A DNA stretch of 56,242 nt from Acidobacteriota bacterium (GTDB lineage Bacteria; Acidobacteriota; Vicinamibacteria; Vicinamibacterales; 2-12-FULL-66-21): positions 2,088-58,329 of the forward strand of contig QHWT01000051.1 of NCBI GenBank assembly GCA_003222675.1, given 5' to 3'. Under the pieces are notes generated by a model that worked only from the letters and a program-made list of their open reading frames with translations, had not been told where the DNA came from and did not search any database. A program made the translations under genes and the position numbers. Shown one piece after another: positions 1 to 56,242 of the stretch. The first letter of the stretch is position 1. Each line of letters opens with the position of its first letter.

Positions 1-1
1 C

Positions 2-550
2 GCCTCCGCGCTGCGCATGGATCGGAAGAACGTCCTGGCGAAGCTGGCCGGCGAGAAGCGGTTCGTCTGGCTGCGGCGGCGCGTGGACGAGGACGCTGCC
101 GCGCGCGTCGCCGCCCTCGGCCTGGACGGAGTCGAGCTGGTCAAGGAACCGAAGCGCTTCTATCCGCAGCGCGCGCTCGCCGGGCACGTGCTCGGATTCG
201 TCGGCGAAGAAGGCGGCCAGGAGGGTTTGGAGAGAGAGCTGGAGCCGCTGCTGCGGGGCAAGACGGTTTCCGTGCAGGCCGTTCGCGACGCGCGCGGGGT
301 GACCGTCCTCGCTCAAGGCGCGCCGGATCCGACCGAGCTGACCGGAGCGAGCGTGACGCTGACGATCGATTCGGCCATCCAGCTCGCGGCGGAGCGCGAG
401 CTTTTGCGCGCGGTCGCCTCGTCGCGGGCGACGGCGGGATGGGCGATCGTCATCGACGTGCGGAGCGGGGCAGTGCTCGCGCTCGCATCGAATCCCGCGT
501 TCGACGCGAACAAGCCAGGTCGCGATCCGGGGCTGTGGCGCAGCCGCGGG
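2..550 (+). CDS. ftsI: Penicillin-binding transpeptidase FtsI, N-terminal piece (5' truncated, frame broken)
   Basis: This is the middle of a class B penicillin-binding protein, the septal peptidoglycan transpeptidase acting in the periplasm with FtsW. The reading frame is open from base 2, so the true start lies upstream of the window. Visible is the non-catalytic 'pedestal' region (KRFVWLRRRV, then PQRALAGHVLGFVG) leading into the start of the transpeptidase domain (AIVIDVRSGAVLALASNPAFD). The frame stays open to 766, but homology ends near 550 at GLWRSRG, where the family normally continues into the SxxK catalytic serine motif. Homology then resumes in another frame at 541-1656. The break removes the SxxK region, so this copy as read could not be active. 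FtsI is essential, so a sequence or assembly deletion is more likely than a true pseudogene. Confidence 0.8.
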
Positions 551-1656
551 GTGCCGGCAAGAGCTTCGTGGTGGCTGCCGCGCTCGACGCCGGGGTACTC
601 GACCCGAACCAGCCGCTCTACTGCGAGAACGGCCTCTGGGAGCGCTACGGCCACCGCATTCACGACACGCACAAGGTCGCCTGGGCGTCGCCCGCGGCGG
701 TGCTGCGCGAGTCCTCCAACATCTGCGCGGCCAAGATCGGCGAGACGCTCGGGAAGCAGCGCTTGATGACTGCCCTGCGCACCTTCGGCTTTGGCGAGCG
801 CACCGGCGTGGGTCTTCCGGGGGAGGCGCGCGGATCGCTGCCCGATCCGGCGCGGATGCCGAACATCGCCGTCGATACGGTGTCGTTCGGTCAGGGCCTC
901 TCCGCTTCGGGCTTGCAGACGGTGATGGCGATGGCAGCGATCGCGAACGGCGGCATCCTGCTCAAGCCGTTCATCGTAGCCAGGGCGGTGGCGCCGGACG
1001 GAACCGTGTTGCTGCAGCGGCAGCGGGAAGAGGTCCGCCGCGTGCTCCGGCCCGTCACGGCCCGCGCCGTCGCCGCGATGCTGGAAGATGTCGTCGCCAA
1101 GGGGACCGGCATGAAGGCGCAGGTCGAGGGTTTCCGCGTCGCGGGGAAGACCGGAACGGCGCAGAAGGTCGACCCGGTGCGCGGCGGTTACGGAGCGAAA
1201 CGGCTGGCCAGCTTCCTCGGCTTCCTCCCCGCCGACGATCCGCGGCTCGCCATCCTGGTGGCGGTGGACGAGCCCGAGGGCGACGTGTTCGGCGGCTCGG
1301 TCGCGGCGCCCGCGTGGAGCGCGATCGCGGCCGAGGGCCTGCGGCAGATCGGCGTCCTGCCCGACACCGTGCGCGAAGAGATCGCGCTGGCGTCCGTCGC
1401 TCGCGACGACGACTCGGCCGGCGACACGACTCTCGAGGAAGATCCGCCGCCGCGGGTCGCGCCCCGCTCGCCGGGCCAATCGGTGGTCCCGGATTTGGCC
1501 GGGCTGCCCGCGCGTTCCGCCGTTCGCCGCCTGGCGGAGGCGGCGCTGGAGCCGGAGCTTCGAGGCAGCGGCCGGACCGTATCCCAGTTCCCCCGCCCAG
1601 GCGCTGTGGTCAAGCGCGGCGCTCGCGTGCGCGTCACGCTGGCGCCCTCGGGATGA
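541..1656 (+). CDS. ftsI: Penicillin-binding transpeptidase FtsI, C-terminal piece with PASTA domain
   Basis: This continues the transpeptidase domain of the preceding piece in a shifted frame. Homology restarts at GAGKSFVVAAAL: the lysine of SxxK is present, but glycine stands where the nucleophilic serine should be. The second motif (SSN, in RESSNICAAKIG) and third motif (KTGT, in VAGKTGTAQ) are intact. After the catalytic domain comes an acidic linker and one PASTA domain (about the last 60 residues, starting SVVPDLAGLP), which in known proteins binds peptidoglycan or muropeptides. The stop at 1654-1656 is 12 bases before the murE start, consistent with one dcw operon. The open frame extends back to 439, but residues before about 541 are not FtsI-like. 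Confidence 0.82.
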   Translation, partial: QPRGAGKSFVVAAALDAGVLDPNQPLYCENGLWERYGHRIHDTHKVAWASPAAVLRESSNICAAKIGETLGKQRLMTALRTFGFGERTGVGLPGEARGSLPDPARMPNIAVDTVSFGQGLSASGLQTVMAMAAIANGGILLKPFIVARAVAPDGTVLLQRQREEVRRVLRPVTARAVAAMLEDVVAKGTGMKAQVEGFRVAGKTGTAQKVDPVRGGYGAKRLASFLGFLPADDPRLAILVAVDEPEGDVFGGSVAAPAWSAIAAEGLRQIGVLPDTVREEIALASVARDDDSAGDTTLEEDPPPRVAPRSPGQSVVPDLAGLPARSAVRRLAEAALEPELRGSGRTVSQFPRPGAVVKRGARVRVTLAPSG

Positions 1657-1668
1657 GCGAAGTACACC

Positions 1669-2259
1669 ATGGGGCCTGAAGTGAGGCTTGCGGAGCTTTT
1701 CCAGGGAATCGACGTCCAGCTGCCGCCGCGCGCGGACCGCGTGGAGGTGCGCGCGCTCGCCGTCGACTCGAGAAAGGTCGGCCCCGGGTCCCTGTTCGCC
1801 GCGTTGAAGGGCGTCACCGCGGACGGCGCCGAGTTCGCTTCCGAGGCGGTGCGGGCCGGAGCGGTGGCGGTGCTCTGCGATCGCGAGCTGGACGTCGCTC
1901 CCGCGGTCCTGGTCGTGGCGCGGGACGCGCGTCGCGCTTTCTCGCAAGCGGCATCGCGCTTCCACGGCGAACCCTCGAAGCGCATGCGGCTGGTCGGCGT
2001 GACTGGCACCAACGGAAAGACCACCACCACGTATCTGGTCGACCAGCTGGCCTCCGCCGCCGGTCTCCGCACCGCCGTCGTCGGCACCGTCGAGGCGCGC
2101 TGGCCCGGCGGTCGGGCCCCCGCGACGCACACCACGCCGGAGTCGCACGAGCTGCAGGAGCTGCTCGCCCGCATCGCACAGGCGGGGGCCGACGTCGTCG
2201 CCATGGAAGTCTCGAGCCATGCGCTGGCGCAGGAGCGCGTCTCCGGATGCACCTTCGCG
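1669..2259 (+). CDS. murE: MurE (UDP-MurNAc-tripeptide synthetase), N-terminal piece, frame broken
   Basis: N-terminal half of the ATP-dependent ligase that adds the third amino acid of the peptidoglycan stem peptide in the cytoplasm. The Mur ligase N-terminal domain (VDSRKVGPGSLFAALKG) is followed by the ATP-binding loop VTGTNGKTTTT near residue 110 and the substrate motif HTTPES near residue 150. The sequence reads normally to SGCTF and then leaves the family at base 2257. The expected segment before RDHLDYHG, about nine residues, is reduced to one base, a deletion of about 26 bases that shifts the frame. The frame stays open to 3315 but encodes nothing recognisable. The ATG at 1669 fits family starts and the short gap after ftsI. 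Confidence 0.83.
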
Positions 2260-3163
2260 CGATCACCTCGACTACCACGGCACGATCGAAGCGTATTTCG
2301 AGGCGAAGGCGCGGCTCTTTCGCGAGCTGCTGCCCGAGGGCGCTCCGGCGGTGCTGAACCTCGACGACGCGCGCGGCGCGAAGCTCGCGCGCGAGATCCG
2401 CGGCTCGATCGGCTTTACCGTGCGGGGCGCAAAGGGCGCGGCGCTCGAGGCGCGATCGATCCAGAGCGACCTCTCGGGGCTGCGCTTCGAGTTGCGCGGG
2501 CGATTCGGGGAGGCGACGATCGAGAGCCCGCTCATCGGCGCGCACAACGCCGAGAACCTCCTCGCCGCGCTGGGCCTCTTGCTCGGCCTCGGGGTCCCGC
2601 TCGAGCAACTCTCGCGCGCAACGCCGCACGCGCAGGGCGCGCCGGGACGGCTGGAGCGCGTGCCCGATCCGGGCGGCCGGGTGGTGCTCGTCGACTACGC
2701 GCACACCGACGATGCGCTCAAGAACCTCCTCGAGACCGCACGTCCGCTCGCGGCCGGGCGCGTGATCACGGTTTTTGGCTGCGGCGGCGATCGCGATCGC
2801 ACGAAGCGGCCGCTCATGGGTGCCGTCGCCGCGCGGCTGAGCGATCTCGTGATCGTCACCTCGGACAACCCGCGCAGCGAGGATCCGGAACGCATCATCG
2901 AAGAAATCCGGCGCGGCATCGTCATACCCGCGAACCGCGTGGCGCCGAAGGGACAGCACGGCACGCCGTCGCTCGCAATCGTGGACCGGCGCGAGGCGAT
3001 CGAGAAGGGAATCCGCGAGGCGAAACCGGGGGATCTCGTGCTGATCGCCGGCAAGGGGCACGAAAAGTACCAGGTCATCGGCGATCGCACGCTGCCGTTC
3101 GACGACGTCGAGGTTGCGCGCGCGGCGCTCGCGAAGCGGCGCAGCGGGTCGCGGGTGCCGTAA
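2258..3163 (+). CDS. murE: MurE, C-terminal piece (meso-diaminopimelate specificity motif)
   Basis: Central and C-terminal domains of MurE resume at RDHLDYHGTIEAYFEAK, which holds the lysine expected to be carbamylated in Mur ligases. The middle-domain motif GAHNAENLLAAL and the C-terminal ligase domain follow (VLVDYAHTDDAL, then FGCGGDRDRTKRP). TSDNPRSEDP contains the DNPR signature that selects meso-diaminopimelate, so the wall is inferred to be of the A1-gamma type. The piece ends GKGHEKYQ...PFDD and the TAA at 3161-3163, three bases before the murF GTG. An in-frame ATG at 2219 exists, but residues before 2258 are not MurE-like. With the previous piece this would make one MurE of about normal length if roughly 26 bases were restored. 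Confidence 0.87.
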   Translation, partial: RDHLDYHGTIEAYFEAKARLFRELLPEGAPAVLNLDDARGAKLAREIRGSIGFTVRGAKGAALEARSIQSDLSGLRFELRGRFGEATIESPLIGAHNAENLLAALGLLLGLGVPLEQLSRATPHAQGAPGRLERVPDPGGRVVLVDYAHTDDALKNLLETARPLAAGRVITVFGCGGDRDRTKRPLMGAVAARLSDLVIVTSDNPRSEDPERIIEEIRRGIVIPANRVAPKGQHGTPSLAIVDRREAIEKGIREAKPGDLVLIAGKGHEKYQVIGDRTLPFDDVEVARAALAKRRSGSRVP

Positions 3164-3166
3164 CTT

Positions 3167-4579
3167 GTGGAACCGATCGCGTTGACGACCGCCGAACTGG
3201 CTGCCACCACCGAGGGCCGGCTGCTGTCGGGCCCGCCGGATCGGCGGATCGAGCGGATCTCGATCGACTCGCGGTCGGTGTCGGACGGGGACCTGTTCAT
3301 CGCGATTCGCGGTGAGCGGTTCGATGGTCATGAGTTCGTCGCCGCCGCACTGGCCGCGGGAGCCGCCGGTGCCGTGGTGACCAAGGCGCCGGCCGCCCCT
3401 GAGGCAGGTCACGGACGGCCAGCGCCGGTCCTTTTGCAAGTGTCCGACACGACGCGCGCGCTGCAGGACATCGCGCGTGAAGTGCGACGGCGGTCGGGCG
3501 CGAAAGTGGTGGCGATTACCGGCAGCGCCGGCAAGACGACGACGAAGGAGCTGACGGCGGAGTTTCTGTCCGCGAAGTACAGCGTGTTTCGGAACAAGGG
3601 GAACCTGAACAATCACATCGGCCTCCCGCTCTCGCTGCTGGAGCTGCGGACGAGGCCGGAAGTGGCGGTCGTCGAACTCGGTATGAATCATCCCGGCGAA
3701 ATCAGAACCTTGGTGGGCGTCGCGGAGCCCGACGTGCGCGTGTGGACCAACGTGGGGGACGCGCACCTGGGGTTCTTCGTGTCCGCCGACGCGATTGCGG
3801 ACGCCAAGGGAGAGATTCTGGAGGGGGCGCGTCGAACCGATCTGCTCGTCGCGAATGCCGACGATCCGCGCGTGATGGCGCACGTGCCGCGTTTCGCGGG
3901 CCGCACGATCACGTTCGGCGTCTCCGGGCGCGCGAACGTGCGCGCGACCAGCATTCAGCATCGCGGGCTCGACGGCGTCGCGGCCACGGTGACGACGCCC
4001 GGCGGGCAGGTGCACCTGTCGACGTCGCTGCTTGGCCTCGGCAATCTCTCCAACGTCCTCGCGGCTGCCGCCGTTGCGTCGGAGCTCGGCATTCCGCTTG
4101 ACGCGATTGCCGAACGCACCGCGTCGATGCGCCCCGCCGCGCATCGCGGCGCGCTGTTGCGGCTTCCCGGTGGCGTCACGCTGATTGACGATTCCTACAA
4201 CTCGAGCCCTGCGGCGCTGAAGCAGTCGCTCGCGACCGTGGCCGCAGCGACCGGAAGCGCGCGGAAGACTGCGGTCCTCGGCGAGATGCTCGAGCTCGGC
4301 GAGCACGCGACGCGGCTGCACCGCGAATGCGGACGCGCGGCCGCGGACGCCGGGCTCGACGTGCTGATCACCGTCGGCGGCGATCCGGCGAAACAACTCG
4401 CGGACGCAGCGCGCGCGGCTGGCCTGCCCGCGGCGAACGTGTTGCACGTCGGCACCAGCGAGGAAGCAGCGGAAGTTGCGCTCTTGCGGATTCGTCCGGG
4501 CGATCTCGTCCTCGTGAAGGGATCCCGCGGCATCCGCACCGATGTCGTCGTCGAGCGTCTGAAGGTGGAGTTCGCCTGA
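3167..4579 (+). CDS. murF: UDP-N-acetylmuramoyl-tripeptide--D-alanyl-D-alanine ligase MurF
   Basis: Cytoplasmic ligase that adds D-Ala-D-Ala to UDP-MurNAc-tripeptide with ATP. It is 470 residues, the usual family length. The N-terminal domain ([18 protein letters not shown]) is followed by the ATP-binding loop [12 protein letters not shown] near residue 116. Further family signatures are [25 protein letters not shown] and the C-terminal [10 protein letters not shown]. The start is GTG at 3167, three bases after the murE stop; no better ATG precedes the conserved N-terminus. The TGA at 4577-4579 overlaps the mraY ATG (ATGA), indicating translational coupling. Confidence 0.95.
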
Positions 4580-5667
4580 TGCTCTTCCACCTGCTGTATC
4601 CGCTGCACGACGCCGTTCCGGTCTTCAACGTGTTCCGTTACATCACGTTCAGGACCGCGGGGGCGAGCGTGACCGCGCTCGCGCTCAGCCTGGTGCTTGG
4701 TCCCGTGCTGATCCGCCGTCTGCGTGAATTCCAGATCGGACAAGTCATCCGGCAGGAAGGGCCGCAGACCCACCGTGCCAAGGCGGGCACGCCAACGATG
4801 GGCGGCCTGCTGATCATGTCGGCATCACTTCTTCCGACACTGTTGTGGGCCGACCTGCGAAATGCGTTCATCTGGATTGCCGTGATCGCGACGGCAGCAT
4901 TCGGTGCGGTGGGGTTTGCGGACGACTATTTGAAGATCGTGCGGCGCTCTCATCACGGCCTTCTTCCGCGCTACAAGATGGCATGGCAGATCGTGATTGC
5001 GCTGGGCGTGGGGATCGCGCTGCTGGCGCTCGCGCGGGCGGATCTCTACAACACGCGGCTCGTGTTCCCGTTCTTCAAGCGCCTCATCCCGGAGCTGGGT
5101 TGGTTCTACGTGGTGTTCGCAGTCGTTGTCCTCGTGAGCTGGACGAACGCGGTCAACCTGACTGACGGCCTCGATGGACTCGCGATCAGCGTATTCGCGG
5201 TCGCCGCCGCCGCGCTGACTGCATTGACCTACGTCAGCGGCCACCGCGTTCTTGCCGAGTACCTGCAGCTTCCGCGGTTCTCGCCTCTGACGGGGGAGCT
5301 GACGATTTTCTGCGGCGCGCTCGTCGGCGCCAGCCTCGGCTTCCTCTGGTACAACTCGTACCCTGCCGATATCTTCATGGGCGACGTCGGATCGCTGGCG
5401 CTCGGCGGCGCGCTTGGCACGATCGCGCTGCTCATCAAGCAGGAGTTCGTGCTCGTCATCGTCGGCGGCGTGTTCGTGCTCGAGGCGCTCTCGGTCGTCA
5501 TCCAGGTCACGTCGTTCAAGCTGACGGGACAACGCGTGTTCCGGATGGCGCCCATTCATCACCATTTCGAACTGGTCGGCTGGAGCGAGCCGAAGGTCAT
5601 CGCGCGATTCGTCATCATCGCGATCATCTTCGCGCTGTTCAGTCTGACGACGCTGAAGCTGCGATGA
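4579..5667 (+). CDS. mraY: Phospho-N-acetylmuramoyl-pentapeptide transferase MraY
   Basis: Integral membrane enzyme that transfers phospho-MurNAc-pentapeptide from UDP to undecaprenyl phosphate, making lipid I on the inner face of the membrane. It is 362 residues with about ten hydrophobic helices. Catalytic and Mg-binding motifs are present: FADDYLKI (about residue 115), [10 protein letters not shown] (about 192), [12 protein letters not shown] (about 268) and the MAPIHHHFE loop (about 321). The frame is open upstream to 4327, but the ATG at 4579, overlapping the murF stop, gives the correct N-terminus. The stop overlaps the murD start by four bases. Confidence 0.96.
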
Positions 5668-7049
5668 CGGTCGGCCCATCCTTCTCGGTCACGGGTCAGC
5701 GCGTCGTCGTGGTCGGCGCGGCACGCAGTGGCATTGCCGCCGCAGAATTGCTCGTGCGTCGCGGCGCCAGCGTCATCCTGAGCGACACCCGTGAATCGCT
5801 CCCGGACGAAGCGCGGCTGCGCGAGGCGGGTGTGCACCTCGAACTGGGTCCGCACTCTGCCGATACGTTTGCGTCAGCGGATCTCATCGTGCTGAGTCCC
5901 GGCGTGGCTCCGAATCAGGCGGCGATCGCGCATGCGCGCCGCGCCGGCGTGCCCGTCATGGGGGAGCTCGAGCTCGCGTCGCGGTGGCTGCGCGGCCGCA
6001 TCATCGCGATCACCGGCACGAAGGGAAAGTCGACGACGACGACGCTGGCCGGACGGATGCTCGAGGCGGGCGGACATCACGTGTTGGTGGGCGGCAACAT
6101 CGGCCTCGCGCTCAGCGCGCAGGTCGACGATTCAACCGAAGACACCATCCACGTCGTCGAGGCCAGCAGCTTTCAGCTGGAAGGCACGGAGGCGTTTCGT
6201 CCCTGGATCGCCGTGCTATTGAACTTTTCACCGGATCACCTCGATCGCCACGCCAGCCTCGACGAGTACGCCGCGGCGAAGGCGCGCATCTTCGCGAACC
6301 AGGAACGCGAGGACTGGGCGGTGCTGAACGCCGACGATCCGCCCTCGGTCGATCTCGCGCGTGACGCGAAGGGACGCCGCCTGTTCTTCGCGTTGCGCGA
6401 GCAGCTCGACGAGGGGATCGTGATCGCCGGCGACTCGATTGTCCGGCGCTCGCGCACCGGTGACGAGGTCCTGGTGCCGGTGTCCGCAGTGAAGCTGCTC
6501 GGCCGCCACCTGCTCGCGGATGTTCTGGCGGCGGCGGCCGTCGCCTCGATTGCGGGTGTCGAGCCGGCCGCGATGACACGCGCGGTTGAAGCCTTCGGAG
6601 GCCTGGAGCACGCGCTCGAGCCGGTCCGCGAGATCGGCGGCGTGCGGTTCGTCAACGACTCGAAGGCAACGAACATCGAATCCGCGCTCCGCGCGATTCA
6701 AAGCTTCGATTCGGGCTTGGTGGTGATTCTCGGCGGGAAATTCAAGGGGGGCAGTTTCGCGGATCTTCGCGACGCGCTCGTCGCGCGCCATGCGGTGGTC
6801 GTTGCGATTGGAGAAGCCACGCCGTTGATTCACGCTGCGCTGAACGGCGCGGTGCGGGTGCTCGATGCGGCAGACATGTCGGCGGCCGTGCGCACGGCGT
6901 TCGCGTCGGCGGCGCCGGGATACACCGTCGTCCTCGCGCCCGCGTGCGCGAGCTTCGACATGTTCCGAGACTACGCGGAGCGTGGCCGCGTGTTCAAACA
7001 GAACGTGGCGCGACTGGCAGACGAGTGGAACCAAGCACGCGAGCAGTGA
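5664..7049 (+). CDS. murD: UDP-N-acetylmuramoylalanine--D-glutamate ligase MurD
   Basis: Cytoplasmic ligase adding D-glutamate to UDP-MurNAc-L-Ala. It is 461 residues. The N-terminal Rossmann-like domain ([17 protein letters not shown]) is followed by the ATP-binding loop [11 protein letters not shown] near residue 118, [10 protein letters not shown], the [10 protein letters not shown] motif and the C-terminal FVNDSKATN and LGGKFKGG motifs. The ATG at 5664 overlaps the mraY stop (ATGA). After its stop the cluster is interrupted by a 382-base gap of repeats before ftsW, the largest gap in the dcw region, so ftsW may have its own promoter. Confidence 0.96.
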
Positions 7050-7431
7050 GCGAACGGAGCGGAGGGAGCTGCGAGAGCGAGCGCAGCGGAGTGAGCTTGG
7101 CGGGGCGCAGGAATCCCTGCGATTCAAGAAAACAGCACGAGCAGTAAGCAGTCATCAGACCGGTCGAGGCGGCGAAGAGCTGGCCGCTGGGAACGCAGGC
7201 TGCCCCGGTCTGCGAGGTCGGTGTCTTGCCCCGCGGCCGGCTGATGACTGCTGACTGCTCGTGCGAACGGGCTTCGGGCTCCAGGCTTCGGGCTTCAGCA
7301 CGACGAGGCATGAAGCCTGAGGCCTGAAACCTGAAGCCTGAAACCTGAAGCCTGGAGTCGAGCTTGGAGCCTGAAGCCAAACGATATGTCGGTTCAGTCG
7401 TGCTGAACCTTTAGGTCACGGATCGTCAAGT
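7050..7431. repeat. 382-bp murD-ftsW gap: inverted heptamer repeats and a hairpin
   Basis: No gene is seen here. Three structures are visible. (1) An inverted repeat of 24-nt arms with one mismatch, 7135-7158 against 7241-7264; each arm is built of 7-nt units (cgagcag, taagcag, tcatcag). (2) A heptamer array on one strand, 7271-7298 (cttcggg, ctccagg, cttcggg, cttcagc), facing its inverted counterpart at 7311-7357 (cctgaag/cctgaaa units), with a further copy at 7363-7378. (3) A 7-bp-stem hairpin ggttcag...ctgaacc at 7391-7409, just before ftsW. The region around 7052-7110 is purine-rich (gagcgaacggagcgg-like). No clear promoter was found. Confidence 0.8.
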
Positions 7432-8571
7432 ATGGCGCGGAAACTCAAGTCGGACAAGCTGCTCTTTACCGCGATGCTGCTGCTGGTGTGCGCCAGCGTC
7501 GTCATGGTGTACAGCGCGTCCGCGGTGATCGCGATGGAACGCTATCACCAGCCGAATCTGTTCCTGTTCAAGCAGGCGACGTGGGTGCTGCTCGGGCTGG
7601 CCATCATGCCGATCGTGATGCGGATTGATTACCGCCACTATCGACAGCCGATCGTGATCTGGACGGCGCTCGGGATCGTCTCGTTCGCACTCGTGGGTGT
7701 CCTGTTTGGACCACGCATCAACGGCGCGCGCCGCTGGTTCGGTGTCGCGGGCGTCGGCGTGCAGCCTTCGGAGCTCGCGAAGATCGCCGTCATTTTCTTC
7801 GTCGCGGCGATTCTCGAACGGCGTATGGAGCGCATCGACGATCTGACGCACTCGCTGCTGCCGATCGCCGTCGTCGTAGGAGGCGTCGTTGGACTGGTTC
7901 TCCTGCAGCCGGACCTCGGCACCGCGCTTTCGATCCTGATCATCGCGTCCGCGATGGTGTTTGCGGCGGGGATCAACTACCGATACATCGTCGGCCTGTT
8001 GCTGGTGTCGGTGCCGGCCGCCTACATCGTCCTCGTCAGCGCGGATTATCGCCGCCGCCGTCTGACCGTGTTTCTCAATCCCTGGGAAGACCCGCTCGGA
8101 GACGGCTTCCAGGTGATTCAGTCGCTCATCGCCGTCGGCACCGGCGGCGTGTTCGGACGCGGGTTGATGGCGGGCGTGCAGAAGCTCTTCTACCTGCCGT
8201 ACCCGGAAACGGACTTCATCTACGCCGTCATCGGCGAAGAGCTCGGACTCCTCGGCGCGACGATCGTGCTCGCGTGCTTCTGCGTGATTGTCTGGCGCGG
8301 CCTGAGGACGGCTCTTCGCGCGCCGGATCGCTTCGGCGCGTTCCTCGCGCTCGGCCTGACCGCGATGGTGGCGTTCCAGGCCTTCTTCAACATGAGCGTC
8401 GTGCTCGGACTGCTCCCGACCAAAGGCATTCCGCTTCCGTTCGTGAGCTTCGGCGGATCGTCGCTGCTCATCAGCATGATCGGGATGGGAATCCTGCTGA
8501 ACGTGTCTCAGCACGCGTCGGCGAGCCATGTGATCACGACGGTGATCGAGCCGGGGACGGCGGATGCATGA
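7432..8571 (+). CDS. ftsW: Lipid II polymerase FtsW (SEDS family)
   Basis: SEDS-family peptidoglycan glycosyltransferase that polymerises lipid II at the septum together with FtsI. It is 379 residues with about ten transmembrane segments. Family signatures include NGARRWFGV and QPSELAKIAVIFF near residues 98-125, LLQPDLGTAL near 160, the YPETDFIYAVIGEELG loop near 258 and the C-terminal KGIPLPFVSFGGSS near 328. Length and the position between murD and murG support FtsW rather than RodA. The ATG at 7432 follows a repeat-rich gap. The stop overlaps the murG ATG. Confidence 0.94.
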   Translation: MARKLKSDKLLFTAMLLLVCASVVMVYSASAVIAMERYHQPNLFLFKQATWVLLGLAIMPIVMRIDYRHYRQPIVIWTALGIVSFALVGVLFGPRINGARRWFGVAGVGVQPSELAKIAVIFFVAAILERRMERIDDLTHSLLPIAVVVGGVVGLVLLQPDLGTALSILIIASAMVFAAGINYRYIVGLLLVSVPAAYIVLVSADYRRRRLTVFLNPWEDPLGDGFQVIQSLIAVGTGGVFGRGLMAGVQKLFYLPYPETDFIYAVIGEELGLLGATIVLACFCVIVWRGLRTALRAPDRFGAFLALGLTAMVAFQAFFNMSVVLGLLPTKGIPLPFVSFGGSSLLISMIGMGILLNVSQHASASHVITTVIEPGTADA

Positions 8572-9653
8572 GCGGACTCCACGTCGTGATCGCCGGCGGC
8601 GGCACCGGCGGCCATCTGTACCCGGGGATTGCCGTCGCACGCGAGCTCCTGTCGCGGAGACCGGAGACGATCGTGACGTTTGCGGGGACGGCGCGCGGGA
8701 TCGAATCACGCGTCGTGCCACGGGAAGGCTTCGAGCTCGACGTGCTGAGGAGCGCGGGGCTGAAGGGAAAGTCGGCGACGGCGCTGCTCCGCGGCATCGC
8801 GGTGCTGCCGTTCAGCGGCGTCGATGCGTGGCGGATTCTCACGCGTCGGACACCTCAGCTCGTGATTGGCGTCGGCGGCTACAGCTCCGGTCCGGTGATG
8901 CTGGCGGCGGTGACGCGCGGGATTCCGACGCTGCTGCTCGAGCAGAACGCGATCCCGGGACTGACCAATCGGATTCTGGCGCGGATGGTAAGCGCGGCGG
9001 CGGTGACGTTCGAGTCCACGATCTCGTTCTTCGGCAGGAGGGGATTTGTCGCAGGCAATCCGGTACGCCCGGAATTCGTTGGCATTGAGTCCGAGCAGCA
9101 ACGCCCGCCTGTCGGGTCGCCGCGGGTCCTGATCTTTGGCGGCTCCCAGGGCGCGCACGCGATCAACATGGCCATGGTGGAGGCGGCGCCGAGGTTGGCA
9201 GCCGATGGCGGCGTGGACATCACGCATCAGACAGGAGAACGCGATCTGGAGATGGTCCGGCGCGCTTACCTGGACGCGGGGCTCGCGGCTCGCGTGGAAC
9301 CGTTCCTCTTCGCCATGGACAGGGAAATGAAGAGCGCGGACGTGGTCGTCTGTCGTGCGGGTGCGACGACGATCGCCGAGCTGACGGCCGCCGGGCGCGC
9401 CGCGATTTTGATTCCGCTGCCGACCGCCGCAGACGATCACCAGCGAAAGAACGCGGAGGTACTCGCCACTGTGGGCGCCGCCGACCTGATTGAGCAGCGG
9501 AATCTGACGGGGGCGCTGCTGGCGGGGCGAATAGTGACGCTCGCGCGCGACCCGGCGCGCCGCGCGGAGATGGCGGCCGCGGCACGACGCCTCGCACGCC
9601 CGGACGCGGCGCAGGTCATCGTGGATCGCGCGCTCGCCCTCGTTGCGCGATGA
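8568..9653 (+). CDS. murG: Lipid II synthase MurG (N-acetylglucosaminyltransferase)
   Basis: GT28-family enzyme that adds GlcNAc from UDP-GlcNAc to lipid I at the inner membrane surface. It is 361 residues. The N-terminal acceptor motif AGGGTGGHLYPG is at residues 9-20. VGGYSSGP, LLEQNAIPG, GGSQGA and the donor-site region CRAGATTIAELTAAG followed by ADDHQRKNAE all match the family. The frame is open upstream to 8274 inside ftsW, but the ATG at 8568 overlapping the ftsW stop (ATGA) gives the canonical N-terminus. Confidence 0.96.
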   Translation: MSGLHVVIAGGGTGGHLYPGIAVARELLSRRPETIVTFAGTARGIESRVVPREGFELDVLRSAGLKGKSATALLRGIAVLPFSGVDAWRILTRRTPQLVIGVGGYSSGPVMLAAVTRGIPTLLLEQNAIPGLTNRILARMVSAAAVTFESTISFFGRRGFVAGNPVRPEFVGIESEQQRPPVGSPRVLIFGGSQGAHAINMAMVEAAPRLAADGGVDITHQTGERDLEMVRRAYLDAGLAARVEPFLFAMDREMKSADVVVCRAGATTIAELTAAGRAAILIPLPTAADDHQRKNAEVLATVGAADLIEQRNLTGALLAGRIVTLARDPARRAEMAAAARRLARPDAAQVIVDRALALVAR

Positions 9654-9660
9654 ACGGCCG

Positions 9661-11082
9661 ATGTTAGGTCGCACTCGTCGCATACATTTCGTGGGGATCG
9701 GCGGCATTGGAATGAGCGGGATCGCAGAGTTGCTCGCGAATCTTGGATACGAGGTCAGCGGCTCGGACGCGAAGATGTCCGAGGTGACCGATCGCCTGCA
9801 GACGCTCGGGGTCCGCGTCGGGCGCGGGCACGCGGCGTCGCAGGTCGGGAGCGCGGATGTCGTCGTCGTGTCCTCGGCGATCGACGCGGGCAATCCCGAG
9901 GTCGAGGCCGCGCGAAAGCGGCGCATCCCCGTCATCCCGCGCGCCGAGATGCTTGCGGAGCTGATGCGCCTCCGCTACGGCATCGCCATCGCCGGCGCGC
10001 ACGGAAAGACCACGACGACCTCGATGGTGGCGCTGGTGCTCGAGCGGGCTGGCCTCGATCCGACGGCGGTGATTGGGGGCCGGCTGAGCGCCTTTGGCAG
10101 CAACGCGCGGCTCGGCCGGGGAGATTACATGGTCGCGGAGGCGGACGAGAGCGATCGATCGTTTCTGAAGTTGTCGCCGTCGATCGCCGTGATTACGAAT
10201 ATCGACCACGAGCACATGGAGAGCTACGGCAGCTGGGACGCGCTGCAGCAGGCGTTCCTCGAATTCGCGAACAAGGTTCCTTTCTACGGCGCGGTCATCG
10301 CGTGCGCCGATGATCGACCGGTGCGCGCGCTGGTGCCGCACATGACGCGGCGCGTCATTACGTACGGACTCGGCGATGCCAGCGCGCAGATCGCCGGGCA
10401 TGGCATGGCGCTCGAGGCATTCGGATCGACGTGCCGTATCGTGCAGAGCACAGAACAGGGGAAGCGCACGGAGCTCGGCGCGCTTCGGCTGCGCGTGCCG
10501 GGACGGCACAACCTGCTGAACGGACTCGCGGCGGTGGCGGTGGGCCTCGAAACCGGTGTGCCATTTACACGGATCGCCTCCGCGCTCGAACAGTTCGCCG
10601 GCGCCGAGCGGCGTTTCCAGCGGCGCGGCGAAGAGCAGGGAGTCATGGTGGTGGACGACTACGGACATCACCCGACGGAGATCGCCGCCGTGATTGCCGC
10701 CGCGCGCGCGGGACTCGATCGCCGCGTCGTCGTCGTGTTCCAGCCGCACCGCTACTCTCGAACCCGCGATCTCCTCGACGCGTTCGGCGATGCATTGTCG
10801 GCCGCCGATGAGATCGTGCTGACCGATATCTATCCCGCCGGCGAGGCGCCCGTGCCCGGGATCACGATCGAGGCGCTCGACGCTCGCGTGCGCAAGGGCG
10901 GACGTCCGGTCCACCTCGTCAAGGCGCTCGATGATGTGCCCGCCGCAGTGGCGAGGATCGCGCGCCCCAACGACCTGGTGATCACGCTGGGCGCCGGATC
11001 GATCGGTACGCTGCCGGATCGAATCCTGGCGGCGATTCGGGAACCGCACGCCTCCGCGGACGCCGGAGGCGAAGCCGAATGA
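9661..11082 (+). CDS. murC: UDP-N-acetylmuramate--L-alanine ligase MurC
   Basis: Cytoplasmic ligase adding L-alanine to UDP-MurNAc. It is 473 residues from the ATG at 9661 (MLGRTRRIHFVGIGGIGMSG). An in-frame TTG at 9643 would add six residues and overlap murG, but the ATG fits the family better. The ATP loop AGAHGKTTTTS lies near residue 110, followed by EADESDRSF, ITNIDHEHME and the C-terminal DDYGHHPTE near 335 and FQPHRYSRT. Usually murB follows murC; here ftsQ follows directly by a 4-nt overlap, so murB must lie elsewhere or be replaced. Confidence 0.95.
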   Translation: MLGRTRRIHFVGIGGIGMSGIAELLANLGYEVSGSDAKMSEVTDRLQTLGVRVGRGHAASQVGSADVVVVSSAIDAGNPEVEAARKRRIPVIPRAEMLAELMRLRYGIAIAGAHGKTTTTSMVALVLERAGLDPTAVIGGRLSAFGSNARLGRGDYMVAEADESDRSFLKLSPSIAVITNIDHEHMESYGSWDALQQAFLEFANKVPFYGAVIACADDRPVRALVPHMTRRVITYGLGDASAQIAGHGMALEAFGSTCRIVQSTEQGKRTELGALRLRVPGRHNLLNGLAAVAVGLETGVPFTRIASALEQFAGAERRFQRRGEEQGVMVVDDYGHHPTEIAAVIAAARAGLDRRVVVVFQPHRYSRTRDLLDAFGDALSAADEIVLTDIYPAGEAPVPGITIEALDARVRKGGRPVHLVKALDDVPAAVARIARPNDLVITLGAGSIGTLPDRILAAIREPHASADAGGEAE

Positions 11083-11918
11083 GCGTCAAGGCGAACGTCA
11101 AGGCGGCGGCCGAAAAAAATTTCCGCCGCGCGAAGGTGCGCCCTTCAAAGAGGAAATCGGGCGCTCTCTCGTGGTTATCGTGGCGCATCGGCAGGTGGGC
11201 GATCGCGATCGCAATCGTGAGTTATGCCGGGTACCGCGTGACGCATCTCGTGCTGCACGCGTCGGCGCTGCAGGTCAGGCGCATCAGCGTGCGTGGCAAC
11301 GTCCGGCTCTCGAGCGGCGAGGTACAGGCCATCATCGATGGACTCCGCGGGTCCAGCATTCTCACGGCCGATTTGCCACGCTACCGCCGCCGGCTCCTGG
11401 AATCGCCGTGGGTCGCGGACGTCGCGCTGCGCCGGGTGCTGCCCTCGACGGTGGAGGTCTTCGTCTCGGAGCGGCGGCCCATGGGCCTCTGTCGGCTCGG
11501 AAGCGATCTCTACCTGGTCGATGGGCAGGGCATGTTGATCGACGCGTTCGGCCCGCAATACGCGGAGTTCGATCTGCCGATCATCGATGGACTCGTTCGT
11601 CCACCGTCCTCGGGACAGCCGACGATCGATGAGCAGCGCGCCGAGCTGGCCGCGCGCGCAATCGATGCGATTGCACCGCACCGCGATCTGGCGCTCCGCA
11701 TCTCGCAGATTGACGTGCGCGACGCGCACGACGTCATCGTCCTGATGCAGAACGATCCCGCGCTGCTGCACCTTGGCGAGGGACGGTTTCTCGAGCGGCT
11801 GCAGGCGTACGTCGATCTCGCGCCGACGCTGCACGATCGCGTGCCGGAGATCGATTACGTGGATATGCGTTTCGAAGAGCGCGTGTACGTGCGTCCGGCA
11901 ACGAAGAGAGCGCGGTAA
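11079..11918 (+). CDS. ftsQ: Cell division protein FtsQ/DivIB
   Basis: Bitopic membrane protein of the divisome that links FtsA/FtsZ to FtsW/FtsI through FtsB/FtsL. It is 279 residues: a basic cytoplasmic tail, one transmembrane helix at about residues 34-52, then a POTRA domain starting LQVRRISVRGNVRLSSGEV and the FtsQ beta domain (SPWVADVALRRVLPSTVEVFVSERRP). Its ATG overlaps the murC stop. The family is weakly conserved, so the call rests on domain order and position between murC and ftsA. Confidence 0.9.
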   Translation: MSVKANVKAAAEKNFRRAKVRPSKRKSGALSWLSWRIGRWAIAIAIVSYAGYRVTHLVLHASALQVRRISVRGNVRLSSGEVQAIIDGLRGSSILTADLPRYRRRLLESPWVADVALRRVLPSTVEVFVSERRPMGLCRLGSDLYLVDGQGMLIDAFGPQYAEFDLPIIDGLVRPPSSGQPTIDEQRAELAARAIDAIAPHRDLALRISQIDVRDAHDVIVLMQNDPALLHLGEGRFLERLQAYVDLAPTLHDRVPEIDYVDMRFEERVYVRPATKRAR

Positions 11919-12051
11919 GGATCTTCCGCCTGACCAGCCTCCGCCAAGGCTACGGCGGAAGGCGGAAGCCACAGGAACAAGGAATAAGGCACGGCGGCCC
12001 ACAGCCGAACTCGTGGCTTCCGCCTTTAGGCGGAAGAAAGGGAATCTCACA
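11919..12051. repeat. ftsQ-ftsA gap with palindromic repeats (CTTCCGCC/GGCGGAAG)
   Basis: A 133-base gap with two related hairpins. The first, 11923-11968, has outer arms CTTCCGCCT and AGGCGGAAG around an inner hairpin (CCGCC...GGCGG). The second, 12017-12036, is a perfect 9-bp-arm palindrome with a TTTA centre. A third relative lies at 35605-35620. The gap happens to be open in the ftsA frame, which lengthens the apparent open frame back to 11773, but this is repeat DNA, not FtsA. Confidence 0.75.
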
Positions 12052-13287
12052 TTGGCTCGTAAAGAGCGATACCTGGTCGGACTCGACGTCGGCACCTCGA
12101 AGATCGCCGCGATCGTCGGCGAGATGACCGACGATGGTGGACTCGACATCATCGGCATCGGCCTCGCTGATTCGAAAGGGGTGAGGCGCGGCGTCGTGGT
12201 CAACCTCGAGGCGGCGGTCGAATCGATCAAGAAGGCGATCGACGAGGCGGAATTGACCGCGGGCGTCGAGATCGACTCCGTGCATCTGGGCTTGTCCGGC
12301 GCGCACGTCAAGGCGTTCAACAGCCGCGGCGTCGTTGCGGTGGCGGGCAAGAACCGCGAGATCACGCGCGAGGACGTTCGGCGGGCGATCGATGCGGCGA
12401 AAGCCGTCGCCCTGCCGAGCGGACGCGAGATCCTCCACGTCCTCCCACAGGATTTCGTCGTCGACGAGCAGGACGGCATCGGCGCTCCGGTCGGCATGAC
12501 CGGCACGCGCCTGGAGGTCAATGTCCATGTCGTCACGGGCAGCGCCTCGTCGACACAGAACATCGTCGCATGCGTGAATCGCGCCGGGGTGGCCGTGCTC
12601 GACACGGTGCTCGAGCAGCTGGCCGCAAGTGAAGCCGTGCTGAACGACGACGAGAAGCAGCTCGGCGTGGCGATCGTCGACATCGGCGGCGGCACGACCG
12701 ATTTCGCGATCTTCGAACGCGGAAGCCTCTGGCACACCGGGGTCGTTACGGTCGGCGGCGATCACTTTACGAACGACATCGCCGTCGGCCTGCGGACACC
12801 GATCCCAGACGCGGAGAAGATCAAGCGCCGATGCGGATGCGCGCTCTCCGCCATGGTCGATGAAGACGAGACGATGGACGTCGCGAGCGTCGGCGGACGC
12901 AAATCGCGCGTGATGGCAAGGCGGATCCTGTCGGAGATCCTGCAGCCGCGCGCCGAAGAAATCTTCCATCTCTTGTGGGATGAAATCCGGCGCGCCGGCT
13001 TCGAGAAGTCGCTCAATTCGGGCATTGTCCTCACCGGCGGCGGCGCGATGCTCGACGGCACGGCGGAGATCGCCGAGCAGATTTTCGACCTGCCGATCCG
13101 CCGCGGATGTCCATCCGGCGTCGGCGGCCTTGCAGATCACGTCAACAACCCTGCGTTCGCCACGGCGGTCGGTCTCGTGATGTACGCGCACAGGAATCAC
13201 GTCGAAGAGGCAGCGCGGCCGGTGGGCGCCGGCGCGTTCGGTCGCGTAGCCGGTCGGCTGCGCACGTTGTTCAAGGAATTCTTCTAA
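12052..13287 (+). CDS. ftsA: Cell division protein FtsA
   Basis: Actin-like ATPase that anchors FtsZ to the membrane. It is 411 residues from TTG at 12052 (MARKERYLVGLDVGTSKIAAIVGE), preceded by AAAGGGA about 9 bases upstream. The open frame extends upstream through a repeat and into ftsQ, which is not coding for FtsA. Phosphate-1 (LDVGTSKI), phosphate-2 (VDIGGGTTDFAIF, near residue 210) and adenosine (VLTGGGAMLDG, near 325) motifs are clear. The C-terminus is amphipathic (VAGRLRTLFKEFF), as expected for the membrane-targeting helix. It is followed 18 bases later by ftsZ. Confidence 0.95.
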   Translation: MARKERYLVGLDVGTSKIAAIVGEMTDDGGLDIIGIGLADSKGVRRGVVVNLEAAVESIKKAIDEAELTAGVEIDSVHLGLSGAHVKAFNSRGVVAVAGKNREITREDVRRAIDAAKAVALPSGREILHVLPQDFVVDEQDGIGAPVGMTGTRLEVNVHVVTGSASSTQNIVACVNRAGVAVLDTVLEQLAASEAVLNDDEKQLGVAIVDIGGGTTDFAIFERGSLWHTGVVTVGGDHFTNDIAVGLRTPIPDAEKIKRRCGCALSAMVDEDETMDVASVGGRKSRVMARRILSEILQPRAEEIFHLLWDEIRRAGFEKSLNSGIVLTGGGAMLDGTAEIAEQIFDLPIRRGCPSGVGGLADHVNNPAFATAVGLVMYAHRNHVEEAARPVGAGAFGRVAGRLRTLFKEFF

Positions 13288-13305
13288 GGAATGGGAGGCC
13301 ACGGC

Positions 13306-14574
13306 ATGGCTGATCAACACGCGTCCACCTTGCGGCTGAAGCTGGACGACGAGGTGCGCACCGGCGCGCGCATCAAGGTCGTCGGCGTCGGCGGCGGCGG
13401 CAGCAACGCGGTGAACCGGATGGTGCAGGCCGGCCTCGATGGGGTCGAGTTCATCGTCGCGAACACCGACGTGCAGGCACTGAAGCTGAATGCGGCGCCG
13501 CACAAGCTGCAGATCGGCGCAAAGCTGACGAAAGGACTCGGCGCGGGCGCGGATCCCAACGTCGGCCGCCAGGCGGCGCTCGAAGATACCGAGAAGCTGA
13601 TCGAAGCGCTCGACGGCGCCGACATGGTGTTCGTCACGACCGGACTCGGCGGCGGCACCGGTACGGGGGCGGCGCCGGTCATCGCGAGCCTGGCGAGCGA
13701 GCTGGGCGCATTGACGATCGCGGTCGTCACCAAGCCGTTCAAGTTCGAGGGCAAGAAGCGGCAGACGCAAGCCGAGCGTGGCCTCGAGGAGCTTCGCGGA
13801 TCGGTCGACACCGTGATTACGATCCCGAACGAGCGGCTGCTTGCGACGATCACGCGGTCGACGTCGCTCAACGATGCCTTCACCAATGCGGACGACGTGC
13901 TGCGCCAGGCGATCCAGGGCATCTCGGATCTGATCCTCGTCCCCGGCATGATCAATCTCGACTTCGCCGACGTGAAGACGATCATGGCAGGCATGGGCAT
14001 CGCGATCATGGGGACCGGGCTCGCCGAAGGAGAGAACCGCGCGATCGCGGCGGCCAACCACGCGATCTCGAGCCCGCTGCTCGAGGATGCATCGGTGAAA
14101 GGGGCGCGCGGCGTCATCATCAATGTGACGGGTGGAACCGACCTGTCGTTGGTCGAAGTCAGCGAAGCGTCGGCGATCATCCAGGAAGCCGCGCATGAGG
14201 AAGCCAACATCATCTTCGGCGCGGTCGTCGATCCGAAGATGGAAGGCAAGGTGAAGATCACCGTGATCGCCACCGGCTTCGATCGGCCGATCGTTGCGAA
14301 ACAGGTCAGCGCGTCCGCGGCACAGACGCCGGTCGACCTGCAGAACTATACGTCGTGGCGCAATGAGCCCGTGGAGGCGCCGAAGGTCGCCGCCGCCGTG
14401 GCCGGAGGCGGCGGCGCGCGGATGTCGTTCTCGCGGCGGCCGGTGCTCGAGATGCCCGCCGCGCCGGCGTCCGCCGCGGATCCGGCGGGGGAAATGATCA
14501 GCCCCGGCGCCGAGTTCGAACCGGTCTCCCCGCTGGACGTTCCCGCGTTTCTGAGGCGCCAGAACGAAGCGTAG
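13306..14574 (+). CDS. ftsZ: Cell division GTPase FtsZ
   Basis: Tubulin-like GTPase that forms the Z-ring. It is 422 residues from the ATG at 13306; an in-frame ATG at 13291 is possible, but the GGGAGG sequence between them is a good ribosome-binding site for 13306. The GTP-binding tubulin signature [12 protein letters not shown] is near residue 116 and the T7-loop motif [11 protein letters not shown] near 220. A variable linker leads to the C-terminal peptide ([13 protein letters not shown]), which matches the conserved FtsA-binding tail. The stop is TAG, which matters because an amber codon interrupts another gene in this window. Confidence 0.97.
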
Positions 14575-14715
14575 AGCCCACGGAGTCCAGAGAGGCCACG
14601 GCAACGTTTAACTCAGAGGCCGTGAAGACTACGGAACACATCGGGTTTGAACAACTGATCCCTGTGACCTCGGTGGTCTCTGAGTTATCCAGAAAAGCAG
14701 ATCTCCGTGGGCTCT
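14573..14715. repeat. Nested inverted repeat downstream of ftsZ
   Basis: Two nested perfect inverted repeats: outer 13-nt arms agagcccacggag (14573-14585) and its complement (14703-14715), inner 10-nt arms taactcagag (14609-14618) and its complement (14678-14687). The outer arm includes the last bases of the ftsZ stop codon. The element could fold into a long hairpin and act as the dcw-cluster terminator, or be a small palindromic repeat insertion. The remaining bases to 14862 hold no gene and no promoter I would defend. Confidence 0.65.
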
Positions 14716-14862
14716 GTTGGAGCTGAGTGATGCGGTCGTCTCCGTGGCCTGTTTCACGCACGTGGTAAACTAGATAAATCCAAGGTACGCGGGAGCGGCG
14801 TCGGTTCAGCTGCAGTCCCCGCACCACGTCTGTTCTTTTCTGGTCCGACATCGGCAACTCTG

Positions 14863-16608
14863 ATGGCGCAGCGCATCGACCGCGAGCGTCCGCGCGACGT
14901 TCTCTCTCGCGAAGTCGGCTTCATCCGTAAACCGCACGGCGGCCGGCTGCGCGTCGCGCTGGCGTTTCCCAACACCTACTTCGTCGGAATGTCCAACCTG
15001 GGCTTCCAGACGGTGTACCGGCTGTTCAACGAGCTGGACGCCGTGGTGTGCGAACGCGTGTTCCTGCCGGGACGCCAGGAGCTCGCCGCACAGCTCGCGT
15101 CCGGCAGGCCACTGCGCACGCTCGAGTCCGACACGCCTGTCCGCGATTTCGATGTGCTCGCCTTCTCCGTTTCGTTCGAATGGGACTACACGAACGTCGT
15201 TTCCATGCTGCGGCTCGCGGGTGTCCCCGTCCGTGCAGAGGCGCGCACGACGCACGATCCGCTCGTCGTCATCGGCGGCGCGGTGACGTTCGTCAATCCC
15301 GAGCCGCTCGCGCCGTTCGCCGACGTGATTGCCGCGGGCGAAGGGGAAGTGCTGATCCCTGCGCTGATGCAGAGTCTCGACTCGGCCGATGATCGCGACG
15401 ATCTCCTGCGGAGATTGGCTTCCGAGCGAGGCTTCTACATTCCATCGTTCTACACGGTCCACTACGGAAACGATCGCAGGATCGCCGCATTCGAACCGAA
15501 ACCCGGAACCGGCGCACCGCTCGTCGTGAAGAAGGCCGCGGTGAAAACCACGGACCACCTCGATCCCCCGGCAACGAGAATCTTTACGCCCGACACCGAG
15601 TTCGGATCGCGATTCCTCATCGAGGTCGTCCGCGGCTGTGCGAACCTGTGCCGATTCTGCTGGGCCGGCTACAACTATCTTCCCGTGCGACCCTTCTCCG
15701 CCGACCGCATCCTGGCGCTCGCGGCGGAGGCGCGGCCGCACGCCACGCGCGCGGGCCTCGTATCGATCGCGCTGTGCGATCACCCCGAAATCGAGCGCAT
15801 CCTGTCGGGCCTGCTGGCACTCGGCTACTCAATCAGCCCCGCCTCCCTGCGGCTGGACGATCTCACTGAGCCGATCGTCCGGATGCTGCACCAGAGCGGC
15901 GAGCGATCGATCACGATCGCACCCGAAACCGGCTCCGACCGGCTCCGCCGCGTGATCAACAAGACGGTCACGAACGCCGAGATCCTCGAGAAGGCGGATC
16001 TCATCTTCGCGAGTGGCATGGAGAATCTGAAGCTGTATTACATGATCGGCCTGCCAACGGAGACGGAGGAGGATCTTGTTGCGATCCGCGATCTCAGCGA
16101 GCAGCTGCGGGCGCTTCTCCTCAAACACGCCCGTCCCAAAGGCCGCGTCGGCCGCATCGTTGCCAGCGTGAATCCGCTGATTCCGAAACCAGGCACCGCG
16201 TACCAATGGCTGCCGATGGAAGATCCGGCCATCACGGATCGCAAGGGCAAGCGGCTGCGGTCGATGGTCGCGGATCTCGACAATGTGTACTTCAACATCA
16301 AGTCGGAGCGGCACTCCTACTACCAGGCGCTGCTCTCGCTCGGCGATCGGCGCGTCGCGCCGGCGATCGAGATCGCTGAACGCAACGGCGGGAACTGGCG
16401 CGCCGCGGTGGCCGAAGCGGGACTCGATGCGGCCTTCTACATCTTCCGGGACCGCTCCGCCGATGCGGTGCTGCCGTGGGACATCATCGACGGCGGCATG
16501 AAGTCGTCGTTCTTCCGCGCGGAGTTCGAGAAGGGACTCCGCGAAGAGTGGACGCTGCCGCCCAAGCGTCAGCAGGAGAACCGCAAGTTCCTGCCTCTCG
16601 TGACTTAG
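14863..16608 (+). CDS. B12-binding-type radical SAM protein (TIGR03960-like)
   Basis: A 581-residue radical SAM protein. The N-terminal third (FPNTYFVGMSNLGFQTVYRL, VVIGGAVTFVNPEPLAPFAD, AGEGE) resembles a cobalamin-binding Rossmann domain. The iron-sulfur motif C-x3-C-x2-C is CANLCRFCW (cysteines about 258, 262, 265) followed by AGYNYLPVRPFS, the hallmark of the family often seen fused or adjacent to a DUF2344 protein. Later motifs include ITIAPETGSDRLR and YYMIGLPTETEEDL. Substrate is unknown; some relatives are associated with ribosome or RNA modification. It stands alone after the dcw cluster, with no DUF2344 partner in view. Confidence 0.85.
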   Translation: MAQRIDRERPRDVLSREVGFIRKPHGGRLRVALAFPNTYFVGMSNLGFQTVYRLFNELDAVVCERVFLPGRQELAAQLASGRPLRTLESDTPVRDFDVLAFSVSFEWDYTNVVSMLRLAGVPVRAEARTTHDPLVVIGGAVTFVNPEPLAPFADVIAAGEGEVLIPALMQSLDSADDRDDLLRRLASERGFYIPSFYTVHYGNDRRIAAFEPKPGTGAPLVVKKAAVKTTDHLDPPATRIFTPDTEFGSRFLIEVVRGCANLCRFCWAGYNYLPVRPFSADRILALAAEARPHATRAGLVSIALCDHPEIERILSGLLALGYSISPASLRLDDLTEPIVRMLHQSGERSITIAPETGSDRLRRVINKTVTNAEILEKADLIFASGMENLKLYYMIGLPTETEEDLVAIRDLSEQLRALLLKHARPKGRVGRIVASVNPLIPKPGTAYQWLPMEDPAITDRKGKRLRSMVADLDNVYFNIKSERHSYYQALLSLGDRRVAPAIEIAERNGGNWRAAVAEAGLDAAFYIFRDRSADAVLPWDIIDGGMKSSFFRAEFEKGLREEWTLPPKRQQENRKFLPLVT

Positions 16609-16639
16609 CGCGACGCCGGTGGGCCTCAAGATCGACACC

Positions 16640-16663
16640 GGCGGGTCTGAAGACCCGCCCTAC
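16640..16663. repeat. TGAA-centred palindrome with CTAC tail
   Basis: Perfect 9-bp arms GGCGGGTCT and AGACCCGCC around GA (16640-16659), followed by ctac. It lies between the convergent radical SAM gene and the SpoVG-like gene, so it could serve as a bidirectional hairpin, but there is no T-tract. It belongs to the same family as those at 33064, 37643, 37684, 51207 and 51236. Confidence 0.75.
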
Positions 16664-16671
16664 GAGTGGTC

Positions 16672-16977
16672 TCAGGCGGTCGCCTCGATCTGAGCCCCTG
16701 CGAACGCCTCGTACGCTTCGAGAATCAAGTCCCGAATCCCGTTCTGTGCCGTGCTGTCGACCGTAGGGCGCAGCAGCGCGAAGCTGCGGCGCTCGCCATT
16801 AACCGAGTACTGTCGGGCGGGAAACGTGACGTTTCGGCCCGTGCCGGTCCGCCGCTCCCATACTGCGAAGCCAATCAGCTTGAGCCCTGCGAGCGGCCCG
16901 TCGGTGAAGTGCAACTCCGCATCCGCCAGTTTGCCCGGCGGATTCCCTTTGTCGTTCGCCACGATCTTGATCGTCAT
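16672..16977 (-). CDS. Small SpoVG-like protein
   Basis: A 101-residue protein starting MTIKIVANDKG, preceded on the reverse strand by GAGGAGA 9 bases upstream of the ATG. The pattern of a short beta-rich core (LAGLKLIGFAVWE, then NVTFPARQYSVNGERRSFALL) followed by a C-terminal helix (NGIRDLILEAYEAF) resembles SpoVG, a small RNA/DNA-binding regulator found in many phyla. The resemblance is weak and pattern-based. A longer reverse-strand frame extends to 17427 but overlaps acpS and lacks homology. It is reverse strand, downstream of acpS, with a 185-base gap between. Confidence 0.6.
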   Translation of the reverse strand: MTIKIVANDKGNPPGKLADAELHFTDGPLAGLKLIGFAVWERRTGTGRNVTFPARQYSVNGERRSFALLRPTVDSTAQNGIRDLILEAYEAFAGAQIEATA

Positions 16978-17162
16978 CGCGTGTCTCCTCGCGCGGCAGG
17001 CGCTGCCATCGCGCGACCGAAGAAGGGCAAGCCGCGCGCCGGTGCACGCCGGCAGATGCAGACTCTGCAAAACAGGCCAATGACGAGGGTTAGCAAGATC
17101 CCGTGAGATGAAGAGACCCGGACGGCTGGGTAACCGTGCGGAAACGTCAACCCTGGTTGCGT

Positions 17163-17543
17163 TCAGTCGCTGAGCAAGAGCACCTGGGCCATGGCGAGCG
17201 TGTCGGCGTGCGTGATGGTCAGCAGCGACCTGGCGGCGCGCATGGCTTCGAAGCGCCGGAGCGCCCCGCCCGTCAACCGCAGTTGCGGCGGACCGCCACG
17301 GCGGAATACCTCGATGTCCTTCCACAAGACGCCGCGCGAATGACCGGTGCCGAGCGCCTTCATCGCGGCCTCCTTCGCCGCGAAGCGACCGGCCAGGCTC
17401 GGGACAGGATCGCGCTGCCGCGTACAATAGGCAATCTCCTCGTCGGTGAAGACCCGCCGGAGGAAACGTTCGCCATGGCGCGCGAACACCTCTCGGACGC
17501 GCGGGATGTCCGTGGCGTCAAACCCAAGCCCGATGATGCTCAT
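17163..17543 (-). CDS. acpS: Holo-[acyl-carrier-protein] synthase AcpS
   Basis: Phosphopantetheinyl transferase that converts apo-ACP to holo-ACP using coenzyme A, needed for fatty acid synthesis. It is 126 residues, the normal size for the trimeric AcpS type. The Mg-binding aspartate motif IGLGFDATDIPRV is at the N-terminus and the second motif GRFAAKEAAMKALGTG is near residue 53. Its ATG (17543-17541, reverse) shares bases with the pgeF ATG (17542-17544), so the two genes diverge with no space between them. Confidence 0.93.
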   Translation of the reverse strand: MSIIGLGFDATDIPRVREVFARHGERFLRRVFTDEEIAYCTRQRDPVPSLAGRFAAKEAAMKALGTGHSRGVLWKDIEVFRRGGPPQLRLTGGALRRFEAMRAARSLLTITHADTLAMAQVLLLSD

Positions 17544-18306
17544 GACCGACCCTCAGCCTAGCGGTGCGTTCGAGTGGACGCAAGAGTCGTGGGGCCGCGC
17601 GCTTCGGTGCGCGGCGCTCCCGACCCGGCATCTCTTCACGACTCGCGACGTGGAGCTTCGAGACGACGAGGAGGAATGGGAGGCAGTGGCGGTGTCGCTC
17701 GGTCTGACGCGCGATCGGCTGCTGCTGATTCGACAGATGCACGGCACCGCGGTGGCGATTGCGCAGCGCGGACGTCAGGCCGCGTGGGATCGTCCGGCGG
17801 CAGACACCATCATCACCGATGATCCTGAGATCGCGATCGGTGTGCGCGTTGCGGACTGTGCGCCCGTGCTGCTGTTCGATCGAAGAAAAGGTGTTGTCGG
17901 CGCGGCGCACGCCGGATGGAGAGGTGCCGCCGCACAGGCGGCCACGAGCGCCGTCCGCGCGATGCAGCAGACATTCGGTTCCCATCCAACGGACCTCGTC
18001 GCGGCGATCGGTCCCTGCCTCGGCGCCTGCTGCGGAGAGGTGGGACCGGAGGTGCTCGATGCGTTCCGCTCGGGCGGGGCTGACCAGGCGTCGATTGAAA
18101 AATGGTTTCGGCCGGGACGCGCGGATCGATTGTTCCTCGATCTCTCGCGAGCGAATCGCGACCAGTTGATCCACGTCGGTATGTCGCCCGGCGCGATCTT
18201 CGAGTCAGGGCTGTGCACGAAGACGCATCACGAGCGGCTGCATTCGTATCGCGCCGATCGCGAGCGCGCGGGACGTATGCTCGGCGCGATCCGCGCCATT
18301 GCTTGA
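17542..18306 (+). CDS. pgeF: Purine nucleoside phosphorylase / laccase-domain protein (YfiH, PgeF)
   Basis: Member of the YfiH/DUF152 family, shown in relatives to act on purine nucleosides and, in E. coli, to correct peptidoglycan precursors. It is 254 residues from the ATG at 17542; in-frame ATGs at 17533 and 17536 are alternatives, all inside acpS on the other strand. The zinc-ligand motifs are present: RQMHG, RVADCAPVLLFD and GAAHAGWRG, plus the cysteine-rich IGPCLGACC. Its 3' end overlaps the convergent LEA2 gene by 102 bases. Confidence 0.9.
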   Translation: MTDPQPSGAFEWTQESWGRALRCAALPTRHLFTTRDVELRDDEEEWEAVAVSLGLTRDRLLLIRQMHGTAVAIAQRGRQAAWDRPAADTIITDDPEIAIGVRVADCAPVLLFDRRKGVVGAAHAGWRGAAAQAATSAVRAMQQTFGSHPTDLVAAIGPCLGACCGEVGPEVLDAFRSGGADQASIEKWFRPGRADRLFLDLSRANRDQLIHVGMSPGAIFESGLCTKTHHERLHSYRADRERAGRMLGAIRAIA

Positions 18307-18816
18307 GACTGCAGGAACCGCCGCTTCCCCCTGCAGGAGCGTCATCGGGCCAAAGACCGGTTGGCCCAGCGGCCCGGCGTCCACACCAATCGTTCCGTCG
18401 AGGCGGTACGCGAGCGGCTGACGGCTTGCCGCACGCCGCGCAACCCCGCCGAGTCCCGGCAGATCGGAAAAGCTGAACGAGATGTCGATCGGCACGACCG
18501 TTTCCTGCCGCGCAGCTAATGGCAGGCCGAGCGGGAAGTCGGCATCCGCCGCGCGCGCATCCTCCAGGTAGAGGGTGCCTTTGAGAGTACCGAGAGTGAG
18601 GCCGAACGCATTCGGGTTGCTGACCTTCGCCCACAACCGCACGCCGGCGCCGCCAAGGGGCCGGCCACTCGACGGGCCCAGCAACCGGATTTCCGACCGC
18701 TGGCCGGGCGCCTGCTCGAACCGCGGCGGCTGCACGAGCGCGCCCAACTTGTTCAACTCGGCGCACGCCTCGAGTGCCAGCAGCGACAGCACCGCGACGA
18801 TCAGTCGAGGTCTCAT
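18205..18816 (-). CDS. LEA type 2 (WHy domain) lipoprotein
   Basis: A 203-residue predicted lipoprotein. The start at 18816 gives a signal peptide ending in the lipobox LEAC (MRPRLIVAVLSLLALEAC), so it would be anchored to a membrane. The body contains a LEA2/WHy-like beta domain (VSNPNAFGLTLGTLKGTLYL, then FPLGLPLAARQETVVPIDISF), a desiccation-associated fold also common in bacterial envelope proteins. The last 35 or so residues run into the end of pgeF on the other strand and look less conserved. Upstream in-frame ATG at 18873 would hide the signal peptide. Confidence 0.75.
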   Translation of the reverse strand: MRPRLIVAVLSLLALEACAELNKLGALVQPPRFEQAPGQRSEIRLLGPSSGRPLGGAGVRLWAKVSNPNAFGLTLGTLKGTLYLEDARAADADFPLGLPLAARQETVVPIDISFSFSDLPGLGGVARRAASRQPLAYRLDGTIGVDAGPLGQPVFGPMTLLQGEAAVPAVSSNGADRAEHTSRALAIGAIRMQPLVMRLRAQP

Positions 18817-18874
18817 CAGGTGCTTGTGAGAACTGCAAGATACTGGCCCGTCGATTCTGTTGAGCAGTGACATC

Positions 18875-19633
18875 TTACGTGACCCAGCGATTCACCAGTG
18901 CCTTGGTCCTCCAGCTACCGTTCTCCTTTTCGAGCACCACGGTAGCGCCCGAATAGCCCACGGTGACTGCGACAGCGGGCTTCGTCCGCCCCGCGTCGAC
19001 GAACTCAATCTGCGTGATCCTGGGATTTGCGAATGGCCATGACGTCGGCTTCGAGACCGGCTGCCGGTCCGGTGCGCGATGAAACGACTCCGTGGCGTCG
19101 ACACTCGTCCCCGCCTCGCGCATCATCGTGTCAGCCTCGGCACGCCGGTCCGTCGCGAGCAGCGTGGCGCGAGCGATCTTTGCCGCGCAGATTGCCTCGT
19201 CGTACGGCTCGCCGGCGAGCGCTTCGAGTTGCGCGGATGCTGCGCCGATGTCGCGATTGTCGCGTTCCGCGTTCGCGAGGTCCAGCGCCATCCCGAGCCT
19301 TGCCCGATGCGAGAGAAAGCGGCCCTCCTGGGTAGCGCGCGAGTCAGGGAATTCCGCAATCAGTTGCCCGAACGCGTCGACCGCCTCGGCCCATCGACGC
19401 TGATCGATTAGCCAGCGCTCTCGTTCCACGAGCGATCCGCCGCGAAGCGCCAGCGAGGCGCGCAGCCGCTCGACGCGCTCGGAGGTCGCTCGCCGCTTGA
19501 GTCCCGGCGCCGGTCGCATTTCATCAGGTTGGTCGGGCAGCGGCGTGTGTCTCGAATACAAGCTGTACTCAGTTGCCTGGTCGGCGTTCCAGGCCCGCAG
19601 TGCCGCTTCGTGCTCCCGAAGCGCATCAGCGAA
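18875..19633 (-). pseudogene. C-terminal part of a TPR-like protein after an in-frame amber codon
   Basis: This stretch is in the same frame as 19634-20224, separated only by TAG at 19634-19636. Sequence on both sides reads as one repeat protein (ALEASN, stop, FADALREHEAALRAWN). It carries further helical TPR-like repeats (RRWAEAVDAFGQLIAEFPDSRATQEG) and a C-terminal beta segment (AVAVTVGYSGATVVLEKENGSW). An internal ATG at 19561 could restart translation. Because TAG is used as an ordinary stop elsewhere (ftsZ, rnhA), this is most simply a nonsense mutation or a sequencing error. Function is unknown. Confidence 0.6.
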
Positions 19634-20224
19634 CTAGTTCGAAGCCTCGAGGGCTCGCGCGGCGTATTCGTGCCCAAGGACCTGCGCGATCCGCACCTTG
19701 CTGTAGCGAGCCGACGCCGCACGGTAGGACGCCGCGGCGGCCGGCCATTCCGCCATCGATTCGTACGATTCGCCGCTGCGCAGCGCCGCCACCCAGGCGT
19801 AGGCGCTGTCAGGGTACAGGCGCACGTACAACGTGAATCGATCGAGCGCCGTCTTGTAATCGCGCTGTTCAAACGCCAGACACGCGAGCGTGGCCAACGC
19901 TTTTCGCTGGTACACAGGATGCCGCTCGACGATTCGTTTCAGGACAGCAAGGGCGTCGTCGATCCGATCCTGGGACAGGACTAACGCAAGCGTGTCAACG
20001 GTGTCTGGGGCTTCAGCCAGCGCGCGCGACGCGGCCGCCTCAGCGAGGCTGCGCTGATGCAGTGCGAAGACGGGATTGTCATATGGAGGGAACTCCGCAG
20101 CGGCGGCAGCGTCGCGCGGTGTCAATGGCTCGAGCCGGGCGGTCGGAAAGGATCGCGCCGCCAGCAGCAGGCCGAGGAGTAGTGCCGCGCGCCGGGTCAA
20201 TGATGGCCTCCCGGGTTTGGACAT
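19634..20224 (-). CDS. Secreted TPR-like protein, N-terminal part, stopped by TAG
   Basis: Starts MSKPGRPSLTRRAALLLGLL, an export signal with a twin-arginine-like RR before a hydrophobic stretch. TPR-like helical repeats follow (RIDDALAVLKRIVERHPVY, then DYKTALDRFTLYVRLYPDSAYAW). The frame ends at TAG (19634-19636), but the same frame continues for another 252 codons. The full gene would be 449 residues. It begins 10 bases after the rnhA stop, so it belongs to the zinc-ribbon/rnhA transcript. The role is not recognisable; TPR proteins of this kind often act in envelope assembly. Confidence 0.65.
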   Translation of the reverse strand: MSKPGRPSLTRRAALLLGLLLAARSFPTARLEPLTPRDAAAAAEFPPYDNPVFALHQRSLAEAAASRALAEAPDTVDTLALVLSQDRIDDALAVLKRIVERHPVYQRKALATLACLAFEQRDYKTALDRFTLYVRLYPDSAYAWVAALRSGESYESMAEWPAAAASYRAASARYSKVRIAQVLGHEYAARALEASN

Positions 20225-20234
20225 CGAGCGTGAA

Positions 20235-20651
20235 CTATCGGCGCGCGATCATCTGCTCCGCCTCGTCCATGCCGAGGTTCGACAAACGATCGGCTTCCTT
20301 GTTGAACTCGCGGCGCACGTGCTCGAACGTGACGTCGCCGATCTTGCGGATCAACCCGATCGCCTCGAGGAACAGCGGCTTGAGCCCTTCGTTCTTGACG
20401 CGGTACTCGCCGCGCATCTGCTTCACGAGCAACTCGGAGTCTGCCTTGATGTGCACAATCCGGTGTCCATGCTCGACGGCATGCCGGAGCGCGGCGAGCA
20501 GCCCGTTGTATTCGGCGATGTTGTTCGTGGCGATGCCGAGGCCACCGTGGAGTTCGGCGAGCAGCGTCCCGTTCGGCCCTTCGATGCGAACGCCGTAGCC
20601 GGCAGGGCCGGGGTTGCCGCGCGCCCCGCCGTCGATGTACGCGGTGATCAC
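20235..20651 (-). CDS. RNase HI family protein
   Basis: A 138-residue RNase H-fold protein of the short, stand-alone reverse-transcriptase-like (RVT_3) type. Acidic active-site residues are visible in YIDGGARGNPGPAG, IAEYNGLLAAL and KADSELLVKQ, with a final NKEADRLSN motif. This resembles the RNase HI-like proteins that hydrolyse RNA in RNA-DNA hybrids. The start is GTG at 20651, overlapping the stop of the zinc-ribbon gene (GTGA), a strong indication of coupling; zinc-ribbon plus RNase H-like pairs are common in bacteria. Confidence 0.87.
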   Translation of the reverse strand: MITAYIDGGARGNPGPAGYGVRIEGPNGTLLAELHGGLGIATNNIAEYNGLLAALRHAVEHGHRIVHIKADSELLVKQMRGEYRVKNEGLKPLFLEAIGLIRKIGDVTFEHVRREFNKEADRLSNLGMDEAEQMIARR

Positions 20652-21388
20652 GAAGCTTGCGGGGGACCCGCATTCGGCGCGGGCACAGGAGAGAAGTAGA
20701 GAATTCTCAGGCAGCTATCGCACTGGATCAGCGATTCGTTCCGGCGGACCTCATTGAACACCTGAGGACGAAGCCGCACGTGGCACACCGTGCAGATGCC
20801 GTCGCGTGCTTCAGCGACCGCGAGTCCCTTGCGCTGCCGCGAGACGTGCTCGAAGAGACGGAGCGCCGTCGGCGAGAGCTCTTTCGCGACCGCCGTGCGT
20901 GCCGCCGAGGTGTCGTTCGCCCCTTTCTGAAGGGCGGCGGTTTCCTCCTCGAGGCGTTTCCGCTCGCGCGCGATCTCCTCCTGCTGGGCCTTCAGCGCCG
21001 CTTCGGCGACCTTCAGCTCGCGTCCCAGCGTCTCGCCTTCCTCCATCTGCTCGAGGATGCGGTCCTCCTGCGATCGCACGGCCTCTTCGGCAGTCGCAAT
21101 CTCTTTCTGCATCGCCTGGTATTCCTTGTTGGTCTTCACCTCCATCAACTGGCCCTTGTATTTGGACAAGCGGATCTGAAGGGAGGCGACTTCGCCTTCG
21201 GTCGCGCGGCGCGTCGTCTGGCTCTGTGCCAGGCGCTCCTTCATTGCGGCGACGGCGGCCTGCTGCTCGGCGAGTCTCGCGTCGAGCGCGAGCTGGACAG
21301 ACGGGATTTCCGCGATACGCCGTCGCGAGGATTCGATGTCGGTGTCGAGTTGTTGGAGGCGGATCAGGTGTTGGAGATCTGAGTTCAC
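20648..21388 (-). CDS. Coiled-coil C4 zinc-ribbon protein (zf-RING_7 / CdsZ-like)
   Basis: A 246-residue protein: a long coiled coil (about residues 5-170, rich in E/A/R/Q heptads) and a C-terminal C4 zinc ribbon with CxxC pairs CTVC and CDSC separated by about 22 residues. This is the DUF164/zf-RING_7 family, a putative nucleic-acid-binding protein seen in many phyla. The start is GTG at 21388. A TANNNT box (TATGCT, about 18 bases upstream on the reverse strand) could be its promoter. It overlaps rnhA by four bases. Confidence 0.87.
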   Translation of the reverse strand: MNSDLQHLIRLQQLDTDIESSRRRIAEIPSVQLALDARLAEQQAAVAAMKERLAQSQTTRRATEGEVASLQIRLSKYKGQLMEVKTNKEYQAMQKEIATAEEAVRSQEDRILEQMEEGETLGRELKVAEAALKAQQEEIARERKRLEEETAALQKGANDTSAARTAVAKELSPTALRLFEHVSRQRKGLAVAEARDGICTVCHVRLRPQVFNEVRRNESLIQCDSCLRILYFSPVPAPNAGPPQAS

Positions 21389-21563
21389 GCTCGGGACTTT
21401 GTTCTAAGCATATCTGTCTATAGCTCTTTCGGCGAGTCTCTGGGCATGGGGTCCGCCTTCCACCTTCGCGGCTGCGCCGCTTCGGTGGACAAGTCGCCTG
21501 CCGGAGTGACACGGCATTGGGCCTGCCCGCCGAAGCTCGCGGTCGGGCAAGGGCGAGCGAAGG

Positions 21564-21636
21564 TGGGCCCACCAGGATTCGAACCTGGAACGGGCCGGTT
21601 ATGAGCCGGCGGCTCTAACCGTTGAGCTATGGGCCC
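21564..21636 (-). tRNA. tRNA with CAT anticodon (tRNA-Met or tRNA-Ile2)
   Basis: A 73-nt cloverleaf on the reverse strand. The acceptor stem pairs GGGCCCA with TGGGCCC, the D-arm contains TAGCTCAACGGTTAGAGC, the anticodon loop is CTCATAA (anticodon CAT, bases 21601-21603) and the T-arm holds GGTTCGAATCC. The gene reads ACC then T at the 3' end, so CCA is not fully encoded. It lacks initiator features, so it is either elongator Met or the Ile2 species whose C34 is modified to lysidine. A TACGAT box lies 5 bases upstream (21642-21647). Confidence 0.93.
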
Positions 21637-21876
21637 GCTTAATCGTAACAAAAAAGCGCCTGCGGCCGTTGCGAGGCGACGGAGTGCAGCCCGGCGTTAG
21701 CCGGGCAGCCGAGCAACAGCGCGCGGGGCTGGGCCCCGCGCGCATTAAGAAATGCTGGCTCGCGGCCTTCCGTCAGCATTCTTTCATGCGCATGGGGCCC
21801 CACCCCCATGCGCTTACGCGCTTCGCGCGACGCCCTTCGGGCTTGCCGCCGCTACGCGGCGGGCTCAGAAAGCGCT
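21637..21876. repeat. Hairpin-dense gap between rpoD and the tRNA
   Basis: No gene. Four strong palindromes are packed into 240 bases: 21689-21706 (GCCCGGC/GCCGGGC), 21719-21743 (11-bp arms around TGG), 21788-21813 (GCGCATGGGG/CCCCATGCGC, 10-bp arms) and 21846-21862 (CCGCCGC/GCGGCGG). They lie downstream of rpoD on its strand and could end that transcript, although no T-run follows any of them. Confidence 0.7.
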
Positions 21877-23586
<1,710 letters not shown>

Positions 23587-23645
23587 CTGCGTGCCTCCTG
23601 AATAACCCGCGAATCTCGCCGGCGGACCACCCCGGTCTACGAGCC

Positions 23646-23670
23646 GCCGGGTCCTAAAAACCCGGCCTAC
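23646..23670. repeat. Palindromic repeat supplying the dnaG stop codon
   Basis: GCCGGGT (23646-23652) and ACCCGGC (23660-23666) flank a 7-base loop, followed by ctac. The cta at 23667-23669 is the reverse-strand TAG of dnaG. It is a diverged member of the CTAC-tailed palindromes and separates dnaG from rpoD. Confidence 0.65.
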
Positions 23671-25433
23671 AATTCCTGCAATCGATGCAGCAATCCTTGC
23701 TGACGCTCTAACAGCTTATTGATCTCTTGGTTGTGCTGAGCGGTCCCGGACTCCTGGAGACGATCGATCTGCCGCTGCACGTCGGCGCGCTCGCGGTCGT
23801 ATCTCAGACGTTTCAGGGTCCGGACACAGTCGGCCGCGTGTGCGGGTGCGCCGGTCTGGCGGCCGATGTCCTCGACTAGCTCGGCCTCTCCTTTACTTAG
23901 ACGCTCGATCAGGACTTTCGGTAATGAAGCTCCCGCCCATCCCTGCAGGGATTGCGCCTGGCGGAGAATATCCTGCGTCGCAAGCCCGTCCAGATCAATG
24001 GCTTCGAGCTCGCTGAGGGCTGCGACCGTCGCGTCCGGTTCATGCACCAGGGCCCAAATCAGGCCTTTTTCTGCCACCTTGATCTGTCCAAGCGCGGGGA
24101 GCCGACGCTCCACCTTGTCAAGGGCGGTCTGCTTCTGGACGGCCGCCTTCCGGATTTCCGCCCTCACAACCTCTTCCGTAATTCTGGCTTTGTGGGACAA
24201 CCTGTCCGCAAATTGGTCACGCAGCGCAGCGTCCGGAATACGCGCCGCGACCGCCAGCATACGGTTCAGGAACGCCCGGCGACCCTCATCCCGCGTCAGG
24301 TCGTCTTCGGAAGCCGAACGTTCGAGCAGGTACTCGAGATACGGCTTGGAGCCACGAAGCATTTCCTGGTACGAGGCCGCGCCGAGCCTGCGAATGTAAG
24401 TATCGGGATCATCGCCGGCCGGCAGCATGGCCACGTTGACCTGGAACCCTTCGGCGACCAGAAGCTCGGACGACCGTGCCGCGGCACCTTGGCCGGCAGC
24501 GTCGGGGTCGAAGCTCAGCACGATTTTTCCCGCGAAACGGCGAAGCAACCGTGCCTGAACGGGCGTCAGCGCCGTTCCTGACGAGGCGACGACATTGGTA
24601 ATACCCGCCTGAAACGCCTGCGCCCAATCGAAGTACCCCTCGACGAGCACGCCATATTTCATCCGGCTGATCGAAGACTTGCTCCAGTTCAGCCCGTAGA
24701 GCGTGCGTCCCTTGACGTAAACGGCCGTCTCGGGCGAATTGAGGTATTTCGGCTGCTGCCCCGTCTCCATTGCTCGCCCGCCGAACGCGATGATCGGGCC
24801 GCTGTCGCGGCAGATCGGGATCATCAAGCGGTTGCGGAAGCGATCGCGGGTCTGGCCGTCGTCGCGCTGCAGCACGAGGCCGCTTCGCCCGAGGAGGCCC
24901 TCGGTAAATCCGTCCTTGATAAGACGCGTGCGCAGCCCGTCGCGTCCCGACGGCGCGTATCCCATGCCAAGCATTTCGATCGTTTCGGGGGACATGCCCC
25001 GATCGCGCAGCAACCGCCGCGCTGCGGCGCCCGCCGGTGCCGCGAGCTGTTCACGAAACCACCCCGCGGCCACCTCGTGCGCTTTCAAAATTGCTTCGCG
25101 TTCGCGCTGCGATTCGACGTCGTGCTTCGCATCTTCCGCCTCAGGCACCAGCATCCCCGCGCGCGCCGCCAGTTGCCGCACCGCATCAGGGAAGCTCACC
25201 TTGTCGTACAGCTCGACGAACTTGATGACGTCTCCGCCCACGCTGCAGCCGAAACAGTGAAAGAACCCCTTGTCCCCGTTCACATGAAAGGAGGGCGTCT
25301 TCTCGCCATGGAACGGACACAGTCCCTTCCACGTGACGCCGGCCTTCTTCAGCGGCACGCGTTCCTGGACAATCTGGACGATGTCGACGTGCGACTTCAG
25401 GTCTTCGACGAAGGATGCTGGAAAAAGAGGCAT
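23667..25433 (-). CDS. dnaG: DNA primase DnaG
   Basis: Primase that makes RNA primers for replication, recruited by the replicative helicase. It is 588 residues from the ATG at 25433 ([19 protein letters not shown]). The frame extends to 25508, but those residues come from heptamer repeat DNA. The N-terminal CHC2 zinc finger ([13 protein letters not shown]...FHCFGC) is near residues 38-65. The TOPRIM core has the glutamate motif VLVEGYFDW (about residue 260) and the DxD motif SFDPDAAGQ (about 305). The C-terminal region is less conserved. The TAG stop lies inside a palindromic repeat. Confidence 0.96.
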
Positions 25434-25486
25434 GTCAATCGCAAACGGCAGATGCCCGATGTCCGGCACAAGGAAGCGGTGCCCTC

Positions 25487-25521
25487 TTCGGCATTCGGCA
25501 TTCCGCATTCGCCATTGTCAC
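25487..25521. repeat. Heptamer array (TTCGGCA type) between mutS2 and dnaG
   Basis: Five consecutive 7-bp units: ttcggca, ttcggca, ttccgca, ttcgcca, ttgtcac. The array starts directly after the mutS2 stop region and is fused to the 5' side of the apparent dnaG frame. Confidence 0.75.
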
Positions 25522-25523
25522 CA

Positions 25524-27956
25524 TTACTCCTTCAGCTCCACGACCGTGACCCCACCGCCTCCCTGGTGGTCAGGAGCCGGACCGAAGTTGGCGACCGCTG
25601 AGTGCGCGCGCAGGAACTCGGCAATCGATCGACGCAGCTGTCCCGTACCGTACCCGTGAATGATCCGCACGCTCCGCAGTTCGGCGACGTCGGCCTCGTC
25701 GAGAAACCGTTCCACGCGCGTGACGGCTTCGTCGGATGACGCGCCGATCACGTTGATCTCGCTCGATGCGGCTCCGCGCGGCTGCATCTCGACATTCACT
25801 CGCACGCGCGCCGGTGATGCCGCAATCGCCGCCGCGGACGCGATCACGCGGAGCTCGTCGATGCGCGCGCGCAGCCGCTTGCCGCGGACGTCGACCTCCG
25901 CGGTCCCGTCGTGGACCGCCTGCACGATGCCTTCGAGACCGAGCGGGCCCACCGCCACCCGATCCCCGACGACCGCGGGTCGCGATTGTCCCGCCGAAGC
26001 TGCCGAAGGCGGACCATCAGTGCTCTCGCGCACCTTGCCGACGACCGTATCCAGCGCACTGCGCGCGTCAGCTCGCGCCGATCCGATGTCTCCCGTCGGC
26101 ACGAGCCGGGCGGCGCGGCGTTCCGCGTCCGCGGCAATCGACGAGGTGCGCGCCTTCAGCTGATCGACCACGGCGTCGATCTCCCGCCGCGCTTCGCGCA
26201 GCCGGTCATCGAGCCGCTGGTCGAGACGCTTCCTGAACGTCTCTTCACGATCGCGCAGTTCCTGCTCGCGCGCGTGCAGTCGGGCCTGCGTCTCCTCGAC
26301 GATCTGTCGCTCGCGCGCGATCAGCCGTCGCTCGTGGTCGATCCCCTGAATGTCGCGCTCGATCTTCGCAAGATGATCGGCGAGCTGTGTTTCCCGCTCG
26401 CTGCGATGCGCGCGCGCCTCCTCGATGATCGATGCCGGCACTCCGAGCCGCGCGGCAATCTCGAGCGCGAGGCTGCTGCCCGGCGATCCGTAGTTCAACC
26501 GATACGTCGGTGCGAACGTATCCGGATTGAAACCGAATCCCGCCGATTTCACGCCTTGCGTTGTCGATGCATACGACTTCAGCGCATCGAAATGCGTCGT
26601 GGCCACCACCATCGCGCCGCGGCGGCGGAAGTGATCGATGATGGCCATCGCGAGCGCCCCGCCCTCGTTCGGGTCCGTGCCGGTGCCCGCTTCATCGAGC
26701 AGCACGAGGGACGGCATCGTCAGCGACGCATCCATCGACACGATGTTCGCGATGTGCGCGGAGAAGGTGCTCAGGTTCTCCGCGATCGACTGTTCGTCGC
26801 CGATGTCCGCAAACACGCTGCGGAATACGGTCACCTGCGTACCGTCGGCGGCTGGAATCAGCAGTCCCGCCTGCGCCATGAGCGGGAGAAGACCCGCCGT
26901 CTTGAGCGCCACGGTTTTGCCGCCGGTATTGGGTCCCGTGATCACCAGCACGGTCGTCGGCGGAATCACCAGCACGTCCACCGGCACGACGTCCGCATGT
27001 CCCGGCACGTCGCGCGCCGCGGCAATCAGCAGCGGATGACGCGCCGCGCGCAGCTCGAGTCGGCCGTCCTGCGCGATTGCGGGCGCGATTCCGTCGATTG
27101 CAAGTGAATACCGCGCCTTCGCCTGCAGCACGTCGAGCGTCGTCGCGGCATCGATCGTCCGCTGCAGTTCCGCTCCGCGCCGACGCAGCGCGTCCGCCAG
27201 CGCCAGCAGGATGCGCCGCACTTCCTCCGCTTCCTGCTGCTCGAGCGCGACGATGTCGTTGTTGATCTCGACCGTGCTGAGCGGCTCGAGGAACAGGCTC
27301 GCACCGCTCGCCGAACTACCGTGCACGATGCCAGGGATCGCGGTGCGATGTTCCGCGCGCACGACCAGCACGTAGCGCCCGTTGCGATCCGTCACCACCT
27401 GCTGTTGCAGGTACTTTGCGGTGTCCTTGCCTCGCAGGTACGACTCGAGCGTCCCGCGCAGCCGCGAACGCTGCTTCCGCAGCCGTTCCCGGAGCGACTT
27501 CAACTCGGGGCTCGCATCGTCCACCACGTCACCCGCTGGGTCGATCTTGCGGCGGATGTCCGCGATCTCACGCTCGAACGACGCGACTCCCTCGATGACG
27601 CCGGCGAGCAGCGGGAACGACGCGCGCGTGCGGCGGATGCCGGCCGCGCTCGCCTCGATCGAGGCGAGGAACGTCGCGAGCGCGATGAGTTGCAACGGCT
27701 CGAGCGCGCGGCCTTCCACCGCCAGCCCCGTCAGGATCTGATCGAGGTCAGCGGGCGCGCGCAGCGCGATCTCGCCGTTCGTCGAGAGGAATCGCACCGT
27801 TTCGGCGGTGGCCGATAACGACGCGCTCACGTCGCGCGGCTCCGCCTGCGGTTGCAGGTGCGCGAGACGGTCCGCTCCCGGCGGCGTCTGCGCAAGCCGC
27901 GTGACAGCCTCGACGATCCGATCGAATTCGAGGGCCTTGAGGGCGCCTGGGTGCAT
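25524..27956 (-). CDS. mutS2: Endonuclease MutS2
   Basis: MutS-family ATPase implicated in suppressing recombination and, in Bacillus, in rescuing collided ribosomes. It is 810 residues. The N-terminal core leads to the ABC-type ATPase: Walker A TGPNTGGKTVALK (about residue 338), Walker B LVLLDEAGTGTDPNEGG (about 418) and the ATTHFDALK motif. A long charged coiled coil follows (about 515-600), then a KOW-like segment (VAVGPLGLEGIVQAV) and a C-terminal Smr domain with HGYGTGQLRRSI. The usual LDLRG motif of Smr is altered to INVIG here. No mismatch-recognition domain is present, which separates it from MutS. Confidence 0.95.
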   Translation of the reverse strand: MHPGALKALEFDRIVEAVTRLAQTPPGADRLAHLQPQAEPRDVSASLSATAETVRFLSTNGEIALRAPADLDQILTGLAVEGRALEPLQLIALATFLASIEASAAGIRRTRASFPLLAGVIEGVASFEREIADIRRKIDPAGDVVDDASPELKSLRERLRKQRSRLRGTLESYLRGKDTAKYLQQQVVTDRNGRYVLVVRAEHRTAIPGIVHGSSASGASLFLEPLSTVEINNDIVALEQQEAEEVRRILLALADALRRRGAELQRTIDAATTLDVLQAKARYSLAIDGIAPAIAQDGRLELRAARHPLLIAAARDVPGHADVVPVDVLVIPPTTVLVITGPNTGGKTVALKTAGLLPLMAQAGLLIPAADGTQVTVFRSVFADIGDEQSIAENLSTFSAHIANIVSMDASLTMPSLVLLDEAGTGTDPNEGGALAMAIIDHFRRRGAMVVATTHFDALKSYASTTQGVKSAGFGFNPDTFAPTYRLNYGSPGSSLALEIAARLGVPASIIEEARAHRSERETQLADHLAKIERDIQGIDHERRLIARERQIVEETQARLHAREQELRDREETFRKRLDQRLDDRLREARREIDAVVDQLKARTSSIAADAERRAARLVPTGDIGSARADARSALDTVVGKVRESTDGPPSAASAGQSRPAVVGDRVAVGPLGLEGIVQAVHDGTAEVDVRGKRLRARIDELRVIASAAAIAASPARVRVNVEMQPRGAASSEINVIGASSDEAVTRVERFLDEADVAELRSVRIIHGYGTGQLRRSIAEFLRAHSAVANFGPAPDHQGGGGVTVVELKE

Positions 27957-28130
27957 GTAGCTTGAACGCGAGCCCGCTGGTGAGCGGAATCTTTAATGAT
28001 AGCTCAGGAGGGCGACTCTTTTTTGAATATGGGAGCTGAACAGGCGACTGTCAAGCTGGGCTTCTCTATTGCGAGCTCGTCGGTGCAATGTGCTGAGTGC
28101 TTCGTGCCCTTCAGCGCGCGTGTCGGGCCC

Positions 28131-28165
28131 GAGCACCCAGCACCTTGCACCGAGCACCGACAGAG
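28131..28165. repeat. Heptamer array (GAGCACC type) in the mutS2-larB gap
   Basis: Five 7-bp units: gagcacc, cagcacc, ttgcacc, gagcacc, gacagag. The array ends one base before the larB stop codon. The rest of the 27957-28166 gap holds no gene; on the reverse strand TATCAT about 38 bases upstream of mutS2 is a possible -10 box. Confidence 0.75.
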
Positions 28166-28166
28166 T

Positions 28167-28928
28167 TCACTGGAGATGGTTGATGCTGCTGGCGACGGCG
28201 GCGGCGCCAAATCCGTTGTCGATGTTGACCACGGAGACGCCAATCGCGCAGCTGTTCAGCATTGCGAGCAGCGCTGTCAGGCCCCCGAAGCTGGCTCCGT
28301 ACCCGACGCTCGTCGGCACGGCAACAACGGGCACGTCCACGAGGCCGCCGACGACGCTCGGCAACGCTCCTTCCATGCCAGCCACGACAATGACGACGCG
28401 TGCCGCGGACAGGCGCTGATGTTCCTTCAGCAGCCGATGAAGACCCGCGACGCCGACATCGTAGAGCCGATCGACGGTGTTGCCCATCAACTGCGCCGTG
28501 ACAGCGGCTTCTTCGGCCACAGGAAGATCGGCGGTGCCGGCGGCCGCAATCATGATCGTCCCTCGTCCACGGGATGCCGTGCCTTGGTCGAACGTGATAC
28601 ACCGCGCGAGCTCGTGATGCGTCGCACGCGCGACGACAGCCGTCACAGCTTGATATGCTTCAGGCGTTGTGCGCGTGACGAGGAGATTGTGTCCGGCGCT
28701 GACCAGCCGTTCGGCGATCGCGGCGACCTGGCTGGGGGTCTTTCCTTGTCCAAACACGACTTCGGGGAATCCCTGGCGGGTAGGTCGATGGTGGTCGACG
28801 CGGGCGAATCCGAGGTCTTCGAACGGGCTCTGGCGCAGAACTTGAAAGAGGCGATCGTGCGCAGACTCAGGTGTAACCAAACCGCTGCGCACCTCGTCGA
28901 GAAGGGCCCGCAACTGTTGCCGGTTCAT
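28167..28928 (-). CDS. larB: Nickel pincer cofactor biosynthesis protein LarB
   Basis: Carboxylase/hydrolase that converts nicotinic acid adenine dinucleotide to a dicarboxylated mononucleotide, the first step of the nickel-pincer cofactor used by lactate racemase and related enzymes. It is 253 residues. The C-terminal half is PurE/AIR-carboxylase-like (IMIAAAGTADLPVAEEAAVTAQ, then VVIVVAGMEGALPSVVGGL and VPTSVGYGASFGG). The N-terminal part (FARVDHHRPTRQGFPEVVFGQGKT) is the family-specific lobe. No larC, larE or larA lies nearby. Confidence 0.9.
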   Translation of the reverse strand: MNRQQLRALLDEVRSGLVTPESAHDRLFQVLRQSPFEDLGFARVDHHRPTRQGFPEVVFGQGKTPSQVAAIAERLVSAGHNLLVTRTTPEAYQAVTAVVARATHHELARCITFDQGTASRGRGTIMIAAAGTADLPVAEEAAVTAQLMGNTVDRLYDVGVAGLHRLLKEHQRLSAARVVIVVAGMEGALPSVVGGLVDVPVVAVPTSVGYGASFGGLTALLAMLNSCAIGVSVVNIDNGFGAAAVASSINHLQ

Positions 28929-29014
28929 CGCGGCAAAAGCCTGAAGATCGTTGACTTCGGTCCGAGCTCGACCGTAACATGAACGATTGTGCCGCGTGAT
29001 GGATTCATCGCTTT

Positions 29015-30514
29015 ATGACGCTGTCTGAGACACTCATTCTTGTCCTGTATTTTTTTGTCCTCAGCATTCTCGCGATCTACGGCTGGCACCGGTACTATCT
29101 CGTTTATCTTTACATGAAAAATCGGGATAAGGCCGCGGGGCGCGGCCTGCCGCCGCCTCCCCTGCGCGAGCTTCCACCGGTCACGATTCAGCTGCCGATC
29201 TACAACGAGATGTACGTGGCGGACCGGCTGATCGATGCGGTCTGCGAGATGGCGTATCCGCGCGAACTGCTCGAGATCCAGGTGCTCGACGACTCGACCG
29301 ATGAAACGCGCGAGATCGCGGAGCTCGCAGTGCGGCGTCACGCCGCGCGCGGTTTCAACATCCAGTACCTGCATCGCGTCGATCGCACCGGTTTCAAGGC
29401 GGGAGCGCTCGAGGCGGGACTGAAGGTCGCGAAAGGAACGTTCATCGCGATCTTCGACGCCGATTTCATCCCCCCGGCAGATTTTCTCGCGCGCACGCTC
29501 CCCTATTTCGCGACTCACGACAAGATCGGCATGGTGCAGGCCCGGTGGGGGCACATCAATCAGGACTACTCGCTGCTGACGAAAATTCAGTCGATCCTGC
29601 TCGACGCGCATTTCGTCCTCGAGCACGGCGGACGCAATCGGTCCGGCTGCTTCTTCAACTTCAACGGGACGGCGGGCGTCTGGCGCCGCGAGGCGATCGA
29701 TACCGCCGGCGGCTGGCAGCACGACACGCTCACCGAGGACCTCGATCTGAGTTACCGCGCGCAGCTGATTGGCTGGCGATTCGTGTTCCTGCCCGATCTC
29801 GTGTCGCCGGCCGAAGTGCCGGTCGAGATGACCTCGTTCAAGTCGCAGCAGCATCGATGGGCGAAGGGGTCGATCCAGACGTGCCTGAAGCTGCTGCCGC
29901 GGATTCTTCGCTCGAACCAGCCGTTGAGCGTGAAGGCGGAGGCGTTCTTCCACCTCTCGGCGAACTTCAACTATCTGCTGATGTCCCTGTTGTCCGTGTT
30001 GATGTTCCCTGCGATGTGGGTCCGCTACAACATGGGATGGACCGAGATGCTGCTGATCGACGTGCCGCTGTTCGCGGCGGCGACGCTCTCGGTCTGCAAC
30101 TTCTATATCGTCTCGCAGCGCGAGCTGTATCCAGACTGGCGCTCGCGCCTCAAGTACCTGCCGTTCCTGATGTCGATCGGCATCGGTCTCTGCGTGAACA
30201 ACACGCGCGCGGTGCTCGAGGCGATGTTCGGCAAGCAGAGCGAATTCACGCGCACGCCGAAGTACGGCATCGAGCGCGAAGGAGACGAGTGGGTCGGCAA
30301 GAAGTATCACCAGTCCGTTGGCCTGCAGCCGATCATCGAGCTCGGTCTCGGTCTCTACTTTACCGGCACCGTGTTCTACGCGCTGATCAACCAGATCTAC
30401 GGCACGCTGCCCTTCCTGATGCTGTTCCAGATCGGCTTCCTCTACACGGGTCTTCTATCGATCCTCCAGCAGGTGACGGGCGAGGACGAGATGCAGCCGG
30501 AAGTGGCGAAATAG
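29015..30514 (+). CDS. Membrane glycosyltransferase family 2 (cellulose synthase-like)
   Basis: Processive-type GT2 enzyme of 499 residues. One N-terminal transmembrane helix (about residues 5-28) precedes the cytoplasmic catalytic domain with the D,D,D,QxxRW pattern: VLDDSTD (about residue 92), FDADF (about 150), TEDLDLSYRA (about 240) and QQHRW (about 280). About four transmembrane helices follow in the C-terminal third (about 310-370 and 450-485). It resembles the CESA-like/glucomannan-synthase-type enzymes common in Acidobacteria, making a beta-linked polysaccharide or glycolipid. It stands alone with no PilZ or synthase partners, so the product is unknown. Confidence 0.85.
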   Translation: MTLSETLILVLYFFVLSILAIYGWHRYYLVYLYMKNRDKAAGRGLPPPPLRELPPVTIQLPIYNEMYVADRLIDAVCEMAYPRELLEIQVLDDSTDETREIAELAVRRHAARGFNIQYLHRVDRTGFKAGALEAGLKVAKGTFIAIFDADFIPPADFLARTLPYFATHDKIGMVQARWGHINQDYSLLTKIQSILLDAHFVLEHGGRNRSGCFFNFNGTAGVWRREAIDTAGGWQHDTLTEDLDLSYRAQLIGWRFVFLPDLVSPAEVPVEMTSFKSQQHRWAKGSIQTCLKLLPRILRSNQPLSVKAEAFFHLSANFNYLLMSLLSVLMFPAMWVRYNMGWTEMLLIDVPLFAAATLSVCNFYIVSQRELYPDWRSRLKYLPFLMSIGIGLCVNNTRAVLEAMFGKQSEFTRTPKYGIEREGDEWVGKKYHQSVGLQPIIELGLGLYFTGTVFYALINQIYGTLPFLMLFQIGFLYTGLLSILQQVTGEDEMQPEVAK

Positions 30515-30620
30515 GAGGCAGGAGGCAGGAGGCAGCTCTTTCGGTGTGCTTTGGGTCGCGCGGTTCGGTGGTGTCCCTCCTCGGTGTTCTGTGTTCTGAC
30601 TCCTGCCTCCTGCCTCCTGA
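30513..30620. repeat. Inverted GGAGGCA heptamer pair upstream of citrate synthase
   Basis: A perfect 19-nt inverted repeat built of 7-bp units: 30513-30531 (ggaggca units) and 30600-30618 (ctcctgc units), with a 68-base core. The left arm starts at the glycosyltransferase stop codon and the right arm runs up to the putative -10 box of citrate synthase. Confidence 0.8.
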
Positions 30621-30626
30621 TATGAT
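30621..30626 (+). promoter_or_regulatory. Putative -10 box (TATGAT), citrate synthase
   Basis: TATGAT lies 6 bases before the citrate synthase ATG, a spacing that places the transcription start at or within a base or two of the start codon. No Shine-Dalgarno sequence is present. The DNA where the spacer would be is heptamer array; no good -35 box is seen. Confidence 0.5.
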
Positions 30627-30632
30627 CGCCGC

Positions 30633-31772
30633 ATGTCCGTAGAAGCGCCGAAGCCGAAAGCCGGTTTGGAAGATGTGGTCGCGGCGACCTCGTCGATCTG
30701 TTACCTCGACGGGCAGCGCGGCGTGCTTGCCTACTACGGGTACGACATTCACGATCTCGTGCGGGCGTCGTTCGAGGAGTGCTGCTATCTGCTGTGGCAC
30801 GGGCGGCTCCCCAATCGCGCGGAGCTGGGAGATCTTCAGTCGCAGCTCGCGGCCGCGCGTCCGGTCTCGGAGCCGATGCTGCGGCTGATGAAGCAGTTGC
30901 CCGCGTCAGACGGCATGGACACCCTGCGCACGCTGATCTCCGCGCTCGGTCAATACGATCCCGAGGCAGGAGACAATTCTCAGCAGGCGAACTACCGCAA
31001 GGCGGTCCGCCTCACGGCGCAAACAGCCAGTCTCGTCGCAACCTACGGTCGCCTGCAGGCGGGCGGGGGGCCGATTCAACCCGATCCCGCGCTCGGGCAG
31101 GCGGCGAATTTTCTCTACATGTTGCAAGGCGAGCGTCCGAGTGCACTGGCGACGCGCGCCTTCGACATCGCGCTCGTGCTGCACGCGGATCACGAGTTGA
31201 ACGCGTCCACGTTTGCCGCGCGCGTTGCTGCGGCGACGCTCACCGATTTGTACTCGGCGATCGTTGGCGCCATCGGCGCGCTCAAAGGTCCATTGCACGG
31301 CGGCGCGAACGCCGACGTCATGCGCCTGCTGATCGAGGTTGGTCAGGACGCACCCGCCGAACGGATCGACGACGCGATTCGCGGAAAGCTCGCGCGCAAG
31401 GTGAAGATTCCTGGCTTCGGCCATCGCGTGTACCGCACGGAAGATCCGCGCGCCACCCACTTGCGCAAGATGTCCAAGGAGCTCGGCGAGCGCGCCGGCA
31501 ACATCCGGTGGTACGAGATGTCGCAGCGTATCGAGCGTCTCGTCACCGGAGAGAAGAAGCTTTATCCCAACGTCGACTTCTACTCCGCGTCGACCTATTA
31601 CACGCTCGGGATTCCGATCGACCTCTTCACGCCAATCTTCGCCGTCAGCCGCGTGTCGGGCTGGACCGCACACTGCCTCGAGCAGTACGCGAACAACCGG
31701 TTGATCCGCCCCAGGACGGACTACATCGGGCCGTCATACCCGCAGACGTTTCTGCCGCTGGACCAGCGCTGA
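30633..31772 (+). CDS. gltA: Citrate synthase
   Basis: Condenses acetyl-CoA and oxaloacetate to citrate at the entry of the TCA cycle. At 379 residues it is the short dimeric bacterial type also shared with 2-methylcitrate synthases. Catalytic regions are visible: KGPLHGGANADV (first histidine, about residue 222), IPGFGHRVYRTEDPRA (second histidine, about 264) and YPNVDFYSASTYYTLG (aspartate, about 314). The N-terminus reads LEDVVAATSSICYLDGQRGVLAYYGY. Whether it prefers acetyl-CoA or propionyl-CoA cannot be told from sequence alone; no prpB or prpD is nearby, which favours citrate synthase. Confidence 0.92.
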   Translation: MSVEAPKPKAGLEDVVAATSSICYLDGQRGVLAYYGYDIHDLVRASFEECCYLLWHGRLPNRAELGDLQSQLAAARPVSEPMLRLMKQLPASDGMDTLRTLISALGQYDPEAGDNSQQANYRKAVRLTAQTASLVATYGRLQAGGGPIQPDPALGQAANFLYMLQGERPSALATRAFDIALVLHADHELNASTFAARVAAATLTDLYSAIVGAIGALKGPLHGGANADVMRLLIEVGQDAPAERIDDAIRGKLARKVKIPGFGHRVYRTEDPRATHLRKMSKELGERAGNIRWYEMSQRIERLVTGEKKLYPNVDFYSASTYYTLGIPIDLFTPIFAVSRVSGWTAHCLEQYANNRLIRPRTDYIGPSYPQTFLPLDQR

Positions 31773-31779
31773 CGCGCTG

Positions 31780-31908
31780 TCGGGCGGGGCGCGGGACGCG
31801 TGACGCGGCGGGGCGCGAGGCGCGGGTTGCTCGGAGGACCGGCACTCGAACGCGTCGTGGATTTCCGCACCCCCACGCACCCCGCACCCCGGATCCCGCA
31901 TCCCGACA
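31780..31908. repeat. Degenerate G/C heptamer arrays in the gltA-ada gap
   Basis: Two arrays on opposite strands: 31784-31827 (gcgcggg, acgcgtg, gcgcgag, gcgcggg) and 31867-31908 (cgcacc, ccgcacc, ccggatc, ccgcatc, ccgacat). They could pair loosely. Between them are 39 bases without recognisable signals. Confidence 0.6.
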
Positions 31909-31911
31909 TTG

Positions 31912-31940
31912 GCAATTTTCCCGCGCTGCGCGAAAATTGC
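31912..31940. promoter_or_regulatory. Strong palindrome upstream of ada
   Basis: GCAATTTTC (31912-31920) and GAAAATTGC (31932-31940) are a perfect 9-bp inverted repeat, with an inner CGCG/CGCG pair. It lies 53 bases before the ada start and is AT-rich at its ends, unlike the surrounding DNA. It could terminate gltA or act as an operator for ada. Confidence 0.55.
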
Positions 31941-31979
31941 TCGTCCAGTTCCCGGTAGCGCACAATGGAAGCGGACCGC

Positions 31980-31985
31980 TACTCT
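31980..31985 (+). promoter_or_regulatory. Putative -10 box (TACTCT), ada
   Basis: TACTCT lies 7 bases before the ada ATG at 31993. In the -35 position (31955-31962) is GTAGCGCA, which matches six of eight bases of the E. coli Ada box AAAGCGCA. The pairing suggests a leaderless, possibly autoregulated ada transcript. This is inference. Confidence 0.4.
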
Positions 31986-31992
31986 GCGGGAC

Positions 31993-33036
31993 ATGATGAT
32001 GCTGCCTTCCACCACCGAGATGTATCGCGCGCTTGTCGAACGCGACCAGTCGTTCGAGGGGCTGTTCTTTGCCTGCGTGCGGACGACCGGGATTTTCTGC
32101 CGACCGACCTGCCGCGCGCGCAAGCCGAAGCCTGAGAACGTCGAATTCGCGGCGACCATCCAGGACGCGCTGCACCGTGGCTATCGTCCGTGCCGTGTCT
32201 GCGAGCCGATGTCGGCGGGCGTTGCGGCCCCCAACTGGCTCGACCCGCTGCTCGAGGAGATCAGAACTCATCCCGATCTGCGGATGCGCGATCACGATCT
32301 GCGCGTCCGCGGGCTGGACCCGGTGCAGGTGCGTCGCACGTTCAAGCGAAGCTTCGGCATGACGTTCCAGGCATACCAGCGGGCGTGCCGTCTGGGCACC
32401 GCAATGCGCGCGCTGCACGAGGGTTCACCGACGCTCGATGCCGGCATGGACGCTGGCTTCGAATCCGACAGCGGGTTTCGCGCGGCGTTCGCGCGGGTGT
32501 TCGGCGATACCCCCGGACGCGCGCGCGGGAGTGTGCTGCTGAGCGCGATGTGGATCGAAACGCCACTGGGTCCGATGCTCGCGATTGCGGGGGATCTCGG
32601 ACTCGAGCTGCTCGAGTTCGTCGACCGCCGCGCACTCGAAACGGAGCTGCGCGAACTGCAGCGGACGCTGGGCGCGATCGTCCCGGGCGATCATCCGATC
32701 CTGCGGCAGACCCGCCAGCAGTTGCGCGAGTACTTCGAAGGACGCCGCCGCGCGTTCGACATTCCACTGAATCAGCGCGGATCGGCGTTTCAATTGAAGG
32801 CATGGCGCGCGCTCTGCCAGATTCCATACGGGGAGACACGCAGCTATTCGGACATGGCCCGCGACGTCGGTTCTCCTGCCGCCGTCCGCGCAATCGGTCG
32901 CGTCAACGGACAGAACCGCATCGCCATTGTCGTGCCTTGTCACCGCGTGATTCGTTCGGATGGATCACTCTGTGGCTACGGCGGTGGACGCTGGCGCAAA
33001 CAGTGGCTGATCGACCACGAACGGCTCAAACCTTAG
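31993..33036 (+). CDS. ada: Ada: O6-methylguanine methyltransferase and methylation-responsive activator
   Basis: Suicide repair protein of 347 residues that removes methyl groups from phosphotriesters (N-terminal half) and O6-methylguanine (C-terminal half). The zinc site cysteines are C36, C40, C67 and C70 (GIFCRPTC and CRVC). An AraC-type DNA-binding domain follows (about residues 85-175, VRRTFKRSFGMTFQAYQR). The methyltransferase domain ends with the active-site motif VPCHRV (cysteine 316) and GGRWRKQWLIDHE. The frame extends upstream to 31909, but the ATG at 31993 gives the usual N-terminus and follows a likely -10 box. It is expected to activate its own promoter when C36 is methylated. 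Confidence 0.93.
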   Translation: MMMLPSTTEMYRALVERDQSFEGLFFACVRTTGIFCRPTCRARKPKPENVEFAATIQDALHRGYRPCRVCEPMSAGVAAPNWLDPLLEEIRTHPDLRMRDHDLRVRGLDPVQVRRTFKRSFGMTFQAYQRACRLGTAMRALHEGSPTLDAGMDAGFESDSGFRAAFARVFGDTPGRARGSVLLSAMWIETPLGPMLAIAGDLGLELLEFVDRRALETELRELQRTLGAIVPGDHPILRQTRQQLREYFEGRRRAFDIPLNQRGSAFQLKAWRALCQIPYGETRSYSDMARDVGSPAAVRAIGRVNGQNRIAIVVPCHRVIRSDGSLCGYGGGRWRKQWLIDHERLKP

Positions 33037-33063
33037 AACTCACGGCTCAGGACGGGTTAAGCT

Positions 33064-33087
33064 GCCGGGTCTGAAGACCCGGCCTAC
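33064..33087. repeat. TGAA-centred palindrome with CTAC tail
   Basis: GCCGGGTCT and AGACCCGGC around GA (33064-33083), then ctac. It lies between convergent ada and the permease gene and may act as a two-way hairpin. Confidence 0.75.
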
Positions 33088-33120
33088 CACGTAAGCCAGC
33101 ATGAGCCCTGAGTCATACGC

Positions 33121-35547
33121 CTATTCCTGTCTGAGCGCCGTCGCGGGATCCATGCGCGTCGCGCGCCGGCCAGGAATATAGGATGCGATCATCGTCGCGA
33201 GCAGCAGCAGCGTCGCGACTATCGCGAGCGTCAGGGGATCTGCCGGGTTTGTTCGGAAGAGCAGCGATCGGACCAGCCGTGTCACGGGCAGCGCCAGCAT
33301 GATGCCCGCGGTCAATCCGGCGAGGCCCATCACGGCGCCACCGCGGAGCACCAGGCGGAGGATGTCGATCGGTCGGGCGCCGAGCGCCTGGCGTACGCCG
33401 AACTCGCGCACGCGTTGGCCGACCGCCTGAGCCATCACGCCGTAGACGCCCACAATCGCCAGGAACAGAGCTGACACGCCGAATGCCGCCACGAGCGCCA
33501 GCGTGAAGCGGCGCGTCGCCACCGCCGCTCCGGCAACGTCATCGAGCGTGCGCACCGTGGCGAGCGGCAGTTCGGGATCGAGCTCGTGCACGATGCCCGC
33601 CAGCGGCGCGACGAGCGACCGCGCGTCGCCATCGGCGCGAATCGTGATGAACATGTCTTGCGGGTGCCACATCTGCGCCTGTGGGAAATACACGCCGCCA
33701 GGACGCGCGTCCGACCACGGCACGTCCTTGAGATCGCCAATCACACCGACCACCATAGTCGGTTGATCGCTCCAGAGGTTCAGTCGCGCGCCAACCGCAC
33801 TCTGGGGATCGCCCCAGTACCTTCGCGCGGTCGACTCGTTGATCAGCACGACGGGCGGCGCTTCGTGACCGTCACTTGGTGCGATGTCCCGTCCGGCGCG
33901 GAGCGGCAGGCCGAGCGCGCCGATGAATCCGGGTGTCAGGAAGTGATAGCGCGCTTCCGGCTCCTCGTGTCGCGGAAACTGCCGTCCGATGATGCCGAAC
34001 CCCGTGTTCTCGTCGTATCCGGTCCACGGCAGGTCGCTCGCCAGGCCGGCGCTGCGGACGCCGGGCAACGCGCGGACGCGCGCCGTGAGGCGCTCGAAGA
34101 ACATGGCGGCGGTGGTTTCATGATATCGCGCCACCGGCAGATTGATGACGGCGGTCAGGACGTGGTCGGGACGAAAGCCGGGATCAACGCGCAGCAATGA
34201 CGCGAAACTCCGCAACAGCAATCCGCCCGTTAGCACGAGCACGAACGCGAGCGCGACCTCCGCGGTGACAAGCGCTCGGCGAAGACGGTGTTGCGCGCCG
34301 CCGGGTGCGCCACGACCGCCTTGCAGCGCCGGAGCGACATCCGCGCGTGCAAGCTGGATCGCGGGCGCCAGGCCGAAGAGCAGAGCGGTCAGCGCCGTTG
34401 CGATGACGGTGTACCCGAGCACGACACGATCCACACCGATCATCTGCAGCCGCGGGGTGTCGCTCGGGGCGGACGCCAGCAGTGCATGCACGGCGGCATA
34501 CGCCAGAGCGGTGCCGATCACTGCGCCCACCAACGCGAGCAGCAGGCTTTCGATGACGAGTTGCCGGACGAGACGGAGACGCGTTGCGCCAAGCGCGGAT
34601 CGCACGCCAATCTCCCGCGCCCGTCCCGTCGCCCGTCCGAGCAGCAAGCCCGCCACATTCAGACAGGCGATGAAGAGCAGCACGCCCGCCGCCGCAAGCA
34701 GCGCAAGCAACGTCGTGTCCGATGTCCCGATGATGTCCGCTCGAAGTCCCCGCACGTGCGTAGACCATCGCTCGTTCGTCTCGGGATACTGCGTCGCAAG
34801 TCGCGCGGAGATCCGCTTCACATCATCCTGCGCCTGCGCGGCGGTGACGGCGGGACGCAGCCGGCCGACGACGCTGAGGTAGTGCTGCGCGCGATCGCGC
34901 CGCCCGGGTGACGAGGGCAGCGTCTGCGGCCACCAGATGTCGACGGACCCGCCGTGCGGGTACGACCGGTACGTACCGCCTACGTGCTGCACTCCAGGCG
35001 GAAGCACACCGATAATCTCATATCTTTCGCCCGACAGCGTGACCGTCTTCCCCACCACTGATGGATCGGATCCGAATCGGCGTGTCCAGAGCGGATGCGA
35101 GAGGATGGCCACGCGACTCGCCCCTGGTGTTTCGTCGTCCCGCGTGATGTCGCGTCCGAACAGCGGCTGGAACCCGAGGACCTTGAAGAAGCCCGCCGTC
35201 ACGCGCATGGCGCGCAGCTGCTCGGGACGCTCGCCCCCGAGCTGCAGATCGCTTCGCTGGTACGCGGCGAGCGCCTCGAACGCGCGGGTCTGGCTGCGCA
35301 TCTCGAGGAATCCGGCAGGCGAGACAGGGAACTCAGGAACATCGGGCGGCGATTCCTCGAACACGCGGATCAGCCGATCCGGTTCGGGATAGGGCAGCGG
35401 CTTCAGCAGCACGCCGTGCACTACGCTGAAGATCCCGGTGTTCGCGCCGATGCCGAGCGCGAGCGTCAGCACGGCCACCAGCGTGAACCCCGGTGATCCG
35501 GTCAGCAGCCGCACGGCGTAACGGATGTCCTGGAGAGCGCTGTGCAT
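33121..35547 (-). CDS. ADOP-family giant permease (MacB/FtsX-like, no ATPase)
   Basis: An 808-residue permease with the duplicated MacB-periplasmic-core plus FtsX layout typical of 'acidobacterial duplicated orphan permeases'. It opens [38 protein letters not shown], the family's hallmark start (written here only as [15 protein letters not shown]). FtsX-like transmembrane blocks occur near residues 265-370 and 680-800, each ending in a RE(I/F)GVRxALGA motif ([22 protein letters not shown]). The second half repeats the first. In-frame ATGs at 35592 and 35685 lie upstream in repeat DNA and are unlikely starts. No ABC ATPase or membrane-fusion gene is adjacent, as usual for this family. Substrate unknown. 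Confidence 0.88.
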
Positions 35548-35604
35548 GATGTCGGCTTGGACGGATGGATCACGGGATTGGTTGCTGTCCATTGGGGCTC
35601 GATC

Positions 35605-35620
35605 TCCGCCTGAAGGCGGA
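35605..35620. repeat. TGAA-centred palindrome (TCCGCCT/AGGCGGA)
   Basis: TCCGCCT and AGGCGGA around GA. It is a shorter relative of the palindrome at 12017-12036, and the flanking agccac matches the complement of the flank there. It lies upstream of the permease gene. Confidence 0.65.
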
Positions 35621-35692
35621 AGCCACAAGAGAGAGACGTAACCCGCGCTTCGCGCAGTGAAATTACGCCGTACGCCGCATCCCAATTCCGCG

Positions 35693-35791
35693 CCTCGGGA
35701 CCTCGGATCTCAGACCTCGGACCTCGGATCTCAGACCTCGGACCTCGGATCTCAGACCTCGGACCTCGGACCTCGGACCTCAGACCCTCGG
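35693..35791. repeat. Heptamer array (ACCTCGG/ATCTCAG), 12 exact-length units
   Basis: Twelve uninterrupted 7-bp units from 35700 to 35783, with ragged units on each side. ATCTCAG recurs every third unit at first (ACCTCGG, ACCTCGG, ATCTCAG), giving a 21-bp higher-order repeat. It sits between the divergent permease gene and lepA and ends 16 bases before the lepA -10 box. Confidence 0.88.
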
Positions 35792-35803
35792 CAAGTCTGC
35801 AAA

Positions 35804-35812
35804 TGCTATAAT
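35804..35812 (+). promoter_or_regulatory. Extended -10 promoter of lepA (TGcTATAAT)
   Basis: TG, one base, then a perfect TATAAT (35807-35812). No -35 box is seen; the DNA there is the end of the heptamer array. Transcription would start about 10 bases before the lepA ATG, leaving a leader too short for a normal ribosome-binding site, and none is visible. Confidence 0.65.
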
Positions 35813-35829
35813 TTCCTGTCCCTAACTGC

Positions 35830-37632
<1,803 letters not shown>

Positions 37633-37642
37633 GCCCAGGAAC

Positions 37643-37703
37643 GGCGGACCTCAAGGTCCGCCCTGCCGTACCCTGCACCGCAGGCCGGGTCTTTAGACCC
37701 GGC
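37643..37703. repeat. Pair of TNNA-centred palindromes between lepA and lepB
   Basis: GGCGGACCT/AGGTCCGCC around CA (37643-37662) and GCCGGGTCT/AGACCCGGC around TT (37684-37703), 21 bases apart. Two different arm sequences with the same geometry sit side by side. No T-tract follows. Confidence 0.75.
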
Positions 37704-37738
37704 ATCATGAGCCCTGAGACATGAGCCTCAAACCAGAC

Positions 37739-38437
37739 ATGGCAACAGCCTTCAAGAAATCCGTCCTCCGCGAGTACTTCGAGTCCATCGTCATCGCGGT
37801 GATTCTTGCGCTCTTCGTGCGCACGTGGGTCGTGCAGGCGTTCAAGATCCCGACGGGATCGATGGAGAACAACCTGCTGATTGGCGATCATCTGCTCGTC
37901 AACAAGTTCGTCTTCGGACCGACGCCGCTCGCGATCGGACGCGCGGTGCTCCCGGTCCGCGCGCCGCGCCGCCGCGATATCGTCGTCTTCAAGTATCCCG
38001 ACGAGCCCGATCGCGACTTCATCAAGCGCATCATCGGACTACCGGGCGAGACGGTGGAACTTCGCAACAAGAGGGTCTACATCAACGGACAGCCAATCGA
38101 CGAACCCTACGTGCACTTCCTTTCGCCGCCCTCGAGCGACTACCAGGAAGTGACGTCGTTCGACGTGCGGGAGCGCTACGGCCCGGTGACGGTGCCGGCG
38201 AACCAGTATTTCGTCATGGGAGACAACCGCGACAACTCCCAGGACAGCCGCTACTGGGGGTTCCTGCCGCGCGGGTACATCAAGGGCAGAGCGGCGCTGA
38301 TTTACTGGTCCTACGAATCAGGACGGGAGGACTACATCGACGAAGGTTGGGGCGCCACCGTCAAGCGGCTCGCGTCCGTCGTCGCGCATTTCTTCACGAA
38401 GACGCGCTGGGAGCGGTTATTCCACCAGATTCGCTGA
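37739..38437 (+). CDS. lepB: Signal peptidase I LepB
   Basis: Membrane-bound serine protease that removes signal peptides from exported proteins. It is 232 residues from the ATG at 37739; an in-frame ATG at 37721 would add six residues from repeat-like DNA. An N-terminal transmembrane helix (about residues 15-33) precedes the catalytic serine S41 in IPTGSMENN; the general base is lysine 96 in RDFIKRIIGLPGE, and the box E motif is VMGDNRDNSQDSR. The stop is one base before the next ATG at 38439, suggesting coupling. Confidence 0.94.
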   Translation: MATAFKKSVLREYFESIVIAVILALFVRTWVVQAFKIPTGSMENNLLIGDHLLVNKFVFGPTPLAIGRAVLPVRAPRRRDIVVFKYPDEPDRDFIKRIIGLPGETVELRNKRVYINGQPIDEPYVHFLSPPSSDYQEVTSFDVRERYGPVTVPANQYFVMGDNRDNSQDSRYWGFLPRGYIKGRAALIYWSYESGREDYIDEGWGATVKRLASVVAHFFTKTRWERLFHQIR

Positions 38438-38438
38438 C

Positions 38439-38759
38439 ATGTTCAAGAAGCTGATCAGTCTCGCGATATTCCTGGCGCTCGCGTACGCGACGGTCAACGC
38501 CGGGACCGTCTACATCCGCTATCAGCAGTTCAAGGATGCCGTGCGCGAGACCGCGCTCTTTGCCGGGACCAAAAGCGACGATCAGTTGAAGGCGCGCGTG
38601 ATGGAGCTTGCCCAGCGCGACAACGTGCCGCTCGATCCCGAGTACGTGCACATCGAGCGTGTGGCAGATCGCGTCACGATTACGGCGTCCTACGTCGAGA
38701 TGATCAAGCTGCTGCCCGGCTACGAGCGGCAGTGGCAGTTCGATATCGTCACGCGCTGA
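38439..38759 (+). CDS. Small single-pass membrane protein (DUF4845-like)
   Basis: A 106-residue protein starting one base after the lepB stop. A hydrophobic N-terminal segment (ISLAIFLALAYATVNAG) is followed by a short soluble domain (KARVMELAQRDNVPLDPEYVHIERVADRVTITASYVEMIKLLPG). The pattern resembles DUF4845-type proteins that often accompany lepB, but resemblance is weak. Position suggests a role linked to signal peptidase or the envelope. Function unknown. Confidence 0.75.
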   Translation: MFKKLISLAIFLALAYATVNAGTVYIRYQQFKDAVRETALFAGTKSDDQLKARVMELAQRDNVPLDPEYVHIERVADRVTITASYVEMIKLLPGYERQWQFDIVTR

Positions 38760-38777
38760 GGCGCGTTTACTTTTCCG

Positions 38778-39398
38778 TCAGCGCCGCAGCGCATTCCGCG
38801 CCGTATCCGCGTTTTCCGCCACGCGCCGAACAAGTCTCGCGATTTCTTCCCGCACCTCACCGATGTAATCGGCGTCCTTTACGCTTTCGAGATTAATCTC
38901 GATGTTCAGCCGGGCACCGCGCAGGGCAGCCGTCAGCAGCTCGAGGGCGACCTGCACGTCGCTCGCAGCGGACGGATTGCCGAAGTCGGCGACGACGATC
39001 CCTTCGTTCGCTGCGTCGGCGCAGGCGCGCATGACGTCGAGCGGCGCGGCGATCGCGCTTCGCAGCGCGCTCTGAATCGCAGCGGAACGGCCTGCCTTCG
39101 CCTCGCCGGCTGTCTTCGGACGCTTGTAAGCAGCCATGACGAGGTCGTAGGCCTCGCTGTCGCGGTCGATCAGCACGGCCAGATCTGCGCTCAATGCCGC
39201 GCAATGTCTCCCAGCCTCGCGCAGGATTTCTTCGTCCGCTGCGCCCGACGCGCGCGTCTTGGGGAGCGCTGCGACCATGGCGAGCAGCGACGCCCCTACG
39301 GCTCCGGTAAGCGCCGCCGCCGATCCGCCGCCGGGCGTCGGATCCGGCGAGCGAAACGCCGCAAGAAGGTCAATGACGGTTCGTTCGCTCAGCCGCAC
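38778..39398 (-). CDS. Cyclodeaminase/cyclohydrolase family protein (FTCD C-domain-like)
   Basis: A 206-residue helical protein of the formiminotransferase-cyclodeaminase C-terminal family, which converts 5-formimino- to 5,10-methenyl-tetrahydrofolate, or acts as a methenyl-THF cyclohydrolase. The N-terminus carries PTPGGGSAAALTGAVGASLLAMVA, the typical glycine-rich helix (read as PTPGGGSAAALTGAVGA). It overlaps hutI by ten bases on the same strand, so a role in histidine degradation, handling the formimino group, is likely. No formiminotransferase domain is present in the window. Confidence 0.87.
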   Translation of the reverse strand: MRLSERTVIDLLAAFRSPDPTPGGGSAAALTGAVGASLLAMVAALPKTRASGAADEEILREAGRHCAALSADLAVLIDRDSEAYDLVMAAYKRPKTAGEAKAGRSAAIQSALRSAIAAPLDVMRACADAANEGIVVADFGNPSAASDVQVALELLTAALRGARLNIEINLESVKDADYIGEVREEIARLVRRVAENADTARNALRR

Positions 39399-40627
39399 AG
39401 CAATTTTCCTCGTTTGATGACGCCGGCCACGGATTTAGCGCCGACGCGAGTCAGCTCGATCGCGTCACCGGCGACGAGCACCGCGTCCATCAGCTTGCCC
39501 GGCTCCAGGCTGCCGACGCTGTCGGCGCGATCGAGAGAGTACGCAGCGTTGATCGTAGCGGCCGCGAGGGATTCCTCGAACGTCAGCTCCATGGCGAAGC
39601 AAGCCAGCGTCATGGCGAAGGGCATCGACGGCGAGAACCCGCCGCCCGGATTGACGTCGGTTGCCAGCGCAACCGGCACTCCGGTATCGATCAACCGGCG
39701 CGCGGGTGCGAAGCGCCCGAGCTTCAGATAGAACGCCGCGTTGGGAAGCAGCGTGGCGACGACCCCGGCGCGTGCCATTGCATCGATCCCTTCGTCGGGA
39801 ACGAAGACGAGGTGATCCGCCGAACGTGCGCCGACTGCCGCCGCGACGAGGGATCCGCCGCTCGCACCGAGCTCGTCGGCGTGGATCCGCGGCGCGAGCC
39901 CGTGCGCGACGCCTGCCTCGAGAATCAGCTGCGACTCTGCCGGCGTGAAAACACCGGTTTCGCAGAATACGTCGCACCAGTCCGCGAGACGTTCATCGGC
40001 GACGCGCGGCAGCATCTGGTCGATGACGAGGCGCACGTAGTCGTCGCGCCGCTGCCGGTACTCGATCGGAATTTCGTGAGCGCCCATGAAGGTCGGCACG
40101 AGATCGATTGCATGCGACGCCGACAGCGTTCGGAGCGCGCGCAGCATCTTCACCTCGCTTCCGACGTCGAGGCCGTAGCCGCTCTTCACTTCCGCGGTTG
40201 TCGTTCCGGCCGCGAGCATCTCGTCGAGCCGTGCGCGCGTTGCTTCCACGAGCTCGCTCTCGGAGGCGCGGCGCGTCGCGCGCACGGTCGACACGATTCC
40301 GCCTCCGTCGGCCGCAATCTCCGCATACGTCGCCCCGGCCAGCCGCCGCCGCAATTCGTCGCGGCGATCGCCGGCGAACATCGCATGCGTATGCCCGTCG
40401 ACGAATCCTGGCACGATGGACAGGCTGCGCCCGTCGATCACCTCTGCGTCGGTCGCTTCTGCGAGATGCCGCGGCAGATCGGCATCGCGACCTGCGAAGA
40501 CGATCCGTTCACCGTCAGCCGCGACGGCGCCGTCGACGATGATCGGCACGTCGCGCTGCGCCGAACCGCACTTCGGCGCCCGGCCTGCGCACGTGAGGAG
40601 CTGCCGAATGTGTCTGATCAGAAGCAC
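39389..40627 (-). CDS. hutI: Imidazolonepropionase HutI
   Basis: Amidohydrolase that opens imidazolone-5-propionate to N-formimino-glutamate, third step of histidine degradation. It is 412 residues from GTG at 40627. Metal-binding motif PGFVDGHTHAMFAGDR (about residue 77), substrate-site residues TTAEVKSGYGLD and the aspartate motif ALATDVNPGG (about 325) are present. A perfect palindrome (40636-40649) and a TAGCAT box 6 bases before the start suggest a regulated, leaderless transcript. hutH and hutU are not in the window. Confidence 0.94.
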   Translation of the reverse strand: MLLIRHIRQLLTCAGRAPKCGSAQRDVPIIVDGAVAADGERIVFAGRDADLPRHLAEATDAEVIDGRSLSIVPGFVDGHTHAMFAGDRRDELRRRLAGATYAEIAADGGGIVSTVRATRRASESELVEATRARLDEMLAAGTTTAEVKSGYGLDVGSEVKMLRALRTLSASHAIDLVPTFMGAHEIPIEYRQRRDDYVRLVIDQMLPRVADERLADWCDVFCETGVFTPAESQLILEAGVAHGLAPRIHADELGASGGSLVAAAVGARSADHLVFVPDEGIDAMARAGVVATLLPNAAFYLKLGRFAPARRLIDTGVPVALATDVNPGGGFSPSMPFAMTLACFAMELTFEESLAAATINAAYSLDRADSVGSLEPGKLMDAVLVAGDAIELTRVGAKSVAGVIKRGKLLCG

Positions 40628-40632
40628 GCGTA

Positions 40633-40649
40633 AATGCTAATGCATTAGC
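40633..40649 (-). promoter_or_regulatory. Operator-like palindrome overlapping hutI -10 box
   Basis: GCTAATGCATTAGC (40636-40649) is a perfect 14-bp palindrome, very AT-rich for this genome. On the reverse strand its end overlaps TAGCAT, located 6 bases before the hutI GTG. A repressor bound here would block RNA polymerase. The sequence does not match the known HutC operator that I recall, so the regulator is unknown. Confidence 0.55.
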
Positions 40650-40653
40650 GGCG

Positions 40654-40737
40654 GTGAACCCTGAACCGTGAACCCTGAACCGTGAACCCTGAACCGTGAA
40701 CCGTGAACCGTGAACCGTGAACCGTCAACCGTCAACC
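40654..40737. repeat. Heptamer array (GTGAACC type), exactly 12 units
   Basis: Twelve 7-bp units: gtgaacc and ctgaacc alternate for the first six, then gtgaacc and finally gtcaacc twice. It fills the gap between the DUF167 gene and hutI and supplies the DUF167 gene's stop codon (TGA inside the gtcaacc units on the reverse strand). The same unit recurs at 42456-42518. Confidence 0.9.
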
Positions 40738-41021
40738 GCTTGGTCGAGTAACTTCGCCGCGATAGTCGCGGCGTCGAGACCGGTGACTGCGACTCTCTTG
40801 TCGCGCGACTTGTCGCCGGAGAGGATGCGGATGTTGCGGCGGGGGAGATCGAGATGCTCGGCGAGAAACGCGACGAGCGCGTCGTTGGCGGCCCCCTCGA
40901 CAGGCGGTGCGGCGAGGCGGACCAGAAACGCGTCACCCCGCATCCCGTCGATGCGGGTGCGGGACGATCGCGGAATCACACGAACGGCGATGACCGTCTC
41001 AGCCCGCTGCGGCGATCGCAT
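40725..41021 (-). CDS. DUF167 / YggU family protein
   Basis: A 98-residue member of the YggU family (RVIPRSSRTRIDG, LAAPPVEGAANDALVAFLAEHLDLPRRNIRILSGDKSRDKRV, shown in parts: APPVEGAANDALV and LSGDKSRDKRV). The function is unknown, but the gene is commonly near yggS, yggT and divIVA, as here. Its last codons and stop are made of heptamer-array DNA, so the tail may vary with array length. Confidence 0.9.
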   Translation of the reverse strand: MRSPQRAETVIAVRVIPRSSRTRIDGMRGDAFLVRLAAPPVEGAANDALVAFLAEHLDLPRRNIRILSGDKSRDKRVAVTGLDAATIAAKLLDQAVDG

Positions 41022-41098
41022 AGCGGGCTAGGTGCGCACGGCGCGCCTGCGAGGAGCGGAGCGGGGCGCAGGGGTCCGCGCGAGCGACGAGCCGGAGT

Positions 41099-41115
41099 GT
41101 GGGGCAGAGCCCCAC
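41099..41115. terminator. Hairpin downstream of divIVA
   Basis: GTGGGGC and GCCCCAC around AGA, immediately after the divIVA stop (41117-41119) on the reverse strand. The following bases (gttagc) resemble the palindrome at 21689-21706 (gcgttagc). No T-run is seen, so termination is plausible but unproven. The rest of 41022-41098 is G-rich and empty. Confidence 0.5.
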
Positions 41116-41116
41116 G

Positions 41117-41749
41117 TTAGCTCGAGGCTTTGCGCTCATCGCGCACGTCCGCCGGGCGCGGCAGCGCGGACGCTTCCGGCTGGCGCGGCCGATGGAGCAG
41201 GACCTTGTCGTCGGCGCGCTGCTGCTGATCCTGATCGCGGATGAATTCGAGCGCGCGGTACAGCGCCTGGATCGATGCTTCGAGCGATCCTTCGGTGTCG
41301 CGGCGGCGCAGCTTCAGCTCGTTGATGTCGCGATCGACTTCCTCGAGCCGCACCTGCGCCTTCTGCAGCAGCAGATCGGCGCGTCCCTGCGCTTCGCGCA
41401 CGATCAGCTTAGCCTCGTTCTGCGCCGCCTCCTTGACCTCGTCCGCGAGCCGCTGCGCGGTCAGCAGCGTGTTGCGGAGATTCGCCTCGCGGTCCCGATG
41501 CTCGCCGAGCAGCGCCTCCATGCGCGCGAGGTCGCTGCGCATGCGATCGATCTCGCGCAGCGCGTGCTCGTAATCGTCGGCCGCTTCCGTGAGCAGTGCG
41601 ACGACCTCGGTTCGATCGTACCCGCGCATCACCGTGCGGAACCGGTGCTGCCGCATGTCGAGCGGACTGATCCGCATCACGCGCTCGGGTGGCTGCGGCG
41701 CAACAGGATCGTCGGTGGTGGCCGGTCGTTGGGGCGTACGTTCGAACAT
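41117..41749 (-). CDS. DivIVA domain-containing protein
   Basis: A 210-residue coiled-coil protein. After a proline-rich N-terminus comes the DivIVA lipid-binding start (MRISPLDMRQHRFRTVMRGYDRTEVVALL), whose conserved GYD is visible, then a coiled coil of about 120 residues. In Gram-positives DivIVA marks poles and septa; in other phyla such proteins guide growth or division. It starts at the ATG 41749, sharing one base with the yggS stop, so the two are coupled. ATG at residue 25 is an alternative start. Confidence 0.88.
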   Translation of the reverse strand: MFERTPQRPATTDDPVAPQPPERVMRISPLDMRQHRFRTVMRGYDRTEVVALLTEAADDYEHALREIDRMRSDLARMEALLGEHRDREANLRNTLLTAQRLADEVKEAAQNEAKLIVREAQGRADLLLQKAQVRLEEVDRDINELKLRRRDTEGSLEASIQALYRALEFIRDQDQQQRADDKVLLHRPRQPEASALPRPADVRDERKASS

Positions 41750-42450
41750 CAGGTCCTCACTGTTCGTTTGCCGAATATCGCGGTGCCGACGCGAACGATG
41801 GTGGCACCCTCCTGGATGGCGACCTCGTAATCGTGGCTCATGCCCATCGACAGCTCACGGAGGTGCGAGGCTTCGATGTCTTCAGTGACGAGCCGGTCGC
41901 GCAGCTCGCACAGCCGTCTGAAATAGGGACGCGTGACCTCCGGGTCCTCCGACCACGGCGGCAGCAGCATCAGCCCGGAGAGCCGCGCTGCCCGGCACTC
42001 GCGCCCGGCGCGCGCGATCGCCGCGACCTCGCCGGCAGCGATGCCGTGTTTCGTGCTTTCACCCGCGAGGTCCACCTGGATCAGGACCTCGGGCGCCGCC
42101 CCTGCGTCCGCTGCGGCCGCATCCACGCGGCGCAGCAGGTCGATCGAATCGATCGAATGAATCGAGGCGAAGGCCGGGCCGGCCTTCCGCGCCTTGTTCG
42201 ACTGCAGGTGGCCGATGAGATGCCACCTGATCTCTAATTCGGCCGTTCGATCGATCTTCTGCAGGCCTTCCTGCACCTTGTTCTCGCCGAAATCACGCTG
42301 GCCCGCCTCGTAAGCGGCTCGAACGTCTTCGACGGGAAAGGTCTTGGACACGGCCACCAGCCGGATGCTGTCGCTGCTGCGCCCGGCCGCCCGCGCCGCT
42401 GCCGCGATGCGCTCGCGCACCGTGGCAAGATTGCTGGCAATCTGGTTCAC
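41749..42450 (-). CDS. PLP homeostasis protein YggS (YBL036C family)
   Basis: Pyridoxal-phosphate-binding protein of the alanine racemase-like fold, involved in PLP homeostasis. It is 233 residues from GTG at 42450, preceded by AGAGG. The PLP lysine lies in LVAVSKTFP (about residue 36); FGENKVQEGLQK, WHLIGHLQSNK and the C-terminal SMGMSHDYEVAIQEGATIVRVG are the family signatures. An ATG at 42471 would start inside the heptamer array with no ribosome-binding site. Apparent open frame continues through the array to 42585 but encodes only the repeat (VHGSRFT). Confidence 0.92.
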   Translation of the reverse strand: MNQIASNLATVRERIAAAARAAGRSSDSIRLVAVSKTFPVEDVRAAYEAGQRDFGENKVQEGLQKIDRTAELEIRWHLIGHLQSNKARKAGPAFASIHSIDSIDLLRRVDAAAADAGAAPEVLIQVDLAGESTKHGIAAGEVAAIARAGRECRAARLSGLMLLPPWSEDPEVTRPYFRRLCELRDRLVTEDIEASHLRELSMGMSHDYEVAIQEGATIVRVGTAIFGKRTVRT

Positions 42451-42455
42451 GACCT

Positions 42456-42518
42456 CTGAACCATGAACCATGAACCGTGAACCGTGAACCGTGAACCGTG
42501 AACCGTGAACCGTGAACC
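42456..42518. repeat. Heptamer array (GTGAACC type), 9 units
   Basis: Nine 7-bp units: ctgaacc, atgaacc twice, then six gtgaacc. It lies between yggS and the secreted TPR gene, on the upstream side of yggS. Same unit and same orientation as the array at 40654-40737. Confidence 0.9.
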
Positions 42519-42526
42519 GGCGAAGC

Positions 42527-43501
42527 CTACTTGATGCTCGCGAGGATGCTCTTCGCCTGCTCGGCGTACTGGCCCGTGGGCGCAATCTTCAAATACGTTT
42601 CGAAGTGCGGCTTGGCGTCCGCGGTCTTCCCCTCGTTCAGGGTGGCCATGCCGAGCCAGTAGTGCGCTTCCGCCATGTTCGGATCGATCTTCACGGCCTG
42701 CTCGAACTGCGCCTTCGCCTCGGGAATCTTGCCGGCATTCCAGAGGATGACCCCCTGGTTGAAGACCGTCGACGCGCTTGCGCCGCCGCCGGCGGCGCCC
42801 CCCGCGGCACCGCTCAATTCCGCCGCCTTCTTACCAGCCTCGGCCGCGAGATCGAACTTCTTTTCAGCGTTATAGACCGCCGCGAGGCCATTGTACGCAT
42901 CGGCGGAGTCCGGCTTCGCTTCGATGGCCTGCTTGAAGGAGGCTTCAGCCTTCTCGTAATCCTTCACGCGCGCCTGAATGATGCCAATGTTCGCGTAGCA
43001 CTCCGCGCACTTCGGAACGCTGGTAATCACTTCCTGGAACTTGGCGATCGCTTCGTCGTTCTTGTTCTGATTGCTGAGCTCCACCGCCTCGCCGAAGGCT
43101 TTCTGAATCGCGGCGTTCTTCGCCTGCAGCTTGGCTTGATCTTCCTTCGATATTGAGCCCTGACCGGGTGCAAGCGTGAAATTCAGCTCCGCCATGTCGA
43201 GGTGGATTTGCACATCCTTGGTGTCCTTCAGATCCCCTTTCTCGACGGTGATCGTGTAGCGACCCGGCTGGAGCCCGATCTGGATGTATTCACCCTTCTT
43301 GTTGGTTTTTGTCTCGAGCTTGCGGCCGGCGGTCTCGGTGTTCGCGATCGTGACCTTCGCGCCGTCGATGGGTTGCCCTTTCGCGTCGACGACCTTGCCT
43401 TTGACCTGGCCGCTCTGAGCCGATGCCGGCGCCGCGACGAGCGCCAGGCCGAGGGCCAGCGTGCCAATCGCGAGCGTCCGGCGGATGATGGCGCGCGTCA
43501 T
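42527..43501 (-). CDS. Secreted carboxypeptidase-regulatory-like and TPR protein
   Basis: A 324-residue exported protein. A signal peptide ends AAPASA before Q29. A beta-sandwich carboxypeptidase-regulatory-like domain follows (GKVVDAKGQPIDGAKVTIANTET, in parts; YIQIGLQPGRYTITVEKG), then four to five TPR repeats from about residue 130 (AIAKFQEVITSVPKCAECYANIG, in parts). A glycine-rich linker (GAAGGAAGGGAS, about 238) splits the repeats. The start has a strong AGGAGGAG site. Such proteins are numerous in Acidobacteria and act in the periplasm, with unknown partners. Confidence 0.85.
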   Translation of the reverse strand: MTRAIIRRTLAIGTLALGLALVAAPASAQSGQVKGKVVDAKGQPIDGAKVTIANTETAGRKLETKTNKKGEYIQIGLQPGRYTITVEKGDLKDTKDVQIHLDMAELNFTLAPGQGSISKEDQAKLQAKNAAIQKAFGEAVELSNQNKNDEAIAKFQEVITSVPKCAECYANIGIIQARVKDYEKAEASFKQAIEAKPDSADAYNGLAAVYNAEKKFDLAAEAGKKAAELSGAAGGAAGGGASASTVFNQGVILWNAGKIPEAKAQFEQAVKIDPNMAEAHYWLGMATLNEGKTADAKPHFETYLKIAPTGQYAEQAKSILASIK

Positions 43502-43542
43502 GGAACTCCTCCTGAGTTAGAAGTGCTCCATAAGTTTACACC

Positions 43543-43570
43543 GGCTCATTACTCATGGCTCATGGCTCGG
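43543..43570. repeat. Short heptamer array (GGCTCAT type)
   Basis: Four units: ggctcat, tactcat, ggctcat, ggctcgg. It marks the boundary between the TPR gene and the methyltransferase module. The following 114 bases are more AT-rich and may hold the module's promoter, with TAATCT and TAGACT as candidate -10 boxes. Confidence 0.65.
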
Positions 43571-43684
43571 GGACGTTCGTGATCAGATATTCGCGCACGG
43601 GACCTCGGCTGGTCGCGCGCGAGTTGGTCATCGAACCGTGACCTAATCTGACACGAGCGTGAGGTAGACTGGTGCATCTCCCTG

Positions 43685-44482
43685 ATGCCTTCCGTTTCGC
43701 AGGAAAACGTGACACGACCGCCCTTGAAATGGGCGGGCGGCAAGCGATGGCAAGTGCCGCATATCCATCGGATTTGGGCGTCGCACTCGCACCGTCGCCT
43801 CGTTGAGCCGTTTTGCGGCGGACTCGCCGTCGCTCTCGGTCTGTCGCCCAAAACAGCGCTTCTGAATGACGCCAATCCTCACCTAATCCATTTCTACCAG
43901 TGGTTACAACGAGGGCTACGAACCGAGATTCGAATGGAGAACAGCGAGACGCTGTTCTACGAGTATCGTGACCGCTTCAATCAGTTGCTGAGGGACGGGC
44001 AGGCCGACAGCCCGGAAACCGCTGCGCTTTTTTACTTCCTAAATCGAACAGGCTTCAACGGACTGTGCCGGTTTAATCGACAGGGTGAATTCAACGTTCC
44101 GTTCGGTCGCTACTCTCGTATTGCGTACAGGTATGACTTCGCGCCGTACAGGGATGCGTTCAAAGAATGGACGTTCACGAACTCCGACGTTGAGTCAGTC
44201 CTTCTCGAGCGCAAAGACTTCGTTTACGCTGATCCTCCGTACGATGTTGAGTTCACGCAGTATTCGAAGGACGGATTCTCTTGGACGGACCAAGAACGCA
44301 CCGCGGTCTGGCTGTCACGTCACGCCGGACCGGTAGTTCTGGTCAATCAGGCGACGCATCGAATCGAGAAGCTGTACCGGAAACTTGGATACAGCGTCGG
44401 CTTCCTAGACGCGCCGCGTCGAATCAGTTGCACCGGAGATCGCACGCCTGCGCGGGAGATTGTGGCGACGCGAAACCTATGA
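43685..44482 (+). CDS. Dam/DpnM-type (D12 class) N6-adenine DNA methyltransferase
   Basis: A 265-residue alpha-class adenine methyltransferase. The SAM-binding motif I is PLKWAGGKRW (residues 13-22) with FCGG following, and the catalytic motif IV is DPPY (about residue 182). FNGLCRFNRQGEFNVPFG (about 121-138) matches the target-recognition hairpin conserved in Dam, DpnM and MboI-type enzymes, so GATC methylation is a fair guess. Base composition is visibly lower in GC than its neighbours. It overlaps the next gene by four bases (ATGA), implying a two-gene unit that arrived together. Confidence 0.9.
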   Translation: MPSVSQENVTRPPLKWAGGKRWQVPHIHRIWASHSHRRLVEPFCGGLAVALGLSPKTALLNDANPHLIHFYQWLQRGLRTEIRMENSETLFYEYRDRFNQLLRDGQADSPETAALFYFLNRTGFNGLCRFNRQGEFNVPFGRYSRIAYRYDFAPYRDAFKEWTFTNSDVESVLLERKDFVYADPPYDVEFTQYSKDGFSWTDQERTAVWLSRHAGPVVLVNQATHRIEKLYRKLGYSVGFLDAPRRISCTGDRTPAREIVATRNL

Positions 44483-44895
44483 CGCCACGGAATACCACTA
44501 CCGGAGGTGTCCTTGAAGCAATGATACTTCTGGCTTTGGATAGGGGAGGCTATCAATACGAGACGCAGGCGGTCGTTGGACTCAGATGCGGAGGCGGAAC
44601 GCATAAGGTCGACGCCGTCGCTCGACGGGCCGCGGATGTCATTCTCGTTTCATTGAAATGGCAACAAACAGGCGGCACCGCCGAGCAGAAAGTGCCGTTC
44701 GAGGTGATGTGCCTTGCCGACGCAGTACGCGGAGGGAAGGCTGACCGCGCATATCTCGTCTTGGGTGGAGACGGCTGGACACTACGCGACTATTACACCT
44801 CCGGTCAGCTATCAGAACATCTGCGACACGCCGCCCTGGTTCGCATCGTCACGCTAGAAGCGTTTATCCGGCTGGCCAACAACAGAGAGCTGTAG
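44479..44895 (+). CDS. Compact PD-(D/E)XK-like nuclease, probable restriction partner
   Basis: A 138-residue protein whose ATG overlaps the methyltransferase stop. A nuclease-like core is visible: helix (VLEAMILLALDRGG), strand with an aspartate D45 (THKVDAVARR), then strand VILVSLKWQQ with S58-x-K60, and glutamates E69 and E75 (GTAEQKVPFEV). This looks like D-x12-S-x-K-x14-E, reminiscent of the variant in Cfr10I/NgoMIV, where the acidic residue moved downstream of SxK. Pairing with a Dam-type methyltransferase suggests a type II restriction-modification system. Alternatives are a regulatory or repair nuclease. The family name is not known to me. Confidence 0.6.
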   Translation: MTPRNTTTGGVLEAMILLALDRGGYQYETQAVVGLRCGGGTHKVDAVARRAADVILVSLKWQQTGGTAEQKVPFEVMCLADAVRGGKADRAYLVLGGDGWTLRDYYTSGQLSEHLRHAALVRIVTLEAFIRLANNREL

Positions 44896-44984
44896 GCCAC
44901 GCGCCGTCTTTCGTTCACCCACGCAGCCTGGGCAGGAGCTGACGCTTCCCACCGGCCCACTTCAAGACCGGCCTGACCGCCGGC

Positions 44985-46973
44985 TCACCCATGATCGCTC
45001 GAATCCTCTTCGAAGAAGCGTTCGATCGCCCGGATATCGTGCGTCACCGGCGCGGGCGGCAGTGATGCCAGGAATCTCCTCCCATACCCCATCGTCCGCA
45101 GCCGCGGATCGAGGACCGCGAGGACGCCGCGATCCTGACGGTGGCGGATCAATCGGCCGAGCCCCTGCTGCAGCGCGAGAATCGCGAGCGGAATCTGGTA
45201 CTCGCCGAACGCGGATCCGCCGCGCGCGTTGATCGCCTCGATGCGGGCGGACGTAATCGGATCACCCGGCGACGCAAACGGCAGCTTGTCGATGATGACG
45301 CAGCTCAATGCCTCGCCGACGACGTCGACGCCCTGCCAGAAGCTGGAGGTGGCGAACAGCACCGCGTGCGGCGTGGCCTTGAATTCCCGCAGCAACGACG
45401 ATCGCGGCGCGGTGCCCTGCACGAGAATCGGGTACTCGAGCTCCGCCGATGCGACCTGGTGCACCTGCCGCAGATTGTTGTAGCTGGTGAAGAGCACGAA
45501 CGCCCGCCCGCGCGTCCGCTTCAGGATCTCGATCACCTCGCGCCCTGCGGACGCGACGAACTGCGGCGATCGCGGGTCGGGCATTTTCTTGGGGAGGTAG
45601 AGGATCGCCTGACGGCGATAATCGAACTCCGAGGCCAGCTTGATTTCGTGCGCGGCCTTGATGCCGAGCCGTCCGCGAACGTATTCGAACGATCCATCGG
45701 CGCTCAACGTCGCCGACGTCAGCACGGTCGCCTTCATGCGATCGAGCAGCAGCTCGCGAACGATCTCGGACACGTCGATCGGGGACCCGCGCAGGAAGAT
45801 CCCGCGTCCCCGGATCTCCAGGTAATAGACGAACCTCGGGTCGTCTGCCCGCGTAAGGAACTGAATATCCTTGCGGACTTCGCTGGCGCGGCGGCCGAGT
45901 GCGAGCACGTCCTCCGGCAGCTCCCTGGTGAGCGCGATTGTGGCTTCGACGGCTTCGAGCGCGTTGACGAGACCGCTTCTCTCGCGTGCCGCCCGTTCGA
46001 GCAGCGCCGGCGTGACGCGCACGCGGCTCTCGGCGCCGGCCCCGGCATCGAACCGGAGCATCTGCAGCGTGCCGAAGAACAGCCGCGCGTAGTCGCGCAC
46101 GTGCTCGATGTCGCCTTTCAAATCATCGGCGCGATCGGGATCCGGCACGAGGTTCGCCGCGATCGCACGATCGGTGTCACGCGCGAAATCATCGAGCCGA
46201 TAGTTACTTACTGAGATGCCGAAGTACTGAGTCGCCACGTCTTCGAGCTGGTGCGCTTCGTCGACGATCGCGTGCTCGCACGACGGAATCACCTCGCCGA
46301 AGCTGCTCTGGCGCACCGCTGCGTCCGCACACAGCAGATGATGATTGACGATGACGAGATCCGATTCGGCGGCGCGCTGCCGCATCCGCGTGACGAAGCA
46401 GTCGTTGAAGCGCGGGCACTCGCCGCCGAGGCAGTTCTCGCTCGTCGCGGAGATCTCCGGCCAGATCGCCAGGTCCTCCGGCAGGTCGTCCATCTCGGCG
46501 CGATCGCCGGTCTCGGTCTCCCGCGACCATTCGTCAATGGCGTCGATCGCGAGTGCGTCCTCGCGCGAGCGAATGGCGGGGCTGTCGCGCAGCGCGTCGA
46601 ATTTGTGCAGGCAGAGGTAATTGCCACGTCCTTTCATGTAGGTGGCGGTGAACGGTACGCCGAGCGTATCGCGCAGGACCGGAAGATCCTTGAAGAAGAT
46701 CTGTTCCTGCAGGTTCTTGGTGCCCGTCGAGATGAGGACGCGCTGGCGGCTGAGGATCGCGGGAATCAGGTAGGCGAGGGTCTTGCCGGTGCCGGTGCCC
46801 GCCTGCGCGAGGAGGACACCGCCGTCGGCGAAGACGTCGGTCACAGCGGCCGCCATTTCGAGTTGCGCCGGACGCGCTTCGAAGCCGTCGAGCGCCGTCG
46901 CCAGCGCGCCACCTGGCGCGAACACCGCATCGACGGCCGCGTGCAGGGCCGCTCCGTCGGAGCCGGCGATCAC
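44985..46973 (-). CDS. dinG: ATP-dependent DNA helicase, DinG/YoaA-like (XPD family)
   Basis: Superfamily 2 iron-sulfur helicase of 662 residues that unwinds structured DNA and R-loops. Walker A is [13 protein letters not shown] (about residue 60); four cysteines for the iron-sulfur cluster are seen in YLCLHK and [15 protein letters not shown]; the DEAH box is VDEAHQ (about 234). Motif VI is near the C-terminus ([15 protein letters not shown]). The start chosen is GTG at 46973, overlapping the glyA stop (GTGA); an in-frame GTG at 47003 lies inside glyA. Confidence 0.92.
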
Positions 46974-48241
46974 ACCTCGGGATACAGAGGGAACTTCCGG
47001 CACAGGGCCTCGACCTCAGTCTTCACTCGGGCGAGCGCCGCCTCGTCGTCCGGCGACGTCAGCACGCGCGTGATGAGTTCCGCGATCCGATCCATTTCCG
47101 CCTCGCGCATCCCGCGGCTCGTGACGGCGGGCGTACCGATGCGGATCCCGCTCGCGATCATCGGCGGATTCTGGTCGAACGGGATGGCGTTCTTGTTCAC
47201 GGTAATCGCGGCCTTGCCGAGCGCCGCCTCTGCGGCCTTGCCGGTGATGCCGCGAGAGAACACGTTCACCAGCATCAGATGATTGTCCGTGCCGCCGCTG
47301 ACCAGACGGAAGCCGGCCGCGGACAGTCCGGCAGCCAGACGCTTTGCGTTCGACACGATCTGCGTCTGGTATTCGACGAACGCGGGCTCCATCGCTTCCT
47401 TGAGGCACACCGCCTTCGCGGCAATCACATGCATCAGCGGTCCCCCCTGGATGCCGGGGAACGTCGTCCGGTCGAGATCCTTGGCGTACTGCGCTCGCGA
47501 CAGCACCATGCCGCCGCGCGGGCCGCGGAGCGTCTTGTGCGTGGTGGTCGTCACGAAATCGGAGTGCGGCACGGGACTCGGGTGGATCCTGGCGGCGACG
47601 AGTCCGGCGATGTGCGCCATGTCGGTGACCACCGGCGTGCCGATCGCCTTTCCTACGGCGCCGAAGCGCTCGAAATCGATCACGCGCGGATACGCGCTCG
47701 CGCCGACCATGATCATTTTCGGCTTGTGCTGGTGCGCGAGCCGCTCCAACTCTTCGTAGTCGATCCGCTCGTCGTCCTGGCGCACGCCATAAGGCACGAT
47801 CGTGTAGAGCTTGCCGGAAAAATTCAGCGGGTGGCCGTGCGTGAGATGGCCGCCGTGGGCCAGGTTCATTCCGAGGACGGTGTCTCCAGGCTTCAGCAGC
47901 GAGAAGTAGACCGCCATATTGGCCTGTGCGCCCGAATGCGGCTGCACGTTCGCGTGCTCGGCGCCGAAGAGCTCTTTCGCGCGCGCTATTGCGAGCGATT
48001 CCGCTATGTCCACGAACTCACATCCGCCGTAGTAGCGCTTTCCCGGATAGCCTTCGGCGTACTTGTTCGTCATCACGGAGCCAGCCGCCTGCAGCACGGC
48101 CTGGCTGACGAAGTTCTCGGAGGCAATCAGCTCGAGGCCGCTGTTCTGGCGGTGCCGCTCGTTCCTGATCGCGCCATCGATTTCGGGATCGGTCGCGGCG
48201 AGGGATCGCCAGCGGGACGGCGTATCTGTACTAATGGCCAT
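46970..48241 (-). CDS. glyA: Serine hydroxymethyltransferase GlyA
   Basis: PLP enzyme interconverting serine and glycine and charging tetrahydrofolate with a one-carbon unit. It is 423 residues from ATG 48241, with AAGGA upstream on the reverse strand. [29 protein letters not shown], the PLP lysine motif [14 protein letters not shown] (about residue 231) and the C-terminal [12 protein letters not shown] match the family throughout. A longer frame to 48280 is not preceded by a ribosome-binding site. It is coupled to dinG downstream. Confidence 0.97.
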
Positions 48242-48316
48242 TTCTGATCCTTGTCGTTGGCAATCTACCCTCGGCATCAACGGTCGGCGATCTGCGCTAG
48301 GCCGTCCGCGGACAGC

Positions 48317-48775
48317 CTACCGCTTGCTGCTTACTGTACCTTTCTCAATTTCTGCGATCTGATCGAGGCGGCGCTGGTGGCGGCCGCCGTCGAAGGGGGT
48401 GGTGAGCCACAACGCGACGATCTCGTCCGCGAGGGCGAAGGCGACGATGCGTCCGCCGATGGCGAGCACGTTCGCATCGTTGTGTTTGCGCGAGAGGCGC
48501 GTTGTGTAGAGATCGTTGCAGAGCGCGGCGCGGATGCCCTCGACCTTGTTTGCGGCCATCTGTTCGCCCTGGCCGCTGCCGCCGATCACGATGCCGCGGT
48601 CGGCCTGCCCTGACCTCACCAGTCGCGCGACCTCGGCGCAGATCGGCGGATAGTCCACGGGCGCCTCGCTGCCGGTTCCGCGATCGTCCACGGCGTGCCC
48701 GAGGCGCGCCAGCGTCTGGACGAGATGCTGCTTCAGAGGGAAACCCGCGTGATCCGCTCCGATCGCAATGCGCAT
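48317..48775 (-). CDS. rpiB: Ribose-5-phosphate isomerase B RpiB (Glu-type)
   Basis: Interconverts ribose 5-phosphate and ribulose 5-phosphate. It is 152 residues starting MRIAIGADHAGFPLK. The active-site loop is IVIGGSGQGEQMAANKV with glutamate at position 71. In E. coli RpiB the corresponding base is a cysteine; the glutamate form is known from actinobacterial (mycobacterial) RpiB. The ATG is preceded at 8 bases by TATAAT on the reverse strand (48784-48789) with no ribosome-binding site, suggesting a leaderless transcript. Divergent from rlmI by only 20 bases. Confidence 0.93.
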   Translation of the reverse strand: MRIAIGADHAGFPLKQHLVQTLARLGHAVDDRGTGSEAPVDYPPICAEVARLVRSGQADRGIVIGGSGQGEQMAANKVEGIRAALCNDLYTTRLSRKHNDANVLAIGGRIVAFALADEIVALWLTTPFDGGRHQRRLDQIAEIEKGTVSSKR

Positions 48776-48783
48776 GATGTGGA

Positions 48784-48789
48784 ATTATA
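48784..48789 (-). promoter_or_regulatory. -10 box (TATAAT), rpiB
   Basis: A perfect TATAAT on the reverse strand, 8 bases before the rpiB ATG. The whole divergent gap is 20 bases, so the -35 region must lie inside rlmI. On the forward strand TTATAC (48785-48790) could similarly serve rlmI. Confidence 0.55.
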
Positions 48790-48795
48790 CGGTAG

Positions 48796-49953
48796 ATGCC
48801 GACCGCTACCATCACACGCAAAGGCGAAGATCGCGTTCGCGCGGGGCACCCGTGGATCTACCGCAGCGACGTGATCGAGGTGAACGCCGAGCCAGGCGAC
48901 ATCGCGTCGGTCACCGCGCGCGGCCGCACGATCGGATATGCACTATTCAGCGATCGCTCCGAGATCGTGCTGCGCATGATCTCGCACGGCGAGGACCCGC
49001 CTGCAGACAGTATGTGGCGCGACCGCCTTGCCGCCGCGATCGCGTACCGCGAATCGCTTGCGCTCGACGCGACAGCGTATCGTCTCGTTCACGGCGAAGC
49101 GGATCGCCTGCCGTCCCTCATCGTCGACCGGTACGGCGACCACCTCGTCGTCCAGGCGCTCTCACAGGCAGTCGATCGGCGGCTGCCCGAGATCACGAAG
49201 ATGCTCGTAGAGCTGCTGCGGCCGGCGGGCATTCTCGCTCGCAACGATCCGCGGGTCCGTTTGCTCGAAGGACTCGAGCAGCGCGTCGAATCGCTGTACG
49301 GCGACATGCCGGAGGCCATCGACGTCCGTGAGGGGGCGGTTCGCTACCGGGTCGACCCCTGGCGCGGCCAGAAGACCGGGCTGTTCCTCGATCAACGCGA
49401 GAACCGTGAGGCGGCGCTGCGCTATGCGCGCGGACGCGTGCTCGATGCGTTCAGTTACAACGGCGGCTTCGCGTTGGCGCTTGCGCCGAAGAGCGAGACG
49501 GTGCTGGCCGTCGATATCTCCGAGGACGCTGTCGAGCGCATTCGGGCGAACGCCGCGCGCAACAACCTGCCGAACGTGGAAGCTCGCGCGATGAACGTAT
49601 TCGACGAGTTGCGGGAGCTCGAGCGCATCGGGGCCCGCTTCGACACGATCGTGCTCGACCCGCCCGCTTTCGCAAAGAACAAGGCCGCGGTGCCGAAGGC
49701 CCTTTCGGGCTACAAGGAAATCAACCTGCGCGCGCTGAAGCTGCTCCAGCGGGGCGGGTTTCTGGTCACGTGCAGCTGCTCGTACAACGTGGGCGAGGCG
49801 ACATTTCTGGACGTGGTGTCGGACGCGGCTGCCGACGCACACGTCGAAGTGTCGCTCGTCGAAAAGCGGGCACAGGGACGCGATCATCCCATCCTTGTTA
49901 ACGTGCCCGAAACCTACTATTTGAAATGCCTGATCCTCCGGCGGCTTGCGTAA
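48796..49953 (+). CDS. Class I SAM-dependent rRNA methyltransferase, RlmI-like
   Basis: A 385-residue protein with an N-terminal PUA domain (RVRAGHPWIYRSDVIEV) and a C-terminal Rossmann methyltransferase domain. RNA m5C methyltransferase features are seen: KTGLFLDQRENR, VLDAFSYNGGFALALA (motif I, about residue 220), VLDPPAFAKNK (motif IV, about 287) and TCSCSYNV (motif VI). In E. coli, RlmI methylates 23S rRNA C1962; the same target is likely but not shown. It diverges from rpiB across 20 bases. Confidence 0.9.
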   Translation: MPTATITRKGEDRVRAGHPWIYRSDVIEVNAEPGDIASVTARGRTIGYALFSDRSEIVLRMISHGEDPPADSMWRDRLAAAIAYRESLALDATAYRLVHGEADRLPSLIVDRYGDHLVVQALSQAVDRRLPEITKMLVELLRPAGILARNDPRVRLLEGLEQRVESLYGDMPEAIDVREGAVRYRVDPWRGQKTGLFLDQRENREAALRYARGRVLDAFSYNGGFALALAPKSETVLAVDISEDAVERIRANAARNNLPNVEARAMNVFDELRELERIGARFDTIVLDPPAFAKNKAAVPKALSGYKEINLRALKLLQRGGFLVTCSCSYNVGEATFLDVVSDAAADAHVEVSLVEKRAQGRDHPILVNVPETYYLKCLILRRLA

Positions 49954-50296
49954 GGATGGCTCAGGGCTCAGGGGCTCAAGGAGTGAGCCATGACGTCAGC
50001 GTCCGATCGACACGTGATCGAACGTGGCCGTCGCGAGCCGTGACGCCGAATGGCTCGAAATGGCCAGTCCCACCATCTCCGGGCTTCAGGCTTCAGGCGG
50101 CTTCAGGCTTCGGGCCTCGGGCTTCAGAGGTCAGGCTTCAGGCTTCAGGAAGATCCGGATGGTTTGCTGTAGCTGATGTTGAAACGTGGCCGGATCTCAC
50201 TCTGGATGAAACGCCCGAAGCCTGAAGCCCGAAGCCCGAAATTCCAAGCCCGAAGCCCGAAATCCGAAGCCGCCGTGAGGTACCGCAGTAGGATCG
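49954..50296. repeat. 343-bp gap with inverted CTTCAGG/CCTGAAG heptamer arrays
   Basis: No gene. Units ggctcag twice at 49958-49971. Then a left array at 50081-50150 (cgggctt, caggctt types, about ten units) and a right array at 50214-50271 (cccgaag, cctgaag types, about eight units) in the opposite orientation. The 63-base core between them (50151-50213) contains two ccggat copies. The arms could pair into a very long stem. Confidence 0.85.
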
Positions 50297-51031
50297 ATGA
50301 AGCCGCTGGGATGGCTGACGACGATGAGGCTGACACCGACTGTGCTGATCGTGCTCTGGATGCTGCTGCCGCGCATCGACGGGAGGCAAGCGCATTCGCC
50401 GCAGGCGGACGTCAGCATCGACATGCGGAACGTCCACCTGCGCGTCTCGGATGACGCCGCCCTCGACGTCAACTGGATTCATGGGCGCCTGCACAGCACG
50501 TCACCTGACCGGCCGCCGGTGTTCGATGACCAGTCATCCTTCACGATGGAGATCGACGACGCGGAGGTCGCGCTCGATGCCGCGAGCCTGACCGCGCTTG
50601 TCAACCGCGCCTTCGCATTCAAAGGATCGAATCTCTCCGACCTGCGCGTCTCGTTCGACGGCAACAACATCGTGCAGCGCGGCAAGCTGTCGAAGGGCAT
50701 CTCGGTGCCGTTCACCGTCACCGCGTCGGTGACGGCGACAGCCGAAGGGCAACTCGTCATCCATCCCGTGAAGGTGAAGGCCGCAGGGATTCCGGCGGCG
50801 AAGCTGATGGGGCTCTTCGGAGTCGAACTGCAGGACCTGATAAAAGGCCGCCCGGAGGCGGGCATCGCGGTGCATGAGAACGACCTCATCCTCGATCCCG
50901 CGAAGCTGCTGCCGCCACCCGCGACGCGCGGCCGCATCGTCAAGGCGTTCGTGCGCGGAGATCGTCTCGTGCAGATTTTGGTTTCGCGGGAACGCGATCC
51001 GCTTCGGCCGGCTCACGATGTCCAACGCTGA
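50297..51031 (+). CDS. Secreted hypothetical protein (broken 3' end)
   Basis: A 244-residue protein with an N-terminal hydrophobic segment (LTPTVLIVLWMLLPRIDG), so exported or anchored. The central part (SSFTMEIDDAEVALDAASL, ALVNRAF, LSDLRVSFDGNNIVQRGKL, VTASVTATAEGQLVIHP) resembles a DUF2993/LmeA-like lipid-binding fold in pattern only. It reads convincingly to GDRLVQIL near 50980, then the C-terminus (VSRERDPLRPAHDVQR) appears out of frame. The expected continuation lies in another frame up to 51179. An AGGAT sequence precedes the ATG. Confidence 0.7.
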   Translation: MKPLGWLTTMRLTPTVLIVLWMLLPRIDGRQAHSPQADVSIDMRNVHLRVSDDAALDVNWIHGRLHSTSPDRPPVFDDQSSFTMEIDDAEVALDAASLTALVNRAFAFKGSNLSDLRVSFDGNNIVQRGKLSKGISVPFTVTASVTATAEGQLVIHPVKVKAAGIPAAKLMGLFGVELQDLIKGRPEAGIAVHENDLILDPAKLLPPPATRGRIVKAFVRGDRLVQILVSRERDPLRPAHDVQR

Positions 51032-51179
51032 CTTGAAGCTGATTGACATGGATCCGAAGGATCCGTTTGATTTTTATTCCGCGAAATACAATCAGCAGCT
51101 TGTCGCGGGGTACTCGAAGAACACTCCCGATGGCGCATTGCGCACCTACATGCCGGACTTCAACGATCTCAAGCGCTGA
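51018..51179 (+). pseudogene. Out-of-frame C-terminal end of the preceding hypothetical protein
   Basis: Reading the frame of base 50874 gives FRGNAIRFGRLTMSNADLKL, then DMDPKDPFDFY and LVAGYSKNTPDGALRTYMPDF, which has the look of a conserved protein tail. It begins about where the upstream gene loses its pattern (50975-50990). I infer a small deletion with a frame change. An ATG at 51018 could in principle start a separate 53-residue protein. Confidence 0.5.
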
Positions 51180-51200
51180 ATTTGTGCGTACGCGTGCATC

Positions 51201-53477
<2,277 letters not shown>

Positions 53478-53593
53478 AGAGGGTTCCTTCATGGAACCTA
53501 GAACCTTTATAGAACCTAGAACCTCTATAGAACCTAGAACCTCGGGAACCAGAATCGATGGAACCCAGGGAACCCCGAACCCGGGAACCCTCT
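53478..53593. repeat. AGAACCT heptamer array between convergent GNAT and ilvA genes
   Basis: Outer arms agagggttcc (53478-53487) and ggaaccctct (53584-53593) form a perfect 10-bp inverted repeat. Inside are AGAACCT units in pairs separated by ttat or ctat spacers (11-bp steps), then ggaacccagg-like units. It starts right after the GNAT stop and ends five bases before the ilvA stop, so it fills the convergent gap and could end both transcripts. Confidence 0.8.
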
Positions 53594-53598
53594 CTTGG

Positions 53599-55122
53599 TC
53601 AAGCAAGGAACATCTCGTAGGCGGTATTGCCGCTTTCGCGTTGATAGCGATAGCCGAGCTCGGCGAGGAACTGCTCGAACCGTGCAAGGTCTTCCGCCGG
53701 CACTTCGAAACCCGCAAGCACGCGGCCGAAGTCTGCGCCGTGATTGCGATAGTGGAACAGGCTGATGTTCCAGCGTCCGCCAAGCTTGTCGAGGAACTCC
53801 ATCAATGCGCCGGGCCGTTCCGGAAATTCGAAGCGGCAGAGATACTCGTTCTCGACCGCGGGGCTTCGGCCGCCCACCATGTGGCGCACGTGCAGCTTCG
53901 CCACCTCGTTGTCGGTGAGATCGACCGTCCGATAGCCGGCGCGTTCGAGCCCCGCGGTGAGCGATCCGGCATCCTCTCGCGACCGCGTGGCGATCCCGAC
54001 GAAAATGTGCGCGCAATCGCGGCCGCTCAACCGGTAGTTGAACTCAGTGACGACCCGACGGCCGATCGTCTGACAGAACTCGCGAAAGGCGCCGGGCCGC
54101 TCCGGGATCGTGACGCCGAAGATCGCTTCGCGCGCCTCACCGAGTTCCGCGCGCTCGGCGACGAACCGGAGGCGATCGAAGTTCATATTGGCGCCGCTGA
54201 GAATGGCGGCGAGCTTCGTATTGGTGGCGCCGGTCTGCTCGATCCATTTCCGGACGCCCGCCACGGCGAGTGCTCCGGCGGGCTCCATAATCGATCGCGT
54301 ATCGTCGAAGATGTCCTTCACCGCGGCGCAGATTTCGTCGTTCGACACTCGCACGATCTCGTCCACCGTCGCCTGCACGATTGGAAACGTGAGCCGGCCG
54401 ACCTCGCGCACCGCGACGCCGTCCGCGAAGATCCCCACCGTATCGAGGACCACGCGTCTTCCCGCCGCGAGTGATTGGTACATCGCATCCGCCTCGTAGG
54501 GCTCGACGCCGATCACACGAACGGCCGGACGCAGCGCTTTCACGTAACTGGCGATGCCCGCGATGAGCCCGCCGCCACCGACAGGGACAAAGATGGCGGC
54601 CACGTCACCGAGAGGGTGACGCAGGATTTCGTCGCCGATTGTGCCTTGCCCCGCAATGACGAGCGGATCGTCAAACGGATCGACGAAGACGTGTCCGGTC
54701 TGGCGCACGAGTCTGTCGCAATGACTCCGCGCGTCAGCATACGTGTCCCCGGTGAGCACGACGTCCGCACCCAGGTCACGCACGGCTTGAACTTTGATCT
54801 CAGGGGTCGTCTGCGGCATCACGATCAGCGCGCGGAGCCCCAGGTGCCGTGCGGCAAAGGCGACGCCCTGGGCGTGATTGCCGGCACTGGCGGCAATCAC
54901 GCCGCGTTCGCGTTCCTCCTCCGTCATGTGCGCGATGCGGTTGTAGGCGCCGCGCAGCTTGAAGCTGAAAACCGGCTGCAGGTCCTCGCGCTTGAGCCGG
55001 ATATCGTTGCGCAATCGGCGCGACAACCGTGGCGCCACTTCGAGCGGCGTTTCATGCGCGACGTCGTATACGCGGCTCGTCAGGATCAGCCGCAGCATCG
55101 AATCAGGGGTCAGAGTTGACAT
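53599..55122 (-). CDS. ilvA: Threonine ammonia-lyase, biosynthetic (IlvA)
   Basis: PLP enzyme converting threonine to 2-oxobutanoate for isoleucine synthesis. It is 507 residues from ATG 55122 (MSTLTPDSMLRLILTSRVYD); ATGs at 55143 and 55188 are alternatives in repeat-like DNA. The PLP lysine is K55 (SFKLRGAYNR), followed by SAGNHAQGVAF and PVGGGGLIAGI. Two ACT-like regulatory domains occupy about residues 335-505 (ERPGAFREFCQTIG, FPERPGALMEFLDKLGGRWN), marking the isoleucine-inhibited biosynthetic form rather than the catabolic one. Confidence 0.95.
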   Translation of the reverse strand: MSTLTPDSMLRLILTSRVYDVAHETPLEVAPRLSRRLRNDIRLKREDLQPVFSFKLRGAYNRIAHMTEEERERGVIAASAGNHAQGVAFAARHLGLRALIVMPQTTPEIKVQAVRDLGADVVLTGDTYADARSHCDRLVRQTGHVFVDPFDDPLVIAGQGTIGDEILRHPLGDVAAIFVPVGGGGLIAGIASYVKALRPAVRVIGVEPYEADAMYQSLAAGRRVVLDTVGIFADGVAVREVGRLTFPIVQATVDEIVRVSNDEICAAVKDIFDDTRSIMEPAGALAVAGVRKWIEQTGATNTKLAAILSGANMNFDRLRFVAERAELGEAREAIFGVTIPERPGAFREFCQTIGRRVVTEFNYRLSGRDCAHIFVGIATRSREDAGSLTAGLERAGYRTVDLTDNEVAKLHVRHMVGGRSPAVENEYLCRFEFPERPGALMEFLDKLGGRWNISLFHYRNHGADFGRVLAGFEVPAEDLARFEQFLAELGYRYQRESGNTAYEMFLA

Positions 55123-55255
55123 GGCGTATGGCTCGGGGCTCATTGGTGCGGGCGATTCAGGGCTCACCCTGGCTCGGGGCGCTGGCACGAGTCATAAGCC
55201 ATTGAAGCCATCAGCCAGCTCGAGCCATAGGTCGTGCGTCATAAGCCGATGATCA

Positions 55256-55261
55256 TATTCT
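55256..55261 (+). promoter_or_regulatory. Putative -10 box (TATTCT), acid phosphatase
   Basis: TATTCT lies 6 bases before the phosphatase ATG with no ribosome-binding site. The pattern matches those before gltA, ada and hutI. The 55123-55267 gap also has a direct repeat gtcataagcc near 55191 and 55239. Confidence 0.45.
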
Positions 55262-55267
55262 GTCGAG

Positions 55268-56158
55268 ATGATTTTCCACCGTAGCCGGCATGGAGTGCTG
55301 ATCGGACTCGTCACGATTGTCGCGGCGTGCGCTTCGAGATCGAATGGACCGAGCGTCTCCCCGGCGCCGCCGGCGGCAGGCGCCACGCAGGCTGCGCGTC
55401 AGACGCACGAAAATCTGAACGCGGTGCTCTGGATGCAAACAGCGGCCGAATACCGTGCGTCGACGATGCAGGCGTATCGTCTCGCGCAGCTGCAACTCGA
55501 TACGGCGCTCGGTGACCCCGCGTGGACGGCCGCGACGGAACAGACAGGCGACGTTTCGTCGCTTCCACCGGCGGTGATCCTCGATCTCGACGAGACCGTC
55601 ATCGACAACTCTGCGTTCCAGGCGCGGCAGGTGCAGGACGCGTCCGCGTATTCGGAGGAGGCATGGAACCGCTGGGTCGAGGAACGAAAGTCCGGCGCGA
55701 TCCCCGGAGCGATCGAGTTCCTCGCATACGCGAAGAGTCGTGGTGTGACGCCATTCTATGTGACCAACCGCGACCACAAGGTCGAAGACGCGACGCGTGA
55801 CGTGCTCGCGAAGCTCGGCGTCCCCGTCACAGCCGAGCGTGATGCGGTGCTCACGCGGCACGAGAGCGGGTGGGATGGGTCCGACAAATCATCACGGCGC
55901 CAGTCGGTTGCCGCGAACTACCGCGTGCTGCTCGTCGTCGGCGACAACTTCGAGGACTTCGTCTCCGGGACGCGCGCGTCCGTCACGGATCGCGCCGCGC
56001 TGATGCAGAAATACGAGGCGTTCTGGGGGCGGAAATGGATCGTGCTGCCCAACCCGACCTACGGGTCATGGGACGGTGCGCTGACGTTCGGGATGACCCA
56101 GCCGTCAGACGACCAGACGCTCGCGGCGAAGTATCACGCACTGAAGACGGAGCGCTGA
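55268..56158 (+). CDS. HAD-type acid phosphatase lipoprotein, e(P4)/class C family
   Basis: A 296-residue predicted lipoprotein with lipobox VAAC (C21). The HAD nucleophile motif is DLDETVIDN (D106 and D108), matching the DLDET form of class B/C acid phosphatases and 5'-nucleotidase lipoprotein e(P4). The third motif is seen in VGDNFEDF. An insert of helices precedes the catalytic core (residues about 45-95), as in e(P4). It would dephosphorylate nucleotides or NMN in the periplasm or outer membrane. Confidence 0.9.
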   Translation: MIFHRSRHGVLIGLVTIVAACASRSNGPSVSPAPPAAGATQAARQTHENLNAVLWMQTAAEYRASTMQAYRLAQLQLDTALGDPAWTAATEQTGDVSSLPPAVILDLDETVIDNSAFQARQVQDASAYSEEAWNRWVEERKSGAIPGAIEFLAYAKSRGVTPFYVTNRDHKVEDATRDVLAKLGVPVTAERDAVLTRHESGWDGSDKSSRRQSVAANYRVLLVVGDNFEDFVSGTRASVTDRAALMQKYEAFWGRKWIVLPNPTYGSWDGALTFGMTQPSDDQTLAAKYHALKTER

Positions 56159-56171
56159 CACACGCTGTGTC

Positions 56172-56242
56172 GGGGTGCGGGGTGCGGGGCCCGGGGTGCG
56201 GGGTGCGGGGTGCGGGTGCGGGGTGCGGGGTGCGGGTGCGGG
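56172..56242. repeat. GGGGTGC heptamer array, cut by window end
   Basis: At least ten units of ggggtgc, with one ggggccc and two 6-bp units (gggtgc). The array begins 13 bases after the phosphatase stop and runs off the window, so its full length is unknown. It has strong G-strand bias and could form a G-quadruplex. Confidence 0.85.

Follow-up and report, generated by a model that had tools for sequence, protein, structure and literature searches.

The window, a stretch of 56,242 nucleotides of an Acidobacteriota genome (contig QHWT01000051.1) that was analyzed as a whole, contains the genes of a DNA methyltransferase and a small putative nuclease on the same strand (Table 1). Both open reading frames were found where the sequence-only reading had placed them, and the start of the nuclease gene overlaps the stop codon of the methyltransferase gene in the sequence ATGA. 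The pair had also been described as AT-rich relative to its neighbors, and the base composition bears this out. The GC contents of the methyltransferase and nuclease genes are 0.563 and 0.578, respectively, compared with 0.611–0.679 across ten neighboring genes, and the deficit of both genes is greatest at third codon positions (0.643 and 0.604, compared with 0.754–0.841). A search of the entire genome (7.16 Mb) gave one copy of the nuclease and a single D12 methyltransferase match. Around the pair, no promoter-like or terminator-like site scored above shuffled sequences. CTAG is strongly under-represented in the window (0.35 over positions 1–56242), in a sample of its own genome (0.32), and in two related genomes (0.25 and 0.27).

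Table 1. Features of the locus and of the cyanophage proteins discussed in the text. Residue counts refer to the 94-sequence alignment, which was collected with patterns holding S58 or E75; L numbers denote fetched loci.
Feature	Position	Strand	Remarks
C-terminal remnant (..NSRATSRGPVREYLITNVPEP, stop) of resident D12 methyltransferase gene	43560..43629	-	about 21 codons
Inserted or substituted cassette	43630..44920	+	extent inferred from the end of homology to the resident gene; junctions within about 10 bases
Dam-family (D12) N6-adenine DNA methyltransferase	43685..44482	+	265 aa, ATG to TGA
PD-(D/E)XK nuclease (PF20472 PDDEXK_11), predicted restriction endonuclease	44479..44895	+	138 aa, ATG to TAG
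Codon of D45, predicted catalytic Asp	44611..44613	+	identical in 94/94
Codons S58-L59-K60, half-motif with Ser for the usual acid	44650..44658	+	S 93/94, K60 94/94
Codon of E75, predicted relocated metal-binding Glu	44701..44703	+	identical in 94/94
N-terminal remnant of the same resident methyltransferase gene	44918..44992	-	25 codons
Cyanophage 198-aa 'hypothetical' proteins	L208:2882-3478, L210:16818-17411, L209:34775-35365		phrog_15364 for the first two

The description of the surroundings as unrelated housekeeping genes needs correction, because the pair lies within what is left of a resident methyltransferase gene, whose two ends survive on either side. The C-terminal remnant was recognized from DNA matches to L161, L162, L164, L165, and L178 and from protein likeness to L164 and L179, and the N-terminal remnant adjoins the 3′ end of a dinG/yoaA-type helicase gene. 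The cassette between them is about 1.29 kb, scarcely more than its two genes, and is opposite in direction to the remnants. The longest pair of direct repeats across it is 21 nt at 71%, which we do not regard as a sign of transposition. In 18 related genomes, the helicase gene could be located by its 3′ end. Seven of them, including the same-genus genome G001, have a different D12 methyltransferase gene between the helicase gene and a TPR gene, co-directional with the helicase; the proteins score 76–94 bits against the window methyltransferase, and the gene of L168 is in two pieces. The TPR gene is present without a D12 methyltransferase in nine genomes, and neither is clear in two. We regard the resident methyltransferase as solitary because most of the related loci have no room for a nuclease gene of such size. 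The remnants on both flanks, with the cassette reversed between them, indicate that the incoming methyltransferase–nuclease pair took the place of the resident methyltransferase. As read from this gene order, the cassette would have entered in reverse orientation by replacing the middle of the resident Dam-like gene, between the helicase and TPR-protein genes.

The methyltransferase is a member of the Dam family. It matched TIGR00571 (dam) with an E value of 1e-51 and 176 bits, above the curated cut-off of 114.85, and PF02086 with an E value of 2.4e-40 in a Pfam scan, and its KWAGGK, NGLCRFN, and DPPY motifs are all intact. The best PDB match in a sequence search was the DpnII methyltransferase (2dpm, E 4.5e-28). 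In alignment it is identical to E. coli Dam over the stretches NGLCR and GEFNVPFGRY, which we take to contain DNA-contacting residues. PADLOC gave "orphan methyltransferase" as its best model (4e-71), followed by type II (5e-55), which counts against a restriction-modification reading.

The 138-residue protein was assigned to PF20472 (PDDEXK_11) with 35.8 bits and an E value of 7.9e-9, above the curated cut-off of 23.7, and this was the sole Pfam match at E ≤ 1. It also matched phrog_6124 (E 6e-19), and NCBIfam and PADLOC gave no match at E ≤ 1. The nuclease had been called possibly undescribed; its domain family, however, already stands in Pfam. Among the papers searched, none contained the words PDDEXK_11 or PF20472, and none was found on a "smallest restriction endonuclease"; such pairs may be present in REBASE as putative systems. 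A PDB sequence search with the protein gave only matches with E values of 0.23 and 0.93, and a search with the nuclease profile gave AF1548 alone (E 0.31), with its IECK aligned to the ISLK of the nuclease.

A structure was predicted from the window nuclease and 93 relatives, with a mean pLDDT of 92.6 and a pTM of 0.88. The order of elements in the model is helix, three strands, helix, and strand, which matches the PD-(D/E)XK core; the fold that had been proposed from the sequence is thus confidently predicted. Foldseek gave nine matches at E ≤ 0.001, namely AF1548, R2 retrotransposon proteins, and Can2 nucleases. Structural alignment with VIA-align gave AF1548 (Z 10.1, 3.7 Å, 116 residues aligned), BstEII (Z 9.9, 3.4 Å, 131), Upx (Z 9.7, 3.3 Å, 120), XisH-type proteins (Z 9.4 and 9.1, 3.2 Å, 115 and 114), BamHI (Z 8.3, 4.7 Å, 114), Hjc (Z 8.1, 3.4 Å, 100), BsoBI (Z 8.1, 3.4 Å, 129), and PspGI (Z 7.7, 3.4 Å, 122). 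MutH was absent from the fold matches listed by the two programs. In the model, the PD-(D/E)XK fold class is clear but the nearest relative is not, since no single enzyme stands out.

The gene pair recurs in other genomes. Profile searches gave PF20472 matches in 9 of 60 genomes (relatives and the own genome), in 18 of 396 genomes of the phylum (own included), and in none of 14 named control genomes. A protein search found the nuclease in 11 of the 396 phylum genomes (own included), and its close relatives are 56–77% identical. The profile searches of relatives and phylum together yielded 20 distinct loci, at 19 of which a methyltransferase gene adjoins that of the nuclease (D12 in 16, N6_N4-type in 3); the remaining one, L015, lies at a contig edge. 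The three N6_N4-type neighbors carry the motif DPAYESLEKHR, and one of them was confirmed by Pfam. When the species genomes of the GTDB collection were scanned, 122 relatives came up, of which 80 were kept; their titles name Acidobacteria, Cyanobacteria, Chloroflexi, Deltaproteobacteria, Firmicutes, archaea, and others. A D12 methyltransferase lies within 400 bases of the nuclease in 66 of the 80 (62 upstream and 4 downstream), and an N6_N4 methyltransferase lies beside it in another seven (six by Pfam, and L105 by likeness to L103). No methyltransferase was seen at the other seven loci (L044, L067, L076, L081, L106, L109, and L115) by a search with the window methyltransferase and inspection of reading frames of at least 130 aa; the Pfam scan there covered one neighbor each in L067 and L106, and the upstream sequence of L081 and L106 extends over 300 bases or fewer. 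Among cyanobacteria, PF20472 matches were found in 25 of 292 genomes, and a methyltransferase motif was present within the fetched stretch at all 25 loci. Some loci are shared between these search sets (for example, L010/L025/L039, L011/L026/L047, and L013/L113), and the sets were not summed.

The small gene therefore mostly stands beside DNA methyltransferase genes (73 of 80), and the pairing is not due to chance. The neighboring methyltransferases belong to three Pfam families, namely D12, N6_N4, and phage Dam (PF05869). The nuclease gene may precede or follow that of the methyltransferase, depending on the relative, and the pairing thus outlasts rearrangement. In 13 of the 25 cyanobacterial family hits (L134–L146), nucleases with E-C-K and a Dam-type methyltransferase are encoded tail to tail, and these pairs are likely to be another restriction-modification type. 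Two further arrangements were observed. Contig MEDJ01000006.1 carries two copies of the pair about 47 kb apart (L036 and L040), and the nuclease relative at L067:4001-5135, one of those with no methyltransferase seen, has a DndB-like gene after it (PF14072, slightly below the cut-off).

Two features of type II restriction-modification are present at the locus: a DNA methyltransferase gene adjoins a nuclease gene, and the nuclease has a predicted restriction-enzyme fold. The recurrent pairing and the confident PD-(D/E)XK fold support the earlier proposal of a compact type II system. We put the probability that the pair is such a minimal restriction-modification cassette at about 0.8; the pairing and the predicted fold are shown directly, and catalysis is inferred. 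The Dam-family enzyme would methylate adenine in a short palindrome of the host DNA, most likely GATC. The 138-residue enzyme would cut unmethylated copies of this site, presumably as a homodimer in the manner of other small type IIP enzymes.

The target can be approached through cyanophages. Of the phage records, 39 carry the nuclease, each under the name S-RIM50, S-RIM12, ACG-2014b, or ACG-2014g, and a Dam-type gene directly precedes it in the three records that were opened. The passages of PMC10665884 on cyanophage genes mention a Dam gene and no paired nuclease. When viral contigs were scanned for close relatives with the window protein as the single query, no relative of the nuclease was found, and plasmids gave none either. 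Thirteen viral contigs carry the nuclease; a methyltransferase of the phage Dam type is nearby in nine, and two (L127 and L128) show no methyltransferase in the fetched stretch. Three of the 13 (L119, L121, and L126) are equal in size to phage records already counted. In L116, a PF05869 phage Dam lies beside the small nuclease, and L117 has the same length; both have a GATC ratio of 0.56 over 6.4 kb.

Another 25 phage records (S-RIM8, S-RS29, S-IOM18, S-CAM7, and others) encode a protein of 198 aa instead of the nuclease, and none of the 39 and 25 records has both. In S-RIM8 and S-RS29, its gene directly follows a Dam gene whose product is 77% and 82% identical, respectively, to ACG-2014b Dam, and in S-CAM7 it is apart from the Dam gene, whose product is 60% identical. 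Pfam and PDB sequence searches did not recognize the 198-aa protein, and one of the 25 records names it MutH. Its predicted structure (pLDDT 79.8) matches MutH (Z 12.8, 4.5 Å, 182 residues) and Sau3AI (Z 11.3, 3.7 Å, 166); the next family is MvaI (Z 5.2, 6.0 Å, 149). MutH and Sau3AI act at GATC.

The observed/expected ratios of GATC in 50-kb pieces were 0.19, 0.39, 0.54, and 0.61 in phages with the nuclease and 0.11, 0.22, and 0.68 in those with the MutH-like protein. The ratios in seven non-carrier phages, which appear in neither list of carrier records, were 0.73, 0.81, 0.86, 0.86, 0.93, 0.93, and 0.95; one of these phages, S-PM2, has a short gene annotated as Dam. The seven carriers (0.11–0.68) do not overlap the seven non-carriers (0.73–0.95), but the exact one-sided p value of 0.0003 overstates the evidence because the phages are related within groups and the controls were picked after 8 kb of S-RIM50 had shown a first depletion. 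S-CAM7, in which both genes were found, belongs to the carriers in this test and was placed with the non-carriers in an earlier comparison of 16 palindromic tetramers, where GATC had the lowest p value (0.0024) and AGCT, ATAT, and CTAG were also under 0.05. In the 13 short viral pieces (4.5–6.4 kb), the ratio was 0.00–0.79, and the least depleted carriers were L127 (0.79), L118 (0.74), and L120 (0.68).

Because the sampled carriers of either kind are depleted in GATC, this tetramer is the likely target, and together with the exchange for a MutH/Sau3AI-like protein the depletion makes GATC the probable site of the window pair as well. However, the phage nucleases are only 31–34% identical to the window nuclease, so the target may differ. 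A true restriction-modification pair with a target other than GATC is the strongest of the alternatives, although we consider it rather unlikely. Some Dam-family enzymes have targets other than GATC, some relatives of the nuclease pair with N6_N4 methyltransferases, and GATC is not depleted in the bacterial host (0.98), which a protecting methyltransferase would also allow. The cyanophage evidence stands against another target, as does the identity of the window methyltransferase to E. coli Dam over the two stretches given above.

The same phage exchange could be read differently, with the nuclease as a methyl-directed nickase, functionally analogous to MutH, that works alongside Dam during mismatch repair or replication. 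A MutH-fold protein does take the place of the nuclease beside related cyanophage Dam genes, and the Dam of S-RIM50 is annotated as "methyl-directed repair". However, the distribution of the nuclease in the phylum is patchy (the 11 of 396 genomes above), its partners are drawn from three methyltransferase families, the cassette sits inside another methyltransferase gene, and the phage protein matches Sau3AI, a restriction enzyme, nearly as well as MutH. Such a role is therefore improbable.

A serine at position 58, where the acid of the (D/E)XK motif is expected, could mean that the pair is decaying and that the nuclease is already inactive. In the 94-sequence alignment, which was drawn from a genome scan with peptide patterns holding S58 or E75 and is biased for one of the two, D45, K60, Q62, E69, K71, and E75 are invariant, and position 58 is Ser in 93 sequences. 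A pattern fixed across a clade is not decay; moreover, the gene is open, with close relatives at 56–77% identity, and inactivation by loss of the acid is slightly less probable still than a nickase. Less credible than any of these is a stray nuclease gene that lies beside an orphan methyltransferase by chance, given the methyltransferases at 73 of 80 loci and the single D12 match in 7.16 Mb of the own genome, although 5 of the 80 relatives have upstream room and show none.

The invariant residues suggest another arrangement of the active site. In the predicted structure, E75 lies within a helix (residues 67–84) after the strand of K60. D45 and K60 would form the site with E75 from this helix, which would replace the (D/E) two residues before the Lys and give the order PD..K..E. 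In the sister branch of PF20472, positions 58–60 are E-x-K, and position 75 is Leu, Ala, Thr, Lys, or Val. The E-branch rows of an earlier table had been picked by an ECK pattern; hence, positions 58 and 75 were tabulated in 50 distinct hits from searches with the family profile or a protein, which are free of selection for S58 or E75. The combinations were S/E in 18, E/non-acid in 29, E/E in 1, and E/gap in 2. Both E/gap hits fall below the Pfam cut-off, five of the 29 E/non-acid rows (E/Lys, L153–L157) are poorly aligned, with Val in the D45 column and a family match over about 20 positions, and L147, also among the 50, is from a broken gene. The E/E hit, which falls within the S branch, comes from an archaeal copy (L129/L042, contig MEZD01000012.1, titled Bathyarchaeota) that is broken by an internal TGA and has both E58 and E75. 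In a tree of sequences that share less than 90% identity (74 S and 21 E), the S branch forms one clade (ultrafast bootstrap 97) with columns 58 and 75 removed. At the level of sequence, the predicted catalytic glutamate has probably moved from the strand (position 58) to the next helix (E75) in the branch of the window nuclease.

A wider picture, which we advance tentatively and at somewhat less than even odds, is that the nuclease represents an undescribed but widespread family of GATC restriction enzymes, very small at about 138 residues, within which the glutamate moved once. In T4-like marine cyanophages, it would be one of two GATC nucleases that can stand in for each other next to a phage Dam; the phages would cut the DNA of hosts or rival phages with it and purge GATC from their own genomes. 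If true, both a Pfam domain and a family of cyanophage genes now annotated as "hypothetical" would gain a function, and the near-absence of GATC in some marine phages would become testable. The family would add a compact restriction enzyme, possibly useful as a reagent, and would offer a natural example in which a catalytic residue has moved within a single family, where both states exist and the split is well supported.

A MutH/Sau3AI-like protein fills the place of the nuclease beside related phage Dam genes, but MutH and Sau3AI are larger than the window nuclease, which the Pfam scan assigned to PF20472 only. The likeness to DpnII/MboI proposed from the sequence holds for the methyltransferase, which is nearest to that of DpnII in the PDB, and for GATC as the probable target. 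It does not hold for the nuclease, which was not recognized as that type at the profile level (PF20472 alone in Pfam, none in NCBIfam) and is about half the size of the DpnII/MboI nucleases. The DpnII system has two methyltransferases, and the window system has one.

The PD..K..E order predicted here has precedents. According to the passages of PMC551604 and PMC6344858 on these enzymes, the acid has moved while the Lys stays in Cfr10I, NgoMIV, Ecl18kI, PspGI, and others. The fold matches of the modeled nuclease include PspGI and Ecl18kI, although the PDB sequence search with the nuclease profile found none of the four named enzymes. We do not claim membership in the Cfr10I/NgoMIV (CCGG) family. 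The R-(D/E)R recognition motif, described in PMC6344858 as conserved near the catalytic Lys, was looked for between K60 and L79, and the consensus has no Arg there. The predicted nucleases of COG1395 (PAB2104) are described in part of PMC1189080, where the acid is predicted to have moved to the helix after the Lys strand, as is predicted for the window nuclease; they are a different family, and no methyltransferase partner is mentioned in that part. By score, the window nuclease is a member of PF20472 and phrog_6124, the former described as a nuclease domain and the latter as of unknown function. Unlike Cfr10I and NgoMIV, it has a sister branch that keeps ExK: its own branch combines S-x-K with the helix Glu, whereas the other tabulated PF20472 members have E-x-K and, where aligned, no acid at the helix position.
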